Assembly: GCA_026004775.1 (NCBI GenBank)
Contig: BPJU01000002.1
Coordinates: 490,435-554,434, forward strand
From: Pirellulaceae bacterium
GTDB lineage: Bacteria > Planctomycetota > Planctomycetia > Pirellulales > Pirellulaceae
Length of the DNA stretch: 64,000 bases
Direction of reading: 5' to 3'
Shown: piece by piece, positions 1 to 64,000 of the stretch
How the letters are laid out: each line of letters starts with the position of its first letter
How positions within the stretch are numbered: the stretch's first letter is position 1
Program-made: the position numbers and the translations under genes
The notes under the pieces: generated by a model
Told to the model about the DNA's origin: nothing
The model's database searches: none
What the model saw: only the letters and a program-made list of their open reading frames with translations

Positions 1-629
1 TTGTCACTGGGATGCCAGTGCAAACAAATGTCCAAATCGTCGAATTGCCCATCCAAGGCCATGTAGACCTTGCCGATAACGGTTTCCTCAGCGGGGGTTC
101 CGTAGAGGCGAATCGTACCGGGAATATGATGTTTTTCCAGTGCTTCCTTGATGGCGATGGCCGCTCCGACCGCCGCGGCTCCCAAGGCCGAATGACCACA
201 GGCGTGCCCCGGTGCCCCGTCCCGAATGGGTTGGCGGTGAGGAGCGACCTCCTGAGACATCCCGGGCAAGGCATCGTATTCGGCCAGCAGACCGATAATC
301 GGACGCCCGGAGCCATAACTGGCTACGAACGCCGTCGGCATCCCCGAAACGCCACGCTTGACCTGGAATCCAGCCTGCTCGAGCGCGTCGGCCAATAACC
401 GGCTCGAGCGGTGTTCCTGCAATCCCAATTCGGCAAATTCCCACACGGCACGGTTCCACTGGCGAATCTGGTCTGCGTACTGGTCGACAGCTCCCAGAGC
501 TGTTTGCTGGCTGGGGCGCCACGATTCTTCGGAGGGCTGAGCCGGCTCATGCCCTCGCAGCGGTAAGAGCATCGTCCACGCCGCTACAGAGCCCACAACT
601 GCCAAAGCTCGATAGAAACTGTTCGCCAT
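1..629 (-). CDS. M20-family amidohydrolase (AbgB-like), 3' part off window
   Basis: About 209 N-terminal residues are visible and the gene continues past the left edge. An N-terminal hydrophobic segment (about residues 8-25) looks like a signal peptide. The peptidase M20/amidohydrolase fold follows: a 'GLLAEYDALPGM' strand, then 'GHACGHSALGAAAVGAA', whose HACGH is the metal-binding site of the AbgB/p-aminobenzoyl-glutamate amidohydrolase branch, then 'LYGTPAEE', the catalytic glutamate region. Family members hydrolyse amide bonds of aminoacyl conjugates; the substrate cannot be named. The start ATG at 627-629 gives the family N-terminus. It lies 84 nt downstream of pgk on the same strand. Confidence 0.88.
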   Translation of the reverse strand, partial: MANSFYRALAVVGSVAAWTMLLPLRGHEPAQPSEESWRPSQQTALGAVDQYADQIRQWNRAVWEFAELGLQEHRSSRLLADALEQAGFQVKRGVSGMPTAFVASYGSGRPIIGLLAEYDALPGMSQEVAPHRQPIRDGAPGHACGHSALGAAAVGAAIAIKEALEKHHIPGTIRLYGTPAEETVIGKVYMALDGQFDDLDICLHWHPSD

Positions 630-712
630 TGTCGGGTTCCTTGAGTGTAACGGGCGTTACTTGCTGCACGTGTACGCGCGATCGAGCTGCTGGAGAGGCT
701 GACGCGGAACGA

Positions 713-1891
713 CTACGCGTCGTCGATTTCATCCAATGCGGGAAACGGCTGCCCTTCGAGCATCGCCAGGCTCGCGCCGCCTCCGGTGCTCACATGCGTG
801 ACGCGGTCCGCGAATCCCAATAACTGAATGGCCGCTGCGCTATCGCCACCTCCGACGACGCTGACCGCCTGGCTTTCGGCCAGAGCCTGGGCGACGGCCC
901 GCGTGCCTTCGTCGAACGGCGGCATTTCAAAGACTCCCATCGGTCCGTTCCACACCACGGTCTTGGCACTGCGGATCTGGTCGGCGTACAACTGTGCCGT
1001 CTTCGGGCCGATATCCATGCCCTGAAAGCCATCGGGAATCTGGCCGGCTGCCACAATCAGCTTCTGGCAATCGGGGCGGAAGTCGTCGCCGCAATGGGTG
1101 TCGACCGGTAGCACCAGACGATCACCTCCTTCGGCCAGAAGCTGGCGGGCCAAGTCCACCTTATCGGGCTCGACAAGGCTCTTGCCGACTTTTCCGCCCT
1201 GAGCCAGGAAAAACGTGTAGGCCATTGCCCCACCGATCAGTACGCGGTCGCAGATAGACAGGAGTTTTCGGATGACACCGATCTTGTCCGAGACCTTCGC
1301 TCCGCCCAACACCGCCACGAAGGGGCGTTCCGGATTCTGCAACAAATCACCCAAGTAGCGTATCTCTTTGGCTACCAGTAATCCGACGACGCGTGGCTTA
1401 CCTCTCATCGCTCGCGGCACGGCAACCATCGACGCATCGCTGCGGTGGCAGGTACCGAACGCGTCATTGCAGTAGGCGTCCCCCAGTGCAGCTAGTTGTG
1501 CGGCAAAAGCTTCGTCACCTTTACTTTCACCCGGATGGAACCGCAAATTTTCCAGCAGCAGAATGTCGCCCGGTTTGAGTTGTTCGGCTTGAGCCTGCAC
1601 TTGTGGGCCGACGACCTCTGCAGCAAATTCGACCGGTTTTCCCAGAAGCGCACTTAAGCGCTCGGCGACCGGCCGAAGGCTGAGCGACGGGTCCGGCCCT
1701 TTGGGCCGACCGAGGTGGCTCATCAGGATCAGACTCCCGCCGCGGTCGAGCACCGAACGGATGGTGGGTAACGCTTCCCGGATCCGCCGATCATCGGTGA
1801 TCTGCCCATTTTCCAAGGGAACGTTGAAGTCCACCCGTGTCAGGACTCGCTTGCCGGCCACGTCGATATCATTGATAGTCTTCTTGGGCAT
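713..1891 (-). CDS. pgk: Phosphoglycerate kinase
   Basis: 392 residues, the usual length for the family. It transfers phosphate between 1,3-bisphosphoglycerate and ADP in cytoplasmic glycolysis and gluconeogenesis. Seen motifs: 'RVDFNVPL' near the N-terminus, '[11 protein letters not shown]', '[13 protein letters not shown]' in the hinge and nucleotide region, 'WNGPMGVFE', and the C-terminal glycine-rich '[10 protein letters not shown]' with '[10 protein letters not shown]'. The open frame extends 83 codons further upstream, but those residues show no family similarity and the canonical start 'MPKKTIND' is the ATG at 1889-1891. Complete and apparently functional. Confidence 0.97.
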
Positions 1892-2081
1892 TTTGGTAGC
1901 GTCTCCATGCAAACTGATCGACTCAACTCGAAAACGATCAACCTTGGCATCCGCCCGGGATTTTAGCAATCGACGACCAGCTCGGCTATCCAGCGACAGT
2001 GCCAAGGCTTGTGGTTCCCCGGTGGTCTGCCACTGGTCGCCGGGCGTGCCGTGGGCGGAAACGTATTCCCGAGCGTGCCGA

Positions 2082-3425
2082 TCAGGCGTTCGAATCAGCT
2101 TGGGCGATCGCTTCTTCGACCAGGTGTTCCAAGCCGTCATAGGAGGCCAGGTGGTGGGCGACTTCGGGATGAGCGAACAGCCGCACCCGCTTCACATAAT
2201 CATCGAATTGCCGGCGTGCCAGTGTGTGAACCACCGGTGAAACTTCACCGAGCATGCGGTAGGTGTCTTGTCGAGAATAGTAGACAGGTACTTGAAATTG
2301 CACTTCCAAGTGCGTGGGGGGAGCGTCCCAGAGAATCTGATGAGGAGCAATGCGGCGGCCCAGGTGGCGGCTGGCCAGCAGCGCGAATTCTTCGGACAAT
2401 CGCACCAGCCACGGATACGGCCGGCGGGCCAACCGGGTATAAAGCTCGCGCTGTTCAAGAAAACTATATTGGGCCACACGCTTATAGAGTTGGCGCACGG
2501 GGCCAAACAGACCGGCGAGCAATTCCCCGGCGGCTCCCTTGCCCGCTACTGCCAGCAGCGCCTGGATCATCTCCTGCTCGGTCATACGAAAGAGCAGATC
2601 CAAATCCAATTGTTGGTAGAGCAAATAGAAGGCTCGTTGCAGCATGGCCGTGGCGGCGCGCACGGCGTGGTGCCAGTAGACTTCGGAAAACATCACATAT
2701 CGAGCAAACACCATCATTTCGGCGGCCGTGCGGCCTTTTTCCGTAATCGCCAGACCGTCTCCTTCCTGATTGACGCACAGGCTGCCGATGAGCCTTGGTT
2801 GATCGAAGTTCGAGCCGTACGGAACTCCCGCATGCAAGCTGTCGCGGTAGAGATAATCCATCTTATCGATGTCGATGGGACCGGAAAGCATGCTTTGCAA
2901 GAGCCGAGCGGCGCGTCCCACCGGAGCCTCGGACAACAACGCCACCACGTCTCGAGGATTGATCTGCCATTCGTCCCGCAGTAGCTCGGCGATCTCGCCC
3001 TCCAGAATAAAACTATTGGCAAACAATTCGTGCTCCGGTACCCCCGGTAAATCCATGTCCTCGATCGGGTGGCAAAACGGCCAGTGGCCCAGATCGTGCA
3101 GCAACGCGGCTGCGATGAAAATCTCCGCGTCCGGCGCTTCGACCGCTTCGGTAAAACGCGGATCGTGGGCCAGCCGGCGCAGAAACAGAAGCGCCATGCG
3201 GTAAACACCCAGCGAATGCTCGAAGCGCGTGTGATGAGCGGCCGGATAAACCAGCGACACCAGCCCCAACTGGCTGATGCGCGTCAAGCGATGGAACTCG
3301 GGAGTGTCGATCAAGTGGCGAACGCGTGGCGTAAGGGGCACGTCCAGTTGATCGGGGATGCGGATCAGCGACCGCCGCCGGTCCAGTTCGCGCAGCTCTT
3401 CAATTTCCCATATCGCGTTCGCCAT
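2082..3425 (-). CDS. HD-domain phosphohydrolase (dNTPase/YdhJ-like)
   Basis: 447 residues. The HD-superfamily metal site is clear: '[12 protein letters not shown]' (first His) followed by '[16 protein letters not shown]' (HD pair), then '[12 protein letters not shown]', which supplies the distal Asp. This arrangement matches COG1078-type deoxynucleotide triphosphohydrolase or general HD phosphohydrolases. The substrate is not predictable. The frame is open for another 170 codons, but the ATG at 3423-3425 has a GGAGG ribosome site 7 nt upstream and begins the domain, so I use it. It lies upstream of pgk on the same strand with a 190-nt gap. Confidence 0.9.
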
Positions 3426-3478
3426 CCTGCTGCCTCCGGCTCGGCGCTTGCCCTGGGGACGTGGCAGCCGTCGACTCG

Positions 3479-4159
3479 CTATAGCGGCGGAAGATTCATC
3501 ACCATTCGCAAAACCACGGTTGTGGCCAGATACAACCCGCAGTGAAACACCGCCGTAACGAAGTCGAACTCGAAACAACCTACCGCCACAAGTGCTCCCA
3601 GACCCCACAACAACGGGATCATCCAGGCCAAATGGAACAGCTCCGGGCGCTCGTTCGGTGCTAGATCCAACACATAGTACAGGAAAACGGCGTACAGGGC
3701 CCACAATCCGGCGTAGGCGATGCCGCTCAAGGCGCTTCGTAACCAAAGTGACCAGCCTCGGTAAGGCTCCAGGTCGGCGTTGCGCAGCACGATATATCCA
3801 GCCCAGGCCAAAGGAGGACCCAACAAGAATGCTCCCGTTCCGAGGATCCACATCGGGACGCGGCGCTCCGGTGAGCGGAGCAACAGGGCGACAACCAACA
3901 CCACGAGAGCCGCACCCCCGATCGCAACAGCCATGCGCCACGAAAAGCGCGTCTCAGCGCGAAAAATCGGCTTCAGCACAGCTCGGCCGGAACTGTCCTT
4001 CGGTCCGAACTCCTCCGGCGCATGAATGACAACCTCTTCCTCTTTCTTGGGAATATGGATAATCGTCTTGCAATTCGGGCACGGACCTTTCTGGCCGGCG
4101 AACCGATCACTGACTTGAAACCGCTTGAAACAACCTGGACAAGTAACGTGGATCGGCAT
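3479..4159 (-). CDS. Zinc-ribbon multi-pass membrane protein
   Basis: 226 residues. The N-terminus holds a CPxC...CPxC zinc ribbon: 'CPGCFKRFQV' at about 8-17 and 'CPNCKTI' at about 32-38. Such ribbons are common at the N-terminus of planctomycete membrane proteins. After a short charged linker come about five hydrophobic segments (about 77-95, 103-124, 137-158, 170-190 and 200-220). No catalytic motif is visible and the function is unknown. It starts 53 nt upstream of the HD gene in the same direction, so the two may be cotranscribed. Confidence 0.75.
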   Translation of the reverse strand: MPIHVTCPGCFKRFQVSDRFAGQKGPCPNCKTIIHIPKKEEEVVIHAPEEFGPKDSSGRAVLKPIFRAETRFSWRMAVAIGGAALVVLVVALLLRSPERRVPMWILGTGAFLLGPPLAWAGYIVLRNADLEPYRGWSLWLRSALSGIAYAGLWALYAVFLYYVLDLAPNERPELFHLAWMIPLLWGLGALVAVGCFEFDFVTAVFHCGLYLATTVVLRMVMNLPPL

Positions 4160-4390
4160 CAGTGCACCCCGGAATTAGAATCCAACTTTGGAAGGTCCAC
4201 TCGTTCTGTGAGCTTCCCGCCATGGTACTGGCCGGCATGTGCTGTGGAAAGTGGCCAGTGTGCCCTGCCCCACCGACAGTTGGGCGGCACGGCTGGTAAA
4301 ATACTAACCAATAGGCGTAGTGTTGTGGTGCGGAGACCCATCGGGCACTGCCCCGAGGTCCGAAGCACGGTACAAACAGGTGGCGTTGCC

Positions 4391-5227
4391 ATGCCGTTGA
4401 TACGTATCGAGGATCTCGACGATCCTCGGCTGGACATATATCGCGACCTTCCGTCGGCAAGAAAGGAACGGAAGCCGGGCAGGTTTCTGGCGGAAGGGCG
4501 ATTGTTGGTGGAGCGGTTGTTGGCGAGCGGCTGGCCGCTGGAGTCGCTGCTGGTGGACGAACAGCGGCTCGAGCACATCGAGCAGCCGGTGCCTCCGGAA
4601 CTCCCCGTGTACGTCGTTCCTCGTGGGATGACGCAGCGCATTGTAGGATTCCAATTCCACCGCGGAGTAGTTGCTTGTGGGCTGCGGCCACCGAACTGCT
4701 CGCCGCGTGCGCTGCCTTTGGAACCCGACGGCCGTTGGGTCGTGCCGGTATGCCTGGAAATCCAGGATCCGGAGAATTTGGGCGGCATTTTGCGAAACGC
4801 GGCTGCCTTTGGGGCTCCCGGAGTGATTTTGGGGCCGCGGTGTGCCGACCCGCTGTCGCGGCGGGTGCTGCGGGTGTCAATGGGAGCGCCGTTTTATCTG
4901 CCGATCGCCTGGCTGGAAGATGTGGCGGAGCTGGACGAGTTGCGGCGGAGCTTCCAGGCGGTGGCGGTCGCCACGGTGCTGGACGACCGCGCGCAGCCGT
5001 TGCCATCGGTGGTTCGGCCGGAACGCGTGCTGCTGTTGTTGGGAAACGAGGGCCACGGGTTGCCACCGTTCTGGCGTAGCTGGGCCGATTGTTGCTGGAC
5101 CATCCCCATGGCCCCGCCGACCGATTCGCTCAACGTTTCTGTCGCCGCTGCCATTTTTCTCTATCAATTGACGTGTCTCTGCCCGGCACAAGACCAATCC
5201 GAATCGATGTATTCGCTCAAGTCCTAA
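4391..5227 (+). CDS. SpoU/TrmH-family RNA 2'-O-methyltransferase
   Basis: 278 residues. The N-terminal substrate-binding part resembles SpoU_sub_bind ('GRFLAEGRLLVERLL'). The C-terminal SPOUT domain carries all three motifs: 'ENLGGILRNAAAFGAPGVI', 'LLLLGNEGHGLP' and 'IPMAPPTDSLNVSVAAAI', the last two forming the trefoil knot that binds SAM. Members methylate rRNA or tRNA ribose; the target is unknown. The frame opens much earlier, but the ATG at 4391 begins the family N-terminus. The stop is followed after 3 nt by the selD fusion gene, so the two form a tight operon. Confidence 0.9.
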   Translation: MPLIRIEDLDDPRLDIYRDLPSARKERKPGRFLAEGRLLVERLLASGWPLESLLVDEQRLEHIEQPVPPELPVYVVPRGMTQRIVGFQFHRGVVACGLRPPNCSPRALPLEPDGRWVVPVCLEIQDPENLGGILRNAAAFGAPGVILGPRCADPLSRRVLRVSMGAPFYLPIAWLEDVAELDELRRSFQAVAVATVLDDRAQPLPSVVRPERVLLLLGNEGHGLPPFWRSWADCCWTIPMAPPTDSLNVSVAAAIFLYQLTCLCPAQDQSESMYSLKS

Positions 5228-5230
5228 CCG

Positions 5231-7483
5231 ATGCTCAACGGATCTTTGCCCCAACATGAAATCGTTCTTCTCGGAGCGGGTCACACCAACGCTCACGTGC
5301 TGCGGATGTGGCGCATGAAGCCGGTCACCGGCGCGCGGCTTACTTGCATCAGCGATTACCCTGTGGCTACGTATTCCGGCATGCTGCCCGGGGTGCTGGC
5401 CGGCCAATATCCTCGGGAGCGGATGGAGATCGATCTGGTACGACTGTGTGCTTCGGCTGGGGCACGCCTGCTGTGGGGGAAGGTGGAACGCATCGACTGT
5501 GTAGCCCGACGTGTCTATTTGGAAGGCCGCCCGTCGGTGCCCTTTGATCTCTTGTCGATCGGCATCGGCAGCCGGCCTCGCGGTGCTGAACAATTCGGTG
5601 ATTCGCCGCTCATCGTACCGATTAAACCGATGCAGTCATTTTATGAAAGGTTGGAAGAGAGACTTAAACAATGGTTTTCGGCGCACCCCGGGGTCGAGAG
5701 CGTTCAGTTGCTGGTGGTGGGCGCGGGCGTCGGGGGGGTTGAAATCACCTTTTGCCTGCCGGCGGCGGTGCGCCATTGGCTCGGTGATATCAAGCTCGAG
5801 CTGACGTTGATGGACGCCGAGACGACGGTGGCGCCGGGAACAGCTTCTCGCACACGACGGCGGATCGTCCGGGAACTCCAGCGGCGCGGCGTACAACTGG
5901 TGACCGGCTGCCGAGCCGTGGCGGTGGAAGGCGACTGTTTGGTTACCAGTGATGGCCGGCGATGGCCCGCCGCAGCCGTCGTTTGGGCCACCGGAGCCGA
6001 ACCCGCACCGCTGTTGGCCAACATCGACGCTCGCCGGGATGACCGCGGGTTTCTGCTGGTACGCTCGACTCTCCAAACCGTGGACCACGACCATGTGTTT
6101 GCGGTGGGGGATTGTGCCACGCTGGTGGAGCATCCGGTTCCCAAAGCCGGCGTCTACGCCGTGCGGCAGGGCCCGTACTTGTGGGAAAACCTCCAGCGCG
6201 CGATCCGGGGCGAGCCGCTTTTGGAGTATCGGCCTCAGCGCAATTTCCTGAAACTGATCAACCTGGGTGACGGCCGAGCCATCGGCGAATACCACGGGAT
6301 CGCTTTCCAGGGACGCGTTTGGTGGCGCGTCAAAGATTGGATCGACTCGCGCTTCATCGACAAATACCAGGACTATCGGCCGATGATGGTGGTCGAGCCG
6401 CCATCGGTCAAGCAGCATAGTGACGGAACCGAACGGCAACCGCCCATGCGCTGCCTGGGTTGTGGCGGCAAGGTATCGGCCAGCGTCTTGTCTCGAGTCC
6501 TCCATCGCCTGGAAATCCCCCGACATCCACAGGTCCTGCTGGGGTTGGAGCAGCCGGACGATGCGGCCATTGTGCGGATTCCTGAAGGAAGCCACGCCTC
6601 GGTGACGCTCGATTTTTTTACTCCCCCGCTGGACGATGCGTATCTTGCCGGGCGCATAGCCGCACTGCATGCCGCCAGCGACTGCTTCGCCATGGGAGGA
6701 CGTCCCTTCGCCGCTTTGGCCGGTATCACGCTACCCTACGGAAGTGCCAAGCGTCAGGAAGAGTTGTTGTACGAAATCCTGGCCGGCGCCGTCCGCGAAT
6801 TGCGACAGATGGGGGCCACGCTGGTCGGCGGACATACCATCGAAGGACCTCGATTGATGGTGGGCTTTACGTTGTTGGCCAATCAACCGGCCAACCACCA
6901 TTTCTCGAAAAACCAAGTGCGGCCCGGCGACCGACTGCTCCTCACGAAACCACTCGGTTCGGGCGTGTTGCTGGCAGGGCACATGCGAGCGATGTGCCGA
7001 TACCGGTGGTACGAAAAGCTGTTGGAATGGATGCTCAAGAGTAACCAGCCGGAAGCGGAGTTTGCGGCCGAAGGGCGAGCCTCGGCGATCACCGATGTGA
7101 CCGGATTCGGCCTGGTCGGCCACCTGATGCCGATGCTTGAAGCGGCCCGTGTGGGAGCCGAACTTTTTCTCGACCGGTTGCCCGTGCTGGAAGGTGCCCG
7201 CCAGTTGATTGAGGAGGGGATAGAAAGCACTTTGGCACCGGAAAACCGCGGATGGGAGCCGAAGCTGCTCGCCGACCCGACGATGCGGCAGTTGCCCGAG
7301 TACAAGCTTCTGTTCGATCCCCAGACATGTGGTGGGTTGTTGATGGCGGTTCCGCCCCAGCATGTCGATGCGTGGGAAGAATACTGGAAGGAGCGCTTTG
7401 GAGAAGGTAACTGGTGGATCGGCCAGATAGTCGGGCCCGAGCTGGCTGGCCAAGTGCGATTGATTCGCGACTCGTCTCCGTAG
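5231..7483 (+). CDS. selD: FAD-dependent oxidoreductase fused to selenophosphate synthetase (SelD)
   Basis: 750 residues with two domains. Residues 1 to about 385 are a pyridine-nucleotide-disulfide/NDH-2-like oxidoreductase: 'VLLGAGHTNAHVLR' is a slightly altered dinucleotide-binding loop, 'LLVVGAGVGGVE' the second Rossmann motif, and 'HVFAVGDCA' the FAD-binding motif. From about 405 on it is a full SelD: 'LGCGGK' with the catalytic-position Cys411 and the following Lys, 'QPDDAAIV', 'GRPFAALAGITLP' and the C-terminal 'LLFDPQTCGGLL'. SelD makes selenophosphate from selenide and ATP for selenocysteine or 2-selenouridine tRNA. This fused architecture is known from cyanobacteria and other bacteria. 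No in-frame UGA is used, so it is a cysteine-type enzyme. Confidence 0.93.
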   Translation: MLNGSLPQHEIVLLGAGHTNAHVLRMWRMKPVTGARLTCISDYPVATYSGMLPGVLAGQYPRERMEIDLVRLCASAGARLLWGKVERIDCVARRVYLEGRPSVPFDLLSIGIGSRPRGAEQFGDSPLIVPIKPMQSFYERLEERLKQWFSAHPGVESVQLLVVGAGVGGVEITFCLPAAVRHWLGDIKLELTLMDAETTVAPGTASRTRRRIVRELQRRGVQLVTGCRAVAVEGDCLVTSDGRRWPAAAVVWATGAEPAPLLANIDARRDDRGFLLVRSTLQTVDHDHVFAVGDCATLVEHPVPKAGVYAVRQGPYLWENLQRAIRGEPLLEYRPQRNFLKLINLGDGRAIGEYHGIAFQGRVWWRVKDWIDSRFIDKYQDYRPMMVVEPPSVKQHSDGTERQPPMRCLGCGGKVSASVLSRVLHRLEIPRHPQVLLGLEQPDDAAIVRIPEGSHASVTLDFFTPPLDDAYLAGRIAALHAASDCFAMGGRPFAALAGITLPYGSAKRQEELLYEILAGAVRELRQMGATLVGGHTIEGPRLMVGFTLLANQPANHHFSKNQVRPGDRLLLTKPLGSGVLLAGHMRAMCRYRWYEKLLEWMLKSNQPEAEFAAEGRASAITDVTGFGLVGHLMPMLEAARVGAELFLDRLPVLEGARQLIEEGIESTLAPENRGWEPKLLADPTMRQLPEYKLLFDPQTCGGLLMAVPPQHVDAWEEYWKERFGEGNWWIGQIVGPELAGQVRLIRDSSP

Positions 7484-7635
7484 CGGAACGTGCCACAACG
7501 AGAGACTTTCGTTGCCCCAAACGCTACACTATAGTCGTCTGATTGTCCGGCGGCGACCGGCTGAACGTGTCGATGTAGTAGAGCGCTTGCCGCAGTCAGG
7601 TAAGCAAGGTATTCGCACCGACAGGAGAAAAAAGC

Positions 7636-8265
7636 ATGCGATCGATCGCCACTTTGGGATGGGCGGCGTGGCTTGTCAGTGGCTTGCTTTGGGGATCTAC
7701 CATATTGCTTGGGCAGCAGTCGACCAGCGACAAGGGAGTTTTGCTCTTCGATGGCAAGCAACTGGAACCGTGGCAGGGAAATCGCGATCTGTGGAGCGTT
7801 CAGGACGGAGAAATCGTGGGCAAGAGTCCGGGGATCGATCGGAATGAGTTTCTGGTACATCCCAGGAAGGTGCGCAACTTCCGGCTCACCTTGGAAGTGA
7901 AACTCGTCCCGAACTCGGCCAACAGCGGCGTGCAATTCCGCAGCCAGCGCCGTGACGACGGCGGCATGTACGGCTATCAGGCCGACATCGGTGCCGGCTG
8001 GTGGGGTAAGCTCTATCATGAACACGGCCGCGGGCAGTTATGGGATAAACCGGGTGACCAATATGTAAAGGTCGGCGATTGGAACCTCTACGAAATCCGC
8101 GCCGTCGGCCATCATATCCAGACATTCTTGAACGGACACAAGTGCGTTGACCTGGAAGATCCGCAAGGCGAACTGGAAGGATATATCGGGCTTCAGATCC
8201 ATTCGGGAGGTCCGATGGAGGTGCGGTTTCGCAATATTCGCCTGGAAGAACTCCCCGACAAGTAG
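7636..8265 (+). CDS. Secreted DUF1080 (3-keto-disaccharide hydrolase fold) protein
   Basis: 209 residues. A signal peptide spans about residues 1-28. The mature part is a concanavalin/laminin-G-like beta-sandwich of the DUF1080 family: 'VLLFDGKQLEPWQGNRDLWSV' near the start, then 'NSGVQFRSQR', 'GYQADIG' and 'GYIGLQIHSGGPMEVRFRNI' at the end. DUF1080 proteins are abundant secreted proteins of planctomycetes, and some hydrolyse 3-keto-glycosides. The start ATG has an AGGAG site. The sialidase-like gene begins 27 nt downstream, which suggests joint expression and a role in carbohydrate turnover. Confidence 0.88.
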   Translation: MRSIATLGWAAWLVSGLLWGSTILLGQQSTSDKGVLLFDGKQLEPWQGNRDLWSVQDGEIVGKSPGIDRNEFLVHPRKVRNFRLTLEVKLVPNSANSGVQFRSQRRDDGGMYGYQADIGAGWWGKLYHEHGRGQLWDKPGDQYVKVGDWNLYEIRAVGHHIQTFLNGHKCVDLEDPQGELEGYIGLQIHSGGPMEVRFRNIRLEELPDK

Positions 8266-8292
8266 TTGCTTGCTGGATAGGAGGCTCTGAAG

Positions 8293-9471
8293 ATGCCGCG
8301 CACTGCGAAGGTGTTTGCGCCTGACGTATCGTGTCGTCTGTCTCGGCGGCAGTTTGTGCGTGCGGCCGCGGCGGCGTCGCTGGTGGCCGGCTGGTGCGGA
8401 CGCCTGCGGGCCGCCCCGGCTGCTCATATCGAAGAAGTGCGGACAATTAGTTTGGCCAGCTACTATCACGGGTGGCCCACCGTGGCGCGCCGCAATGACG
8501 GAACGCTGTTACTGGTATATTCGGGCGGCCGGGAAGCTCACGTCTGTCCATTCGGGCGTGTCGAACTGATGCGTTCGTATGATGAGGGCCGCACCTGGAC
8601 CTGGCCGCAAGTTCTTCTCGACAGCCCCATCGATGATCGTGACGCGGGGATCTGCATCACCGCGAAGGGAACACTCCTGGTGACTACCTTTACGAGCCTG
8701 GCGTACGTCAGCCAGTTGGAAAAGGCCTCCGGGTGGCCCGAGGAGAAGCTACAACGCTGGCTACTTGCGCACCGGCGTGTGGGTGACTCCGAGCGACAGG
8801 CCGAACTGGCTACCTGGATGATACGTTCCGAAGATGGCGGCCTCACCTGGTCGGCTCGCTATGCCTGCCCTGTCAACAGCCCTCATGGTCCCGTTACTCT
8901 CCGCGACGGACGCATTCTCTACGCCGGCAAAGACCTGTGGGGTGGTAGTCATCGGGTGGGCGTCTGCCAATCGATCGATGATGGAAAGAGCTGGCAGTGG
9001 CTGGCCGAACTTCCGGTGCGTAAGGGCGACGACCGCCGCGATTACCATGAATTGCACCTGGTCGAAACGGAGAGCGGCAAACTGATCATCCACATTCGCA
9101 ACCATAATCGCCAGAACGAACGAGAGATTCTTCAGAGTGAATCGACTGACGGGGGCAAGACTTGGAGCGAACCGCATCCGATCGGAGTCTGGGGGCTGCC
9201 GTCGCACCTGTTGCGGCTTGCCGACGGCCGATTGTTGATGTCGTATGGGTATCGCCGGCCACCGTACGGCGTGCAGGTTCGAATCAGTGAAGACGAAGGA
9301 GCCCATTGGTCGGAACCGATCGTCTTATCCGACGACGGCACGTCGGGCGACCTGGGGTATCCCTCGACCGTCGAATGTGGCGGTGGTCGATTGGTGACCG
9401 TTTGGTACGAGTTGCGCAGCGGATCGCCCTACGCTGTGTTGCGCCAGGCGACGTGGAAGCTTGTGTCCTGA
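8293..9471 (+). CDS. Secreted sialidase/BNR-repeat glycosidase-like protein
   Basis: 392 residues. The N-terminus has a Tat-like signal 'SRRQFVRAAAAASLVAG' (about 17-33). Five Asp-box (BNR, SxDxGxTW) repeats are readable: 'SYDEGRTWTW', 'SEDGGLTWSA', 'SIDDGKSWQW', 'STDGGKTWSE' and 'SEDEGAHWSE'. They mark a six-bladed sialidase propeller. Exo-alpha-sialidases release terminal sialic acids, but many planctomycete members act on other glycans, so the substrate is open. A GAGG site precedes the ATG. It follows the DUF1080 gene in the same direction. Confidence 0.87.
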   Translation: MPRTAKVFAPDVSCRLSRRQFVRAAAAASLVAGWCGRLRAAPAAHIEEVRTISLASYYHGWPTVARRNDGTLLLVYSGGREAHVCPFGRVELMRSYDEGRTWTWPQVLLDSPIDDRDAGICITAKGTLLVTTFTSLAYVSQLEKASGWPEEKLQRWLLAHRRVGDSERQAELATWMIRSEDGGLTWSARYACPVNSPHGPVTLRDGRILYAGKDLWGGSHRVGVCQSIDDGKSWQWLAELPVRKGDDRRDYHELHLVETESGKLIIHIRNHNRQNEREILQSESTDGGKTWSEPHPIGVWGLPSHLLRLADGRLLMSYGYRRPPYGVQVRISEDEGAHWSEPIVLSDDGTSGDLGYPSTVECGGGRLVTVWYELRSGSPYAVLRQATWKLVS

Positions 9472-9598
9472 ATAAGGACAATTGCCTTGCCAGGACCGGC
9501 TGCCGACACGGCTCGCACCGCCTTAGCGGAATGGAGCAACGGGATGACCGCGAGCATGCCGCCAAAGGATGGCTCGAGCGGGCCCTTGGTGCGGGTGA

Positions 9599-10789
9599 TT
9601 AAGAAGCAACCAACTTGCGCAGTCGTGACGCCTCCTGGGCCAACAGCCGTGCCGCCCGGTCGATATCCGACTCGGTATTGAATCGCCCGATGCCGAAGCG
9701 GAGGCTGGCACGAACCAGGTCATCGTTCAATCCCAAAGCGCGCAGCACGTGACTTGGCTCCGGGTCGGCCGAGGTGCAGGCGCTGCCGCTGGACACGGCC
9801 ACGTCGCGAGCATTGAGAATCAGCGCTTCGCCGTCCACACCCGGGAAACCGCAATTCAGGTTGCCGGGCAAACGCCGATCGGATTGTTCCAGAGGAGGGC
9901 CGTTCAGTACCAGGTCCGGCACGTCGGCCGCCAATTGCTCGAATAATCGATCACGCAGCCTGCGGAGCCGTTGCATTTCGTGAGGCAGCTCTTCGATGCA
10001 CAGTTCCAATGCTCGAGCCAATCCGACGATGCCCGGGACGTTGAGCGTGCCACTGCGCAGATGCCACTCCTGTCCGCCGCCATCGATCTGCGGCTCCAAC
10101 CGCACATTGCCGGGCGAGCGTTCCACGTAGAGAGCACCGATCCCTTTTGGGCCGTAGATCTTGTGGCCGGAAAAACTCATCAGATGCACGCCCAGTTGTT
10201 TGACGTGGACCGGAATCTTTCCGACGGCCTGAGTGGCGTCGCAGTGCAGCAGCACGCCGTGCGCGCGGCAAATCGGAGCGATCTCCGCGATTGGTTGGAT
10301 GACCCCGATTTCGTTGTTGGCCAGCATCACCGAAACGAGGATCGTATCGGGCCTCAACGCGCGCTGCACCTGTTCTGGATCGAGCCATCCCGGACAGTCG
10401 CTGCCGGCCGGAGCCACATCCAGCAGAGTCACTTCGAAACCGCGCCGCGCCAAACGACGCAAAGGGTCCAGAACCGACTTGTGTTCCGTCTTGACGCTGA
10501 CGATGTGCTTGCCCTTGTGGCCCAGACGCTCGGCGACGCCTTTCAGTGCGAGGTTGTTGCTTTCGGTTGCCCCGCTGGTGAAAACGATTTCACGCTCCGT
10601 TGCTCCGATCAGCGCTGCGATACGTGCTCGCGCCGCTTCCACCAGGTCACGCGCTTCCCACCCGTAGGCGTGGTTAATGCTGCCCGGGTTGCCGAACGAT
10701 TCCAGAAAACAAGGCAGCATCGCCTCTACAACGCGAGGGTCGACCCGCGTGGTGGCATGATTATCGAGATAGATCGGCTTGTCGGTCAT
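9599..10789 (-). CDS. Cysteine desulfurase (IscS/NifS class)
   Basis: 396 residues, the usual length. PLP enzyme that removes sulfur from cysteine for Fe-S clusters and tRNA thiolation. Visible: 'YLDNHATTRVDP' at the N-terminus, 'FTSGATESNNLALKG', 'HCDATQAVGKIPV', 'SFSGHKIYGPKGIG' (the PLP lysine), and 'SSGSACTSADPEPSHVL' (the catalytic Cys loop, IscS-like length). The open frame extends 95 codons upstream without family similarity, so I use the ATG at 10787-10789. No IscU or IscA neighbour is present. Delivery of sulfur or selenium to the nearby SelD is possible but is only an inference. Confidence 0.95.
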   Translation of the reverse strand: MTDKPIYLDNHATTRVDPRVVEAMLPCFLESFGNPGSINHAYGWEARDLVEAARARIAALIGATEREIVFTSGATESNNLALKGVAERLGHKGKHIVSVKTEHKSVLDPLRRLARRGFEVTLLDVAPAGSDCPGWLDPEQVQRALRPDTILVSVMLANNEIGVIQPIAEIAPICRAHGVLLHCDATQAVGKIPVHVKQLGVHLMSFSGHKIYGPKGIGALYVERSPGNVRLEPQIDGGGQEWHLRSGTLNVPGIVGLARALELCIEELPHEMQRLRRLRDRLFEQLAADVPDLVLNGPPLEQSDRRLPGNLNCGFPGVDGEALILNARDVAVSSGSACTSADPEPSHVLRALGLNDDLVRASLRFGIGRFNTESDIDRAARLLAQEASRLRKLVAS

Positions 10790-10902
10790 TGCGTCGATGG
10801 CATTTGGCTCGAGGGCAACCGGCCGGCTGCTGGTTAGTGGCGCGCTTTCATGGCAACCCATTCGAGCAGGCTGCGGGCCACAAACGGCATCCTCTCTCTC
10901 CA

Positions 10903-11544
10903 TTATAGGAGTTTCGCTTGGCCGTGCGATTCCCAGCCGAACAGAGCTTGCAGGCAAATCTGTGACCAGCTCTCCATGCGATCCCATTCCTGCCACAAGG
11001 AGGCGACATCGGTGAAGGCCGCGTCCAGGATATCTTCCTCGCGCGGGTAAACAGCAGGCTGCTCGACATCGCACACGTGGACGATACCCAGGTGTACGCG
11101 GCCTACATCGGTCATGTCGTCATTGATCAGTCCGACGCATGCCATGCGATAGCGGGTTTCGATCCGGACTTCCTCGGCTAATTCTCGCTGGAGGCCTTCG
11201 CGGTATGCATCCTGGAGGTTTACGGAAGTGGCATCCTGACTGCTGATGTGGCCTCCGACACCGATACTACGCTTGGCGTGCAGGCGTTTTTCGCCCTGAC
11301 CGCTGCCGCGGGTGTACGCAAAAAGCCGCACGCAACCGTCCGGGGTGCGGGAGCGGAAAAGCACGTACGGAATCAGTTGCTTGAACGACGGATCTTGTTC
11401 GGCACTGCTTCGCGGCCGATAGCTCAACTGCTCGGGACGCAACAATTGCTCCAGAAACCGGCCGTCATCGGGCCGAAACCCCTGAAAATAGCCGGCCCGC
11501 CGAAACCAGTCTGCTGGAATGACCAGAACGTGTTCTTCGTTCAC
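10903..11544 (-). CDS. Nudix-superfamily hydrolase-like protein
   Basis: About 213 residues. A Nudix box is readable: 'GVGGHIS' followed after the usual spacing by 'REGLQRELAEEVRIE' (consensus REUxEExGU). The flanking strands ('LIPYVLFRSRTPDGCVRLFAYTRG') suit the fold. Nudix enzymes cleave nucleoside diphosphate-X compounds; the substrate is unknown. I take the GTG at 11542-11544 as start because a GGAG site lies 7 nt upstream. Another in-frame GTG at 11592 has a poorer site. It lies 113 nt upstream of the cysteine desulfurase on the same strand. Confidence 0.8.
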   Translation of the reverse strand: MNEEHVLVIPADWFRRAGYFQGFRPDDGRFLEQLLRPEQLSYRPRSSAEQDPSFKQLIPYVLFRSRTPDGCVRLFAYTRGSGQGEKRLHAKRSIGVGGHISSQDATSVNLQDAYREGLQRELAEEVRIETRYRMACVGLINDDMTDVGRVHLGIVHVCDVEQPAVYPREEDILDAAFTDVASLWQEWDRMESWSQICLQALFGWESHGQAKLL

Positions 11545-11592
11545 TGACGAACTCCAGTTGATTCCGCTTCGAACCAATATGACGCCGTCCAC

Positions 11593-12148
11593 ACGCTACG
11601 TACCTTTTATCCCGCTGTTGGGCTACTGGAAAGGGGTACGGCTTCCGAGATCCGCGTGCCTCGATTCCTCCGCGGTGAAAGTATGAGCCGTATCATCCAA
11701 GCAGGTGTGCTGGCAATGGGGTTTTACCCAGGACCTATCTCGTCCGCCTCTCAGGGCCCCCGGGTTCGAGGTGATACCCTATCGATTCTTCTCTGCCGAC
11801 CGAGCGCGATCTCCGTACGCGGGGCGTTCATTTCTTGGGTGCCCGCGAATAGCGCCGGGGTAACCGTTTACGGTTGGTTAGCCGCTAACCGCGGCAGGCC
11901 GACCGGTGTAGATCGCTGTCGACTTAATGTGCGCGAGCCCTTCTGGTTGTTTAACGCCCATGGGAATAGTGAAAAGATAAAAGGGGGCCGAATAATAGGC
12001 CATTTTTTAACAATCAATCTTTTGCAATCTTTTGGCGAGTGCCGAGACTATCCACAGCAGAGAAGGCGCCGGGCGTTCGCCAAACCGGTGCTTCACCGTC
12101 TGGGATAGATAGTCGAACGAGCTTGCTAGTTTCAAGTGGAAAACCGTA
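11593..12148. other. Intergenic region without a supported gene
   Basis: About 555 nt between the Nudix gene and a palindromic repeat block. An open frame at 11656-12108 exists on the plus strand, but its translation has no domain, no hydrophobic pattern and no ribosome site, so I do not call it. Near 11960-12030 the base composition turns AT-richer than the surroundings. I see no RNA gene. Confidence 0.5.
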
Positions 12149-12432
12149 CTCCCTCTCCCCCTTTAGGCCGTGCAAACCCTACTCCCTCTCCCCCTTTAGG
12201 GGGAGAGGGCCGGGGTGAGGGGGTTAGCTATCACTCTGCCCCCCTCACCCTGCCCTCTCCCCCCGCAAGCGGGGGGAGAGGGAGTGGGTAAATTGTGCTC
12301 CGCAAAAGCGCAACGAGCGCGCCGGAAGGGTCTCTGTGGCACTTTAGGGGGGTGGGTCGTGGTGAAGGGGTTAGCCATCCTTCTGCCCCCCTCACCCTGC
12401 CATCTCCCACCGCAAGAGGGGGAGAGAAGCTA
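12149..12432. repeat. GC-rich palindromic repeat cluster (dispersed-repeat type)
   Basis: Repeated units alternate between a 'ccctctccccc' arm and a 'gggggagaggg' arm. The 20-nt start 'actccctctccccctttagg' occurs at 12149-12168 and again at 12181-12200. The clearest hairpin lies at about 12254-12283, with 'ccctctcccccc' paired to 'ggggggagaggg' around gcaagc. A related unit lies at about 12395-12426. The unit 'ggggttagc(t/c)atc' also occurs twice (about 12222 and 12368). This is the class of sequence often mistranslated as 'LTPALSPEGER'. It sits directly upstream of an IS110 transposase gene. Confidence 0.75.
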
Positions 12433-12526
12433 TGAAGACTTCGGAAACGTCGTTCCGGCGGTTAGGATATGGCGAGCGTTTCGGTGTTTTTTGACGGCGT
12501 TAACCAATTCGAGCAGGAGGTTGGCG

Positions 12527-13570
12527 ATGTATTACTGTGGTATCGACCTGGGCGGTGAGTCGAGCTATGTGTTCGTTACGGATGCCAAGGGAACCAAGCT
12601 GTGGGCCGGAACGATCAAGACGACGGCGACGGCATTCCAGGAATTGGTGAAGAAGTTTTCCAAGGAAGGGTTGGCAATTGCTATTGAGGCAGGTAACCAG
12701 ACAAACTGGGTCTATCGAACACTGGTGGAAGCCGGTGCGAAGGTGACCGTGGTTAATCCGAAGAAGGTAAAGCTAATTGCGGAAAGTCGTCGTAAGACGG
12801 ACAAGGTGGATGCCAAGATTCTGTGTGAACTGTTACGGCTGGATGGTCTGCCGGAACCGGTGCACATGCCCAGCCCGCAAACGCTCAGGGTCCGCCGGCT
12901 GTTGTCGGCACGCCGGCAATTGGTAAGGCAAAGAACGAAGTTGTGCAACTTTGTGCGTTCGGCGCTGCGGCAGGCAGGCATCCGCCTTCCGGCGCGTGCC
13001 CTGTGTTACATGGTGGGTTGGGAAAGGCTGCTTCAAGGAGGTGTGCAGGACCCAGAATTGTTGACGATCGTGTCCAATTATTACGCGGTATTTGTGCAGT
13101 TAACCCAATCGATTCGCGAGCTGGACCGCCAGTTGGCGGAACTGCTGAACGATGCTCGCGTCAAACGGCTGAAGACGATGCCGAAGGTGGGCCCAATTGC
13201 GGCTCTGACATTTGTGGCGGCGGTGGATGATGTGAAGCGTTTTTCCTCGTCGCGGAAACTGATTTCGTATGCGGGTTTGGCGCCGACGGTGCGGCAAAGC
13301 AGTGAACGAACCCAATACGGTCCGATAACCCGGGAGGGCAGGCGGGAATTGCGGGCCGTCTGGGTGCAGATAGCCCACCTGGTGGTCAATGACACGACGC
13401 CAGCCACGCGACCGTTGCGTGCATGGTTCGATCGTGTGGCGAGAAGACGGGGCAGGAAAACGGCAATTGTGGGTCTGGCGAGGCGATTGTTGGTGATTGC
13501 CTACCAGTTAGTCAAAAATGACGTGGATTACCAAGTAGAGCGGCTAAAAAGAAAACGCCGCGTTGCTTGA
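12527..13570 (+). CDS. IS110-family transposase
   Basis: 347 residues, a normal length. The N-terminal DEDD (RuvC-like) domain shows 'YCGIDLGG' (first Asp), 'AIAIEAGNQTNW' (Glu) and 'KTDKVDAK' (last Asp pair). A coiled-coil middle follows. The C-terminal Tnp20 domain has 'SYAGLAP' and 'GPITREGRRELRAVWVQIAHL', with the conserved helix-hairpin 'KTMPKVGPIAALTF'. IS110 elements move through a DEDD/serine recombinase guided by a bridge RNA encoded in a noncoding end. The start ATG has an AGGAGG site 6 nt upstream. The gene is intact. The element ends are not marked by inverted repeats and I cannot place them. Confidence 0.93.
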   Translation: MYYCGIDLGGESSYVFVTDAKGTKLWAGTIKTTATAFQELVKKFSKEGLAIAIEAGNQTNWVYRTLVEAGAKVTVVNPKKVKLIAESRRKTDKVDAKILCELLRLDGLPEPVHMPSPQTLRVRRLLSARRQLVRQRTKLCNFVRSALRQAGIRLPARALCYMVGWERLLQGGVQDPELLTIVSNYYAVFVQLTQSIRELDRQLAELLNDARVKRLKTMPKVGPIAALTFVAAVDDVKRFSSSRKLISYAGLAPTVRQSSERTQYGPITREGRRELRAVWVQIAHLVVNDTTPATRPLRAWFDRVARRRGRKTAIVGLARRLLVIAYQLVKNDVDYQVERLKRKRRVA

Positions 13571-14041
13571 CGAGGGTACTGGGGCAGGGACCGACAGTCC
13601 CCAGGTCCCTCCCCAGACACCCACCCCCTTCCCTAATTCTGTGTTGCTGGGAATTGCTGGGAAGCGGGACGGCCGTGGACGGATGGGGACACACCTAACC
13701 TCCGATCAGACCGAGTACCAAGGTTCTCAAAGCAAATGACGTGGAGCTTTGAGGAAGACAGCCCGCCCCGACAGCCCTGGCCCTTATGAGGCCCGTGGGA
13801 GAGAATGGGCGTCTTCTACTTGACAGGACCAGCTTAGTGTGCGGCGTCATAGCGCTAGCGCGAATGGGAGGTTGGTCAAGTTCCACGCTCACAAGGCTTT
13901 GGAACGCGTACTTGACAATCTTCATGGGAGGGTGCCGAGCGCATCGTTATTGACGCGCCACCAGCAGCCTGAATAGTCGCGTTTTATTGAGCCCAGGCCA
14001 ATGGCCTGAGTAGGAAAAACCGTACGTTCGATTCCCTTGCG
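13571..14041. other. Intergenic region downstream of the IS110 gene
   Basis: About 470 nt. The right end of the IS110 element should lie in the first part. A small frame on the minus strand (13695-13925) has no recognisable features. No RNA gene or clear hairpin terminator was recognised. Confidence 0.45.
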
Positions 14042-14527
14042 GTGCGTGTAGCCAGGCGACGGGTTCACTTATCCGTTCACTGGAGCGACAGAGAAATCAA
14101 GTTGGAGGCCCTGAGAACTGTGTGCCGAGCCGCCAATTTTTATCTTGAGGACACTTTTCTAAAAGAGTATTTGGCAGTCTCGTATCTTCGCGATGCCATT
14201 TTGACGGGCGACATGCATCGCGAGAAAAAGCAATGGATAGACGGCCAGGGACTCTGCGCTGACGTCTTCGGCTTTAGCGAAAAATTAGTGGAAACATGGA
14301 ATCGTATCTTAGAAGTTTTTGAAGTTGTGAGATTAGCCGAGGAGGTAGCATCTGCATTATCGCTGGGTAGCAAAGTCTACAAGATGCGGTTTGGATCCGT
14401 GATAGAACTACTTACGGCGAGAGCGCCGGTTGTTGATCCGGAGAACACGGAGGCGTATCTGGCAGAAGCAGAAAAGGCCCTTCTTGTGCTCGAGGTTGCA
14501 CCAGCCTGGTACCATTACGTGGAGTAA
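14042..14527 (+). CDS. Hypothetical protein
   Basis: 161 residues from a GTG start that lacks a convincing ribosome site. An internal start is possible. The translation is rich in Glu, Leu and Ala and looks helical (for example 'VRLAEEVASALSLGSKVYK' and 'TEAYLAEAEKALLVLEVAPA'), with no motif I recognise. The local base composition is more AT-rich than the neighbouring genes, which fits acquired DNA next to the IS110 element. The stop lies 170 nt from queA, which converges from the other strand. Confidence 0.45.
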   Translation: MRVARRRVHLSVHWSDREIKLEALRTVCRAANFYLEDTFLKEYLAVSYLRDAILTGDMHREKKQWIDGQGLCADVFGFSEKLVETWNRILEVFEVVRLAEEVASALSLGSKVYKMRFGSVIELLTARAPVVDPENTEAYLAEAEKALLVLEVAPAWYHYVE

Positions 14528-14696
14528 GGCACCAAACCTGATCCGCGACAGTGGGAGTTATATGAAACAGTAATGGAGAAGCTTCGTAAGTCGCACTGGT
14601 GAAGCAGGCGGCATGCTTGACACTGGGCTGCTGTCAGAAACCGAGTCGAGAGTTGTAAGTTGGTCACCGTAGAGTTCCGGGTCGCAGCAGGCTGGA

Positions 14697-15761
14697 TTAC
14701 AGTATCAGCATGGCGTCGCCGTAGCTGTAAAAGCGGTAGCGTTCTGCCACGGCATGCTCGTAGGCACGGCGAATAAGCACGTCGCCTCCAAAGGTACGTA
14801 CCAGGACCAGCAGCGTACTTCGTGGAAGGTGAAAGTTGGTCATCAGGCAGTCGACAGCATAAAAGGTGAAGGGCGGGTGGATGTACAATTCTGTCTTCCC
14901 GGACCACGGCTGGAGTTGCCCGGAACGCGCGGCGGTTTCCAGCAGCCGCACCACGGTGGTGCCTACGGCCACGCAACGGCCGCCGGATTGGCGAGCCTGT
15001 TGGATCTGGGCCACCGTTTCGGCCGAAATCGTTCCCCACTCGCCGTGCATTTTGTGCTCGCTGATGCGCCGGGTCATGATGGGCCGAAACGTGCCGACAC
15101 CGACGTGGAGGGTCACCCGAGCCACCGTCACACCTCGCGCCCGAATCTTGGTTAAAAGCTCTTCGGTAAAATGGAGGCCGGCCGTCGGTGCGGCTACGGA
15201 TCCAGGCTGGGAAGCGTAGACCGTTTGGTAACGTTGGACGTCTTCGGGCCGCATCTGCCCGCCGCGTATGTACGGCGGCAAAGGGACCCGGCCCACCATC
15301 TCCAGCAGCTCCCACGGCGACCGATCGGACTCATCGGGCAACGCCACCCACTCACCGGCTTCGCGGCGAGCCACCAGCCGCAGGACCAGTTGCCGGCTGC
15401 CATCGTAGCTGCGCACCGTGATCGATTCGCCCGGCTCGAGTTTACCTCGGGTCTTGCACAAAACTCGCCAAAAGCCATGTTCTTCGGCTTCCAGAAATAA
15501 GCCTTCCCAGCGGCCGCCCGTACGGTCCCGGCGGCCGACGAGCCGAGCGGGAACGACGCGCGAGTCGTTGACGACCAGGCAATCACCCGGCCGCAACCAG
15601 TGCGGCAAATCGCGGACGTGGCTGTCGGTCCACGTGCCCGAACTACGGTCCACCACCAGCAACCGCGCATCGGCTCGATTGGCCAGCGGATGCTGAGCGA
15701 TCAGCTCGCGTGGTAACTCGTAATCGTAATGATCCAGATCGTAAAACTCGGGGCGCTCCAT
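14697..15761 (-). CDS. queA: tRNA preQ1(34) S-adenosylmethionine ribosyltransferase-isomerase
   Basis: 354 residues, full length. QueA transfers the ribosyl group of SAM to preQ1 at tRNA position 34, making epoxyqueuosine. Seen: 'YDYELPRELIAQHPL' at the N-terminus, 'LVVNDSRVVPARL', 'GRVPLPPYI', 'QTVYASQPGSVAAPTAGLHF', 'RVTLHVGVGTFRP', 'VGTTVVRLLE' and 'TNFHLPRSTLLVLV'. The frame is open about 105 codons further upstream, but the ATG at 15759-15761 matches the family start. It lies downstream of the sulfatase on the same strand. Confidence 0.97.
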   Translation of the reverse strand: MERPEFYDLDHYDYELPRELIAQHPLANRADARLLVVDRSSGTWTDSHVRDLPHWLRPGDCLVVNDSRVVPARLVGRRDRTGGRWEGLFLEAEEHGFWRVLCKTRGKLEPGESITVRSYDGSRQLVLRLVARREAGEWVALPDESDRSPWELLEMVGRVPLPPYIRGGQMRPEDVQRYQTVYASQPGSVAAPTAGLHFTEELLTKIRARGVTVARVTLHVGVGTFRPIMTRRISEHKMHGEWGTISAETVAQIQQARQSGGRCVAVGTTVVRLLETAARSGQLQPWSGKTELYIHPPFTFYAVDCLMTNFHLPRSTLLVLVRTFGGDVLIRRAYEHAVAERYRFYSYGDAMLIL

Positions 15762-15949
15762 CGGATATCCCTTAACTTGTTCCTGCCGGCCGCTTCGCCT
15801 CATGCTATCGGCCTGCCCGCCGGTCCGACAAGGTGGGCGGACTGCCTGGCTCGCCCGGGCAAAAGTGCACCCTGCCGTTGCCCGAAGAACCTCGGACCGC
15901 CAGAGCCAGGTCGCGGTCTGCGGTCCAATCAGCCGACACGCGCCCCCTG

Positions 15950-17746
15950 TCACTTGTCGGCTTCTTTCACAAGATACATTTCGAGCAGTTCCATCACCTG
16001 GCGTCCGGGAACGCGCAGGGCACGCAAGGTCAGTTCCCCTTCTCCGCGGGACAAACGAATCGTACCCACTTTCCAAGTACGAAATTCTTTCATGGGACTT
16101 TCTGCCGGTGGCCGCGGCAGGGTATCCTGATTCGTGTAAAAAGGCGGATCCCAGGCTTCGGCCACGATGGCTCTTAGTCGCTCGCCCTGGAATTCCAGTT
16201 CGATCTCCGAGCCGACATCTGCTTCAGGACACGTATACGATAGTTCGACGCTGTATGTACCTTCGGTCAGTACATCAATTTTCCATACGATACGGTCCTC
16301 AGTACTTGTCCAATTCGTGAAAAAGGAACTGTTGGGGGCCGGGGCACTTCGGCGCACATTGCCATAAGGCTGCCCGTCGCGCGCAGGCAGCCAGGTGCGA
16401 AGAAGCGGGTAACCGACAGGCAGGGGGCGAGGGTCGACGTTTCCTGGCAGCAACATGGGACGGCCTTCTGGCAGCACATCGCGCCGCCATTGCTCAACCG
16501 CCTCGAACAATCGACGCGCAACTTGCGGCTGCTCGTGATTGATTGGGCGCGTTTGAGCCGGGTCTTGCTCCATATCATAAAGGCGACCCTGGTGGTCGAG
16601 CCGATAGCGATCGGTACGGACGCTGACGCGTCCGGCCCAAGTGGAAAAGAGCATGCGTTCCGGTGGCGGTGGCGGGTCGGAACTTACCAGCCATGCCGAC
16701 CAGTCCATCCCGTCCAGCGGCAGGTTGCCCACTCGCGGCACGGACGCAAGCGATATCAGCGTGGGCAATAGATCGATGGCCCCAGCGATGCCTGGAATAC
16801 GGCGTCCCGCAGGAATGTGCTGCGGCCAGCGCATGACCGCAATCGACCGCAATCCGCCTTCGTCCGTACTTCCCTTGATCCCCCGCATGCCGCCGTTCCA
16901 CCGGTGAGTATTGGGGCCGTTATCCGAGAAATAGAAAACGATCGTTTTGTCGCGCAAGCCAAGGGCATCCAGTTTGGATAACACCCGCCCCACGTTCCAA
17001 TCCTGATTTTCCAGCATGGCCAGTGCGCAGCGCGTATGGTCCAGGTTTTCACGCTCCGGGTCAGTTGCCCGTTGCTCGATCGGCTTTTCCCGATAACGCT
17101 GCCAGTATTCGTCCGGTACTGCCCATGGTGAATGAGGAGTCGTGAAAGTAATAGTACAGAAAAACGGCTTGTTCTGGTTCCGTTCGATAAACGCTATTGC
17201 CTGGTCGGTGCATACATCGACAATATAACCCTTGGTCCGCACCGGCTGGCCATTATGTTCCAACGGCGGATCGAAGTATTGTCCCCAATGTCCTGCTGTG
17301 TAGCCAAAAAACTCATCGAAGCCGCGAGCATTCGGATGATAGGGGCCTTGGCTGCCGTTGTGCCACTTGCCAAATAAACCCGTGGCATATCCCGCCTGCT
17401 GAAAAGCTTCGGCGATCGTTCGTTCTTGCAAATCCATTCGCTCTTGTCCGGTGGAGACTCCGTAAACGCCACTGCGAGGGTGATAGCGCCCGGTAAGGAA
17501 TTCGGCCCGTGTCGGCGAGCAGACGGGGCAAACGTAGAAGCGTTCGAACATCGCTCCATCGCGAGCCAAACTATCGATGTTGGGTGTGTGGGCGGCCCGG
17601 TTGCCGTTCACGCCGTAATCGCCCCATCCGGCATCGTCGGCCAGAAATACCACCACGTTCGGCCGTTCAGCCCATGCCGGCCCAACCAAAATGGCCGCAA
17701 TCCACCAGACTATTCCTATCCACACCCATCCCCCGTAACGTGCCAT
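15950..17746 (-). CDS. Secreted sulfatase (formylglycine type) with C-terminal extension
   Basis: 598 residues. Signal peptide at about 1-26, cut after 'GPAWA'. The sulfatase core starts with 'RPNVVVFLADDAGWGDYG' (metal-binding Asp pair). The modification site is 'VCSPTRAEFLTGRY', matching C-x-P-S/T-R, so Cys would be oxidised to formylglycine by an FGE. Further motifs: 'GLFGKWHNG', 'TTPHSPW', 'FYFSDNGPN' and 'GGMRGIKGSTDEGG'. About 120 residues after the core form an added domain with beta-strand character, possibly glycan-binding. Sulfatases are very numerous in planctomycetes and act on sulfated polysaccharides. It lies downstream of a DUF1080 gene. Confidence 0.93.
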   Translation of the reverse strand: MARYGGWVWIGIVWWIAAILVGPAWAERPNVVVFLADDAGWGDYGVNGNRAAHTPNIDSLARDGAMFERFYVCPVCSPTRAEFLTGRYHPRSGVYGVSTGQERMDLQERTIAEAFQQAGYATGLFGKWHNGSQGPYHPNARGFDEFFGYTAGHWGQYFDPPLEHNGQPVRTKGYIVDVCTDQAIAFIERNQNKPFFCTITFTTPHSPWAVPDEYWQRYREKPIEQRATDPERENLDHTRCALAMLENQDWNVGRVLSKLDALGLRDKTIVFYFSDNGPNTHRWNGGMRGIKGSTDEGGLRSIAVMRWPQHIPAGRRIPGIAGAIDLLPTLISLASVPRVGNLPLDGMDWSAWLVSSDPPPPPERMLFSTWAGRVSVRTDRYRLDHQGRLYDMEQDPAQTRPINHEQPQVARRLFEAVEQWRRDVLPEGRPMLLPGNVDPRPLPVGYPLLRTWLPARDGQPYGNVRRSAPAPNSSFFTNWTSTEDRIVWKIDVLTEGTYSVELSYTCPEADVGSEIELEFQGERLRAIVAEAWDPPFYTNQDTLPRPPAESPMKEFRTWKVGTIRLSRGEGELTLRALRVPGRQVMELLEMYLVKEADK

Positions 17747-17772
17747 GGCTACTGCTCCCTTTCGGCCGGCGG

Positions 17773-17800
17773 CGGACCGCCGTAGCCCGACGGCGGTCCG
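17773..17800. promoter_or_regulatory. Strong inverted repeat between DUF1080 and sulfatase genes
   Basis: A perfect 11-bp stem (cggaccgccgt paired with acggcggtccg) around a 6-nt loop lies in the short gap between two genes of the same strand. No U-tract follows on either strand, so it is not a textbook intrinsic terminator. It could attenuate readthrough or protect the processed 3' end of the DUF1080 message. Confidence 0.55.
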
Positions 17801-17814
17801 TGCGTTTCGTTACC

Positions 17815-18606
17815 TCATTCATCCAGCGGCAACAGCTCCACCTTCCGGAACTCCACCGGATGGCTTTCCGATTGAAGCGAAATGGTTCCGCCGGAAAGTT
17901 CCTTCGGCTGGGACTCGAGCAACCGCCGAGCATCCGGATCGCGATCATCCAATTGTGGGTGCGTGTATTCGAGCACGACTTGTCCGTTCACGATGTGGCG
18001 GACCAGTTCATGTCCGCGGACTTCCACTTCTACGGTCACCCACTGATCGCCGTGGTAGGTTTGCGACCGCGAATTGGTGCAATGCCGTGTTACCAATTCA
18101 CCGTTCATCACGATATGCGTGCCCGGAGTACAGACGTTGGCCGTCGGCCGCTCGCCACGCCCCAAACCGCCCAGCAGTTGTACTTCCAGCGAAACGGGAA
18201 AATCCTGATCGATCCGCATCGATTCCGGCGTCTGGCCGTGGATCATGATACCGCTATTGCGCACGGCCCAGCTTGGCCCTCCCGGACACTGTTCGCCGAC
18301 AAAACGGTACTCGACACGCAACCGGTAATGCGAGTAGGGCTGGTGGAAGAATAGATGTCCGAATCTTCCGTTGAATGCATCGTACTGATCGTAACTTACT
18401 TTGAGCACCCCATTCTCAACTCGAAATGTATTGCCGAAATTCTCCCCGGCAGGATAACCCTTGATTTTGGGAACCCAACCGGTAAGGTCCTTGCCGTTGA
18501 ATAGCGGAATCCAGTCGCGTTGCGGTGCCTGGGCGTGCAGTTCCACACCAAGAACAAGCCATATAACGATCACCAGGTGTCGTACAGCGTAGAGCCTCCG
18601 GTTCAT
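17815..18606 (-). CDS. Secreted DUF1080 protein
   Basis: 263 residues. An N-terminal hydrophobic segment (about 8-24) is a signal peptide. DUF1080 features: 'WIPLFNGKDLTGWVPK' at the start of the mature part, 'NTFRVENGVLKVSY', 'RVEYRF', 'NSGIMIHGQ', 'SLEVQLLGG' and 'GGTISLQSESHPVEFRKVELL' at the end. It is a jelly-roll fold linked to 3-keto-disaccharide hydrolysis in characterised relatives. I place the start at the ATG 18604-18606 (GGGAG site); a TTG 7 codons upstream is less likely. The sulfatase gene follows, so the pair may process the same sulfated glycan. Confidence 0.88.
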   Translation of the reverse strand: MNRRLYAVRHLVIVIWLVLGVELHAQAPQRDWIPLFNGKDLTGWVPKIKGYPAGENFGNTFRVENGVLKVSYDQYDAFNGRFGHLFFHQPYSHYRLRVEYRFVGEQCPGGPSWAVRNSGIMIHGQTPESMRIDQDFPVSLEVQLLGGLGRGERPTANVCTPGTHIVMNGELVTRHCTNSRSQTYHGDQWVTVEVEVRGHELVRHIVNGQVVLEYTHPQLDDRDPDARRLLESQPKELSGGTISLQSESHPVEFRKVELLPLDE

Positions 18607-18799
18607 CTGTGCTCCCTTCGTCTGCAACGGGCAGTCGTACCGTTGACTGGTAGTCTAAGCATCCGAAGCGCGTAAGGCTACTCTCGGAGTCTGCTTCGGT
18701 GTCGCGTTGGGCCGGCGCCGCCACGTGGCTACAATGGGGTGGAAATGGCCCGGCGGGTGTGGCCGGCCGACGAGCGTCGACTGACTCGGAGTGCGAACG

Positions 18800-19777
18800 A
18801 TGACTCGAACGCGTTTGTCCCAGGGGGTTCGATCCCGCCAGAGGTGGCTTTGCGGACCGAGGTTTGCAGGATATCTGGTACTGGCGATTGCAATCGGTGA
18901 AGGAGTCGGCTGGGCGCAAGAACCTCAAGAAGAACCGTTGTTTGTAGCTCGTCCGGTTACGGACGATGGCCTGTTTACGGAAGGGATCGAAGGGCCGGCG
19001 GTGGATCGGGAGGGAAATGTGTATGCGGTGAACTTTGCCGAGCAGGGGACGATCGGCCGCTGGCGTCCCGGCGGGATGGCCGAGCTGTTTGTGAGACTTC
19101 CGGCGGGGAGTATCGGAAATGGCCTTCGCATCAGCCGGCAAGGCAAAATGTTCGTGGCCGACTATACCGCGCACAATGTGCTCATCGTGGACCTGGCCAC
19201 CCGCCACATTGAAATTTTTGCCCATGAGCCTCGTATGAACCAACCCAATGACCTGACGCTGCTGTCCAACGGGCGTCTGTATGCTTCCGATCCGAACTGG
19301 TCTGCCGGCACCGGTCAGATCTGGCGCATCGATCCGGACGGAACAGTAACACGCGTGGCTGCCGGCATGGGAACGACCAATGGAATTGATGTGAGTCCCG
19401 ATGAGAAGACGTTGTACGTGAACGAATCGGTGCAGCGCAACGTGTGGGCCTTTGGCATCCAGCCGGATGGGTCTCTTACCGACAAGCGACTGGTGCGGCA
19501 GTTTGCGGACTTCGGGTTCGACGGAATGAGGTGCGACGTGGATGGCAACCTTTATATCACTCGCTACGGCAAAGGCACCGTTGTGAAAATGGCGCCGGAC
19601 GGAACCGTGCTTCGCGAAGTGGATATCTTGGGAAGCCGGCCTTCGAATATCTGTTTCGGCGGCCCCGATGGCCGCACAGCCTACGTGACCGAAGTCGACC
19701 ACCGCCGGCTGGTGGCGTTCCGAGTTGACCGTCCCGGTTTGGAGTGGGCTCGCCTGCACCTTCCCAACGACAAATGA
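18800..19777 (+). CDS. Secreted SMP-30/gluconolactonase-type beta-propeller
   Basis: 325 residues. The N-terminal segment up to about residue 40 is a long signal peptide. The mature protein has the blades of the SMP-30/gluconolactonase/LRE family: 'GIEGPAVDREGNVYAVNF', 'QPNDLTLLSNGRLYASDPNW' (metal-site Asn and Asp), 'TNGIDVSPDEKTLYVNES', 'DGMRCDVDGNLYITRYGKGTV' and 'TNICFGG'-like 'SNICFGGPDGRTAYVTE'. Family members are Ca/Zn lactonases. The ATG at 18800 has a CGGAG site 8 nt upstream; a GTG at 18791 overlaps that site and is rejected. Confidence 0.87.
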   Translation: MTRTRLSQGVRSRQRWLCGPRFAGYLVLAIAIGEGVGWAQEPQEEPLFVARPVTDDGLFTEGIEGPAVDREGNVYAVNFAEQGTIGRWRPGGMAELFVRLPAGSIGNGLRISRQGKMFVADYTAHNVLIVDLATRHIEIFAHEPRMNQPNDLTLLSNGRLYASDPNWSAGTGQIWRIDPDGTVTRVAAGMGTTNGIDVSPDEKTLYVNESVQRNVWAFGIQPDGSLTDKRLVRQFADFGFDGMRCDVDGNLYITRYGKGTVVKMAPDGTVLREVDILGSRPSNICFGGPDGRTAYVTEVDHRRLVAFRVDRPGLEWARLHLPNDK

Positions 19778-20084
19778 GCCTACATCGCTGCTTGGCAGCG
19801 CCTCGATCACCTCGTAATTGCCCTTTAATCGTATCGAGTCGCTATTGCGCGCAGGAGTACTTGAGGCCATCGCCACGACTGGAGGGGGCAAATGATCTGG
19901 AAATCGCGGTCGAGCAGGCTTACAATCATTGGATCAACGGATATTAATTCGTTGAAAAAAGGAGGGGGTAGCGAGGTGTATCGGGTGGGGTGTCGCTAGA
20001 GAAGTGAATGAACTGCGGTGAGGGTCCTGCCCAGGGGCTTGGGGGCGTTTGGAAAAAACCATCGGCGCAAAAGGGAGTTCAGGT
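19778..20084. other. Intergenic region upstream of the DUF1501 gene
   Basis: About 307 nt. It probably holds the promoter of the DUF1501 gene. The stretch near 19940-19970 (attaattcgttgaaaaaagg) is AT-rich compared with its surroundings. No gene or RNA was recognised. Confidence 0.4.
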
Positions 20085-21467
20085 ATGTTGCGTGTGCTTT
20101 TAGAAAAGACCGGGCGATACTGCGACGGCTGGACACGCCGCAGTTTCCTGCAATTGGGAGTGGCCGGGATGTCATGGGCGGGACTGGGCCGCGTGCTGGA
20201 GGCTCGGGAACGCTCGCGAGAGCTGGGGCAACCGAGCAAGGATACTTCGGTGATTTTGCTGTGGCTGGACGGTGGTCCGAGCCACATGGACCTTTATGAT
20301 ATGAAGCCCGAGGCGCCGGCCGAATACCGCGGCATCTGGAGACCGATCAAGACCAACGTGCCGGGCATCGAGATCAGTGAACTGTTTCCGCTGCAGGCCC
20401 AGGTGGCCGATAAGTTTTCGATTATCCGCTCGCTGCACCACGACTCGGGCGATCACTTCACGGGCGGCCACTGGATGCTAACGGGGCGCGGAGCCGGCGT
20501 GAGCGGCGCCGCCACAGCCGGCAAGTACCCGTTTTTTGGAGCCATCGCAGCCAAGGTGTTAGGGCCTCGCCGTGCCGGACTGCCGGCCAACGTGGCGATT
20601 CCGTATGCCATGAGTATCGGGCTGCGGCCCGGCTATTTCGGCGGCAATTACTTGGGGGTGGATGCCAATCCGTTCGAGACCGAAGGTGACCCGAATGCCG
20701 AGAACTTCACGGTACGCAACATCAGCCTGCTCGGTTCGTTGAACATCGAAAGGCTGGAGGATCGCCGCACGTTGTTGGGGGACCTGGATCGGATGCGGCG
20801 GGAAGTGGATCGATCCGGAGTGATCGAAGCGATGGATCGATTTGACCGGCAGGCCTATGAGTTGGTAGCCGGCACGGCGGCCCGCGAAGCATTTGATCTT
20901 AGCAGGGAGAACGCGAAGCTTCGCGAGCGGTACGGGCGGCACACCTGGGGCCAAAGTGTCCTGCTGGCTCGCCGGCTGGTGGAAGCCGGCGTGACATTCG
21001 TTACCTGCCACTTTGGCGGCTGGGATCACCATTGGGATCTCCAGGCAGGTATGGAGAATTACCTCCCGAAGATCGATCAGCTCTTTTCGGCATTGTTAAC
21101 GGATTTGTGGGACCGCGGGCTGTACGAAAAGGTGTTGGTGGTGATGTGTGGCGAGTTCAGTCGCACGCCGCGCATGAACGACGGCGGTAATGGCGGTCCT
21201 CCGCGCAGCATGGGCACCCCCGGACGTGACCACTGGGGCAATGCCATGTTCTGTGTGATGGCCGGCGGTGGCATCCGGCCGGGACAAATCGTTGGCTCGA
21301 CCGACCGGCTGGGCCAGGCACCTCAGGACCGGCCGTTGCGTCCCGGGGACATCCATCACACGATTTATCGGGTGCTGGGCGTCGACCCGAATCTGCATTT
21401 CCTGGACCACTCCGGGCGCCCGGTCCCGGCCATCGACCACGGCGCTCCGATCGAAGAATTGCTATAA
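20085..21467 (+). CDS. DUF1501 domain protein (Tat-exported)
   Basis: 460 residues. A Tat-like signal 'TRRSFLQLGVAGMSWAGL' spans about 17-34. The DUF1501 domain then begins with 'VILLWLDGGPSHMDLYDMKPEAP' and continues with 'RSLHHDSGDHFTGGHWMLTG', 'TFVTCHFGGWDHHWD', 'VLVVMCGEFSRTPRMN' and 'GRDHWGNAMFCVMAGGGI'. The fold belongs to the alkaline-phosphatase/sulfatase-like superfamily. Proteins of this family are often encoded beside DUF1549/DUF1553 proteins in planctomycetes, but no such partner is here. The exact reaction is unknown. I use the ATG at 20085 (AGGGAG site) over a TTG at 20049. Confidence 0.9.
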   Translation: MLRVLLEKTGRYCDGWTRRSFLQLGVAGMSWAGLGRVLEARERSRELGQPSKDTSVILLWLDGGPSHMDLYDMKPEAPAEYRGIWRPIKTNVPGIEISELFPLQAQVADKFSIIRSLHHDSGDHFTGGHWMLTGRGAGVSGAATAGKYPFFGAIAAKVLGPRRAGLPANVAIPYAMSIGLRPGYFGGNYLGVDANPFETEGDPNAENFTVRNISLLGSLNIERLEDRRTLLGDLDRMRREVDRSGVIEAMDRFDRQAYELVAGTAAREAFDLSRENAKLRERYGRHTWGQSVLLARRLVEAGVTFVTCHFGGWDHHWDLQAGMENYLPKIDQLFSALLTDLWDRGLYEKVLVVMCGEFSRTPRMNDGGNGGPPRSMGTPGRDHWGNAMFCVMAGGGIRPGQIVGSTDRLGQAPQDRPLRPGDIHHTIYRVLGVDPNLHFLDHSGRPVPAIDHGAPIEELL

Positions 21468-21539
21468 TCGCAGGGGGAGCGGGCCGCGGTAGCACGGGCG
21501 GCCGACCGGCGAGTACGGTTTGCAGGGGAGTTGGTGGCG

Positions 21540-21962
21540 ATGTTCCGAATAACCCGGTGCATGGGCTTTTTGTGGGGAGTCGGTATTGCGATCTTGGGGC
21601 TGCCGTATCTGCCTGCACAACAGGGCGATGCGCATCCGCAGGCCCAGCTTGACACCGCCATCTCTGAAGCGATCCGCCTATTGGAAAAGAAAGACCACGT
21701 TACCTTGCTGAAGAACTTCGTGGCTCCCGATGACCTACAAAAGATTGTCCAGAATGTTCCGATCGAAGAACTGGCAGAGCGATTCGGCAAGAACCACGCC
21801 GAGCATCTGTTGAAAGTTCTCAAGTCGATTCAGGGAAAGAAGCCGGAACTGGACCAAGAGAAAAAGACCGCTACCTTCAGGATCGACGAGTCGCTTCGGC
21901 TACCGATGCGTGACACGTTGGTCTTCGTGCAGGTAAACGGCCTCTGGTATATTCGCAATTAG
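21540..21962 (+). CDS. Small secreted hypothetical protein
   Basis: 140 residues from an ATG with a GGGGAG site 9 nt upstream. The first 25 or so residues are a signal peptide, cleaved near 'LPAQQG'. The mature part is charged and helical ('ISEAIRLLEKKDHVTLLKNFVAPDDLQKI') and ends in a short beta region ('TATFRIDESLRLPMRDTLVFVQVNGLWYIRN'). That ending resembles the C-terminus of SnoaL/NTF2-like or lumazine-binding-like secreted domains. I do not recognise a family. It lies 72 nt after the DUF1501 gene. Confidence 0.7.
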   Translation: MFRITRCMGFLWGVGIAILGLPYLPAQQGDAHPQAQLDTAISEAIRLLEKKDHVTLLKNFVAPDDLQKIVQNVPIEELAERFGKNHAEHLLKVLKSIQGKKPELDQEKKTATFRIDESLRLPMRDTLVFVQVNGLWYIRN

Positions 21963-22077
21963 TGGCACGTCCGTGGCGTATCGGTTTATCCGAGCGGCCG
22001 ACGGGCGGCGCTTGGGTAATACGGCAGTCGGAAGTGGAGCCGTAGCGCGTCGCACGAATTCGATTCGGAGAAAGCGT

Positions 22078-23142
22078 GTGCTTGGAAGTCTTATCCCGTT
22101 TTGGCGGCGCGCTGGCCGGGGGATGCTCCTTTTGATTGGCAGCATGGTCGGAGTTGCGACTGTCGCGGGTGATGAGCCGCGATTAACCGAACTTCGGCCG
22201 CCGCAGGAAGTGTTGGGTCCTGAAGCGGTGCCCGTGCTGCTTGACGAACGCGGCGCAGGAGAAGGACCGGCATGGGATCCGCAGTGGGGGCTTCTGACAA
22301 GTGGGGAAGGACACATCTTTCGGCGGTCCCGTACGTGTGAACTGACGGTTTTTCGTCGTGATGCCGGTTCCAATGGCCTGCTCTTCGACAGGCAGGGGCG
22401 TTTGCTGATTTGTGAACCGGTGCGCCGCCGTGTGACGCGTCTTGACCGTGATGGCACGTTGACGGTGCTGGCCGAGCGCTTTGAAGGCAAACGTTTCAAT
22501 CAGCCCAACGACCTTGCCCTCGATTCGAAAGGTCGTATTTACTTTTCGGACCCGGTTTATGGAGGCCGGCGTGACCTGGAGATGTATGATAACGACGGCC
22601 GACTGGTCGAGGGCGTCTACCGCATCGACCCGGACGGCACGGTGCACCGCGTGATTGCTCATGAAGTGGATCGTCCCAACGGATTAGCGGTCTCCCTGGA
22701 TGATCGCTTTCTGTATGTGGCTGACAACAACAATGACACCGTGGGGGGCGCGCGGAAGCTGTGGCGGTTTTCGCTGCGCCCAGACGGCTCGGTGGACACG
22801 CAGAGTCGAACGCTCGTTTATGATTGGCACCATACGCGGGGTCCGGACGGAATGAAGTGGGATGCCTCAGGCAGGTTGTTTGTAGCAGCCGGACGCAACC
22901 GGCCGCGGCCTCCTTATGAAGTGCAAGAGCAACCGACGGCCGGAATCTATGTCTTTTCGCCCGAGGGTAAATTGCTGACCGTGGTGCGGATCGAGCGAGA
23001 CGAGACGACGAACTGTGCCTTCGGCGGAGACGACTTGCGTACGGTATTCGTCACGGCCGGCGGCACGCTGTGGAGCTTCCGCGTCAACGTAACGGGGCGG
23101 CCGCCATGGCCCCCGCTGGCTGACCGCGGCGATGGAAACTGA
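22078..23142 (+). CDS. Secreted SMP-30/gluconolactonase-family protein
   Basis: 354 residues from a GTG with a GGAG site 7 nt upstream. The frame is open 35 codons further, but this start gives a clean signal peptide (hydrophobic about 15-30, 'ATVAGDEP'). Propeller motifs: 'EGPAWDPQWGLL', 'SNGLLFDRQGRLLICEP', 'FNQPNDLALDSKGRIYFSDPVYGG', 'RPNGLAVSLDDRFLYVADNNN', 'GPDGMKWDASGRLFVAAG' and 'TNCAFGGDDLRTVFVTAGGTLW'. These are the classical gluconolactonase blade sequences with Glu, Asn and Asp metal ligands. It likely opens sugar lactones. It is the second paralogue within 4 kb. Confidence 0.9.
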   Translation: MLGSLIPFWRRAGRGMLLLIGSMVGVATVAGDEPRLTELRPPQEVLGPEAVPVLLDERGAGEGPAWDPQWGLLTSGEGHIFRRSRTCELTVFRRDAGSNGLLFDRQGRLLICEPVRRRVTRLDRDGTLTVLAERFEGKRFNQPNDLALDSKGRIYFSDPVYGGRRDLEMYDNDGRLVEGVYRIDPDGTVHRVIAHEVDRPNGLAVSLDDRFLYVADNNNDTVGGARKLWRFSLRPDGSVDTQSRTLVYDWHHTRGPDGMKWDASGRLFVAAGRNRPRPPYEVQEQPTAGIYVFSPEGKLLTVVRIERDETTNCAFGGDDLRTVFVTAGGTLWSFRVNVTGRPPWPPLADRGDGN

Positions 23143-23396
23143 ATGGCCCAGCGCGCGTGAGCGGCGATACACGTGCGTCCGAGGTTGTAAGGCAAACGGG
23201 TGTCTCGCACTGCCGACTGCTTGGCAAGGTAATTGCAACAAGCGTGGTGTTTCCTTTGGGGCGGTGGCCGTCAATAATGAAGGCATACCAGGCGCACGGA
23301 GGTAACCGCTCACGCGAGTGGCAGGGCCAGACTATGTAACAGACATCGAGCGGTGCTGGGGGCGCTGCGCGGTGGTTGAGGCAATCGAGGTGGTGC

Positions 23397-23993
23397 ATGT
23401 TACCGGCGGTGCTAACACGTCCCACATTGGTACTGAACCGCAATTGGCAGCCGGTGGGCGTTGCGGCTGTGGCACGGTCGCTTACCATGGTGTGGAACGG
23501 TACGGCGCTGATCGTCGATCCCAATGACTTCCAGCAATACACATGGGAGGATTGGGCTCGGTTGAAACCCCAGGAAGGCGAGCCGTTTATTCGGGCCGTG
23601 ACATTGTGCCTGCGCGTTCCGGAGGTGATTACTTTGACCCGCTACGATCGGGTTCCGGCCAAGGCGGTCACCTTCAGCCGCCGCAACATTTACAAGCGGG
23701 ATCGTTACACCTGCCAGTATTGCGGGGCACGACCGCGGAGCGAAGAACTGACGATCGACCACGTCATCCCTAGATCACAAGGAGGGACATCCACCTGGGA
23801 GAACTGCGTGCTGGCATGCTTGGATTGCAACGCCAAGAAGGGTAATCGCACTCCCGAGCAGGCACGCATGCCCTTGAGGCGCAAACCGTTTCGGCCTACC
23901 TGGAAACCGATGTACATGTGGCATAACGTGCGTATTGCCAGTTGGTCGAAGTTCCTGAGCGAAGCCTATTGGAATGTGGAACTGGAAGAATAG
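23397..23993 (+). CDS. HNH endonuclease domain protein
   Basis: 198 residues. An N-terminal region of about 80 residues ('TLVLNRNWQPVGV', 'VITLTRYDR') typical of this stand-alone HNH group comes first. The HNH core follows: 'RDRYTCQYCGARP' (first CxxC), 'LTIDHVIPRSQGG' (DH) and 'STWENCVLACLDCNAKKGN' (second CxxC with the two N). Such proteins are widespread in planctomycetes and cyanobacteria as single genes; their function is not established. The ATG at 23397 is preferred over an upstream TTG. It is not next to a restriction or mobile module. Confidence 0.9.
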   Translation: MLPAVLTRPTLVLNRNWQPVGVAAVARSLTMVWNGTALIVDPNDFQQYTWEDWARLKPQEGEPFIRAVTLCLRVPEVITLTRYDRVPAKAVTFSRRNIYKRDRYTCQYCGARPRSEELTIDHVIPRSQGGTSTWENCVLACLDCNAKKGNRTPEQARMPLRRKPFRPTWKPMYMWHNVRIASWSKFLSEAYWNVELEE

Positions 23994-24097
23994 GCCAGCC
24001 ACGGCTCCGCGTCCCACCGAAATTTCTACCCGTGCGACTTGCTGCTGGAAATGACCTGCTTTCCCTTTTGTGATCGTCGCTGCGTTAGGACGGGCTG

Positions 24098-25360
24098 ATG
24101 GCTTTGGGCAGACGCCTGGGATGGCTCACCTATCTGGGGCCCGGGTTGCTGCTGGCGGCCACGGGGGTCGGTGCCGGGGACCTGGCCACCGGCGCCTTCG
24201 CCGGGAGCATACTGGGTACCCGTGTATTGTGGGCTGTCTTCGCGGGCGCTTTTCTCAAATTCACGGTGAACGAAGGCCTTGCGCGGTGGCAACTACTTAC
24301 CGGCTCCACGTTGCTGGAAGGCGTAGCGCGGCACTTGGGTAAACCGGTCTGCTACGCTTTCGGCCTTTATCTGGTCGGGTGGAGTTTTTTTGTGGGCTCG
24401 GCCCTTGTGAGCGCTTGCGGTGTCACGATGCATGCTCTGCGACCGTTGTGGGGGCCAGAGTACGACAAGGTAATTTACGGTGTATCCCACAGCGCGATTG
24501 CTCTGGCAGTCGTTTGGTGGGGAGGTTATCCGGCATTCGAGAAAGTGATGCGGATTTGTGTGGCGATGATGTTTTTTTCCGTGTTACTGGCTGCCGGCGC
24601 CATTCGGCCGCCCGTCGGCGAACTGTTACAAGGAAGCCTGATTCCCACCATTGCACCGAAAAGCGAGAGCTGGCGGTGGACAGTGGCACTGATGGGAGGC
24701 GTCGGAGGCACGGTTACGATACTCTGCTACGGCTACTGGATTCGGGAAGAGAAACGAGAAGCCCCGCGATGGCTGGCCGCTTGCCGCTGGGACTTGGCCA
24801 GCGGCTATTTGATGACGGCGCTATTCGGGGCGGGGATGGTCGTGTTGGGAAGCCGCATTCCGGCCGAAGGGCGTGGCGCCCGGCTCATCGTCACATTGGC
24901 CGACCAATTGCAACAGGCTCTCGGGCCGTGGGGCACCACCATGCGCTGGGTGTTTCTGGCCGGAGCTTGGGCCGCGGTGTTCAGCAGTTTGTTGGGGGTT
25001 TGGCAAAGTGTCCCGTATCTTTTTGCCGATGTGTGGCGGTTGGTCGCCACACCCCGCGGCGCGCGTGCGCCTCTGCCCGATACGCGCTCCGGACCGTATC
25101 GACTGTATCTGTTGGCTATTGCCACCGTGCCGCTGTTAGGACTGCGCTTCCAATTCCAGCAAATCCAGCAGACCTATGCCATTGTGGGCGCCTGCTTCCT
25201 GCCGCTGGTGGCATTGCTGCTGGCCTGGCTCAACGGTTGGTCAGGACTGTTGCCGCCCCATCGCCGTAACTCGACCATCACCACCATCGTATTGCTGGCG
25301 ACGTGTCTTTTCTTCCTTTGCTACGGGTGGATAGAAGTACGCTATCAGATCGGCGGCTGA
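24098..25360 (+). CDS. Nramp-family-like membrane transporter
   Basis: 420 residues with about 11 hydrophobic segments. The first reads 'YLGPGLLLAATGVGAGDLATGAFAGS', the position and style of Nramp TM1, but the DPGN metal-binding motif of canonical Mn/Fe transporters is replaced by GAGD. The Nramp TM6 region may correspond to 'LMGGVGGTVTILCYGYWIREE'. Canonical metal specificity is therefore doubtful. Related bacterial divergent Nramps carry other ions or have unknown substrates. ATG start at 24098. No metalloregulator is adjacent. Confidence 0.82.
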   Translation: MALGRRLGWLTYLGPGLLLAATGVGAGDLATGAFAGSILGTRVLWAVFAGAFLKFTVNEGLARWQLLTGSTLLEGVARHLGKPVCYAFGLYLVGWSFFVGSALVSACGVTMHALRPLWGPEYDKVIYGVSHSAIALAVVWWGGYPAFEKVMRICVAMMFFSVLLAAGAIRPPVGELLQGSLIPTIAPKSESWRWTVALMGGVGGTVTILCYGYWIREEKREAPRWLAACRWDLASGYLMTALFGAGMVVLGSRIPAEGRGARLIVTLADQLQQALGPWGTTMRWVFLAGAWAAVFSSLLGVWQSVPYLFADVWRLVATPRGARAPLPDTRSGPYRLYLLAIATVPLLGLRFQFQQIQQTYAIVGACFLPLVALLLAWLNGWSGLLPPHRRNSTITTIVLLATCLFFLCYGWIEVRYQIGG

Positions 25361-25415
25361 CACGGGCCGGACACGCCGGCTCTTTTTCACCATACAACCA
25401 ATTGAGCCGATCCGT

Positions 25416-25985
25416 TCAACGTTGAGTAGATTCGGTGGCCGATCGCGCTGCGCGAGGGGACGCGGCGGGAGTGAGTCTTGCTAACTGAGTGTCGTTGTCA
25501 GGCAGTTGGGGTGCCAGCACAGCCAGCGGTTTGCAAAGGTCACGCCGTTGGTCTTTCGGGAGGAATTCCTGCTCGGATAGTTCCGGATCGTATTGCGTCC
25601 ATGTCTCGCGCACGCTCTTGGCAAATACGCGTCTGAGCACGCCACCGTCGTGCCAGAGTGCCGAGTATTGGCCCGTTACCGGGTCGCGGGAGGGGACCTG
25701 GGACGGGGACTTCACCAGGCGCCACGCCCGAACTTGGTAGCGCCCCTGGACCGGACACCATTCGTAGTAGATGGTTTGGTCGAAAACGTGCCGGCCGTGT
25801 TCGTCAAAATAGTGATTCACTTCGATCAAGTCGACCTGATCGGTCACGACCAGAGCAGCGGGGTTGCTGCCGACCAAGACAGCGGCCATCCACAGGCAAG
25901 AGGCTGTCGGCACGATTCCCTCCGTGTCGGCTGGCGACAGACCTGGGTTCGGGTTGTCGGCACCGTGTGCCTGGCTCTCCATCAT
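25416..25985 (-). CDS. Hypothetical protein of planctomycete type
   Basis: 189 residues. The conserved-looking core is 'DLIEVNHYFDEHGRHVFDQTIYYEW', then 'YQVRAWRLVKSPSQVP', 'WHDGGVLRRVFAKSVRETWTQYDPEL'. A hydrophobic stretch at about 30-48 could be an anchor or late signal. The alternation of strands suggests a small beta-rich domain. No function is assigned. The tail (about 165-189) is low complexity. Two adjacent ATG codons (25985 and 25982) can start it. It converges with the Nramp-like gene across 55 nt. Confidence 0.7.
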   Translation of the reverse strand: MMESQAHGADNPNPGLSPADTEGIVPTASCLWMAAVLVGSNPAALVVTDQVDLIEVNHYFDEHGRHVFDQTIYYEWCPVQGRYQVRAWRLVKSPSQVPSRDPVTGQYSALWHDGGVLRRVFAKSVRETWTQYDPELSEQEFLPKDQRRDLCKPLAVLAPQLPDNDTQLARLTPAASPRAARSATESTQR

Positions 25986-26217
25986 CTGGTTTCGGCGCTG
26001 ACGAGCGAAGCTCTCCAGTTTTTCGGTGCGACGGCTGCCTCATCCCGCCTACCGGCTCGCTCGGATCGAACTTCGCCGGACTGGTCGAGGTTACCGTCCG
26101 CGGTCGCCATGCCGAAACCGACCTGGCCGGCAGTTGGTGCCAGCCATCCGTTGCTGTTCAAGCTCACAGTGGCTACTGCTCGAGTAGAACGTAACTACCA
26201 CGACCGGCGGAACCGTG

Positions 26218-26595
26218 TCAACGGCAAAATTTTTCGCTCCTACGGGGGCCGCACGAAGGACCAGCATATCGCGGAGCCGGTAGGGGCACGGCATGCCGTG
26301 CCCCTACGACGTTTGGGGCGGCGTGATGGGCAATCACCAGGATGCCGTGGACGTGGTTTGGCATGACGATGAATGTATCCAATTGGACATGCGGGAAATG
26401 GTTCGGTATGTCCGTCCAACATTGTTGTGCGATGTGCCCCGCCTCGTTCAACCGCATCTCCCCCGCCACCACCTCGCCGAACAGACACAACCTGTCCTTT
26501 GTGCAGATGGTGACAAAATACGCCGCTGGCTGCGCGTAATCATATCCCGGCAGGCGAATGCTGCGCCGATGGTGCTTTTCGGGATCGTAGGCCAT
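26218..26595 (-). pseudogene. Truncated REP-associated tyrosine transposase (RAYT copy 1)
   Basis: The N-terminal 100 residues match the neighbouring RAYT copy 2 with about eight substitutions. They include the HUH site 'IVMPNHVHGILVI'. Similarity stops at the REP-like palindrome 26280-26307, which is read as 'VGARHAVPL'. The next 20 residues are unrelated and end in a stop. The C-terminal half with the catalytic tyrosine helix is missing, so the gene is inactive. RAYTs are Y1-type single-strand transposases thought to spread REP sequences. Confidence 0.85.
26280..26307. repeat. REP-like palindrome, unit 1 (inside RAYT copy 1)
   Basis: A perfect 28-bp palindrome: 14 nt gtaggggcacggca followed by its reverse complement. 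It is followed by acgac, as in the other units. It lies in frame within RAYT copy 1 and marks the point where that copy loses similarity to copy 2. Confidence 0.92.
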
Positions 26596-26648
26596 GACTA
26601 TACTTTCCTCGCCTTCTCCGGACGCGCGCGGACAAGCCGATGACCGCC

Positions 26649-27314
26649 TCATGTGCTGCCAAACCACACCTCTTCGTCGGGGTTTCTGCCCGTACAGTCG
26701 GGGTTCTCGCGGTCCAGATGCCAGCGTATGGGGTTGGTGGCGATGTATTGGCGGATGCGTTGCAGCGATGCTTCGTTGCGGATGATGTGTTCGTAATAGT
26801 TGCGTTGCCAGACGGGCGTGCTGGGCATGCCCCGCAGGATGTTGATATGGCGGGTGGTGGCGGATTTGAACGAGCGCACGATGGTGGGTATGGAACCGTG
26901 AACCGGTTTGCCGAATTGTTCACCGGTGGGGTTATGGGACGCCGTCCGTGGTGGTGGTAGGGGCACGGCATGCCGTGCCCCTACCGGCCGTACCCCATCC
27001 ATCACCAGGGCATGCCGTGCCCCTACGACGTTTGGGGCGGCGTGGTGGGCAATCACCAGGATGCCGTGGACGTGGTTTGGCATGATGATGAATGCATCCA
27101 ATTGGACATGCGGGAAATGGTCTGGTATGTCCGTCCAACATTGGTGTGCGATGCAACCCGCATCGTTCAACCGCATTTCCCCCGCCACCACCTCGCCGAA
27201 CAGACACAACCTGTCCTTTGTGCAGATGGTGACAAAATACGCCGCTGGCTGCGCGTAATCATATCCCGGCAGGCGAATGCTGCGCCGATGGTGCTTTTCC
27301 TGGTCGTACGGCAT
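26649..27314 (-). CDS. REP-associated tyrosine transposase (RAYT copy 2)
   Basis: 221 residues, apparently complete. Y1_Tnp features: 'IRLPGYDYAQPAAYFVTICT' at the N-terminus, the HUH motif 'IIMPNHVHGILVI' (about 77-89), then the catalytic region 'VWQRNYYEHIIRNEASLQRI', with the nucleophilic tyrosine in the YYEH pair, and 'YIATNPIRWHLDREN'. Between the two lies an unusual loop, 'VVGARHALVMDGVRPVGARHAVPL', which is the translation of one full and one half REP-like palindrome. Start ATG at 27312-27314. It cleaves single-stranded REP hairpins in known systems. This is the only one of the three copies that reads through intact. Confidence 0.9.
   Translation of the reverse strand: MPYDQEKHHRRSIRLPGYDYAQPAAYFVTICTKDRLCLFGEVVAGEMRLNDAGCIAHQCWTDIPDHFPHVQLDAFIIMPNHVHGILVIAHHAAPNVVGARHALVMDGVRPVGARHAVPLPPPRTASHNPTGEQFGKPVHGSIPTIVRSFKSATTRHINILRGMPSTPVWQRNYYEHIIRNEASLQRIRQYIATNPIRWHLDRENPDCTGRNPDEEVWFGST
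26957..26984. repeat. REP-like palindrome, unit 2 (inside RAYT copy 2)
   Basis: The same perfect 28-bp palindrome (gtaggggcacggca plus its reverse complement) as at 26280. A half unit, gcatgccgtgcccctacgac, follows at 27010-27029, so the repeat is partly doubled inside the coding sequence. Confidence 0.92.
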
Positions 27315-27368
27315 GGCTATACACTCCTTGCCTTCTCCAGCCGCACGCAGATCAGCGCGATCACCACC

Positions 27369-27997
27369 TCACGCGCTGCCGAACCACATTTCCTCGTCGG
27401 GGTTTCTGCCCGTGTGATCGGGGTTCTCGCGGTCTAGATGCCAGCGTATGGGGTTGGTGGCGATGTATTGGCGGATGCGTTGCAGCGATGCTTCGTTGCG
27501 GATGATGTGTTTGTAATAATTGCGTTGCCAGACACGCCCACCCGGTGTGCCGCGCACGGCGTTGATGCGTTTGGTGGTGGCGGATTTGAACGCACGGACA
27601 ATGGTAGGAATGGAACCGGATACGGGGGCACCCAATCGTTCCACGGTGGCGTCATGGTCGGCCGTAGGGGCACGGCGGCGCCATGTAGGGGCACGGCATG
27701 CCGTGCCCCTACGACGTCATCATCCACAATCCAAATGATGCCATGCACGTGGTTGGGCATGACCACGAATTCATCCTCGTGCAATCGCACATACGGGCGG
27801 ATCTGCGCGGTCTTCAACCATTCTTCGCGCACGATTTCGCCCCACGGGTTCAACCGCATTTGACCATCCACCACTTCGCCGAAGAGGCACATGCGATCCT
27901 GCGTGACGATGGTAAAAAAATACGCCCCGGGTTGGGAATAATAGTATCCCTTGAGCCGAATGCTGTGGCGATGGTGCTTTTCGGGATCGTATTTCAT
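27369..27997 (-). pseudogene. Frameshifted RAYT (copy 3)
   Basis: The N-terminal half (27997 down to about 27650) reads 'IRLKGYYYSQPGAYFFTIVT' and the HUH motif 'FVMPNHVHGIIWI'. The C-terminal half lies in another frame (27644-27369): 'GSIPTIVRAFKSATTKRIN', 'VWQRNYYKHIIRNE' and 'YIATNPIRWHLDREN', nearly the same as copy 2. One frameshift near 27625-27650, at a CCCCC run, separates them. The N-terminal half differs clearly from copies 1 and 2, while the C-terminal half is nearly identical to copy 2, so conversion or recombination is likely. It also carries a REP palindrome between HUH and Tyr. Confidence 0.87.
27685..27712. repeat. REP-like palindrome, unit 3 (inside RAYT copy 3)
   Basis: A third perfect copy of the 28-bp palindrome, again followed by acgac. 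An additional imperfect unit, gtaggggcacggcggcgcc, begins at 27664. Confidence 0.92.
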
Positions 27998-28019
27998 AGG
28001 TTCTTGCTTTTTGGGCGAA

Positions 28020-29308
<1,289 letters not shown>

Positions 29309-29319
<11 letters not shown>

Positions 29320-31383
29320 GGCTCTGCTCCGTTGAGTTTCTGGTTTCAAACGCTTTATTTACTTCATCAAATATCCGACTAGCAGTACCCCACACTTCAT
29401 CAGGGATTTTTTCGGGTTTTGAGGTGATCCAATCTCGCAAGACGGCAGCAGGCCGCCACTTCTCGAACCGATCAGAACGCTTTCGCTTGAACAAAGCTAT
29501 AACCTTGTTCACGACTCCTTCTATGCTCTTCTCTTCTTCGCCCAGGGCCAAATCGGGTGTCGAGTAAGCTTCCCGAACAGCTTCCATGTACAAGTCTTCT
29601 GGGAATATATCCTCAAGCTGCGCCTTCGGTTTGCCCTCCACGAAGTCACCCAGGAAAAGGCACCGCCCTTCCATTGCCTGCCAATAATTGCTCGGATAAC
29701 TTTTGGCCTTCTTTTCGTCCGGGTTCATCACCATCAAGGAGCGCTACGATTTCAACATCATGGCCAATTAACATGCTCGCAAGGGGCAATAGTTTATTGA
29801 GTCCGGCGGACGGCACGATGACAATTTCGTCGCGCAAAGCCGCTTTGCCCTGCTGCCGAAGCCCTTGGTCAAACGCTTTGAGTATCCAATAATCTGTCCA
29901 ATCCTTCAACAATGAGCTGGCGTTTTGCAATGAAGAGCGATTGCACGAGTTGATAGCCAAGCCCTGCCTGGAGAGGAAACAAACGCGTCTTTATCTCGTG
30001 GCCAAACATCTTCTGATACCTTCGTCGTACCGTCTTCTGCTTCGTAGACGATCCGCACCCGTTCCAGATGGTCTGCGTCCACCATAAAAGGCGAGTGCGT
30101 GGTGTACATGGTTTGATTGTCTCTGGACAGCTTTTCAAGGAACTTGACGACCTTTGCCTGAGCCGTTCCATGCATGTGCAAGCCGGGCTCGTCGAGCAAG
30201 AGAATGGCATTCTGATGGGCACCCTGTGCCTCAACGAGAAAGACAGTAAAGAACGAGAAGAAATACTGCATACCCAAGCTGCGTTGGTCCAGCTCTATTT
30301 CGCTTGACTCAAGGTCATCAGAGACCCAAATGCGAAAGTAGTCCGCCATCCGCTTGATAGTGGAACTTGTGCCTGCGCTGCTCCCACCAATCTTGAAACT
30401 TTGAGGTCATGGCACTAGAAGCTGAGGAAAAATGGATGGCTCTTTCGTCTACCAGACGTCGGATTTGCTCGTTAGGTGCTTGACCTGGCTGATGCTGACC
30501 TAAAGTCGCTAAGCGCCTCACATCTAGTCCCACATATTCAAAAAGGCAGCGTGTTGTACGTACACGAGGAGCGGGAGGATTCTGGTTCAGTTGTTGAGCG
30601 GAAAGTAGGAAGGTGGATGGCGCTGTCAATCACATCATAGCGATCGAAGTAGATGAACTTTGGAAGATTGTTTCCAACCCATTGCTTGGCTTGCGCCAGT
30701 TCATCACCAAAGGAAGCGCGCTCAAGCAAGCTTTTGGCTTTTTGGCTTATATCCCGGAGAAGGTCTTTTTGCCATTGCTCGTTCGATTGCCTAGTGATGA
30801 CGTCCGTAAGCCTCTGGACTTCGGCTTTGGGTACAAGTTCATCAGGTTGCCTTGCAGATTGCTGACTTTCAAGCTGATTGAGAGTCTGAAGGAGAGCGTT
30901 TTTAATTTCTCCGAGATCATCGCCCCTTTCCTTCGGGTGCGGTGAGATCGCTCAGCGTTTGCCGGATCTCTCCAATGGCAGTCTTGAATTCATTACGAGT
31001 CAAGACAGAAAGTAGAAGGAGCGGGTTCAAATTGTACGGTCAATGTCCACGAGTAATGGCGTGTACATGTTACTTGCTTAACGTCCGCAAGTGCTGAGCA
31101 TATTTTGGTAAGCTGTTCGCGGTCGCTTTCGTCAAGCTCAAACTTGCCGCTTGCTACAGGCCAATCTTGCCTTTGGAATTCGTCAGTATAGCGCCGACGT
31201 GGAAATTCTTTTAGCCCATCGTACTTTTCGCCATCGGAACGGATTCAGTTTGGACAGACCTCTAAAGAGAGCGGACTTACCAGCTTCATTTTTCCCAACA
31301 AAAGCGGTAAGGTCACGCACTGTAACCGAGCCACTATCTTGTACTTTCTTGTAGTTTTGAACACGAAAAGCTACGAGTTTCAT
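29309..31383 (-). pseudogene. OLD-family ATPase/TOPRIM nuclease remnant
   Basis: The start 'MKLVAFRVQNYKKVQDSG' with P-loop 'GKNEAGKSAL' lies at 31383. A one-base insertion after 'LSKLNP' shifts the frame. Later pieces in different frames include 'WVGNNLPKFIYFDRYDV', 'PPAPRVRTTRCLFEYVGLDV', Walker B 'AILLLDEPGLHMHG', 'TMYTTHSPFMVDADHLERV', and TOPRIM pieces 'IVPSAGLNKLLPLASML' and 'VALLDGDEPGRKEGQ'. The tail '[15 protein letters not shown]' follows. OLD-type proteins combine an ABC-like ATPase with a TOPRIM nuclease and serve in phage defence. At least four frame changes make it nonfunctional. Its end overlaps the hsdS start by about 10 nt, so the genes were cotranscribed. Confidence 0.88.
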
Positions 31384-31421
31384 GATGATATCTCCTTTTC
31401 CATTTCCTCTACCCGTTGCAA

Positions 31422-32009
31422 CTACTCCGCCTCCAGTTCTTTCACCGTCCGGCAGGCTGCCTTTGAGTTCTTCGGGGCAGCGTCTCGACGAGGCGGGTTT
31501 CCCACTCGGCAACGCCGATGGGTTTGTGCACATCGCGCGCCCTTGCGGGCATACCACAGACGAACCCTCTGGGGTCGGCCAACTTTGTCGAGCAAGACAC
31601 AGTTGTGGAACCAGGGGATTTGTGCAGCAACCTGCTGCACAATTTGGCGGTCGGGCCAGGCGGCGGCAAAGGCGCGCATGTACTTGAGGTTGCGCGGCGA
31701 AAGCCCCTGCATGTCGGGGAACTCCCGCCGCAGGTCGTCCGAAAGCCGGTCATTGACCTTGGCGCCCCAGCCTTCGCGCTGTTGGCGCTCGAGGATGGCG
31801 CGGCCGATGTCCCAGTACAGCAGTACCATCGCGGCGTTGGCGGTCATGACCACCCGCAGCCGCTCTTCCCGAATGCGCTGTTTGAGTTGGGCAAGCAGGG
31901 TTGCGTAATTGGCAGGCACATCGGGATCGCTCGGCGTGGTTGGGATACGAGCCTGCGCCTCCTCCAGAGAGGAGTTTCTCTGCTTTGGCTGTTTGGGTTT
32001 ATCCGCCAT
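31422..32009 (-). pseudogene. DUF1016 (PDDEXK nuclease-like) gene with large internal deletion
   Basis: The start 'MADKPKQPKQ' is at 32009. The N-terminal DUF1016 domain is well preserved: 'NYATLLAQLKQRIREERLRV', 'LLYWDIGRAILERQQREGWG', 'DDLRREFPDMQGLSPRNLKYMRAFA' and 'IPWFHNCVLLDK'. After 'RLWYARK' the sequence jumps to the extreme C-terminus known for the family ('KPIGVAEWETRLVETLP', read in another frame, and then 'KELEAE' plus stop). The part that should carry the PDDEXK catalytic core, roughly 150 or more residues, is absent. A small indel precedes the jump. It sat between hsdM and the OLD-type gene. Confidence 0.85.
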
Positions 32010-32095
32010 AGCCCAGTTCCTTAAGGTTTTGCAGATCGCCTCGTCGAGCTTTGCTGCCTCGGCTTGCCGTTTGCGCAACACGGCGGTTTTCGTCG
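32010..32095 (-). pseudogene. Detached 3' tail of an hsdM gene
   Basis: Between mqsA and the DUF1016 gene the minus strand reads 'LRKRQAEAAKLDEAI' and, one frame over, 'LQNLKELGYGG' plus stop. This is the usual C-terminal end of type I methylases of the hsdM found just upstream (which ends '[15 protein letters not shown]'). So a second hsdM end is present, separated from the hsdM body by the DUF4258/mqsA pair. One base is missing inside it. It may mark the point where the toxin-antitoxin pair entered. Confidence 0.7.
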
Positions 32096-32105
32096 TGCCG
32101 CGTTT

Positions 32106-32330
32106 TCAGGCCGCGTAGCGCAGGATTTCCACCTCTGCATGGCGTCTGGCAGCCTCCTCGGCCAGCGCGTAGAGCTTTCGCGCCACCGCCTCGTCGAGGT
32201 AATACTCGCCGCAGTTCTCGCACACTTCTGCCGGTGTGCCTTTCACGAGAACAATCGTCTCGCCGCGGTGCAATGTGGCTGTCACCGTTCCGGGGCGTGT
32301 CTCCCCATTCTTGCAAATCACGCACTTCAT
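32106..32330 (-). CDS. MqsA/YgiT-type zinc-finger antitoxin-like protein, copy A
   Basis: 74 residues from an ATG with a perfect AGGAGG site. Two zinc-binding pairs are seen: 'MKCVICKNGE' (CxxC) and 'EVCENCGEYYLDE' (CxxC), the YgiT-type zinc finger. A short helical tail 'ARKLYALAEEAARRHAEVEILRYAA' follows. Such short proteins are usually the antitoxin partners of DUF4258 proteins or follow mqsR-like toxins. It starts 2 nt after the DUF4258 stop. The frame is intact although its partner is broken. Confidence 0.87.
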   Translation of the reverse strand: MKCVICKNGETRPGTVTATLHRGETIVLVKGTPAEVCENCGEYYLDEAVARKLYALAEEAARRHAEVEILRYAA

Positions 32331-32332
32331 AT

Positions 32333-32605
32333 TCACCTCCTGGTCCTGAAATCGTCGCTCCAAAGCTTTGGATCCGGTTTATAAACCGTCACCACGATGC
32401 ATATTCGGTTCTCGGGATCTTGTGCCACAACCACATCAAGGGGCTTCCCGCCCTCGAACCCCAGGATCAAGACGCTGGGGTACGGCAGGTCGTCCGGATA
32501 GCACGCGATCACCTCGCCTTCTTGGATAATCCGAAGCACGGCATCCGGATGGACCCGCGCGCTCAAAGAGGCGTTCGAAAGCGTGGCGTGTGAACCGAAC
32601 GGGCG
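32333..32605 (-). pseudogene. DUF4258 toxin-like gene, one frameshift (copy A)
   Basis: The C-terminal part is well preserved: 'HPDAVLRIIQEGEVIACYPDDLPYPSVLILG', 'PLDVVVAQDPENRICIVVTVYKPDPKLW', the standard DUF4258 (RelE/ParE-fold-related) ending. The N-terminal '[14 protein letters not shown]' lies in another frame, separated by one frameshift near 32555. It is followed 2 nt later by the mqsA-like antitoxin gene, the common toxin-first order. The broken toxin with an intact antitoxin fits relaxed selection. Confidence 0.8.
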
Positions 32606-32606
32606 A

Positions 32607-34066
32607 CTACACTCCATACCCCCAGCTCCTCCAGGTTCTTCAAAATCGCCTCATCCAGCCTGGCAGCCTCGGCCTGCTGCTCGCGCAGCTCGGCCACCAG
32701 CCGCTGCATCTTCTCCCTCGAAGGGTTCGTCGTCCTCCGTCCTGCACCTCACGCGCCCACATAGCGGCCGGGGGTGAGGACATAGGCCGTGCTTGCGGAT
32801 CTCCTCTAAGGTTGCGCTCTTGCAGAAGCCGGGGATGTCCTGGTATTCGCCAGCGCCCTTTTCCCCCGCGCCAGGCGTGGTAGGTGCGTGCGATCCGCTG
32901 GATTTCCTCGTCGGTCAGTTCTCGGTGGGTAGGATCTGCCATGTGGCCCATCCTACGGGCGTCAATGAAAAGGACCTGTCCGCGACGGTCGCGCAGGGAA
33001 GCCTTTTTGCCCGGTGGGGGGACGCCGCGCTCTTGTCCCGTGCCAGAAACCAGAGGCGAGCAGGGATCTGGGTTGAGTAGGAAAAGCTTGTCGGGGAGTG
33101 CCACCATGCACTCTACGAGGTCCGCTTCGATGATGTTCTTGCGGATCTCGCCTTCGCCGGCTTGGTTGGAAGACATGGAGCCGTTTGCCAGAACGAAGCC
33201 CGCGTAGCCGGTGGGCGCCCAGGTGGTGGATCATGTGCTGCACCCAAACGAAGTTGGCATTGCGCACGGGCGGCACGCCGTACTTCCAGCGCTTATCCTC
33301 GGGCAGGCGCTCGCCGCCCCACTCCATCATGTTGAAGGGCGGATTGGCGAGGATGAAATCCGCCTTGAGGTCAGGGAAACGGTCGTCGTGGAAGGTGTCG
33401 CCATGCCCGATGCGCCTGTCAATTCCTCGGATGGCGAGGTTCATCTTGGCCAGGCGCCACGTGGCGTTGTTGAGCTCCTGGCCGTAGATGCTGATCTGGG
33501 ACCGGGCGAGGCCGCCCTTCTTGCCCTCGGCGCTCGCGAACTGGCCGAGGAAGTAATCGTAAACCCGCCCCAGCACATCTTTGGCTCGGGCGTCGGCATT
33601 GCCCACGCGGATGTTCGTCACCAGGTCAATGAGCTGTCCCAGTCGCTGCTTATCGAGGGCAGGTCGCGCATAGTCCTTTCGGCAGCACGCCCTTGAGCGA
33701 AGGGTTGTCGCGATCGACGGCTTCCATTGCTTCATCCACGATCTGGCCGATGTTCGGCTGGCGGGCGTTTTGCTTAAGTCTCTCCCAGCGCGCCTCGGGC
33801 GGCGCCCAGAAGATGTTAAAAGCGCGGTAGTCGTCGGGGTCTTCCGGGTCGGCGCCCTCCGAGCGTTCGGCTTCGAGTTTCCAGTGATGCTCCTCGAAAG
33901 CGTCGGAGATGTACTTGAGGAAGATCAGCCCCAGCACCACGTGCTTGTACTCGGCAGCGTCCATCGAGCCGCGCAGGGCGTCGGCCATTTGCCAAAGCTG
34001 CGCCTCGCAGCCAATGGTGGCCGCGGTGGCATTCGCTGTGCATGCGTTGTTCTTTTGCTTGGCCAA
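32607..34066 (-). pseudogene. hsdM: Type I restriction-modification methylase remnant (hsdM)
   Basis: HsdM is the N6-adenine methyltransferase of type I systems. The TTG start at 34064-34066 has a GGAGG site 6 nt upstream. Domain order: the N-terminal helical part '[37 protein letters not shown]', a frameshift near 33680, '[11 protein letters not shown]...[10 protein letters not shown]', then motif IV '[17 protein letters not shown]', a frameshift near 33220, '[22 protein letters not shown]', more shifts near 33080 and 32830, and the end '[24 protein letters not shown]'. One extra G before the natural stop. At least four frameshifts make it inactive. No hsdR is present. Confidence 0.9.
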
Positions 34067-34261
34067 CGGCTACCTCCTTCGATCGTTGCGTTGAGGGTGC
34101 TCTCAGAAGCGTCTAACTCGTTGTTAAAATGATCGGTGCAACATCTATTTGCTGCTCAAGTGCAGTCTAACACGCACGGCCGCTTTTGCTATAAGTCAAC
34201 TTGGATCAAATGATTGCATGGTTTTGCTCCTTTGCAATGCGTCATAGGCTGCTTCGACCTA
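34067..34261. other. Gap upstream of hsdM remnant
   Basis: About 200 nt that likely held the promoter of the hsdM operon. Nothing else is recognised. Confidence 0.4.
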
Positions 34262-34399
34262 CTACCCATTAGGCCGGGGCAGAGCATCGGCAGAGCTGTG
34301 CGGGCCGCAACCACTCGGCTCCCGAATATGGGTGTGGATCATGTGGGTGCGAACGTCCGTGTTACTCAAGAGTTCTTGCTCCATTCTGATATTCGAGTT
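34262..34399 (-). pseudogene. 3' remnant of a tyrosine recombinase/integrase
   Basis: The minus strand reads 'NIRMEQELLSNTDVRTHMIHTHI' followed by 'REPSGCGPHSSADALPRPNG' and a stop. This matches the C-terminal end of integron-type and phage-type tyrosine integrases ('xIRTVQELLGHxDVxTTMIYTHV...SPxDxL'). The catalytic Tyr position of 'MIYTHV' is His here and everything upstream is missing. It is a fossil, but it shows that integrase-borne DNA once ended at this spot, next to the defence locus. Confidence 0.7.
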
Positions 34400-35053
34400 T
34401 TGGAGCTGGCGTCAATCCGGTGGGTTGCGCGGGAGCCTCTCCTGATCCAACTGAGAGAACGACCGGAACCTGTGGATGCAAGCCTGTTTGGTCCGGCGGC
34501 TGTAGTGCTGCACGCATGATGCCCCCGCGGTGCAATCGTACTACCTCGGTTTGGGGCTGCCCGGAAACAGCCCCAAGGAAACCCGGCGCTGACAGACCGT
34601 TCCCGGCATAGCGAAGAACTCCGGAAAGGACAACACCCATCTTATTACCCTCAAACGCGGCGAACAAGCGCCGCCCACCCTCTTGCGCCAGCGCAGCAGA
34701 TGTTTGCCGCACGGCACCGCTCTGGGCCTCCGACTCCGCAAGTCGCGTCAGGCAGCAGCGTGACCTTTGCGTTGTTCCCATCTCGCGTGATGGATTGAAG
34801 TTAGGAAGGGCCTGGAAAGGGCCTTCCCCGCAGGATGTGCGGAAAAGAGGCGGTTTTTCCCGCGTTGGAGCGATTTTTCACGATTTTTCGACCAAGCCTG
34901 CGAACAAGCGGGGAATGGGTGCGTAGTAAAGGTATGCGTTCACAAGGATCGGCTTGATCCAAAGCCCCTTGGGTGGTGCGGAACAAGAACTTTCCCTGCA
35001 AAGCACGCAAAGCGTTGGCTCAATCCCTTGTTCTCCGGCTCAGGAAGACCTCC
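34400..35053. other. Region between integrase remnant and IS1182-type gene
   Basis: About 650 nt. It holds the first copy of an 80-bp direct repeat (34687-34766). Frames present here (for example 34362-34781 on the minus strand) have no recognisable family. The left end of the IS1182-type element should lie in 34770-35050, but I could not find its terminal inverted repeat. Confidence 0.45.
34687..34766. repeat. 80-bp direct repeat, copy 1
   Basis: It starts gccagcgcagcagatgtttg and ends gcaggcagcagcgtgacct-like (ggcagcagcgtgacct). It is identical in all 80 positions to 37809-37888 and in the same orientation. The two copies bracket the IS1182-type transposase and a secreted-protein gene. Confidence 0.95.
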
Positions 35054-36490
35054 ATGCAAATCCCCAACCTCCGACCTCTCTTCGCCTGGGATACCCTGGA
35101 AGATAGTCCCACCATTCGCACCCTGCGGGAATTTCTAACGTCCATTCCCGACGAGGAAGTTTCTCGCATCTCTGGAGAGATCCCGGGGCAAGGGGCGGAA
35201 CGACTACCCGGTCCGTGTGCTCTGGGGGACGTGGCTTTTGAAGATCGCCTTGCGGCATCCGACCGTGGAGTCGTGCCTGGCCGAACTGAGGCGGAACGCG
35301 GAGCTGCGGAAGCTGATTGGGATCGAATCGGAGGACCGGGTCCCCAACGCCTGGAACATGTCGCGGTTCATGGAGCTGCTGGGCCGGGAACCGTTTCGCA
35401 GCCTCCTGCAGGAGATGTTCAACACGATGGTGCAGCGGTTGGCGAGGTGGTGCCGGACTTGGGAGAGAACCTGGCCGGAGACGCCACGGGGCTGAAGGCG
35501 CGGCGGAAGGAGGGAGAGGCGGCGGAGGAGGAGAAGGCGGAAGGTCTTCCGCAACCCAAGGGCGGTCGCAAGGAGTACACGGACAAGGACGGGAACGTGA
35601 CGCGGGTGGTGGAGTGGTTCGGGTTCAAGCTGCACCTGGCGGTGGATGTGAAGCACGAAGTGGTGTTGGGGTACAAGGTCACGGAGAGTACGGCCGGGGA
35701 TGCCGAGACGTTGCCGGCGGTTTTGGAGCAGGTGAAACGGAATCTGCCGCAAGGTCGGATCAAGAGTCTGGCCTATGACAAGGCGGCCGACACGAATCCG
35801 GTGCATGAGTTGTTGTCGCGGGAGGGGATCAAGGCGGTGATCGAGAATCGGAGTTTGTGGAAGGAGGAGACGGAGCGGATGTTGCCCGGCCACGATGGGA
35901 ACTCGAACATCGTCTACGACGAGGCGGGGACGGTGTACTGTTACGATCGGGTCAGCCAACCGATGGTGCGGTATCGGATGGCCTACATCGGGTATGAGCC
36001 GTCGCGGGAGACGATCAAGTATCGGTGTCCGGCCAAGCACGAGGGGTGGGAGTGTCCGATGAGCAAGATTTGCAATGCGGGGAAGTCCTATGGGAAGACG
36101 GTGCGTGTGCCGCGGGAGATCGACTTGCGGCGGTTTCCGGCGATTCCGCGGGCGACGCGGAAGTTTGAGCGGTTGTACCGCGGGCGGACGGCGGTGGAAC
36201 GGGTGAATGCCCGGCTGAAGGTGTTTTGGGGGGTGGATGACGGGAACATCGTCGGGGCCCGGCGGTTTACGGCGGAGGTGGGGGCGGTGATGGTGGTGCA
36301 CGCCGCGTTTGCGACGCTGTTGGCGATGGCCCCGCGTCGAGAGGGGACGTTGGGAAAGATGCGGCTCAGTCCGATTTCCAAGGCCTTGCGGGAAAGAGTC
36401 TACGGCAAGCCTGCCGCCCCGGGACATCCCGAGTCCGGCTCCGCCGCTGAGCAAGAACCTTCAGGAAAACCCGCCGTAGCGGTCACCTAG
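35054..36490 (+). pseudogene. IS1182-type DDE transposase with two frameshifts
   Basis: The start 'MQIPNLRPLFAWDTL' is followed by an out-of-frame stretch. The true sequence here, in another frame, is 'GRNDYPVRVLWGTWLLKIALRHPTVESCLAELRRN...MSRFMELLG'. The frame returns near 35440 at 'GEVVPDLGENLAGDATGLKA' (first catalytic Asp). The second Asp lies in 'IKSLAYDKAADTNPVHELL', and the Glu in 'YRGRTAVERVNARLKVFWG'. A Cys-rich zinc segment 'CPAKHEGWECPMSKIC' precedes it. One shift lies near 35180 and a compensating one near 35440, so one long frame (34973-36490) spans the gene with about 85 wrong residues. Probably inactive. Confidence 0.85.
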
Positions 36491-36934
36491 GTTTTTTACC
36501 CCAGAGCGGCGGACGAATCGGGAATCTTGTCGGTGCTGAGCTCGTCTCGCAGGATGACGGTCTGCGCGGAGTGCGCGCGGAAGGCCGCTCAAAGCACCGC
36601 TCCGAGGCGTTTTCTTCCCTCGAACGCCGCCTTTTCTTCCTTCGAGTGCCAGCCTTCCCGGCTCTGGAGTCCCCTCTTTTCAAGATCCCCGCCCCACGTA
36701 TTCACTTGATCGCCTCTTCCGCGACTCTTCCTGACCTATCCAGCCTCGCGCTCTTAACTCACTCCCCCGCCAAAAAGTTTACAACGCAAACGGCTCGAAC
36801 GTTTTGCACCCGCCTTGATCAGTCCTGACAATACCCCTACAATAGAGAAGAGGAACCCGTCGTCATGAACCGTTTCTACTTTAGGCCCTTGATCCCGGTT
36901 GTCCAGTTATGGCTGAACCAACACAGTTGTTTCG
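36491..36934. other. Intergenic region after the IS1182-type gene
   Basis: About 444 nt. The right end of the transposon should lie in the first 100 nt. I see no inverted repeat that matches the left side. No gene is supported; short frames on both strands have no features. Confidence 0.4.
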
Positions 36935-37633
36935 TCACGGTATTGTTATAACTTCGCCTTGCCAAACGGCTTTGAACATCACTTTTCCATTTACGGAGTA
37001 CCGCACAAGTAGACTTCTTGTTCCCGTCCATCCAGGCGCAGGTTCACCCCAATCACTCGTCCGCACGACCGTCGACCATAAAGCGGCCCTTCCAACGGCG
37101 GCGCGTACCTTATCAGTGACATCAATCCAACTAACATTTTGTCCGTAAAACGCGGCTATAATCTCGATTCTCGGCCGGGCGTCTGCTGCAACGGCAGACC
37201 TATGCATCTCTTTAAATGCAGCCAATTCCGACTCAATTGAATCAGCTTTTTCAATTTGCAAAGACTTCGTATATTCGCGAATAGCCTTCCCATATGCCAA
37301 CTCCAAGGCATCGCGGGCCTTTCGCACTTCTCGGTAGTATTCGCTAACCGCCTCCCTCATAGTCGGAGACAATGGAACTTTACCTTCCTTTAAGAACGCA
37401 TCCTTCTCAGCAAGAAGCAGTCGGACGCCGGCCAAACTTCCGGTCGCTGCAACTGCCGCAATTTTAGTATCGAAAGCATCCAATAGTTTTGATTCGGATG
37501 TCTCAATGGCACTTTCATAGGAAGCTTTGGCTTTGTCAAGTTCAGCTTGAACTGGGTCAACCTCATCAGACCAGCAAAGGCTTTGAAACAATAACAGGCA
37601 ACAAACTAGCGAACTCTTCCGTAGTGCGTACAT
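36935..37633 (-). CDS. Secreted coiled-coil protein with C-terminal beta domain (DUF3395-like)
   Basis: 232 residues from the ATG at 37631-37633; 22 further codons upstream are open but not needed. Signal peptide 'SLVCCLLLFQSLCWSDE' at about 8-24. Residues 28-140 form a charged coiled coil ('VQAELDKAKASYESAIETSE', 'AFKEMHRSAV'). The last 75 residues read 'IEIIAAFYGQNVSWIDVTDKVRAAVGRA' and 'SLLVRYSVNGKVMFKAVWQGE', the pattern 'A-x-YG...DVT' seen in DUF3395-type domains and in planctomycete secreted proteins. Function unknown. It lies inside the 80-bp-repeat bracket and looks intact. Confidence 0.7.
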   Translation of the reverse strand: MYALRKSSLVCCLLLFQSLCWSDEVDPVQAELDKAKASYESAIETSESKLLDAFDTKIAAVAATGSLAGVRLLLAEKDAFLKEGKVPLSPTMREAVSEYYREVRKARDALELAYGKAIREYTKSLQIEKADSIESELAAFKEMHRSAVAADARPRIEIIAAFYGQNVSWIDVTDKVRAAVGRAALWSTVVRTSDWGEPAPGWTGTRSLLVRYSVNGKVMFKAVWQGEVITIP

Positions 37634-37808
37634 CCCAGCATTCTCCCCACCAGGAAATTTCCAATATGCGAAATGCGAATAGCCACGCGCTCCTGGCACA
37701 CAAAGTGCTCCTTACCCATGCGACGCACCGAAAATCGAGCACACAGCATATACGCATAATAGCAGGATTACCAGATCCGGTCAACTGATGGAAACTGCGG
37801 TGCGGATT

Positions 37809-37888
37809 GCCAGCGCAGCAGATGTTTGCCGCACGGCACCGCTCTGGGCCTCCGACTCCGCAAGTCGCGTCAGGCAGCAGCGTGACCT
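37809..37888. repeat. 80-bp direct repeat, copy 2
   Basis: Identical to 34687-34766. It continues directly into the IS91-type remnant, in whose frame it reads 'QQMFAARHRSGPPTPQVASGSSVTY'. Confidence 0.95.
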
Positions 37889-38080
37889 ACCGGCTCACCC
37901 CCCAAACAGAACCGGAATCGATCAAGCAACGTCCGGTCCGATGCCAGGAGTGTGACGGCCAGATGCAATGGACGGCCATCTCTGACGGCGCGGGTTGGCT
38001 GCTCTACCACCCCCCGCTGCCGTAACTCGACTCGAGCTCACCGCCGCCCCGCCGTGCTCCGCCACCTTATCCCCGCGCGA
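37889..38080 (+). pseudogene. IS91-type transposase C-terminal remnant
   Basis: The plus strand reads 'VTYRLTP' and then 'QRPVRCQECDGQMQWTAISDGAGWLLYHPPLP', a stop, and 'LDSS'. IS91-family transposases of this branch end with a CxxC zinc knuckle, a short 'DxxGxV' segment and 'PLPYLDSG'. Here the Tyr codon of the end is TAA, and the section between 'VTYRLTP' and the zinc knuckle seems deleted. It is a fragment with a nonsense mutation. The identification rests on remembered family endings and is moderate. Confidence 0.5.
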
Positions 38081-38219
38081 CCATGCTGCGAAAAGTTCCC
38101 GCGTTCGTCAAACGCCTTTTGCAGCCACTGTAGTCTCGCTCGGCTCGGTATTTGCAGCGCAATAAGTCGCGGATGGATGATGTTTCGCATCACAAGCAAG
38201 GGCTTGCTGTAACCAATGC

Positions 38220-38558
38220 GTAAATCGAATCGCGCATCAGGCAGATCAACCAGTGCGTGAAGGGGACGGCCATTGACTGGGCCCATCAGGTTCGCGCCCT
38301 GGTCGATGATCCGCGTTATGTCGATGTGGAACGAATCACCCTGGTGTGCGAGAACTTGAACACTCACGACATCAGCTCGTTGTACGAACCATTTTGCCCC
38401 CGCAGGAAGGAGCGCGGCTGTTGGAGAAGCGGGAAATTGTGCCCACTCGGAAACATGGCAGTTGGCTCAACATGGCCGAAGTGGAACTGAGCGTTCTTAC
38501 CCGCCAGCGCAACTCGGAGGCGACTATCGGCAAATGCATACATGTGCCTACTGGGTAG
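38220..38558 (+). pseudogene. IS630-type transposase C-terminal remnant
   Basis: Readable pieces in two frames: 'IDWAHQVRALVDDPRYVDVERITLVCENLNTH', then 'LLEKREIVPTRKHGSWLNMAEVELSVLTRQ'. They are the DDE_3 endonuclease end of IS630-family elements (second Asp and 'DNLNTH', then 'HGSWLNMAE' with the catalytic Glu). Asp is Glu in 'CENLNTH'. One frameshift lies near 38390, and the N-terminal half is missing. Inactive. Confidence 0.82.
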
Positions 38559-40383
38559 CCGTTCGCTTGACGGTTTTGATGATTAATTTCTGCTGGTCTA
38601 ACACCGTAATGACACGGTTATCATCCAAAACTTTCGTTGCATAATGTGCGTTCACGTCACCTTCTGCAAGGACCACGTCCAACAACTTGCCATCGGCTCG
38701 GTTGATCACCAGTTGGTGGTGAATGAGCACTGCCTTTTGATCGGGGAACCACTGGAGGGGCTCTGGTGAGATGAACGTGGTCACTTGGCCACGGCCACCG
38801 GTTTCGACGACGACCCGAGTGACTTCCTGTCCGGTGTCGAGGTTCCAAACAAACAGCGTCGGAGCTGAGGCCAGTAGGTTCGCGCGGTCGGGAGTGCCCA
38901 CAAAGGCGGCCAGTTCCTGACCATCCGGCGAGAAGGCCAGAGCGTTGACCTGCGGCTCGGTACGGTCACCTGGGTCCCCAGGGTATAATTCGCCGGCTTT
39001 TTGGCCCGTCGTCAGATCGACAATCACGATGAGATCCGGGAGCGCTCCGCGCTTCTTGCACGCCATTGCCAGAAATCGGCCCCCCGGACTGATCGCGAAG
39101 TAACCCGTTTGGTCTTCAGCATCGTATTCGACGGGAAAACTGGTGACGGTTTTCCCATCGTTCAGATCGAACACCATTCCTTTCTTCGCCTGGGCTACGT
39201 CGAGGGCCAGGAGTCGATCCGGTCGGGGAAAGTACAGCGCGAATTCGGACGGATCGGGCAATGGGATGGCCAGGTGGAGCTTCCCGCTGCGGGTCTGCAT
39301 CACGCGGATGGTGCCAGTGTCGCGGTAGGCGACCCGTTGGCCGTCGCGAGAAAGGGCAGGTCGCCAGCTGCACTGCGTCGGCCGCGAGTTAATAGTGCTG
39401 CCGATGTCGATCAGCCCAACTAATTTGCCGGTCTGCAGGTCTCCGATAAGCAGCCTATCGAAGGTCGCGCCGTATTGCGCCCCTCCTTGGCTTTGCCCCA
39501 CCATGAGGAACCGCGACGGCCCCGGCGGAGCAAACACCAGGGTCGGATGAGTCACCCGCAGTTCGCTCCACGCCAGCTTTCCGGACCAGGTCGGCAATGC
39601 GGGGCCAGCATCGGACCTTACTTTCCAAGTCTGGGAAATCGGTGGCTGCCGCTCCTCCACCGGCGCAGCGGGTTGCTCCGGTTTGTTGGACGTCCCAGTC
39701 GAAGGCTGCGGAGGTTGCCTAGCCAATTGCATCGGTTTGTCTGCCAGCGCGACTAACAGGGGTTCAATCAACTCCAACCGCTGGATCGCGATCTCTGAGC
39801 GGGCCAATTCGGCCTCCAACATCCGCGTCACGCCTGACTTACCACTTTCCGGCATCTTCTGAGCAGCCAGACGCCGCAGAGCAGCCGCGTACTCGCGTTC
39901 CAGTTGCATCCGTTCCTTGACATACTTCAGTCCCGCCGCACCAAACTCGGGGTAGAGCGGAATCGCCGTGTAATCGCTTTGCACATAGTTGTTATACTCG
40001 TCCATCATTTTCGAACGAAGCCGATCTTCAGTGGGGGGGATCGCATTGATAACGGCGAGAATATCCCGATTCATCCGATCGATAACCGAACCAATACGGT
40101 CTCGTCCATCTTTTCGAGTTCGCTCAAATTCGACCACCCAAACTTGGGGATCGAGGTAAACTTTGTCAGCGTTCGTCGGTGCCGGTTTGCCCTGTTCCTT
40201 CTCGGCTTTCTCACGAGCAAGCCTCTGAGCCTCTTCAATGCGCCGCTGTAACTCGAGATCGGTCGGTCGATTTATGACCGCCGGTTGCACGGGCTGCCGA
40301 GCCTCGGGCGAGGTGAATGCCGTTGCCGATTTCACGCCGTTATTTCGAGAACACGCCTTTGGCTGTTTGGGTTTATCCGCCAT
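38548..40383 (-). CDS. WD40-like repeat protein with chimeric N-terminus
   Basis: From the ATG at 40381-40383 the frame gives 611 residues. The first 9 ('MADKPKQPK') are the start of the DUF1016 gene carried by the 485-bp repeat. At 40357 they join an unrelated sequence. That part has a charged coiled coil (about 30-200: 'RRIEEAQRLAREKAEKEQGKP', 'KYVKERMQLEREYAAALRRL') and then a propeller with WD40-style blades: 'ALSRDGQRVAYRDTGTIRV', 'ISPGGRFLAMACKK' and 'VNALAFSPDGQELAAF...LFVWNLDTGQEV'. Planctomycetes have many secreted WD40 proteins. The original N-terminus, probably with a signal or anchor, has been lost. Expression would depend on the donated ATG. Confidence 0.75.
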   Translation of the reverse strand: MADKPKQPKACSRNNGVKSATAFTSPEARQPVQPAVINRPTDLELQRRIEEAQRLAREKAEKEQGKPAPTNADKVYLDPQVWVVEFERTRKDGRDRIGSVIDRMNRDILAVINAIPPTEDRLRSKMMDEYNNYVQSDYTAIPLYPEFGAAGLKYVKERMQLEREYAAALRRLAAQKMPESGKSGVTRMLEAELARSEIAIQRLELIEPLLVALADKPMQLARQPPQPSTGTSNKPEQPAAPVEERQPPISQTWKVRSDAGPALPTWSGKLAWSELRVTHPTLVFAPPGPSRFLMVGQSQGGAQYGATFDRLLIGDLQTGKLVGLIDIGSTINSRPTQCSWRPALSRDGQRVAYRDTGTIRVMQTRSGKLHLAIPLPDPSEFALYFPRPDRLLALDVAQAKKGMVFDLNDGKTVTSFPVEYDAEDQTGYFAISPGGRFLAMACKKRGALPDLIVIVDLTTGQKAGELYPGDPGDRTEPQVNALAFSPDGQELAAFVGTPDRANLLASAPTLFVWNLDTGQEVTRVVVETGGRGQVTTFISPEPLQWFPDQKAVLIHHQLVINRADGKLLDVVLAEGDVNAHYATKVLDDNRVITVLDQQKLIIKTVKRTATQ

Positions 40384-40479
40384 AGCCCAGTTCCTTAAGG
40401 TTTTGCAGATCGCCTCGTCGAGCTTTGCTGCCTCGGCTTGCCGTTTGCGCAACACGGCGGTTTTCGTCGTGCCGCGTTT

Positions 40480-40704
40480 TCAGGCCGCGTAGCGCAGGAT
40501 TTCCACCTCTGCATGGCGTCTGGCAGCCTCCTCGGCCAGCGCGTAGAGCTTTCGCGCCACCGCCTCGTCGAGGTAATACTCGCCGCAGTTCTCGCACACT
40601 TCTGCCGGTGTGCCTTTCACGAGAACAATCGTCTCGCCTCGGTGCAATGTGGCTGTCACCGTTCCGGGGCGTGTCTCCCCATTCTTGCAAATCATGCACT
40701 TCAT
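40480..40704 (-). CDS. MqsA/YgiT-type zinc-finger antitoxin-like protein, copy B
   Basis: 74 residues, identical to the 32106-32330 protein except Val4 is Met ('MKCMICKNGE'). Both CxxC pairs and the AGGAGG site are kept. Its toxin partner is only a fragment here, so it is an orphan antitoxin. It lies in copy B of the 485-bp repeat. Confidence 0.87.
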   Translation of the reverse strand: MKCMICKNGETRPGTVTATLHRGETIVLVKGTPAEVCENCGEYYLDEAVARKLYALAEEAARRHAEVEILRYAA

Positions 40705-40706
40705 AT

Positions 40707-40841
40707 TCACCTCCTGGTCCTGAAATCGTCGCTCCAAAGCTTTGGATCCGGTTTATAAACCGTCACCACGATGCATATTCGGTTCTCGGGATCTTGTGCC
40801 ACAACCACATCAAGGGGCTTCCCGCCCTCGAACCCCAGGAT
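40707..40841 (-). pseudogene. 5'-truncated DUF4258 toxin fragment (copy B)
   Basis: The last 45 residues of the DUF4258 protein ('ILGFEGGKPLDVVVAQDPE' to 'RTRR') are present. Upstream of 40841 the similarity to copy A stops and the frame continues into unrelated sequence ('MVPPDEPIMEPYHGSP'). The toxin fold cannot be complete, so no toxic product is expected. Confidence 0.8.
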
Positions 40842-41170
40842 ACGACAAGGCCGCTTAAAAGCATCAGCCCCAAACCGACGGTCTGCCGCCAGAATAGAGG
40901 TATGGTACAGGACGAGGGGGCTACCATGGTAAGGCTCCATAATCGGCTCGTCTGGCGGAACCAAACCCAGGTTATAGTTTACCAGGCCGAGGCAGACAGA
41001 ACTACCCAGCTAGCGATACACTAGTGCGCGGGGCGTTATCGGCGGAATAGGACGAGATGTCAAGCAACAGTCGAGACGGGATGCGTCGTGGGGTGGCGCG
41101 GGATGGGGGCGGGTGGTGTGATGGAGGTTCGGCACATTGGTTACTGCGGCGCGAAATCATTGCCCGGTTG
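40842..41170. other. Intergenic region at the right edge of the accessory island
   Basis: About 330 nt between the truncated DUF4258 fragment and the dehydrogenase gene. Frames here have no recognised family. The sequence may hold the remains of another element. Confidence 0.4.
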
Positions 41171-42247
41171 TCAGTCGCGCTCCTGGCGCCGAATCTCCAC
41201 TGCGGGAACCGGTACGGCAAGTTGTCGAGCCAGTTCTGTCAGCCGGTTCCAGACGGCGTCTTCAATGGGTATGCCGTTTTCGAGTCGTTCTTGTCGTTGC
41301 CGCCGCTCCGGATCTCCGGGCAAGAGAATCTCGCCGGCGCCCTCGACCCGGGGGCAGCTTCGGACGAACGCGCAAAGTTGCGCGACTTCTTGTTGGTAAT
41401 GCTGGCGGCCACCGAAAGCCTCGGGCTTCATGGCAGCAAAAAAGACGCAATTGCCTTTCGGCGTTTGCGGTACCTCGCGAGCACACAAACCCCCCGACAA
41501 CGCTCCCGCGAAGATATCGATCATCAACGCCAAGCCAAAACCTTTGTAGGGCTGGTCGCCCCCCATGGGCAGGATGCTTCCCGGCGGGTCACGATACAGG
41601 ACGTTCGGGTCGGTGGTGGGCCGCCCCTCGCTATCCAGCAGCCAACCGGGAGGGCATGGCTTGCCGGCCAGGCTGAGTGTCCGGACCTTGCCCTCGGCGG
41701 TAGCGCTGGTGCTGAAATCCAGAATCAGAGGGTCTTGGTCCGTTGGGGCACCCAAAGCCATCGGATTCGTGCCGAGTCGAGGCGACTTGCCCCCGGGCGG
41801 AGCGACGCGCCGTGCCGCCCCATGCGTGTTGACCATCAGCATCGAAAGCATGCCGCGGGCGGCCGCCATCTCGCAGTACTCACCCAATCGGCCGATATGA
41901 CTGGCATGAATCAACGTACCCGCAGCCAGCCCGAAACGATCGGCTTTCGTCAAAACGCGCTCTACTAACCGGCGGCATTGCACTTGGCCGAACCCCCAAT
42001 TGCCGTCGGCTGCCAAAACCACCTCCGATTCGCGAAGTACACTGAACGTTGCTCCGGGGATCGTTTCATTTTTGGCAATGGCCTCACAATAAAACGGCAC
42101 GCGCATCACGCCATGCGAGGCGTAGCCGCACAGGTCGGCGTCCACCAGGCTGCGGGCGACGCACTGAGCTTCATCAGGCAAAGCCCCAGCCGCTTCCAGA
42201 ATGGCTGCCGAAAACGCAGCCAGGACATCACAACTTACCCTGATCAC
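41171..42247 (-). CDS. Ldh2/MDH2-family malate/L-lactate-type dehydrogenase
   Basis: 358 residues from a GTG with a GGGAG site 7 nt upstream. The family of NAD(P)-dependent 2-hydroxyacid dehydrogenases without a Rossmann fold (ureidoglycolate, malate/sulfolactate and 2,3-diketogulonate enzymes) is recognised by 'DLCGYASHGVMRVPFY', 'NWGFGQVQCRRLVE', 'HASHIGRLGEYCEMAA' (catalytic His), 'LGTNPMALGAP', 'LDFSTSATAEGKV' and 'GGDQPYKGFGLALMIDIFAGALSGG'. Complete. It lies 49 nt downstream of the DUF4129 gene on the same strand, so it may be the last gene of that operon. Confidence 0.9.
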   Translation of the reverse strand: MIRVSCDVLAAFSAAILEAAGALPDEAQCVARSLVDADLCGYASHGVMRVPFYCEAIAKNETIPGATFSVLRESEVVLAADGNWGFGQVQCRRLVERVLTKADRFGLAAGTLIHASHIGRLGEYCEMAAARGMLSMLMVNTHGAARRVAPPGGKSPRLGTNPMALGAPTDQDPLILDFSTSATAEGKVRTLSLAGKPCPPGWLLDSEGRPTTDPNVLYRDPPGSILPMGGDQPYKGFGLALMIDIFAGALSGGLCAREVPQTPKGNCVFFAAMKPEAFGGRQHYQQEVAQLCAFVRSCPRVEGAGEILLPGDPERRQRQERLENGIPIEDAVWNRLTELARQLAVPVPAVEIRRQERD

Positions 42248-42295
42248 CGCGAATCTCCCTGATAGGCTCGATTCAGCTCCATGCCATGTGATAGC

Positions 42296-44458
42296 CTACC
42301 GCCGGCCGGCGGCTTGCGGGACGTCACGCGCAGACGGCAAAACGCCGGTCGGTGCTGGAGGACGGTACTGGGCCGCCAGACATCGCCAAAGTTCGCGCAG
42401 CCGCACCACAGCCTCCTGTGGAATCCGCCGATCACCGTAAGCCAACCGCCCGTACCAATTGCCGAGAGCCCGCGCGTCTTGGCCCAGCGCCGGGTACTGC
42501 TCGGCGATGGACTGGACAAACTCCCACGGCGTCTGCTCCTCCGTGCGCGGTGTGCCCATATCGCGAGCCCACGCTTCCAAAGCGTGGAATGTATAGCGTA
42601 CCAACCAGGTCGGGTCGAGCGAATCGGAGCGAGGTCCGACAAACGGATTGGCCAACTGCTGAAAATATGCGTGCACTTCCCGTAATCGCGGCTCATCCGC
42701 CGCCCGAACCCGGCCGGTGCCAAACCACCACTCCAGCAGCCGCTTCCATTGGCGTTTCAGGTGCTCCAGATAGGCCATCACCTGCACCCGGTATTTCCAG
42801 AGCAACCAAACAGTCCCGGCCAGAATCAGTAGCCAGTAGAGCACGCGCAGCAGCAGCGACGCCAACCCGCCCAATCCTGACAGGAAATTCGGAAACTGCG
42901 CCGGCGGACGCAAACGGCTCAACGGGTTTCTCGAAAAGGCAGTCGCATCGGTGCCCGTTCCTCGCTCTTTTTCCGATGCGGATTGCCTTCCGGCACCTTG
43001 GCCACTGTCTGCTCGTGGCGCCTCCGTTTCGTTTGCCCGAGATGTGGAGTATTGGGCCGAGTCAGGATTCTGCCCTGAAGAAGGCTCGTGCTCGCGATGC
43101 GACTCGTGCGGGCGCTGACCTTCCGACGGCGAAGAGTTCACGCTGCCGCGTCCGCGTGACTCTTGGCCGTTTTGGGCGTTCCGCGCGGCCTGCGAAGCCT
43201 CGCCCGGACGCTTGAAAGAGTTCTCTCGAAAAGTGCTTTTCGAGCTGGCACGACGGTTGTCACGGCCGGGCGCGCTTGACGGATCATCGCTTGTTCGTCC
43301 GTTTGTCGGGGATCCGTATTTCTGTGTGTCGTTTGCGGGATCAAGGGAAGAATTGCCCGCCGCGTCCCCGTCGGCTCGCTGGGGTTGGCTCAGGGATCCG
43401 GGCTTCTTTGATGGATCCGATCCGGGTGAAGCGGAGGACGAGTCGGCGGGCGATGGGCTTTTCTCACGAGATGCCAGACTCCCCGGTTTGTCGTCCTTCA
43501 CTCCCGGAAGAATCCCCCACCGGCTGGTTCGCAGATTCTGCGGGCTTTTGAGTGCCGGCAACGCGCTCACCAGCGACCACTCCGGGGCCGGACGCGGCAG
43601 GAGCAGGGCCAGGGCCATGACCAGCACAATAATCAGTCCAGCGGTACCCAGCCACACGGCAGTCATTTCCGCCGGCATGGACAGATTGCGTCGCCGCAGA
43701 TAGGCTCGGATGCCCAGAAGGCTGGTGGTGGCCAACAAGGCCAACGCCGAGGCCAGATATTGGCAGAACAAGAGCAAGGCGCGGCGGCGTTCGGCAGGAT
43801 CGTCCAGAAACATTTGACCGAAACCGAAAAGCGGCACAGCGGCCATACCAAAATAGATCACCCACACTCCGTGAGGGTGTTTTTTCTCTCGTTTATTGCT
43901 ATGGGCATCCTGGTCGACTTGGGTCGTATCCGTCGCGACGGAATTGTCGGAATCACGGTCGGAACGGTTCGCGCCTTGGGGCGAATCGCTTTCAGCAGTT
44001 CCGTCTTTGCGTCCGGCTTCCAGGCCCGCCGTTTCCAGCAGACCCCGCCCGCCACCGGCTCGCTCCTCTTTGAGCACCGTACAGTCTCGTGTCAGCCGAT
44101 CCGATGCCCACCATGCCACGGCGATGAAAAGCACGTGCATCGCCGAGCGTATTGCTTCCGACACACCGTCGACGCTCACAAAGCGCATCAGCGCCAGCCA
44201 AGTCACGAAAGCCAGAGCGGCTCCGTAGGGAGTGGCATGGCTGGTGCCGAGCTCGATAGCGATACGGGACACGCACACCATGCCCATCGTGAACAAGAAA
44301 AGTATGAAGTTCAGCCGAACCGCGTGCTCACCCTGGTAGAACACCAATGCCAGAAACGCCACCAGTGCATAGACCATCAGGGTAATCAGCGCCGGATTGA
44401 GCGCGATCAGCGCCAGGTCAAAAGCAGTGAATCGGTAGAACCGGGACCGCATCGGCAT
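42296..44458 (-). CDS. DUF4129 membrane protein with long disordered linker
   Basis: 720 residues. The N-terminus has about four membrane segments (about 15-125), a charged loop, then three more (about 205-290). Residues about 310-535 are a Ser/Pro/Asp/Arg-rich low-complexity region. One further membrane helix ('LLLRVLYWLLILAGTVWLLW') is followed by the DUF4129 domain at the C-terminus ('RLREVHAYFQQLA', 'TPWEFVQSIAEQYPALGQDARALGNWYGRLAYG'). DUF4129 proteins accompany MoxR and DUF58 proteins and often carry a transglutaminase domain, which is absent here. Its start overlaps the DUF58 stop by one base (TAATG), so it is translationally coupled. Confidence 0.85.
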   Translation of the reverse strand: MPMRSRFYRFTAFDLALIALNPALITLMVYALVAFLALVFYQGEHAVRLNFILFLFTMGMVCVSRIAIELGTSHATPYGAALAFVTWLALMRFVSVDGVSEAIRSAMHVLFIAVAWWASDRLTRDCTVLKEERAGGGRGLLETAGLEAGRKDGTAESDSPQGANRSDRDSDNSVATDTTQVDQDAHSNKREKKHPHGVWVIYFGMAAVPLFGFGQMFLDDPAERRRALLLFCQYLASALALLATTSLLGIRAYLRRRNLSMPAEMTAVWLGTAGLIIVLVMALALLLPRPAPEWSLVSALPALKSPQNLRTSRWGILPGVKDDKPGSLASREKSPSPADSSSASPGSDPSKKPGSLSQPQRADGDAAGNSSLDPANDTQKYGSPTNGRTSDDPSSAPGRDNRRASSKSTFRENSFKRPGEASQAARNAQNGQESRGRGSVNSSPSEGQRPHESHREHEPSSGQNPDSAQYSTSRANETEAPRADSGQGAGRQSASEKERGTGTDATAFSRNPLSRLRPPAQFPNFLSGLGGLASLLLRVLYWLLILAGTVWLLWKYRVQVMAYLEHLKRQWKRLLEWWFGTGRVRAADEPRLREVHAYFQQLANPFVGPRSDSLDPTWLVRYTFHALEAWARDMGTPRTEEQTPWEFVQSIAEQYPALGQDARALGNWYGRLAYGDRRIPQEAVVRLRELWRCLAAQYRPPAPTGVLPSARDVPQAAGRR

Positions 44459-45774
44459 TACCCCACGGTTGCTAAGACAGCCTCATGGCACAATCGGGTG
44501 ATGGATTCTTCGTTACGGAGCTGGCGCACGTTGACGCCTTCGGCGATCAGCGGGCCGGCCACTTCGGCATAATCAGCTTCTTCGTAGATGCTGACCAGCA
44601 CGGTTACCGCATAGCCCTGCCGCACCAGGTTTCCCAGGGCGATGGTCGATGCGGCATCGAGTTTGGCGACCAGCACGATCACGGCGGCGTCTCGGGGCAG
44701 CCGCGCATGGGTTTCCAGCAACAGTTCATGCAGGCGGAGTCCATCGGTCAATTCCAGTCGTGCCAGTGCATCGCGGATAGAGCGGAGAACTTCCGGTCCT
44801 CTTGCGGTGGGGATTACCAGGGGGCGCAGCCGCTCGCTGCGCGGGAGCATCGAGCCCTGTTCGATGGCCGCGTCTCGGCTGCGAAGATCGTAGCTCCAGC
44901 CTTCCCAGCGTATCCGGTCCGCCGCATCCCGTCCATTGGTAACCAGGCCCACCTGTTGATTCCATTCATAAAGAACATGGGCCAGCGAGGCGGCGGCGGT
45001 CACGGCCAGTTCGCTTCGATACGGTTCATACCGCTTGTCATATCCGTCCTGGTGAAAGTCCAACACCAGCGTGGCACCCGCCACGCAGGAGGGCTCAAAG
45101 ACCTTGGTTTGTAAGGAACCGGTACGGGCGGTCGCCGGCCAATGGATGGTGTTGAAGCGGTCACCGGGCCGGTAATCGCGAACTCCCGCCAGACGCGTGA
45201 CGTCTTCAAAAAGCCGATGAGCCAGACGGACTTCCCCCACCGGGCGCCGCGAAGCAATGTCGTAGCCTTCTATGGGAACGATCTTCGGATAGACGGTAAG
45301 AAAATGCGGCCGGCTCAAAAGGTGGTAGCGCCGGTGCAGGCCAAACACATCTCCGGTTTCCACAACGGCCGGTCCGATCTGGTAGTAGCCTCGCCGGTTA
45401 GCTTTCAACTGGTAACGCAACGTGCGGGCCGAACGTCCCGGTAGGCTCACCAACATCGTGCGCCGCCCGGCCAGTTCCAGGCTGGGTGGAGTATGCACCA
45501 GGGCTCGTTGGGGCAACAGGTCTTCGACCAGTGCCCAGGGGATGGGGATGGCGGACTTGTTGTTCAGTCGCACCTCGACCGAAACTACATCTCCGATCTC
45601 CGCCTCAAGAGCGCTGCACTGCCTTTGGGCCGTGATCGACCGGCTGGCGTGTCGAGCCAGCCAGCGGCCTGCCAGCAGCACACCGACCAGAGTGTATAAA
45701 GCGTAAGCCAGGAGGCCGGCGCGAAACAGCACGGCACAGAGTAACAGAAACAAGAGGATCGTGACCCAATTCAT
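44458..45774 (-). CDS. DUF58 protein (MoxR-associated)
   Basis: 438 residues. Two N-terminal hydrophobic segments (about 5-35) anchor the protein. The DUF58 signature is '[33 protein letters not shown]' at about 200-232. The C-terminal part resembles a von Willebrand A domain without a complete MIDAS. Such proteins are partners of MoxR AAA+ ATPases in chaperone-like or membrane-protein maturation roles. Its start overlaps the moxR stop by 4 nt (ATGA) and its stop overlaps the DUF4129 start, so three genes are coupled. Confidence 0.92.
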
Positions 45775-46784
45775 GGGGTGGGAGGCTCCGGTGAAAGAGT
45801 CGGCACGGCCACCTCCGACAATATTTCGTCGACGACCGCCGTGGCGGTGACTTTGCGAAGCCGGCTTTCCGGCTTGAGAATCAGTCGGTGCGTCAGCACC
45901 GCCGGTGCCACGCGTTTTACGTCATCCGGCAGCACGTAATTGCGCCCGCGGAGGGCCGCCATGGCTTGGCTGGTGCGATACAGGGCGATCGACGCCCGAG
46001 GGCTGGCTCCCAGAGCCACGTCGGGGTGCTCGCGTGTCTCGTGCACAATCTGCAACAAGTACTGGCTTACCTTGCCATCCACGTGCACGTCCCGCACCGC
46101 CATTTGGCATTGCCGAAGCTCGTCGGCTGTGACCACCGGTTGCAGGGTTTCGATGGGATGTCGCTTGCGCAACAATTCCAGCATCCGCAACTCATCCTCC
46201 CAGGTAGGGTAGCCTAGACTGAATTTCATCAAGAAGCGATCCAACTGCGCCTCGGGCAACGGAAATGTCCCTTCGTGGTCGATCGGATTCTGCGTGGCGA
46301 TCACCAGGAACGGGGGCGCCAGCGGGTAGGTGACCCCGTCGACGGTGACGCGGCCTTCGGCCATCGCTTCCAGCAAGGCCGCCTGCGTGCGAGGTGTCGC
46401 TCGATTGATTTCGTCGGCCAGCACAATTTGGGCAAAGATCGGTCCCGGCCGAAACTCGAATTGCGCCGTCTGCTGGTTGTAGACGTTGACTCCCGTGACG
46501 TCCGAAGGCAGCAGATCCGGCGTGCACTGGATACGCTTGAACGTACAGCCGACGCTCAAGGCCAGCGCGCGAGCCATAATCGTCTTGGCCACACCGGGCA
46601 CGTCTTCTAACAGGATGTGCCCCTCGCACAGCCACGCCACCAGCGCCAGGATCAACGGTTGGCGTTTGCCGACCACCACCTGCTCGACATTGGCCACAAT
46701 CCGCTTGGCGACAGACGAAGGATCAACCACTGCTGTTACTCTCTTGAAGACATGGAAAATCCGACCTTCCAGCCGCACCTTCAT
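45771..46784 (-). CDS. MoxR-type AAA+ ATPase
   Basis: About 337 residues. Family motifs: '[33 protein letters not shown]' (Walker A), '[15 protein letters not shown]', Walker B '[23 protein letters not shown]', sensor 1 '[28 protein letters not shown]', and the arginine finger region with sensor 2 '[19 protein letters not shown]'. MoxR proteins act with DUF58/vWA partners. Start ambiguous: the ATG at 46782-46784 has no clear ribosome site, and a GTG about 20 codons downstream (at '[10 protein letters not shown]') has an AGAG-type site. It opens the operon moxR-DUF58-DUF4129. Confidence 0.93.
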
Positions 46785-47085
46785 TATAGAAGCTCTGTGC
46801 GTCAAAATGCGTTTTAGCCGCAGCCTCGGCGTGCACGGAAATACTCCACCCTTTCTCGACTTCCCTGCCGGCCTATCTTCATCCTTGCCGCTTGCCTCCT
46901 GCATATCCTCGTGACCTAGATTTGTTCGATGGGAAGCTGCGGCGGAACAGACCGGCCACGTCCGGGCGTTTCTAACGGGTGCGTTACGTGGTCAAAACCG
47001 AGCGCGGATGCCCGTGCGTTTCGCCAAATTGGTCACGCTACTTGGCCTACTTTTACCGTCGCGGCGCACCTGAAGGCATCCAACT
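46785..47085. other. Divergent intergenic region (moxR operon / PilZ gene)
   Basis: About 300 nt between two divergent genes, so promoters for both should be here. No clear sigma-70 pair was found by eye. Confidence 0.4.
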
Positions 47086-48000
47086 ATGGTGCGGGAACGG
47101 CGACGATTCTTTCGAATCCGAGCCATCGGCAACGTAACGGCCGTATTGAAACTCCCCCAGGGTACCTGGTCCGGCCAACTGCTGGACCATTCGGCCAGCG
47201 GATTCGGTGCCGTGTTTGCCGGTCAACTGCCGGTCGTCCAGGGTCAGGCCGGCCAGTTGGACGCTCTGGGAGCGCATTTCCAAGTGCAGGTGTGCCGGGT
47301 TGAATATCGTGGTGGCGCCACGATTTTGGGGCTGGAGCGGCTGGCTGACTTGATCGGCCCGGAGGAGACGCAAGTGCTGCGGACACGGGGGGCTACCTTT
47401 TTAACATGTGCACCACGAGCCGTTGTCCGGGGAATGACCTGGTTTGGCATCACGGTGGCCGCTCTGCTGGCGGTCGCGATCTGGTGCAGTTCGTGGCTGA
47501 TCCAGCATTCGCGTTTCGCGTTGCCCGAACTTCCCGCGTCAAGCTTCAGACAGCGGGAGTCAGCCGGGGACAACCGCGCGGCGAGACCTCCGCAGCCGCA
47601 TGGGCAGCCGGATGGTGCTCTGCGGATCGTACCCGCTTCGGAGCGCCCGCCGGCCTCCGATAGCCTCCAACGCAGTATGCCGGTCGTGGTGCTTGGAAAT
47701 GAATTCCACATGGCGCCGGAATTCGGCAAGCTAGTCGTCGCCAAGACACGGGTGGTCGAGTTCCTTGCCTCCCCGGACGTTGCCCGGCATCTGGGGTTGA
47801 CGCGAGAGCAACAAGAAAAAATTGCTCGGTTGGTGAAGCAGTCGGCGGATAACCTCAATTCAGGTGCGCCTCCGGGTGAAAATCCGGATAGCTGGTGTTT
47901 GAAGACGGTGCAGCGAGCCTATGACGAGGTATTGGCGGTACTCGAGCCCCATCAGCGCGACCTTCTCCAGCGCGTTCTCAGCTATGCCGGCTCGCCGTAA
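47086..48000 (+). CDS. PilZ-domain protein with membrane anchor
   Basis: 304 residues. The N-terminal PilZ domain (about 5-105) has both c-di-GMP-binding motifs: RxxxR (residues 6-10, in 'RRRFFR') and D/NxSxxG (residues 34-39, 'DHSASG'). A membrane helix lies at about 114-137 ('MTWFGITVAALLAVAIW'). The rest is a Pro/Arg-rich linker and a helical C-terminal domain ('TREQQEKIARLVKQSADNL', 'YDEVLAVLEPHQRDLLQRVL') that may be the output module. Binding of c-di-GMP is inferred from the motifs. It converges on the HAD gene 26 nt away. Confidence 0.8.
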   Translation: MVRERRRFFRIRAIGNVTAVLKLPQGTWSGQLLDHSASGFGAVFAGQLPVVQGQAGQLDALGAHFQVQVCRVEYRGGATILGLERLADLIGPEETQVLRTRGATFLTCAPRAVVRGMTWFGITVAALLAVAIWCSSWLIQHSRFALPELPASSFRQRESAGDNRAARPPQPHGQPDGALRIVPASERPPASDSLQRSMPVVVLGNEFHMAPEFGKLVVAKTRVVEFLASPDVARHLGLTREQQEKIARLVKQSADNLNSGAPPGENPDSWCLKTVQRAYDEVLAVLEPHQRDLLQRVLSYAGSP

Positions 48001-48025
48001 AATTCGCCGCTAAATTTCCTGGTGC

Positions 48026-48778
48026 TCATTGCGTTGTTTCGGAAGCGGCCACACCGGTCAGGTCGAATGGCCGTCCGGTCGAATGGGCCAGTAGTTGCCA
48101 TAGCCGCGGATCAAGGAGGCTGTCGACTACCAGGCGGGCCCCGGGATAGCGGTGGTGGCGGTTATGCGGTCCCGGAACAGCCACCGTACAACTGCCGGCC
48201 GCCACGGCGGCCTGACAACCCAGTTGACTGTCCTCCAGGACCAGCATCTGCGAAGGCAAGATGCCGAGCCTCCCAGCGGCAGTGACGTAGATTTCCGGAT
48301 GCGGTTTGCCGTGTGTCACATCTTCACAAGTCAGAACGAAGGCGAACCGCTCGACAAGCCCGAACTGACCCAGCACGCGGTGGGCGAAACTGCGGCGGCT
48401 GCTGGTCGCCACGGCCCGCGGCATCCGGTGCCTTTCCAATGTTTCCAGCAACGCCAGAACGCCGGGCATCGGCCGCAGCCGTGTCGGTAGCAGTTCGTCA
48501 AAAATCTCCGCGGTTTCTTGTTGCAATTGGGCTACGGTGGCGTCCAAACCATACCAGTCGATCATGATTTGCAACGCCACGGGACTGGGCCGCCCCATCA
48601 TCTGATCCAGCAAAGCCTGTTCGATGCGGTGGCCGCGGCGGCGAACCAGCCGATCGCCTACTTCCACGTAAAGTTCCTCGGTGTTGAAAAGCAGACCGTC
48701 CAGATCGAATACCACGGCCCGAATCGGCTCGGGCCATTTCAGCTCGCCGCCCGAAGCAGCCGCCCTATTATCGTTCAT
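48026..48778 (-). CDS. HAD-superfamily phosphatase (beta-phosphoglucomutase-like)
   Basis: 250 residues. HAD motifs: 'AVVFDLDGLLFNTEELY' (nucleophile Asp and acid/base Asp), 'AVATSSRR' (motif II Ser), the Lys of 'THGKPHPEIY' and 'LVLEDSQLGCQAAVAAG' (motif IV). A four-helix cap (about 30-95) fits subfamily IA, so sugar-phosphate phosphatase or beta-phosphoglucomutase activity is likely. The frame is open 41 codons further upstream; the ATG at 48778 begins 10-20 residues before the first motif as usual. Confidence 0.9.
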   Translation of the reverse strand: MNDNRAAASGGELKWPEPIRAVVFDLDGLLFNTEELYVEVGDRLVRRRGHRIEQALLDQMMGRPSPVALQIMIDWYGLDATVAQLQQETAEIFDELLPTRLRPMPGVLALLETLERHRMPRAVATSSRRSFAHRVLGQFGLVERFAFVLTCEDVTHGKPHPEIYVTAAGRLGILPSQMLVLEDSQLGCQAAVAAGSCTVAVPGPHNRHHRYPGARLVVDSLLDPRLWQLLAHSTGRPFDLTGVAASETTQ

Positions 48779-48942
48779 ATTTGAGCCCACCGTACCGGCA
48801 CCACTCTCCCAAGTTTCCCCGGAACGATCATCTCCTTGCTCCCCTGGCATCGTTGCGAATAGCCGGCGATCTGTAAAGGCCGGACCACCCCGGCAGGGCA
48901 CGCCGGCTGTTCGGATCCGCTACAATAACGGCGTCCCTAATG

Positions 48943-49039
48943 GGACAGCGCCATTTTGACAAACTGCGCAAGGCTTGCCCGGCGCAAGCCCTGAATGGGA
49001 GATGCGCCATTTTAACTATTTCCTAAAACGGCGCTGTCC
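48943..49039. repeat. 97-bp MITE-like element with terminal inverted repeats
   Basis: Left end ggacagcgccatttt (48943-48957) and right end aaaacggcgctgtcc (49025-49039) are inverted repeats with one mismatch. Inside, aggcttgcccggcgcaagcc (48971-48990) forms a second hairpin, and 'gcgccattttaac' (49004-49016) repeats the end motif. No ORF. It lies 34 nt upstream of the DUF3754 gene and may carry or affect its promoter. Confidence 0.7.
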
Positions 49040-49072
49040 AACTAAGAGGGCATATTGAGTGGAGGACGCCTC

Positions 49073-50347
49073 ATGTCACAACTTCCCCCTTGGGCCAGGC
49101 GCCCCATTGCCGATGAAGCGGACCGGTTGCTGGCCGATGCACCGCGATCGGAACGCGAACAATTTATCCCGCTTCGCCATCAGACGCTGTTCGGACTGTT
49201 GCTGTATCGACCCGAACTATCGCCATCCGACAGGCGTCTTTTCCGCGAGTTGCTCCGGCAACTGCGAGCCCAGGTGGCCGCCGAACTGGAGCCGATTGCC
49301 TTGCGTTTGAGCGCCGCCTATGCGCCGTTTGATCCGGATGACGATACCTGCTCGGTGGAAGATTTTTCGGAGGCGGAGCTGCGACTGCTCCGGCGAGAAC
49401 TGTTCGAGTCGGTGTTGGAGCTGTTGCGGCGCGGGAACTACCGGCAGCTCTCTCGTGTCGAAATCGAGCAGTCGCTGGAGATAGCTACCGAATGGGGACT
49501 TTATCTGCATATCGACTTTTCCGTATTCGATCGGCTGGAGGTGTTTGCACGGGGCAACGTGCTGGGTAGCCAAAGCCGCCGGCAGTGGTTTCCTCCGTTC
49601 CGTAAAGTGGAAGTCTCGGTGCCGATCTATCAGCGGCTGGTCGTGATGTTTTCGTTGCGGCATAACCGAGGCTTGAATGCAGCCGTAGATACCAACGCCG
49701 TCTATCTAAAACTTTTCAAAAATATTCCCACGGCAGATGTCGACATGCTGCTACCTTCCAGCCGGATACGTCTGACCCTGTTGGACCACGGGCGAATCTT
49801 TCTGCCGACAATTTCGGGAGTGGTAGTCACCATTGTCAAGATCGTCAAAGGAGCGGTATTCGCCGCACTTACCGGTAGTCTGTGGGGATTGATCGGGTTT
49901 TTCGTATTCGTATTTGGTACCATCGGATATGGTTTGCGGAGTTTTTTTGGATATTTGCATACCAAGGATAAATACCAATTGCACCTCACGCGAAACTTAT
50001 ACTATCAGAATCTTGATAACAATGCTGGTGTTTTTCATCGGCTAGTGGATGACGCCAGAGAGCAGGAATTGCGTGAAGCAATGCTGGCGTACTATGTGCT
50101 GTGGAAGTTGGCCCCGCCGGAAGGTTTTTCACGGGAAGAGCTGGACGAGGCAGCGGAGCGGCTGCTGCGGGAATTGCTCGAGATGGATGTTGATTTCGAG
50201 GTCGATGATGCTGTCGAAAAACTCCGTCGCTTCGGGCTGTTGCAAGAACTGCCCAACGGAAAGTTTACGGTGATTGTTCCGGAAGGACTCTCCGCGAAGG
50301 TTTATCGGCCGTCCAATTGGGCGGGTCAGTGGGGAGGCGGCCAGTGA
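49073..50347 (+). CDS. DUF3754 (TMEM143-like) membrane protein
   Basis: 424 residues from an ATG with a GGAGG site 7 nt upstream. The N-terminal part is helical and charged. The middle 'WFPPFRKVEVSVPIYQRLVVMFSLR' with 'VDTNAVYLKLFKNIPTADVDMLLPSSRIRLTLLDHGRIFLPTISGVV' is the DUF3754 signature shared with mitochondrial TMEM143. Two membrane segments (about 255-300) follow, then 'HTKDKYQLHLTRNLYYQNLDNNAGVFHRLVDDAREQELREAMLAYYVLWK'. The function of the family is unknown. The stop overlaps the symporter start (GTGA), so they are translationally coupled. Confidence 0.88.
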   Translation: MSQLPPWARRPIADEADRLLADAPRSEREQFIPLRHQTLFGLLLYRPELSPSDRRLFRELLRQLRAQVAAELEPIALRLSAAYAPFDPDDDTCSVEDFSEAELRLLRRELFESVLELLRRGNYRQLSRVEIEQSLEIATEWGLYLHIDFSVFDRLEVFARGNVLGSQSRRQWFPPFRKVEVSVPIYQRLVVMFSLRHNRGLNAAVDTNAVYLKLFKNIPTADVDMLLPSSRIRLTLLDHGRIFLPTISGVVVTIVKIVKGAVFAALTGSLWGLIGFFVFVFGTIGYGLRSFFGYLHTKDKYQLHLTRNLYYQNLDNNAGVFHRLVDDAREQELREAMLAYYVLWKLAPPEGFSREELDEAAERLLRELLEMDVDFEVDDAVEKLRRFGLLQELPNGKFTVIVPEGLSAKVYRPSNWAGQWGGGQ

Positions 50348-51804
50348 CACTGCTCGATTATTGGGTGGTCGGCCTGTACCTGGCGGTAACGCTCATTCTT
50401 GGGGTAGGGATAGTTCGCCGCTCGCGGGATCTGGACGACTATTTGCTGGCGGGCCGGTCGCTGCCGGGCTGGTTGCTGTTGGGCTCGATCGTCGCTACCG
50501 AAACCAGCACTGTGACGTTTTTGAGCATTCCGGGGATGAGTTATGCCGCGGGTGGGGACATGAGATTCTTGCAATTGGCGGCCGGCTTCGTCGTGGGGCG
50601 GCTGCTGGTGGCTTGGCTGCTCTTGCCCCTCTATTTCGCCGGTCGCCTTCGATCGGCTTATCAGGCTCTGGCCGAACGACTGGGGAGCCCTGCCAAACAC
50701 ATGGCGGCCGTGGTGTTCCTGATCACGCGAAATCTGGCCGACGGATTGCGGTTGTTCCTTACCGGCCTGATGTGGACACAGATCGTAGGCGGGTCACTGG
50801 AGACGGCTCTGCTGTTAATAGCCGGCGTGACCGTTGTGTATACTTGGGCCGGCGGCCTGCGGTCCGTAGTGTGGAACGACTGCGTGCAGTTGGTGGTTTA
50901 CGTGGCAGGAGCCCTATTGGCGATGGCGATTATTTTTGAAGCGCTGCCAGGCGGATTCCGGGAAGTGGTCGCCTTCGCCTCCCAGCAGGGGAAGCTCCGA
51001 ATCTGGTACACAACCTGGGACGTTTCCATGCCGTACACAGCCGCTGCCGGATTGATCGGCGGCGCATTCTTGAGCCTGGCCACCCACGGTGCCGACCAGA
51101 TGATGGTACAGCGGTATTTGAGCGCCCGATCCCGGCGGGATGCCACCCTGGCGGTGGTGGCAAGCGGGATAGTGGTGTTCGCCCAGTTCGCCCTCTTCTT
51201 GTTCGTGGGGATCGGGTTGGCGGCCTACTTCGACGCTTTCCCGCCTGGTTCGCCCATCGAGCGGCCCGATGCGGCGCTGGCGACCTTCATTGCCACTTCG
51301 CTGCCGGCCGGCATTCGCGGACTGTTGCTCGCCGCAGCTCTGGCAGCCGCCATGTCGACCCTGTCCAGTTCCCTGGCCGCTTCAGTCACTACAGCCATCG
51401 TGGATGTTGCCGCGCCGTTGGGGTGGATCCAGCCCGATACGCCCGGCAAACTTCCGCTGTTCTGGAGCCGGGCGGCGGTAGTGGTTTTCGCGGCGGTCCA
51501 AGTGGCCGTCGCGTGGTTGGCCCCCTACTTCACACAACACGTGATCGATGCCGTGCTGGCGATAGCCAATTTTTCCACCAGTGTCCTGCTGGGACTTTTT
51601 TTGCTGGCTGCTGGCCGGAGGAGCTTCCATCCGTGGGCAGCCGTGGCCGGCATGACACTGGCTTTGGCCATTATGAGCCTGATCGCCTTCTTCTCGCCGC
51701 TGGCGTGGACCTGGTACGGCATCCTGGGGGCTTTGTTGACTGCGAGCCTGACGCTGATCGTGGATCAAGCCGTTACGGGCCATTCGACGTTGCCGTCGGA
51801 CTGA
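50344..51804 (+). CDS. Sodium:solute symporter (SSS family)
   Basis: 486 residues with about 13 hydrophobic segments. GTG start overlaps the upstream stop in GTGA and has a GGAGG site. SSS family features: 'DLDDYLLAGRSLPGWLLLGSIVATETSTVTFLSIPGMSYA', 'YTWAGGLRSVVWNDCVQLVVYVAGALLAM', 'ATHGADQMMVQRYLSARSRRDATLAVVASGIVVF' and 'LLLAAALAAAMSTLSSSLAASVTTAIVD'. The last is the LeuT-fold TM8 with the sodium-site Ser/Thr. Substrate unknown; sugars, sialic acid, amino acids or nucleosides are possible. Its 3' end overlaps truD on the other strand by 32 nt. Confidence 0.93.
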   Translation: MTLLDYWVVGLYLAVTLILGVGIVRRSRDLDDYLLAGRSLPGWLLLGSIVATETSTVTFLSIPGMSYAAGGDMRFLQLAAGFVVGRLLVAWLLLPLYFAGRLRSAYQALAERLGSPAKHMAAVVFLITRNLADGLRLFLTGLMWTQIVGGSLETALLLIAGVTVVYTWAGGLRSVVWNDCVQLVVYVAGALLAMAIIFEALPGGFREVVAFASQQGKLRIWYTTWDVSMPYTAAAGLIGGAFLSLATHGADQMMVQRYLSARSRRDATLAVVASGIVVFAQFALFLFVGIGLAAYFDAFPPGSPIERPDAALATFIATSLPAGIRGLLLAAALAAAMSTLSSSLAASVTTAIVDVAAPLGWIQPDTPGKLPLFWSRAAVVVFAAVQVAVAWLAPYFTQHVIDAVLAIANFSTSVLLGLFLLAAGRRSFHPWAAVAGMTLALAIMSLIAFFSPLAWTWYGILGALLTASLTLIVDQAVTGHSTLPSD

Positions 51805-53005
51805 CCGGCAGCGTTTTTTCCTGTGCCGGCGACGTTCCGGAGTCTTCCATGCTGGCGTACCGCAATACCAGCGTGGCGAATGCTCCTCGAGGCAACTGGC
51901 AGTCGACCACCAGTGCGCGCCGCCCGGCATGCAACTGGTCCGGCTCCACATGCTGGTCGAACGAAACCGGCTTGACCCACACGGCGCGTTCGGTACGCGA
52001 AAAGAACGAGTCGCGCGGGTACTTCACGCGCAACTGCCGGCGCTCCAGGCCGCGCAGCTTCAACAATTCGTCGAGTTTGGCCTCCAGCCACGGTTCGGAC
52101 GGCCAACTTCGGGCGCTGGGAAGCGGGATCGCGGTGGCCAGATCGCCGGCCGCCGGTAGCTCAGCCTGCCAGTCCGGCACTGCTAAAGATTGACCGGCAA
52201 CCTCCAACCAGCGCACCGGCTGGCCTTCCAATCGGTGTTCCAGCCAGCACGATGCCAGTGCATTCCACAGATAGCTCTGAAAAGCCGACAGGTAGATGCG
52301 TCGCAAGGTAACCGGTATCAGAGCGAAGGCATGCCGGTAGTCGCCCGGGTGTTCAGCCAGATAGCGAACCACGCGCCGGCGGATCGGATGGCTCAGGCCG
52401 CTCAACTCGTCCCACCGCCCCCAGGCCAAGCGCAACCACTGTTTTTCCATCCGCTCGCGGCTGGTGTCGTGACGATACGCGGCGGCCAGAGCCAGCCAGA
52501 GAGCCCGTTCGTACTGCCCAAGGCACCACGCTTCGGCTACGAATGCATCCGGAAACCCCAGCGATCCGAACCGCTGCTCGTCAAAATAGTTGGGCCATCC
52601 TCGTGCTGCGGCCTGCTCCAGACGCCGCCGAAGCTCATCCGCACGGCGGCGAGTCAGCTTGCGGACGACAATCCGGAACGTATTGGCAAGGATGTCGTCC
52701 GGGCGGATGGCTCGGTCTGTTTGCCCCACGTATTCGACGGAGATGCGTGCCTGTTGCAACGAGCGTCGCGGACCATGGAGGATCGTGATGTATTGGGTGG
52801 CGACGGCATGGCGATCTTTCAATCCGGCCCAGGCGATCCGTTCCGGTCGCACCCCCCACCGCTTACTGAGAGCCGCCAGCAGCTCGGGCGTGCCTACCCC
52901 CACTTTCCGGATCCGGTAGAGGGCGTACGGGCCGTCGCAACAGGCCAAACCGATCTCTTCGCTGACCTGGAAATCTTCCGGCACAGTCCGTAACGCCAGT
53001 TTCAT
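51773..53005 (-). CDS. truD: tRNA pseudouridine(13) synthase TruD
   Basis: 410 residues. The family motif 'AWAGLKDRHAVATQYITI' contains the catalytic Asp (GLKDRxA) at about 83. Other TruD parts: 'RTVPEDFQVSEE' at the N-terminus, 'ANTFRIVVRKL', 'WPNYFDEQRFG' and 'LSAFQSYLWNALASCWL'. The insertion domain (TRUD) is readable between about 150 and 310. It modifies U13 of tRNA. Convergent with the symporter gene and overlapping it by 32 nt at the 3' ends. Confidence 0.95.
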   Translation of the reverse strand: MKLALRTVPEDFQVSEEIGLACCDGPYALYRIRKVGVGTPELLAALSKRWGVRPERIAWAGLKDRHAVATQYITILHGPRRSLQQARISVEYVGQTDRAIRPDDILANTFRIVVRKLTRRRADELRRRLEQAAARGWPNYFDEQRFGSLGFPDAFVAEAWCLGQYERALWLALAAAYRHDTSRERMEKQWLRLAWGRWDELSGLSHPIRRRVVRYLAEHPGDYRHAFALIPVTLRRIYLSAFQSYLWNALASCWLEHRLEGQPVRWLEVAGQSLAVPDWQAELPAAGDLATAIPLPSARSWPSEPWLEAKLDELLKLRGLERRQLRVKYPRDSFFSRTERAVWVKPVSFDQHVEPDQLHAGRRALVVDCQLPRGAFATLVLRYASMEDSGTSPAQEKTLPVSPTATSNGP

Positions 53006-53038
53006 ATGATCCTTTCAAGTAGCGGCGAATTAGCCAGG

Positions 53039-53125
53039 CGGGTGGGGAGGGATTCGAACCCCCGGTACCCGTATGGGTACAGCAGTTTTCAAGACTGCCG
53101 CCTTCGACCGCTCGGCCACCCACCC
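53039..53125 (-). tRNA. tRNA-Ser (anticodon UGA)
   Basis: 87 nt. The acceptor stem GGGTGGG pairs with CCCACCC. The D arm holds GGCCGAGCGG. The anticodon stem GCAGT/ACTGC encloses CTTGAAA, with anticodon TGA at 53089-53091. A long variable arm (TACCC...GGGTA) marks a class II tRNA. T arm GGGTTCGAATCCC. No encoded CCA (discriminator G followed by CCT). Confidence 0.96.
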
Positions 53126-53527
53126 GTGTATCTTTCATTCTAATGGTCGCTGCCAGAGCGACAACGGCCGTTTTCGCTCACCAGGACCGTTGCGCCGTAC
53201 AGACTTGTCGCAGAATACCAGCCGGCGCAGGCAGCAAAGATTCTTTTCGGCCGGTCTGCACCCCGGCTCGGTACACACGCTACACGGCCGCTGGTTACCC
53301 GGCCGTTCCATGGGTTCTTGCTCGACCAACCCATACTGCCGAAGAATCGTTACCCCACGGGTTAGGACTGTACGCGTCCGAACAACGGAGCGGCTGGTGG
53401 TTGCGGCCGTTAATCTGTAACGCTGCGGCAAGTTATTTCGAACCAGGAAAGCCGGTCAATCCCGGGACACTCCCTATCCGATGGCAATTGCTGGGGGAGA
53501 CGTCGGTTGTTGGCGACGAATGCAGCT
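53126..53527. other. Intergenic region upstream of tRNA-Ser
   Basis: About 400 nt. A minus-strand frame (53135-53431) is Cys-rich in its middle ('CSVCTEPGC', 'CCLRRLVFC') but has no ribosome site or known family. It runs into the tRNA promoter area, so I do not call it. Confidence 0.4.
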
Positions 53528-53791
53528 ATGAGTGACCACAGTGTGACGGAATTGATTCGGAGAAAAATACGGCGGCTTTTCGAGCAGTGCGGCGTGGCGG
53601 CGGACCAGCCGATTCACGAGACACTGCTGGTGCGAGGTGGCTACTTCTGTGGGCGTCGATTTCATTGCGGCGGGATGAATGCCGTCTGGTTCATTGAAGA
53701 AAACCAGATCAAGCTGTACGGCGACGACGGCAAACTATTGACCGTGCGCAATGCCTGGGACGAAACCTCGGCAGTCGAGCGGGCTGCGTAG
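53528..53791 (+). CDS. Small conserved-looking hypothetical protein
   Basis: 87 residues from the ATG at 53528 (a TTG start 7 codons earlier is possible). The protein has a helical N-terminal half ('SVTELIRRKIRRLFEQCGV') and a beta-rich second half ('ETLLVRGGYFCGRRFHCGGMNAVWFIEENQIKLYGDDGKLL'). The charged, compact composition and absence of a signal suggest a small cytoplasmic protein. I do not recognise the family; the look is of a planctomycete lineage-specific gene. Confidence 0.65.
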   Translation: MSDHSVTELIRRKIRRLFEQCGVAADQPIHETLLVRGGYFCGRRFHCGGMNAVWFIEENQIKLYGDDGKLLTVRNAWDETSAVERAA

Positions 53792-53871
53792 CCCAGAATC
53801 TGTCGGCTGTTGCCACACATCTTGAGCCTGTCTACGACGCGCGGCATCTACTGACCACGATACTCAGCCGG

Positions 53872-54276
53872 TCACGTTCCGCTGACCAACTGCCAGATCT
53901 GAGGGCTGGCCAGTTCCAGGCTGTTGCCGGCCGGATCGCGAAAGTACAGCGAGCGTCCCCCGTGGGGCCATCCCACGCTCAATTCAATGGCTACGCCTTG
54001 GCTTTCCAAATGGTCACGCCACGCATCCAGTTCCTCATCCGGCACCGCGAAGGCGACGTGGCCGGGTCCAACGGCTCCGTGCGGAGGAAGCTCGCCGCCC
54101 GTATGGCTGGCTTCCGGCCGAAATAACAATAACATTTGATTGCCGCAGCGAAAAAAGCAGTGCCGGCCGGGCTGCTCCGAGTGGAACTCCAAGCCCAGGA
54201 CCGATTCGTAAAAATCCCTTGCCGCTTCCAAGTTGTCGACGTACAGGCAAGTCTCCAACACACCCCGGATTTTCAT
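53872..54276 (-). CDS. Glyoxalase/VOC-superfamily protein
   Basis: 134 residues from the ATG; GTG codons at 54282 and 54288 are also possible, and the GGAG site fits 54282 better. VOC fold: 'VLETCLYVDNLEAARDFYESVLGLEFH', 'HCFFRCGNQMLLLF' and 'GHVAFAVPDEELDAWRDHLESQGVAIE', ending 'SLYFRDPAGNSLELA'. The metal-ligand positions His (in 'PGHVAFAV') and Glu (in 'NSLELA') are present. Could be a lyase, dioxygenase or resistance protein; the substrate is unknown. Confidence 0.88.
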   Translation of the reverse strand: MKIRGVLETCLYVDNLEAARDFYESVLGLEFHSEQPGRHCFFRCGNQMLLLFRPEASHTGGELPPHGAVGPGHVAFAVPDEELDAWRDHLESQGVAIELSVGWPHGGRSLYFRDPAGNSLELASPQIWQLVSGT

Positions 54277-54528
54277 TGCCACATCCACGGCTCCTGGAAG
54301 TCACGTACTGGAGCTATCAAGTCGAAAACGTTCTGGCCACGGACAATCGTTTGCTTACCGATACAATCGCCGTTTTCACTACCACCGTCAATTACCACAT
54401 GGTCCCTACGTTTTCACCTCGTGCTTCTCGGCATGTTGAGCGATCGTTTTCTCACGACCGTTCCGGCCGTCTCATAATTGGATAAGCAATCGGGGGAAAG
54501 CCGCCCCTACGGTGAGGGACAGGTTAAC

Positions 54529-56082
54529 ATGATCAGTAACGTTGAGCGCGGCATCACCAGATCTCTGCCCCAGGATGCTACCCCCTCGTGGGGAGTGCGT
54601 GATGTTCTGCGCCTGCTTTTTCGTCACAAACGCAAATCGGCAGGTGTGATGGGACTGGTGCTGCTGCTGACGTTTGTCGGTCTCATGGTGGCACCACGTA
54701 CGTATGTCTCCGAAGCAAAGCTTTTCATTCGGATTGGCCGCGAGAGCGTTTCGCTCGACCCGGCAGCCGCCGTCGGCACTACAGTGTCACTCCAGGATTC
54801 TCGCGAAACCGAAATCCGTTCGGTCATTGACGTATTGCAAAGCCGCGTGCTGTTGGAGAAGGTGGTCCAGCGTTTGGGGGCGGCGACGATATTGGGACAC
54901 GATCAGAGTTCGTCTCCGGGCGCTTCGGACTCCGGCGGCCGGCACTTCTTTAACCCCCGCCAACTGGCCAAGACCGTACTCGGCTGGTTTATTCGCCTGG
55001 ACACCGTATCGCCCGAGGAACAGGCGGTGCGCGTATTGCAGCGCACGATCTGGGCCGAGGCTGCCAAGAAATCCAGCGTCGTATCGGTCTGGTGCAAGGC
55101 AGGATCGCCTCACCTGGCACAGCGGATATTGCAGACGCTGGTCGAGCTGTACCGCGACCAGCATGTGGCGGTGAATGCCACCGAGTCGCGAGCTTTTTTT
55201 GAAAAACAAGCAGACCAATTGAGAGCCGAGTTGTTGAAGGCCACTCAGGAACTTGGCGAACTAAAAAGCCGCCTGGGAATCACTTCTGTGGCCGACCAGC
55301 GACAGCTTCTGGAGTCGCAACTTACGGCACTGGCCAAAGACATACACGACACAGCCGCCGCGTTGTCGGCCGCCGAACGGCGGTTGGCCGCACTGCGCAG
55401 CTCGAGCAGCGACGAAGGACAGGACGACTCGGACGGCCTGATTGCCACCAGCCAGACGGCTGTTGACCAGATGCGCGACACACTCTACCGGCTACAGATC
55501 CAGGAAGGTGAGCTTCAGGCAAAGTACCAACCGGAACACCCGGCGCTGATGGCTGTACGTGAGCAAGTGCGGGACGTGGAAGCGATCTTGCGGCGGCAAG
55601 CTATCAAGATGGAACGAGCCCAAATCGAGACGCTGCGGGCCCGGCTGGAATCGCTGGAAAAAAGCCGCAATCAGGCCCAAGCAGAACTGCTCGAACTGAA
55701 CCAGAACGAGGTGATCGTCGCCCAGTTGGAGCGGCGCGTGGAACTGCTCCGCAATACCTATCAAAAATATTCGGAACTTGCCGAACAAGCGCGTGTGGCC
55801 CAGGCATTGGATCAGGAGCGGGTTACCAACGTGAAAGTGGTCCAGCCGGCGAGCTTCGTATCGAAAGCAGCCAGTCCCAAACTTTCGATCGTATTGTCTT
55901 TGGGCGTGATAGCCGCCCTGTTCGGTGGGCTGACAGTGGCCGTGGTGGCGGAACTTCTTGACTCGACGTTCCAAACCGCCGAACAAGTCGAACGGGCTCT
56001 GTATCTGCCGGTCCTGGTGTCGATCCCGAAATTCCGCCCGGAATACCTCCAGCCTGTCGATGCAAAGTTACAGCGAACGTGA
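54529..56082 (+). CDS. Polysaccharide co-polymerase / chain-length determinant (Wzz/GumC type)
   Basis: 517 residues. An N-terminal membrane helix lies at about 41-62. A Wzz domain follows ('YVSEAKLFIRIGRESVSLDP', 'EIRSVIDVLQSRVLLEKVVQRLG'). A long coiled coil covers about 220-420 ('RAELLKATQELGELKSRLG', 'MERAQIETLRARLESLEKSRNQ'). A second membrane helix is near 455-480. No ATPase domain is attached; the next gene supplies it. Such proteins set chain length in Wzx/Wzy-type exopolysaccharide export. The ATG at 54529 follows an AGGGACAGG site. It is the first gene of a five-gene operon running to 60644. Confidence 0.9.
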   Translation: MISNVERGITRSLPQDATPSWGVRDVLRLLFRHKRKSAGVMGLVLLLTFVGLMVAPRTYVSEAKLFIRIGRESVSLDPAAAVGTTVSLQDSRETEIRSVIDVLQSRVLLEKVVQRLGAATILGHDQSSSPGASDSGGRHFFNPRQLAKTVLGWFIRLDTVSPEEQAVRVLQRTIWAEAAKKSSVVSVWCKAGSPHLAQRILQTLVELYRDQHVAVNATESRAFFEKQADQLRAELLKATQELGELKSRLGITSVADQRQLLESQLTALAKDIHDTAAALSAAERRLAALRSSSSDEGQDDSDGLIATSQTAVDQMRDTLYRLQIQEGELQAKYQPEHPALMAVREQVRDVEAILRRQAIKMERAQIETLRARLESLEKSRNQAQAELLELNQNEVIVAQLERRVELLRNTYQKYSELAEQARVAQALDQERVTNVKVVQPASFVSKAASPKLSIVLSLGVIAALFGGLTVAVVAELLDSTFQTAEQVERALYLPVLVSIPKFRPEYLQPVDAKLQRT

Positions 56083-56105
56083 ATCACACGTGATGGTGGA
56101 GTGGC

Positions 56106-56825
56106 TTGATCATGACGAGTACTCTCGCTGATAACTCGGTCAGACCCGCTGCCCCGACGGATGCGCCCCTGGGGGGTCGGGCCGACAGCGTCATGCCTTG
56201 GGGAATGGCCGAGTACTATCGGCTTCTTTTCGATCGCCTCCGACAGGCTTGGCCCGAAAAAGTTCCCCAGCACCCTGTGGTGGGTTTCACCAGTTGCCGG
56301 AGGTCGGAAGGAGTATCGACTGTGTGCCGGTTTTTGACGATTACGGCTGCACACAAATTGGAACAGCCTGTGTTACTGCTCGACGCCGTTCGTGACGAGG
56401 GCTTTGGTACAACCGAGTCTAGTCAAACCGCCGGCTTGTTTGACGTGTTGGCCGGGCAAGCGGAGCCGGCCGACGTGGTGCAGCACTACCTGGCTCGCTG
56501 GGCCTACCACATCGCCGCCGGTAGTTCGGAAGCCCGTGCCCACACGGAATTCCGCCGGGAGGTGTTCACGCGCCTGATCGACCTGTTGAAACGGGAATTC
56601 GCCTTCACTGTGGTTGACCTGCCCCCGTGCCAGGCCCCGTCGGAATGTCTGGCCATGGCAGGTGTGCTGGATGGCGTGGTGTTGGTGGTGGAAGCCGAAC
56701 GGGTACGCGCACCGATCGTCTGCCGCGCTCGGGACCAGTTGTTCCAATCCGGTGCCCTGCTGTTGGGGGTGGTGTTGAACAAACGACGCAATCATGTGCC
56801 CGAGTGGCTGTACCGGTTACTGTGA
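56106..56825 (+). CDS. CpsD/CapB-like ATPase homologue with degenerate P-loop
   Basis: 239 residues. The start of the domain 'MAEYYRLLFDRLRQAW' is like BY-kinases. The Walker A loop reads 'TSCRRSEGVSTVCRFL' where functional members have GEGKS/T, so the lysine is Val. Walker A' 'PVLLLDAVRDEG' and Walker B 'FTVVDLPPCQAPSECLAMAGVLDGVVLVVEAE' remain. No C-terminal Tyr cluster is seen, so it is unlikely to be a classical bacterial tyrosine kinase. It probably acts as a regulatory or structural partner of the co-polymerase, which lacks its own kinase domain. It lies 24 nt after the co-polymerase. Confidence 0.83.
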   Translation: MIMTSTLADNSVRPAAPTDAPLGGRADSVMPWGMAEYYRLLFDRLRQAWPEKVPQHPVVGFTSCRRSEGVSTVCRFLTITAAHKLEQPVLLLDAVRDEGFGTTESSQTAGLFDVLAGQAEPADVVQHYLARWAYHIAAGSSEARAHTEFRREVFTRLIDLLKREFAFTVVDLPPCQAPSECLAMAGVLDGVVLVVEAERVRAPIVCRARDQLFQSGALLLGVVLNKRRNHVPEWLYRLL

Positions 56826-56860
56826 GCAGTCCTGTGTGAATTCGTAGGAGTATTTTGCGA

Positions 56861-57961
56861 ATGCTGGCTACCATCTGGAAACCGCTCTGGATATGCAGGG
56901 ACGTTTTCGGAAAACGCTGCTTGAACGGGAGCCAATTTCGTCGCGCTTTGGAGCGGGAACGGTTGCGAGCCGATCGCGGACAGTCTGTGTTTACCGGTGT
57001 CTTTTTTCGTTCGGCGGCCCCTGATTCGCGATGGCAGAGGTGGCTGACCGACGCATTGAAAAACCGGCTTCGGGAAACCGACGAGTTCGGCCCGTGGGAC
57101 GATGGTATGGCCGCAATGCTCGTCGGCACACCGTTGGAACCGGCCATCCGCGTCGTCCAAAGCGTTCTGGAGGGAATTCCCCAAGACGCTGCCATTGAAT
57201 GGGAATGCTTCGAATATCCGTCGGGCAAGACGGCGCGGGGGAGATTTTCCCGTCAGGTTGCTTGCTCTCGGCCAGAATCGCCTGACTCGGTTGAGCATCC
57301 GGAGGGTGTACCGAAGGAGATTCCGGATACAAGCCTGGCACCGTCCGTGTTTGCAAAACCATTGCCATTGTGGAAAAGGATTTTTGATATTATCGTGGCC
57401 ATCACATTATTAGTACTAACCGCGCCGATTCTGGCTATTGCGGCTGTGGCCATCAAACTGACCTCGCCCGGCCCCGTATTTTTCCGGCAACGGCGTGCGG
57501 GGTTGGGTGGCAAGCCGTTTGTGATGTATAAGTTGCGAACGATGTATGTCGATGCAGAAAAGCGCCGCCAGGAATTGGCTGCACTCAACGAACAAGATGG
57601 CCCTGCTTTCAAGATACGCAACGACCCGCGCGTGACCCCTGTGGGGAGGTACTTGCGTAAGACGTGCATCGACGAACTGCCCCAGTTGTGGAACGTTTTA
57701 CGCGGCGAAATGACGCTGGTGGGGCCTCGCCCACTGCCGTGCGACGAGTCGGACGGCTGTACGCTCTGGCAGAAAAGACGTCTGGACGTGACGCCCGGCC
57801 TCACATGCATCTGGCAGTCCCAAAGCGGCAAGGAGCGTGTCCCGTTTGCGGAATGGATGCGCATGGATCTTCGCTATGTCAAACAACGTAGCATCTGGCA
57901 AGACATACGACTCTTGCTCAAAACGTTTTGGGCAGTGATCTGCCACCGAGCATCACAATAG
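56861..57961 (+). CDS. Undecaprenyl-phosphate sugar-1-phosphate transferase (bacterial sugar transferase)
   Basis: 366 residues. The C-terminal half (about 175-365) is a classical PF02397 domain: membrane hairpin 'WKRIFDIIVAITLLVLTAPILAIAAVAIK', 'SPGPVFFRQRRAGLGGKPFVMYKLRTM', 'DPRVTPVGRYLRKTCIDELPQLWNVLRGEMTLVGPRP' and 'PGLTCIWQSQSG'. It puts the first sugar phosphate on undecaprenyl phosphate. The N-terminal 150 residues ('FRRALERERLRADRG', 'WLTDALKNRLRETDEFG', 'DDGMAAMLVGTP') resemble a degenerate GGDEF domain without the GGDEF site. Start ATG at 56861 (TAGGAG); a TTG 6 nt earlier is possible. Confidence 0.93.
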   Translation: MLATIWKPLWICRDVFGKRCLNGSQFRRALERERLRADRGQSVFTGVFFRSAAPDSRWQRWLTDALKNRLRETDEFGPWDDGMAAMLVGTPLEPAIRVVQSVLEGIPQDAAIEWECFEYPSGKTARGRFSRQVACSRPESPDSVEHPEGVPKEIPDTSLAPSVFAKPLPLWKRIFDIIVAITLLVLTAPILAIAAVAIKLTSPGPVFFRQRRAGLGGKPFVMYKLRTMYVDAEKRRQELAALNEQDGPAFKIRNDPRVTPVGRYLRKTCIDELPQLWNVLRGEMTLVGPRPLPCDESDGCTLWQKRRLDVTPGLTCIWQSQSGKERVPFAEWMRMDLRYVKQRSIWQDIRLLLKTFWAVICHRASQ

Positions 57962-58006
57962 CGTGGATTTTCCCAAATTCGCTCCCATACGACGGACTTT
58001 GTGCCC

Positions 58007-59329
58007 ATGGCCGGATGGCTTTACAACTGGCGGCGGTTGACAGGCGGGCTGCTCGGGGCAAAACACTTACAGCACAGTCTGCCCGCCATGATCGACCAGG
58101 CCGCCGTCAGCCTCGCCTCCTTCGCCACCGTGGCGATTCTGGGGAGGTACGGCGGTGAATCGGTGCTGGGCCGTTACTATCTTCCTCTTACTATCCTGCT
58201 TTGGCTGACGAACATTCAAGGCGAACTCGTTACATCCGCCTATGCGGTTTATCGGCAGCGCATGCATGGCGCAGAGGCCGAGCAGTACAGTGGTAGTGTA
58301 GTAGTAATTGAGATGATAGTAGCGTCTGCGGCAACAGGGATTTTCTTGCTTTTGGCAATAGCTGCCGCGCACCAGTGGCTTTTTTCTGAGCTGCTACCGT
58401 GTTTTCTGGTGTTGTGTGTGGCTGCGCCGTTTTGGCAATTTCGTGCATTCTGCCGATATTTTTCGTTTGCTAATCTTGATTTCGTCAGCCCTTTGGTAAT
58501 GGACCTGGTGACGACGGTAGCCCAAATGGTTCTGTTGGCCAGCTTGGCTGCCGCAGGAATGCTGTCGGCAGCCCACGCCCATGCCGTGCTGGGCGTCGCC
58601 TCGGCGTTGGGTGTGATGACCCTGCTGGTGACGAATCGCCCCAAGTTTTCGGTGCGATGGGTGAGGGTGTGGCAGGACTGGAAACGCAACTGGTCGTTTA
58701 CTCGTTGGGCTCTTGCTTCGCAGTTGATTGGCTGTGCGTCACCGTATATCGTTCCGTGGCTGGCAGCGACGCGGCTGGGCAATGATGCGGCAGGATTGTA
58801 CGCGGCGGGTGTCAACCTGTGCGGTATCGCCTCGCTTTTCATTTTGGGAATTGCCCATGCGCTGACGCCGCATGCCGCACGGGCCTACGCCAGTGGAGGG
58901 CCGTCCCGGTTGGTCCGGGTTCTGTGGCAAAGCGCCCTGGCTTTTGCGGCAGGCGTGGGCACGTTCGTGCTGACAGTAGCTTTTGGCGGTGACTACTTGA
59001 TGCAACTGCTCTACGGCGCACGTTTCAGTGGCATGCACCTTGTCATCACGTTCCTTGCGCTGGCGACTTTCAGTAACAGCATGGCCATAGTAGCCGGCAA
59101 CGGGTTGTGGGCGATGGATCGGCCTCGTACCAACCTGTGGGCGGATCTGGTGACACTGGCCGTTACACTGTTGCTGGCGTGGAGCTGGTGTCACCTGTGG
59201 GGATTGGCCGGCATTGCCGGGGCGGTGCTGGCCGGAAACACAGCCGGTGCAGCGACTCGCATGTGGCTGCTGTGGCAAGCGGTGCGGGAAGAATGGCGTA
59301 AGGCTGTCCCTGTGGGGGAGTCGCTTTGA
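58007..59329 (+). CDS. Polysaccharide flippase (Wzx-like, MATE/MOP superfamily)
   Basis: 440 residues with about 12 to 14 hydrophobic segments. The first strands 'MIDQAAVSLASFATVAILGRYGGESVLGRYYLPLTILLWL' are typical of the polysaccharide exporter superfamily, as is the repeated 'LGNDAAGLYAAGVNLCGIASLFILGIAHALTPHAARAYA'. It would flip lipid-linked repeat units across the inner membrane. The start is ATG 58007 or GTG 58001, and the ribosome site is weak. The following ligase gene begins 1 nt after its stop codon. Confidence 0.88.
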   Translation: MAGWLYNWRRLTGGLLGAKHLQHSLPAMIDQAAVSLASFATVAILGRYGGESVLGRYYLPLTILLWLTNIQGELVTSAYAVYRQRMHGAEAEQYSGSVVVIEMIVASAATGIFLLLAIAAAHQWLFSELLPCFLVLCVAAPFWQFRAFCRYFSFANLDFVSPLVMDLVTTVAQMVLLASLAAAGMLSAAHAHAVLGVASALGVMTLLVTNRPKFSVRWVRVWQDWKRNWSFTRWALASQLIGCASPYIVPWLAATRLGNDAAGLYAAGVNLCGIASLFILGIAHALTPHAARAYASGGPSRLVRVLWQSALAFAAGVGTFVLTVAFGGDYLMQLLYGARFSGMHLVITFLALATFSNSMAIVAGNGLWAMDRPRTNLWADLVTLAVTLLLAWSWCHLWGLAGIAGAVLAGNTAGAATRMWLLWQAVREEWRKAVPVGESL

Positions 59330-59330
59330 A

Positions 59331-60644
59331 ATGCCCGTGTACGTGGCCCAGGAATCGGTTGGCGCCTTCGCCCATTCCACGATCCCGCGCCTGTTATGGC
59401 TAAATCTTGTCGTGCTGGCCGCCGCGTTCTTCTGCATGGACCACGCTTACGGCATTTCGGCCGAACGTCAGTCCGTGCTGGAACAGCCGGCGGAGGTAGG
59501 CGAACTGGTCGAAAACGACAGCCCTTACCGCAACGTCGGCTATGTGCTGATGGCGGCGTCCGCAGTGCACGTGTGGCTGCTGCGTCCGCGCCACAAAACG
59601 ATCGGTTTTTCGTTGGGATTGTGGTTTTTGTGCGGCTACTTGTTGTGGTGCGCTGCCAGTTTCACCTGGAGCGACGATCCCCCGACCAGCGCTCGGCGCC
59701 TGGTGGCTCTGGCTCTACTGGCACTGACCGCCCTCGGCTGGGCCCGGCATCTAATGCCGAGCAACGTTTGGATCATAGGGCTTGTTATCCCGGCTGTGCA
59801 CCTGGCCGCGGGAATCATCGCGGAGTTGGATGCAGGAACACTGCGCCCCTGGCAAAGCGACTACCGCTTCATGGGGACGACCCACCCGAACGTGCAAGGT
59901 CTGCAACTGGCGTTGTTGCTGTCAAGCCTTCAGACGGCGCGGTCGTTGGGGCGAGTCAGTCGCAAGGTCGCCTGGCCTCTGGCCGCCCTTGCCCTGTTGG
60001 TTTTGATTCTCACCCGTTCCCGCACGGCGCTTTTGGCCTGGCTCGCCTCACTGCTTCTCGTGGGCTTACCCTATTGCCGCCCTATGGTGCAAGCCCTAGT
60101 GGGGCTGGGATGCCCGTTTGCCGCCAGTTTATTCTTGTTGGCCGGCAGCCTGTTCTACTCGCGTTTGTTCCAACTCTTTGGCGGCATGCTCCTGATGGGC
60201 CGGACGGAAGAGACCGGAACTCTCACCGGCCGCCTGCCGTTATGGAACGAGCTGTACTGGTATATTCGAGAACAACCGTTGGCTGGGTATGGCTACGGAG
60301 CGTTCTGGACACGGCAGCGGATGCTGAAAATCTCCGAGAGCCAGGATTGGGTTATCGCCCACGCTCACAATGCGTTTCTCGAGCTGGTGTTGAACACCGG
60401 CATCGTCGGACTCGGCTTGGCCGTAAGTGCCCTCTTGTGCACGTGGGTTCCGGCATGGATACGATACTACAGAACGCGAGATGCCGCGTGGCAGTTCGCT
60501 TGCGGGGTATCGGCCATAGCGGCGATCTTTTCGATGACCGAGGGCGTCTTTGCCCAGCACGGCTACGCGATGTTCTGCCTTCTGACCACTATGGGAGCGT
60601 TGCTGCTGCATCCGGCACACAACGACGGATTGGCAGCCCGATAA
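59331..60644 (+). CDS. O-antigen ligase/Wzy-like polymerase
   Basis: 437 residues with about 11 membrane segments. The Wzy_C/O-antigen ligase signature is in the C-terminal half: 'GRLPLWNELYWYIREQPLAGYGYGAFW', then 'AHAHNAFLELVLNTGIVGLGLAV', the periplasmic loop His-Asn motif. A further signature is 'SRTALLAWLASLLL'. The enzyme ligates or polymerises undecaprenyl-linked oligosaccharide. Start ATG 59331 with a GGGGGAG site 10 nt upstream, 1 nt after the flippase stop. Last gene of the operon. Confidence 0.9.
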   Translation: MPVYVAQESVGAFAHSTIPRLLWLNLVVLAAAFFCMDHAYGISAERQSVLEQPAEVGELVENDSPYRNVGYVLMAASAVHVWLLRPRHKTIGFSLGLWFLCGYLLWCAASFTWSDDPPTSARRLVALALLALTALGWARHLMPSNVWIIGLVIPAVHLAAGIIAELDAGTLRPWQSDYRFMGTTHPNVQGLQLALLLSSLQTARSLGRVSRKVAWPLAALALLVLILTRSRTALLAWLASLLLVGLPYCRPMVQALVGLGCPFAASLFLLAGSLFYSRLFQLFGGMLLMGRTEETGTLTGRLPLWNELYWYIREQPLAGYGYGAFWTRQRMLKISESQDWVIAHAHNAFLELVLNTGIVGLGLAVSALLCTWVPAWIRYYRTRDAAWQFACGVSAIAAIFSMTEGVFAQHGYAMFCLLTTMGALLLHPAHNDGLAAR

Positions 60645-60745
60645 CGGGTTGTTCGGTCGGCTCCGGCAGTCATTCTATGGAAGAGCCGTGCGCCTGCAGA
60701 GGGTTGTAGAGGGGGGAAGACAACGGTCCGGCGCCGTTTGGCATA

Positions 60746-62215
60746 CTACGGCAATTCGCGCAGTAGCAGCAACACCAGCGGTGCTTCCCGGGGAAGTGTC
60801 CACCGGCGCTGCTGCCCGCCTCCGACCGGAGGTTCTACCGACAGTTGGCCTTGTGTCGGCTCCCACCACTCGACGCGCCAACTACCCGCACTGTCTTTCA
60901 GATCCAATACGACTTCATTCCCATCCGGGACGAAGACGACGAACGCACGTTCCGGGTCGGCCAGGCAGTAACCTGTCGAGCTAAGACGATCCAGCGGTTG
61001 CATGCGGGCCATGTCCAGCCGTTCGGCCAGGCGCCGCGTGGTCCCCAGTGCCTGGCGGATGGCTTCCCAGCGCGGCTCGTTGCTGCCCAGTACGCTGCCG
61101 TCATAGGGATCCATGAAAAGCGGGTTATGCCCCCGCGTGAACGCCTTCCACACCCACCCCACGCTGCCGCCAATTCCGTAGACGTGGTCGGTGTCCAGCA
61201 GACTGGGGCGATCGCCATTCCATGCCGGCGGATCGTCGCCATATCCGTCGCGCCGTCCGGGAGAAACCCATTGGCAGGAGGTCCGCATCATGCCTGGCAG
61301 GTCCTGGCCCCCGTGACCGGTAAGCCCAACCGGGTGTTGCTTGCCCAAGGTTCGTTCGTACTCCTGCACAGTGCGTACCACCCACGCATTCCAATTCGGT
61401 TCGCCGCCCTCGTTGATAACTTCGAAGAGCACATTATCCAAGTCATGGACGGTGTCTACTACTTTTCTGATATAAGATTCTTGAAGTGCCGTGATTTTCG
61501 GATCGGTCAAACTGTAAAATTCCACGCCGTTCCCGTCACCATTGCTGTCTGCATTGATCCCTTGGATATTGTTCGCTGGGTGAAAGGGATGGCTTTCCCA
61601 GCCCCAACCGACGTTCGCTTCCGGACGGCGATAGGCATGATATAAGGCCCACCCTTCGAACAGCATCACCGACACGTAAATTCCGCGTTTTTGGGCAGCC
61701 TCAACTCGCGAACGAAGCCTGTGGAAATAGGCTTCATCGAAACGGGTAAGGTCAAACCGTGGCAGGCCGTCGCGGGCCAAACCGGGACCGGTGCGTGCCC
61801 AGGGCAAAGGACCGGCCCAGTGGATGAAGTCGGGTTTGCCCCATCGGCCGTTGGCTCGAGTGTCCCAGCGAGTCGATCCCCAGGTCCAAAGGCGGATGAA
61901 ATTATGGTGATGCTTCTGAAGAAAATCGAGATAGGCTTCGAAATCAAACGCCTCGGGTGGATGGCTGCGTCCCATGTCCACCAGGTTGTTCCAGGTATGA
62001 GAACCGATAAGGTAGACGGCTTTTCCGGTGCTGTCGGCGAAATAGCGTGGGTTTTGCGGGTGAATGCGCAAAGGTCCGGCCGTTGCCGAAGGCTCGGAAC
62101 GTTGTTGGCCTGCACTGCGATCGACCACCAGCCCGCTGACGATGACCAGGCAAAGCATCAAGAAATCCAAGTTGGAAGAAAGCTGCGATCGTGCCGGGAC
62201 AGACCTGCTAATCAT
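60746..62215 (-). CDS. Secreted DUF4038-type glycoside hydrolase
   Basis: 489 residues from the ATG at 62213-62215 (GGGAGG site). A hydrophobic signal spans about 15-35. The TIM-barrel core is of the DUF4038/apiosidase-like family: 'YFADSTGKAVYLIGSHTWNNLVDMG', 'HNFIRLWTWGSTRWDT', 'FDLTRFDEAYFHRLRSRVEAAQKRGIYVSVMLFEGW', 'NVLFEVINEGGE' (likely acid/base Glu) and 'LLDTDHVYGIGG'. A C-terminal beta domain ('AFVVFVPDGNEVVLDLKDSAGSWRVEWW') is the putative collagen-binding or jelly-roll cap. Likely acts on plant or algal glycans. It overlaps the upstream phosphoesterase end by 8 nt. Confidence 0.87.
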   Translation of the reverse strand: MISRSVPARSQLSSNLDFLMLCLVIVSGLVVDRSAGQQRSEPSATAGPLRIHPQNPRYFADSTGKAVYLIGSHTWNNLVDMGRSHPPEAFDFEAYLDFLQKHHHNFIRLWTWGSTRWDTRANGRWGKPDFIHWAGPLPWARTGPGLARDGLPRFDLTRFDEAYFHRLRSRVEAAQKRGIYVSVMLFEGWALYHAYRRPEANVGWGWESHPFHPANNIQGINADSNGDGNGVEFYSLTDPKITALQESYIRKVVDTVHDLDNVLFEVINEGGEPNWNAWVVRTVQEYERTLGKQHPVGLTGHGGQDLPGMMRTSCQWVSPGRRDGYGDDPPAWNGDRPSLLDTDHVYGIGGSVGWVWKAFTRGHNPLFMDPYDGSVLGSNEPRWEAIRQALGTTRRLAERLDMARMQPLDRLSSTGYCLADPERAFVVFVPDGNEVVLDLKDSAGSWRVEWWEPTQGQLSVEPPVGGGQQRRWTLPREAPLVLLLLRELP

Positions 62216-64000
62216 CGTCGTGATCCTCCCAGTGAGGCAAGACAAATGCGGCTCGTACCGGGGCCGGCATGCGGTGGTTCGGTCCCCGGATCGAACGCCA
62301 TACGACCTCGTTCAGCAGCAGATCATCCGCCGCGTCCTCACGTGTAAAATCGAACTCTTCGGAAAGCTCAGCCCCCCAAGCTGATGCCACGTTCCGCTCA
62401 TCCAGATCGACTTCCGGTCGGATATGCTCGTAAGGCGTGAAATCCGGCTGGGAGGTGAAGCTGTTGTACATGGGACGAGCGGCTGCATCGAACTGGCTCA
62501 TCGGTTCCAAGCCCAAAATCAATTCCATCGTCCGCAACATGCTGCTTGTCGAATAGAGCGTCGAATCGACGAATCGCCGCTTGGTATATGGGCTGATCAC
62601 CAGAGCCACTGTGCGATGGGCGTCGACATGGTCCGGGCCGTTCTGCGCGTCGTCTTCCACCACGAAGATAGCCATCTCTTTCCAGAAGCGGCTGCGGCTG
62701 AGTGCCTCGACCACCAATCCCAACGCCAGGTCGTTGTCGGCTACCATGGCTCGAGGAGTCGGTGCGCCGCGGCGCGTCCCGGCCGTGTGGTCGTTGGGCA
62801 GCCGCAGTATGATGAAGCGAGGCAGTTCGCCCTCCCGCTCGAATCGCCGCAGTTCTTCGATGAAACGTTCGGCACGTTTTACATCCGGATAGTCCAAATC
62901 CCAGCCCCGGAACCACGGGTCATAGTTGTTTTCGAGCGACGCCACCCGCGCCCGCCCGGGATCGTCCAAAGTCCGCCCTGTTTCAATAAACTCACCGTAA
63001 CTGCGGAAACTAACACCAGCTTCCTTGCATTTTTCCCAGATATATCCGCCGGCCGGACGTGCCATATGTTCTTTTTCGCCTTCGGACGGATAAAAGGAAA
63101 GTTTCCGTAAGGGGCTGCCTCGGTATGTCAGAGGCCAGATTTTTTCTACAAAATCGGTGCAATATGCTGCCGTGGACCATTCGTGACCGTCAGCGGAAAC
63201 TTCGCTCTCTACGTAGAAATTGTCCAACAATACGAATTGGCGAGCCAGACGATGATGATTCGGCGTCACCGGCTCGGGAAATAAACATAGCGCCGGATCG
63301 CCATTTCCCTCGGGCATATCGCCGAATACCTGATCATAAGTCCGATTTTCCTTCAGGATATAGATACAGTATTTAATGGGGCTGTAGTCTCCCACTTTGG
63401 CGGGGATAGGGTTGCCTTCGTCCCGGGCGGCCGCGGGGGCCAGGTCTTTGCGAAGCGGAGAGCAGTCGTAGGCTTGGCGCGTATATTCGGCCATCTGCTC
63501 CGGGCCGGGCAAAGCAATCACAGACAGCGTACCCCGCAACAGCCGGCCGATATACTGTTGGATCGTGCCGGAAGATGGCAACCCGGGTTGCGGCCCGCGC
63601 ACGTTGGGAAGAGGCGTGGTCCCTTTGCCATTGGCAACGTAGATCCGCCTGCGTCCTTCATCAAACCTCACCGAAGTCGGATACCAACCTACCGGTATAA
63701 AACCCAGCGGCTTGGCTCGCCCTGGTTCGGCCACCTGGAAGACACACAGGTTGTTGTTGTCCGAGTTGGCTACGAACAGCAGTGACCCATCGCCGGAAAG
63801 GGCCAGGCTGCTGGGAGTGTTCCCGACCTGGCGTACCGGATAAAGCGCGCAGTGCAACGTTTCGCTGGCTTGCCCGGTGCGCACGTCCAAGACGCTGACT
63901 TTGGTCGAATTGGCACACGCCACAAACAACCGCTGGCCGTCGGGCGACAGTACCATTTCCGTAGGATGGGACTCGGTGGGCCAAGTGTCGAGTACACGTC
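62208..64000 (-). CDS. Beta-propeller phosphoesterase (PF04185 type), 5' end off window
   Basis: The gene continues past the right edge; 597 residues are visible. The N-terminal part is a YncE/lactonase-like beta-propeller ('VLSPDGQRLFVACANSTKVSVLDVRTG', 'LALSGDGSLLFVANSDNNNLCVF', 'GWYPTSVRFDEGRRRIYVANGKG'). From about residue 215 on, a phosphoesterase domain begins with 'IKYCIYILKENRTYDQVFGDMPEGNGDP', continues with 'SADGHEWSTAAYCTDFVEKIWP' and ends with 'FVVEDDAQNGPDHVDAHRT' (metal-ligand Asp, His and Glu). It resembles the bacterial phospholipase C/acid phosphatase superfamily. The following glycosidase start lies inside its 3' end, so they are coupled. Confidence 0.9.
   Translation of the reverse strand, partial: RVLDTWPTESHPTEMVLSPDGQRLFVACANSTKVSVLDVRTGQASETLHCALYPVRQVGNTPSSLALSGDGSLLFVANSDNNNLCVFQVAEPGRAKPLGFIPVGWYPTSVRFDEGRRRIYVANGKGTTPLPNVRGPQPGLPSSGTIQQYIGRLLRGTLSVIALPGPEQMAEYTRQAYDCSPLRKDLAPAAARDEGNPIPAKVGDYSPIKYCIYILKENRTYDQVFGDMPEGNGDPALCLFPEPVTPNHHRLARQFVLLDNFYVESEVSADGHEWSTAAYCTDFVEKIWPLTYRGSPLRKLSFYPSEGEKEHMARPAGGYIWEKCKEAGVSFRSYGEFIETGRTLDDPGRARVASLENNYDPWFRGWDLDYPDVKRAERFIEELRRFEREGELPRFIILRLPNDHTAGTRRGAPTPRAMVADNDLALGLVVEALSRSRFWKEMAIFVVEDDAQNGPDHVDAHRTVALVISPYTKRRFVDSTLYSTSSMLRTMELILGLEPMSQFDAAARPMYNSFTSQPDFTPYEHIRPEVDLDERNVASAWGAELSEEFDFTREDAADDLLLNEVVWRSIRGPNHRMPAPVRAAFVLPHWEDHDDD

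Follow-up and report, generated by a model that had tools for sequence, protein, structure and literature searches.

How families of REP palindromes arise, and how they stay matched to their RAYT transposase after transfer between distant bacteria, is the question raised by a tandem array of RAYT genes that carry palindromes within their own coding sequences. If such a palindrome is an internal copy of the substrate, the answer would be simple, since the enzyme would be inseparable from its hairpin: a founder copy of the substrate would be locked to the enzyme, the same letters would code for protein and substrate, and the transfer of one gene would be enough to found a population of REPs in another genome. 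The array described here lies in a 64,000-nt stretch of DNA, the whole of which we call the window. The original prediction, made from the letters alone, was that three adjacent RAYT genes each carry the same palindrome in frame between the HUH motif and the catalytic tyrosine. That observation of embedded palindromes is sound, with corrections. The features are as follows, with palindromes lacking a strand assignment marked as unstranded.

26218..26667, minus strand: RAYT copy 1, N half only; its homology to copy 2 ends at the palindrome
26280..26307, unstranded: 28-bp palindrome where copy 1 homology is lost
26649..27314, minus strand: RAYT copy 2, intact Y1 HUH transposase of 221 aa (HUH at residues 81-83, GTAG-reading motif at 169-179, Tyr 190 in YIATNP)
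26957..26984, unstranded: embedded 28-bp double-foot GTAG REP palindrome in the copy 2 loop (residues 111-119, VGARHAVPL)
27009..27026, unstranded: extra half unit GGCATGCCGTGCCCCTAC in the copy 2 loop
27369..27644, minus strand: C half of RAYT copy 3, holding the catalytic Tyr and read in a different frame
27434..27997, minus strand: RAYT copy 3, N half with the HUH motif; the frame is lost in the loop
27664..27676, unstranded: extra half unit in the copy 3 loop
27685..27712, unstranded: embedded 28-bp palindrome in the copy 3 loop
28013..28036, minus strand: REP-like palindrome of the GTAG type whose stem differs (GTAGGGGCGAATCGTGATTCGCCC), 15 nt upstream of where copy 3 starts

The perfect 28-bp palindrome GTAGGGGCACGGCATGCCGTGCCCCTAC occurs exactly at 26280-26307, 26957-26984 and 27685-27712, and its ends read GTAG...CTAC, the form of a double-foot REP (GT[AG]G ... 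C[TC]AC). All three copies translate on the minus strand as VGARHAVPL, downstream of MPNHVHGI. No such palindrome appeared in 100 dinucleotide shuffles of the window, and a search of Rfam gave no match at the window palindromes. The predicted one and a half units of copy 2 were confirmed (a 13-bp half unit at 27014-27026), and copy 3 likewise has its own half unit. What had to be corrected was the count of working genes: the exact 28-mer, its reading and its place behind MPNHVHGI are common to all three copies, but only copy 2 is a single open frame, which has the catalytic Tyr and the GTAG-reading motif as well as the HUH motif (H81, H83), with the REP in frame between HuH and Y. Copy 3 is split by a frameshift at the loop, and the C half of copy 1 is absent. 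Elsewhere in the window, at 12184-12282, there are two other perfect long-stem hairpins (CCCTCTCCCCC...GGGGGAGAGGG), about 43 bp apart.

The protein encoded by copy 2 has the core of a Y1 HUH enzyme. When it was compared with 73 relatives, H81, H83, Y190 and N194 were invariant and P195 nearly so; in the GTAG-reading motif, W169 was invariant, Q170 and R179 nearly so, and E175 and H176 were kept in fewer than 90%. This motif, WQRNYYEHIIR, aligns with WQPRFWEHAIR of the E. coli TnpA-REP structure 4ER8, the GTAG-reading roles of its W, Q, E, H and R residues being taken from the part of PMC6006769 drawn on here. PF01797 matched the C half only of copy 2, with 24.1 bits against a cut-off of 23, and the model for REP-associated tyrosine transposases, NF047646, scored 61.4 bits on the C half, under its cut-off of 80. 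The fold of the predicted model resembles those of 4ER8 and ISDra2 TnpA. In the AlphaFold model, residues 91-130 have a mean pLDDT of 43-54 per block while the flanking cores reach 96-98, so that the loop joining the HUH and Tyr halves is likely disordered and likely tolerates the repeat, as one alternative of the original prediction had it. A type I restriction specificity gene (PF01420, 28591-29349, minus strand) adjoins the array and seems, by eye, to continue in another frame (28245-28742; no Pfam match); an AAA / AbiEii-like ORF lies at 29906-30349.

Copy 1 ceases to resemble copy 2 at its palindrome, just as had been read from the letters: the five 60-nt blocks before the palindrome are 98, 100, 87, 97 and 96% identical, past it there is no recognisable homology between the two copies, and the local match to copy 2 starts inside the palindrome. 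A long local match, offset by about 700 bp, extends from inside the copy 1 palindrome (26287) to 27308. Between copies 2 and 3, block identity is 58-75% in the N half and about 70% just behind the loop, and the last three blocks reach 97, 92 and 83%. A clean swap of N half and C half at the palindrome was considered for copies 2 and 3 and rejected, since the near-identity starts in the C tail. The identity blocks and the offset match suggest the duplication of a segment that begins in the C tail of one copy and reaches into the next copy as far as its palindrome, which forms the far end. From the position of the break we infer that the palindrome may have been the point of joining; a break exactly at the palindrome is found in copy 1 only.

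These relationships bear on a reading that is confined to the window, namely that the array is a decaying relic, one intact gene with two broken tandem duplicates, and that its palindromes are a single event copied along. It accounts for the dS of only 0.11 between the N halves of copies 1 and 2 and for the near-identity of copies 2 and 3 across the C tail, but not readily for the N halves of copies 2 and 3, which are distant (dS 1.1, dN/dS 0.26, protein 62% identical) and nonetheless share all 28 bp exactly. We regard it as doubtful. It is a statement about origin, and it does not exclude the explanation that we favour below.

Within its own genome the palindrome is confined to the array. The 22-bp core, with up to 3 mismatches, was found at three places in 6,143,060 bases (30 contigs, 99.9% complete), all of them in the RAYT cluster. 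A looser pattern, GTAGGGGC-N12-GCCC, was found at four places in the genome, again all in the cluster (the three units and 28013-28036), with one match for the backward control. Besides the window cluster, PF01797 matched at one further place in the genome. The original prediction was staked on units being more frequent inside RAYT genes than their genome-wide density implies; the count was three of three inside, which, with the 12 of 131 copies in other genomes given below, leaves the prediction unrefuted, and the general REP density of the genome was rejected as a cause since all three copies lie inside the cluster. With three copies in 6.14 Mb, the many dispersed extragenic cognate REPs of a REPtron are not found in this genome.

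The same 28 letters recur in distant bacteria. An untargeted scan of contigs of other genomes for the exact 28-mer gave at least 131 palindromes in at least 120 stretches and at least 66 assemblies; among the matches listed, 12 of the 131, in 11 assemblies, stand in frame behind a RAYT HUH motif, and these in-loop copies encode either VGARHAVPL or RGTACRAPT. Again among the matches listed, the identical 28-mer occupies the same loop in genomes labelled as Chlorobiaceae, Nitrosomonas, Syntrophaceae, Nitrospira, Desulfobulbaceae, Dehalococcoidia, Omnitrophica and Uhrbacteria, most of the 28-mer carriers being metagenome bins, of which single labels may be wrong. Of the 41 copies in 12 low-copy genomes (1-7 core copies), which had been selected for a RAYT-linked copy, 14 were inside a RAYT match and another 9 no more than 300 bp away from one. 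Three genomes were rich in core copies, with 29, 242 and 40, of which 0, 1 and 0 were inside a RAYT.

Single cases among these genomes are worth recording. Nitrosomonas halophila has two RAYTs 3.4 kb apart (L033 and L099) with the 28-mer in both loops, and these are the only two copies in the genome at up to 2 mismatches; the L099 gene is frameshifted near its end. The genome with 242 copies of the 22-bp core in 6.0 Mb is a Chloroflexi MAG (G259, JACRPS), whose one core copy in a RAYT loop belongs to a gene with a stop codon in the region of the WQ motif. In the C half of a Syntrophaceae RAYT (L050), a second, slightly altered copy of the palindrome, TAAGGGCACGGCATGCCGTGCCCTTA, stands in frame after the GTAG-reading motif and before the catalytic Tyr.

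For a broader view of where palindromes sit in RAYT genes, we surveyed two phyla with a profile (A1) of ten palindrome-bearing RAYTs; as it was built from palindrome bearers, its ranking may favour such genes. At E up to 1e-10 it matched in 40 of 246 genomes of the window's phylum, and at E up to 1e-15 in 34 of 146 genomes sampled from the phylum to which a Nostoc genome belongs (the centre included); 72 of the 74 and 63 of the 65 listed places, respectively, fell within the analysed loci. Counted were the 101 genes, window copies 2 and 3 among them, with enough profile coverage and no more than 330 nt from N half to C half, single halves being left out. Palindromes with an arm of at least 9 were present in the loop of 50 of the 101 genes and in the N half and the C half of one gene each. 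By phylum, the loop counts were 25 of 45 genes in the window's and 25 of 56 in the cyanobacterial sample, with 0 and 1 in the N half and 1 and 0 in the C half. Shuffled loops contained 0.41 palindromes on average and at most 2, which together with the window shuffles led us to reject chance as their source, and the placement in the loop holds across five thresholds. The reading frame was open through the loop in 48 of the 50 genes with a loop palindrome (the other two are frameshifted, one of them window copy 3) and in 96 of the 101 overall. Since about half of the genes have no recognisable loop palindrome, it is dispensable. In a tree of 50 RAYTs, from which L045 was left out as the same gene as L163, the well-supported groups L131-L133, L141/L167 and L144/L170/L171 each have, by eye, a common palindrome family. 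In four cyanobacterial genes (L218, L255, L260 and L241) the loop has lengthened by tandem repetition, as though it could also expand like a short tandem array; in L260, for example, GLHSEGLHSGG recurs many times.

The loop palindrome tends to match the palindromes that flank its own gene. In 36 genes with both, the mean similarity to the own flank was 0.763, compared with a mean of 0.316 when loops and flanks were permuted; none of 20,000 permutations was as high, the largest giving 0.442. The own flank was the best or tied for the best in 28 of the 36 genes and was not the best in the other 8. Compared with the flank of the nearest relative, the own flank was better in 21 genes, equal in 9 and worse in 6. 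Four genes (L144, L131, L165 and L013) have three matching copies, 5' of the gene, in the loop and 3' of it, and 14 genes with a loop palindrome have no flank palindrome at all. In L165 and L159 the changes that set the flanks apart from the loop copy are paired and leave the stem perfect (TGTAGATGC...GCATCTACA and TGTAGTGGC...GCCACTACA), which points to the pairing being kept. The window itself does not show this matching. No palindrome flanks copy 2 within 300 bp, or within 400 bp of its core, the palindromes nearest to it being the loop copies of the neighbouring RAYTs, and the sole flank palindrome of copy 3 is the one with the other stem, 15 nt upstream, for a loop-flank similarity of 0.20.

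The embedded palindrome is read in more than one frame. Among the loop copies in open genes that have GTAG feet (31; the count leaves out the 21 of 52 loop copies without the GTAG letters), 19 read it as GTA-G and 12 as xGT-AGG, the third frame containing TAG. The RAYT core around it is under purifying selection, judged from dN/dS values of 0.08-0.21 in the RAYT cores of the ten relative pairs for which the ratio is defined, not all of them independent; an eleventh pair had zero synonymous change in the core. We then compared synonymous change between loop and core in pairs that were reciprocal best matches and were picked by core protein score alone. Of 23 such pairs, 12 had a core pS of 0.05 to 0.62, a loop palindrome being present in 7 of the 12. 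In those seven pairs the REP codons showed 1.0 synonymous change in 48.7 sites, where 14.1 were expected from the core rate, while the rest of the same loops showed 29.2 changes in 108.0 sites; over all 12 pairs the values were 54.2 in 217.8 for the rest of the loop and 277.2 in 1030.2 for the core. The Poisson probability of the deficit in the REP codons is 1e-5. A pair enters the test only if the palindrome can be recognised in one of its members or both; with half of the expectation removed to allow for this, the probability is about 0.007. With its codons nearly frozen and the rest of the loop changing at the core rate, the embedded REP looks to be maintained at the level of DNA or RNA.

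A near-exclusive site in the loop, a match to the gene's own flanks, the use of both stop-free frames and near-zero synonymous change in the REP codons are thus shown in the relatives. The encoded peptide could matter, for instance as a recognition loop, and it is largely kept within one close clade (L131, L132 and L133). However, the same DNA gives the unrelated peptides VGARHAVPL and RGTACRAPT in its two frames, synonymous sites are fixed along with the others, and the loop is predicted to be disordered; conservation at the peptide level was rejected on the first two grounds, and we find this explanation scarcely credible. A different possibility is that REPs often insert near their own RAYT, that only insertions into the floppy loop survive, and that the insert is inert, which is close to the view of Quentin et al. 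2018 in the part of that paper (PMC6006769) considered here. In its favour, the loop is predicted to be disordered, half of the genes do without a loop palindrome, expanded loops occur, and REPs are known inside unrelated genes (as described in the part of PMC3733652 used here). It does not explain why REP codons should stay nearly unchanged synonymously when the remainder of those loops evolves at the core rate. A pure passenger is therefore disfavoured on the sequence comparisons, and we consider it unlikely.

The synonymous constraint would also arise without selection if the loop copy were repeatedly overwritten from other REPs, by conversion or by strand exchange of the RAYT. Loop and flank copies do match within genes, and other copies that could serve as a source are present in six of the genomes: G259 (242), G206 (33), G337 (9), G366 (15), G142 (8) and G195 (6). 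Two of these, G337 and G366, form one of the seven tested pairs, and of their 9 and 15 copies with up to 2 mismatches 4 and 3 are exact, so that overwriting is possible there. On the other hand, all three exact copies of the window's own genome are in RAYTs; G250 and G248 have no exact copy outside RAYTs (1 of 1 and 2 of 2 inside), the completeness of most assemblies being unstated; G369 and G379 have one exact copy each, in the loop, besides 1 and 9 copies at 2 mismatches; and G153 has a single copy, in the loop, with one mismatch. G320 has two exact copies, both at the RAYT. Genomes without source copies hence exist, and overwriting cannot explain every case, while some of the low-copy genomes could have received their copy recently by transfer. 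On the counts made, L221/L242, a pair with little divergence (core pS 0.09), was the only one of the seven in which neither side had an exact outside copy. The synonymous test on these pairs fits selection and overwriting alike and does not separate them. Taking these observations together, overwriting without selection strikes us as rather improbable as the general explanation.

The explanation that we favour, tentatively and with somewhat less than even confidence, is that the window holds a tandem array of RAYTs like those of subclass 2.4, with a self-inserted cognate double-foot REP in the coding loop that is kept for its DNA or RNA form. The cognate REP would reach the gene through the strand-transfer activity of the RAYT itself; a working enzyme would survive only those insertions that fall in the loop and keep the frame, in one of the two frames free of TAG; and the hairpin would then be retained since its copy in DNA or mRNA serves the RAYT. 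The likeliest benefit may be that enzyme and substrate move as one piece, a self-contained REPtron, and a further one could be autoregulation through binding of the hairpin in the gene's own single strand. A function as self-linked substrate or autoregulatory hairpin is what we would propose from these patterns. In the window, the truncation of copy 1 also falls at the hairpin. Counted against this explanation are the dispensability of the loop palindrome, the genes whose own flank is not the best match or has no palindrome, the lack of loop-flank matching in the window, the broken state of two of the three window copies, the dN/dS of 0.44 between copies 1 and 2 (N half), the possible overwriting in G337 and G366, and the weaker probability of the relaxed synonymous test. 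For subclass 2.4 in general, the internal REP may be a selected DNA or RNA element, either a founder copy of the substrate or an autoregulatory site, and not a scar, a proposal to which we give only guarded credence. The original prediction had offered, as its other alternative, that the repeat is a substrate through which the transposase targets, regulates or converts its own gene family; this alternative has some support, in that the repeat behaves like a maintained DNA or RNA element, and the targeting, regulation and conversion by the enzyme are hypothetical.

The phenomenon in the window is known, and the idea of the original prediction is in this respect not new. In the part of Quentin et al. 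2018 (PMC6006769) drawn on here, in-frame REPs between HuH and Y are reported as unique to TnpA-REP subclass 2.4, which corresponds to RAYT group 4 of Bertels et al. 2017; double-foot REPs are described, and it is suggested that the variable region may matter little for activity. What the present analysis adds to the literature it covered are its measurements of loop-flank matching, of frame use and of the synonymous constraint, the supplement of PMC6006769 (Figure S10) lying outside that scope, and a limited search of this literature found no published account of the synonymous freeze.

The window array shares with subclass 2.4 a Y1 HUH enzyme, a double-foot GTAG REP that lies in frame between HuH and Y, a long and variable distance between HuH and Y, and a patchy spread over phyla. 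It adds to the subclass as described a tandem array with two broken copies. The insertion is deemed probably inconsequential in the part of PMC6006769 considered; the present analysis measured the match between loop and flank and the constraint on synonymous sites, and counted copies genome-wide. E. coli TnpA-REP, which belongs to a REPtron of subclass 2.2 (4ER8), has the same fold, and its GTAG-reading W, Q, E, H and R align with those of copy 2, but its REPs flank the gene, internal REPs being unique to subclass 2.4 according to the same part of PMC6006769. TnpA-REP proteins of groups 2 and 3 cleave their cognate REP hairpins, as stated in the portion of PMC8266576 used here. The portion of Di Nocera et al. 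2013 (PMC3733652) used here describes GTAG REPs, REPs inside unrelated genes and the RPE elements of Rickettsia, and mentions REPs that overlap the ends of RAYT genes but none in the middle of one. Like the palindromes of the window, those REPs and RPE elements are read through in frame within proteins; the host genes described there are not the cognate transposase, whereas in the window array the palindrome lies within the RAYT itself.
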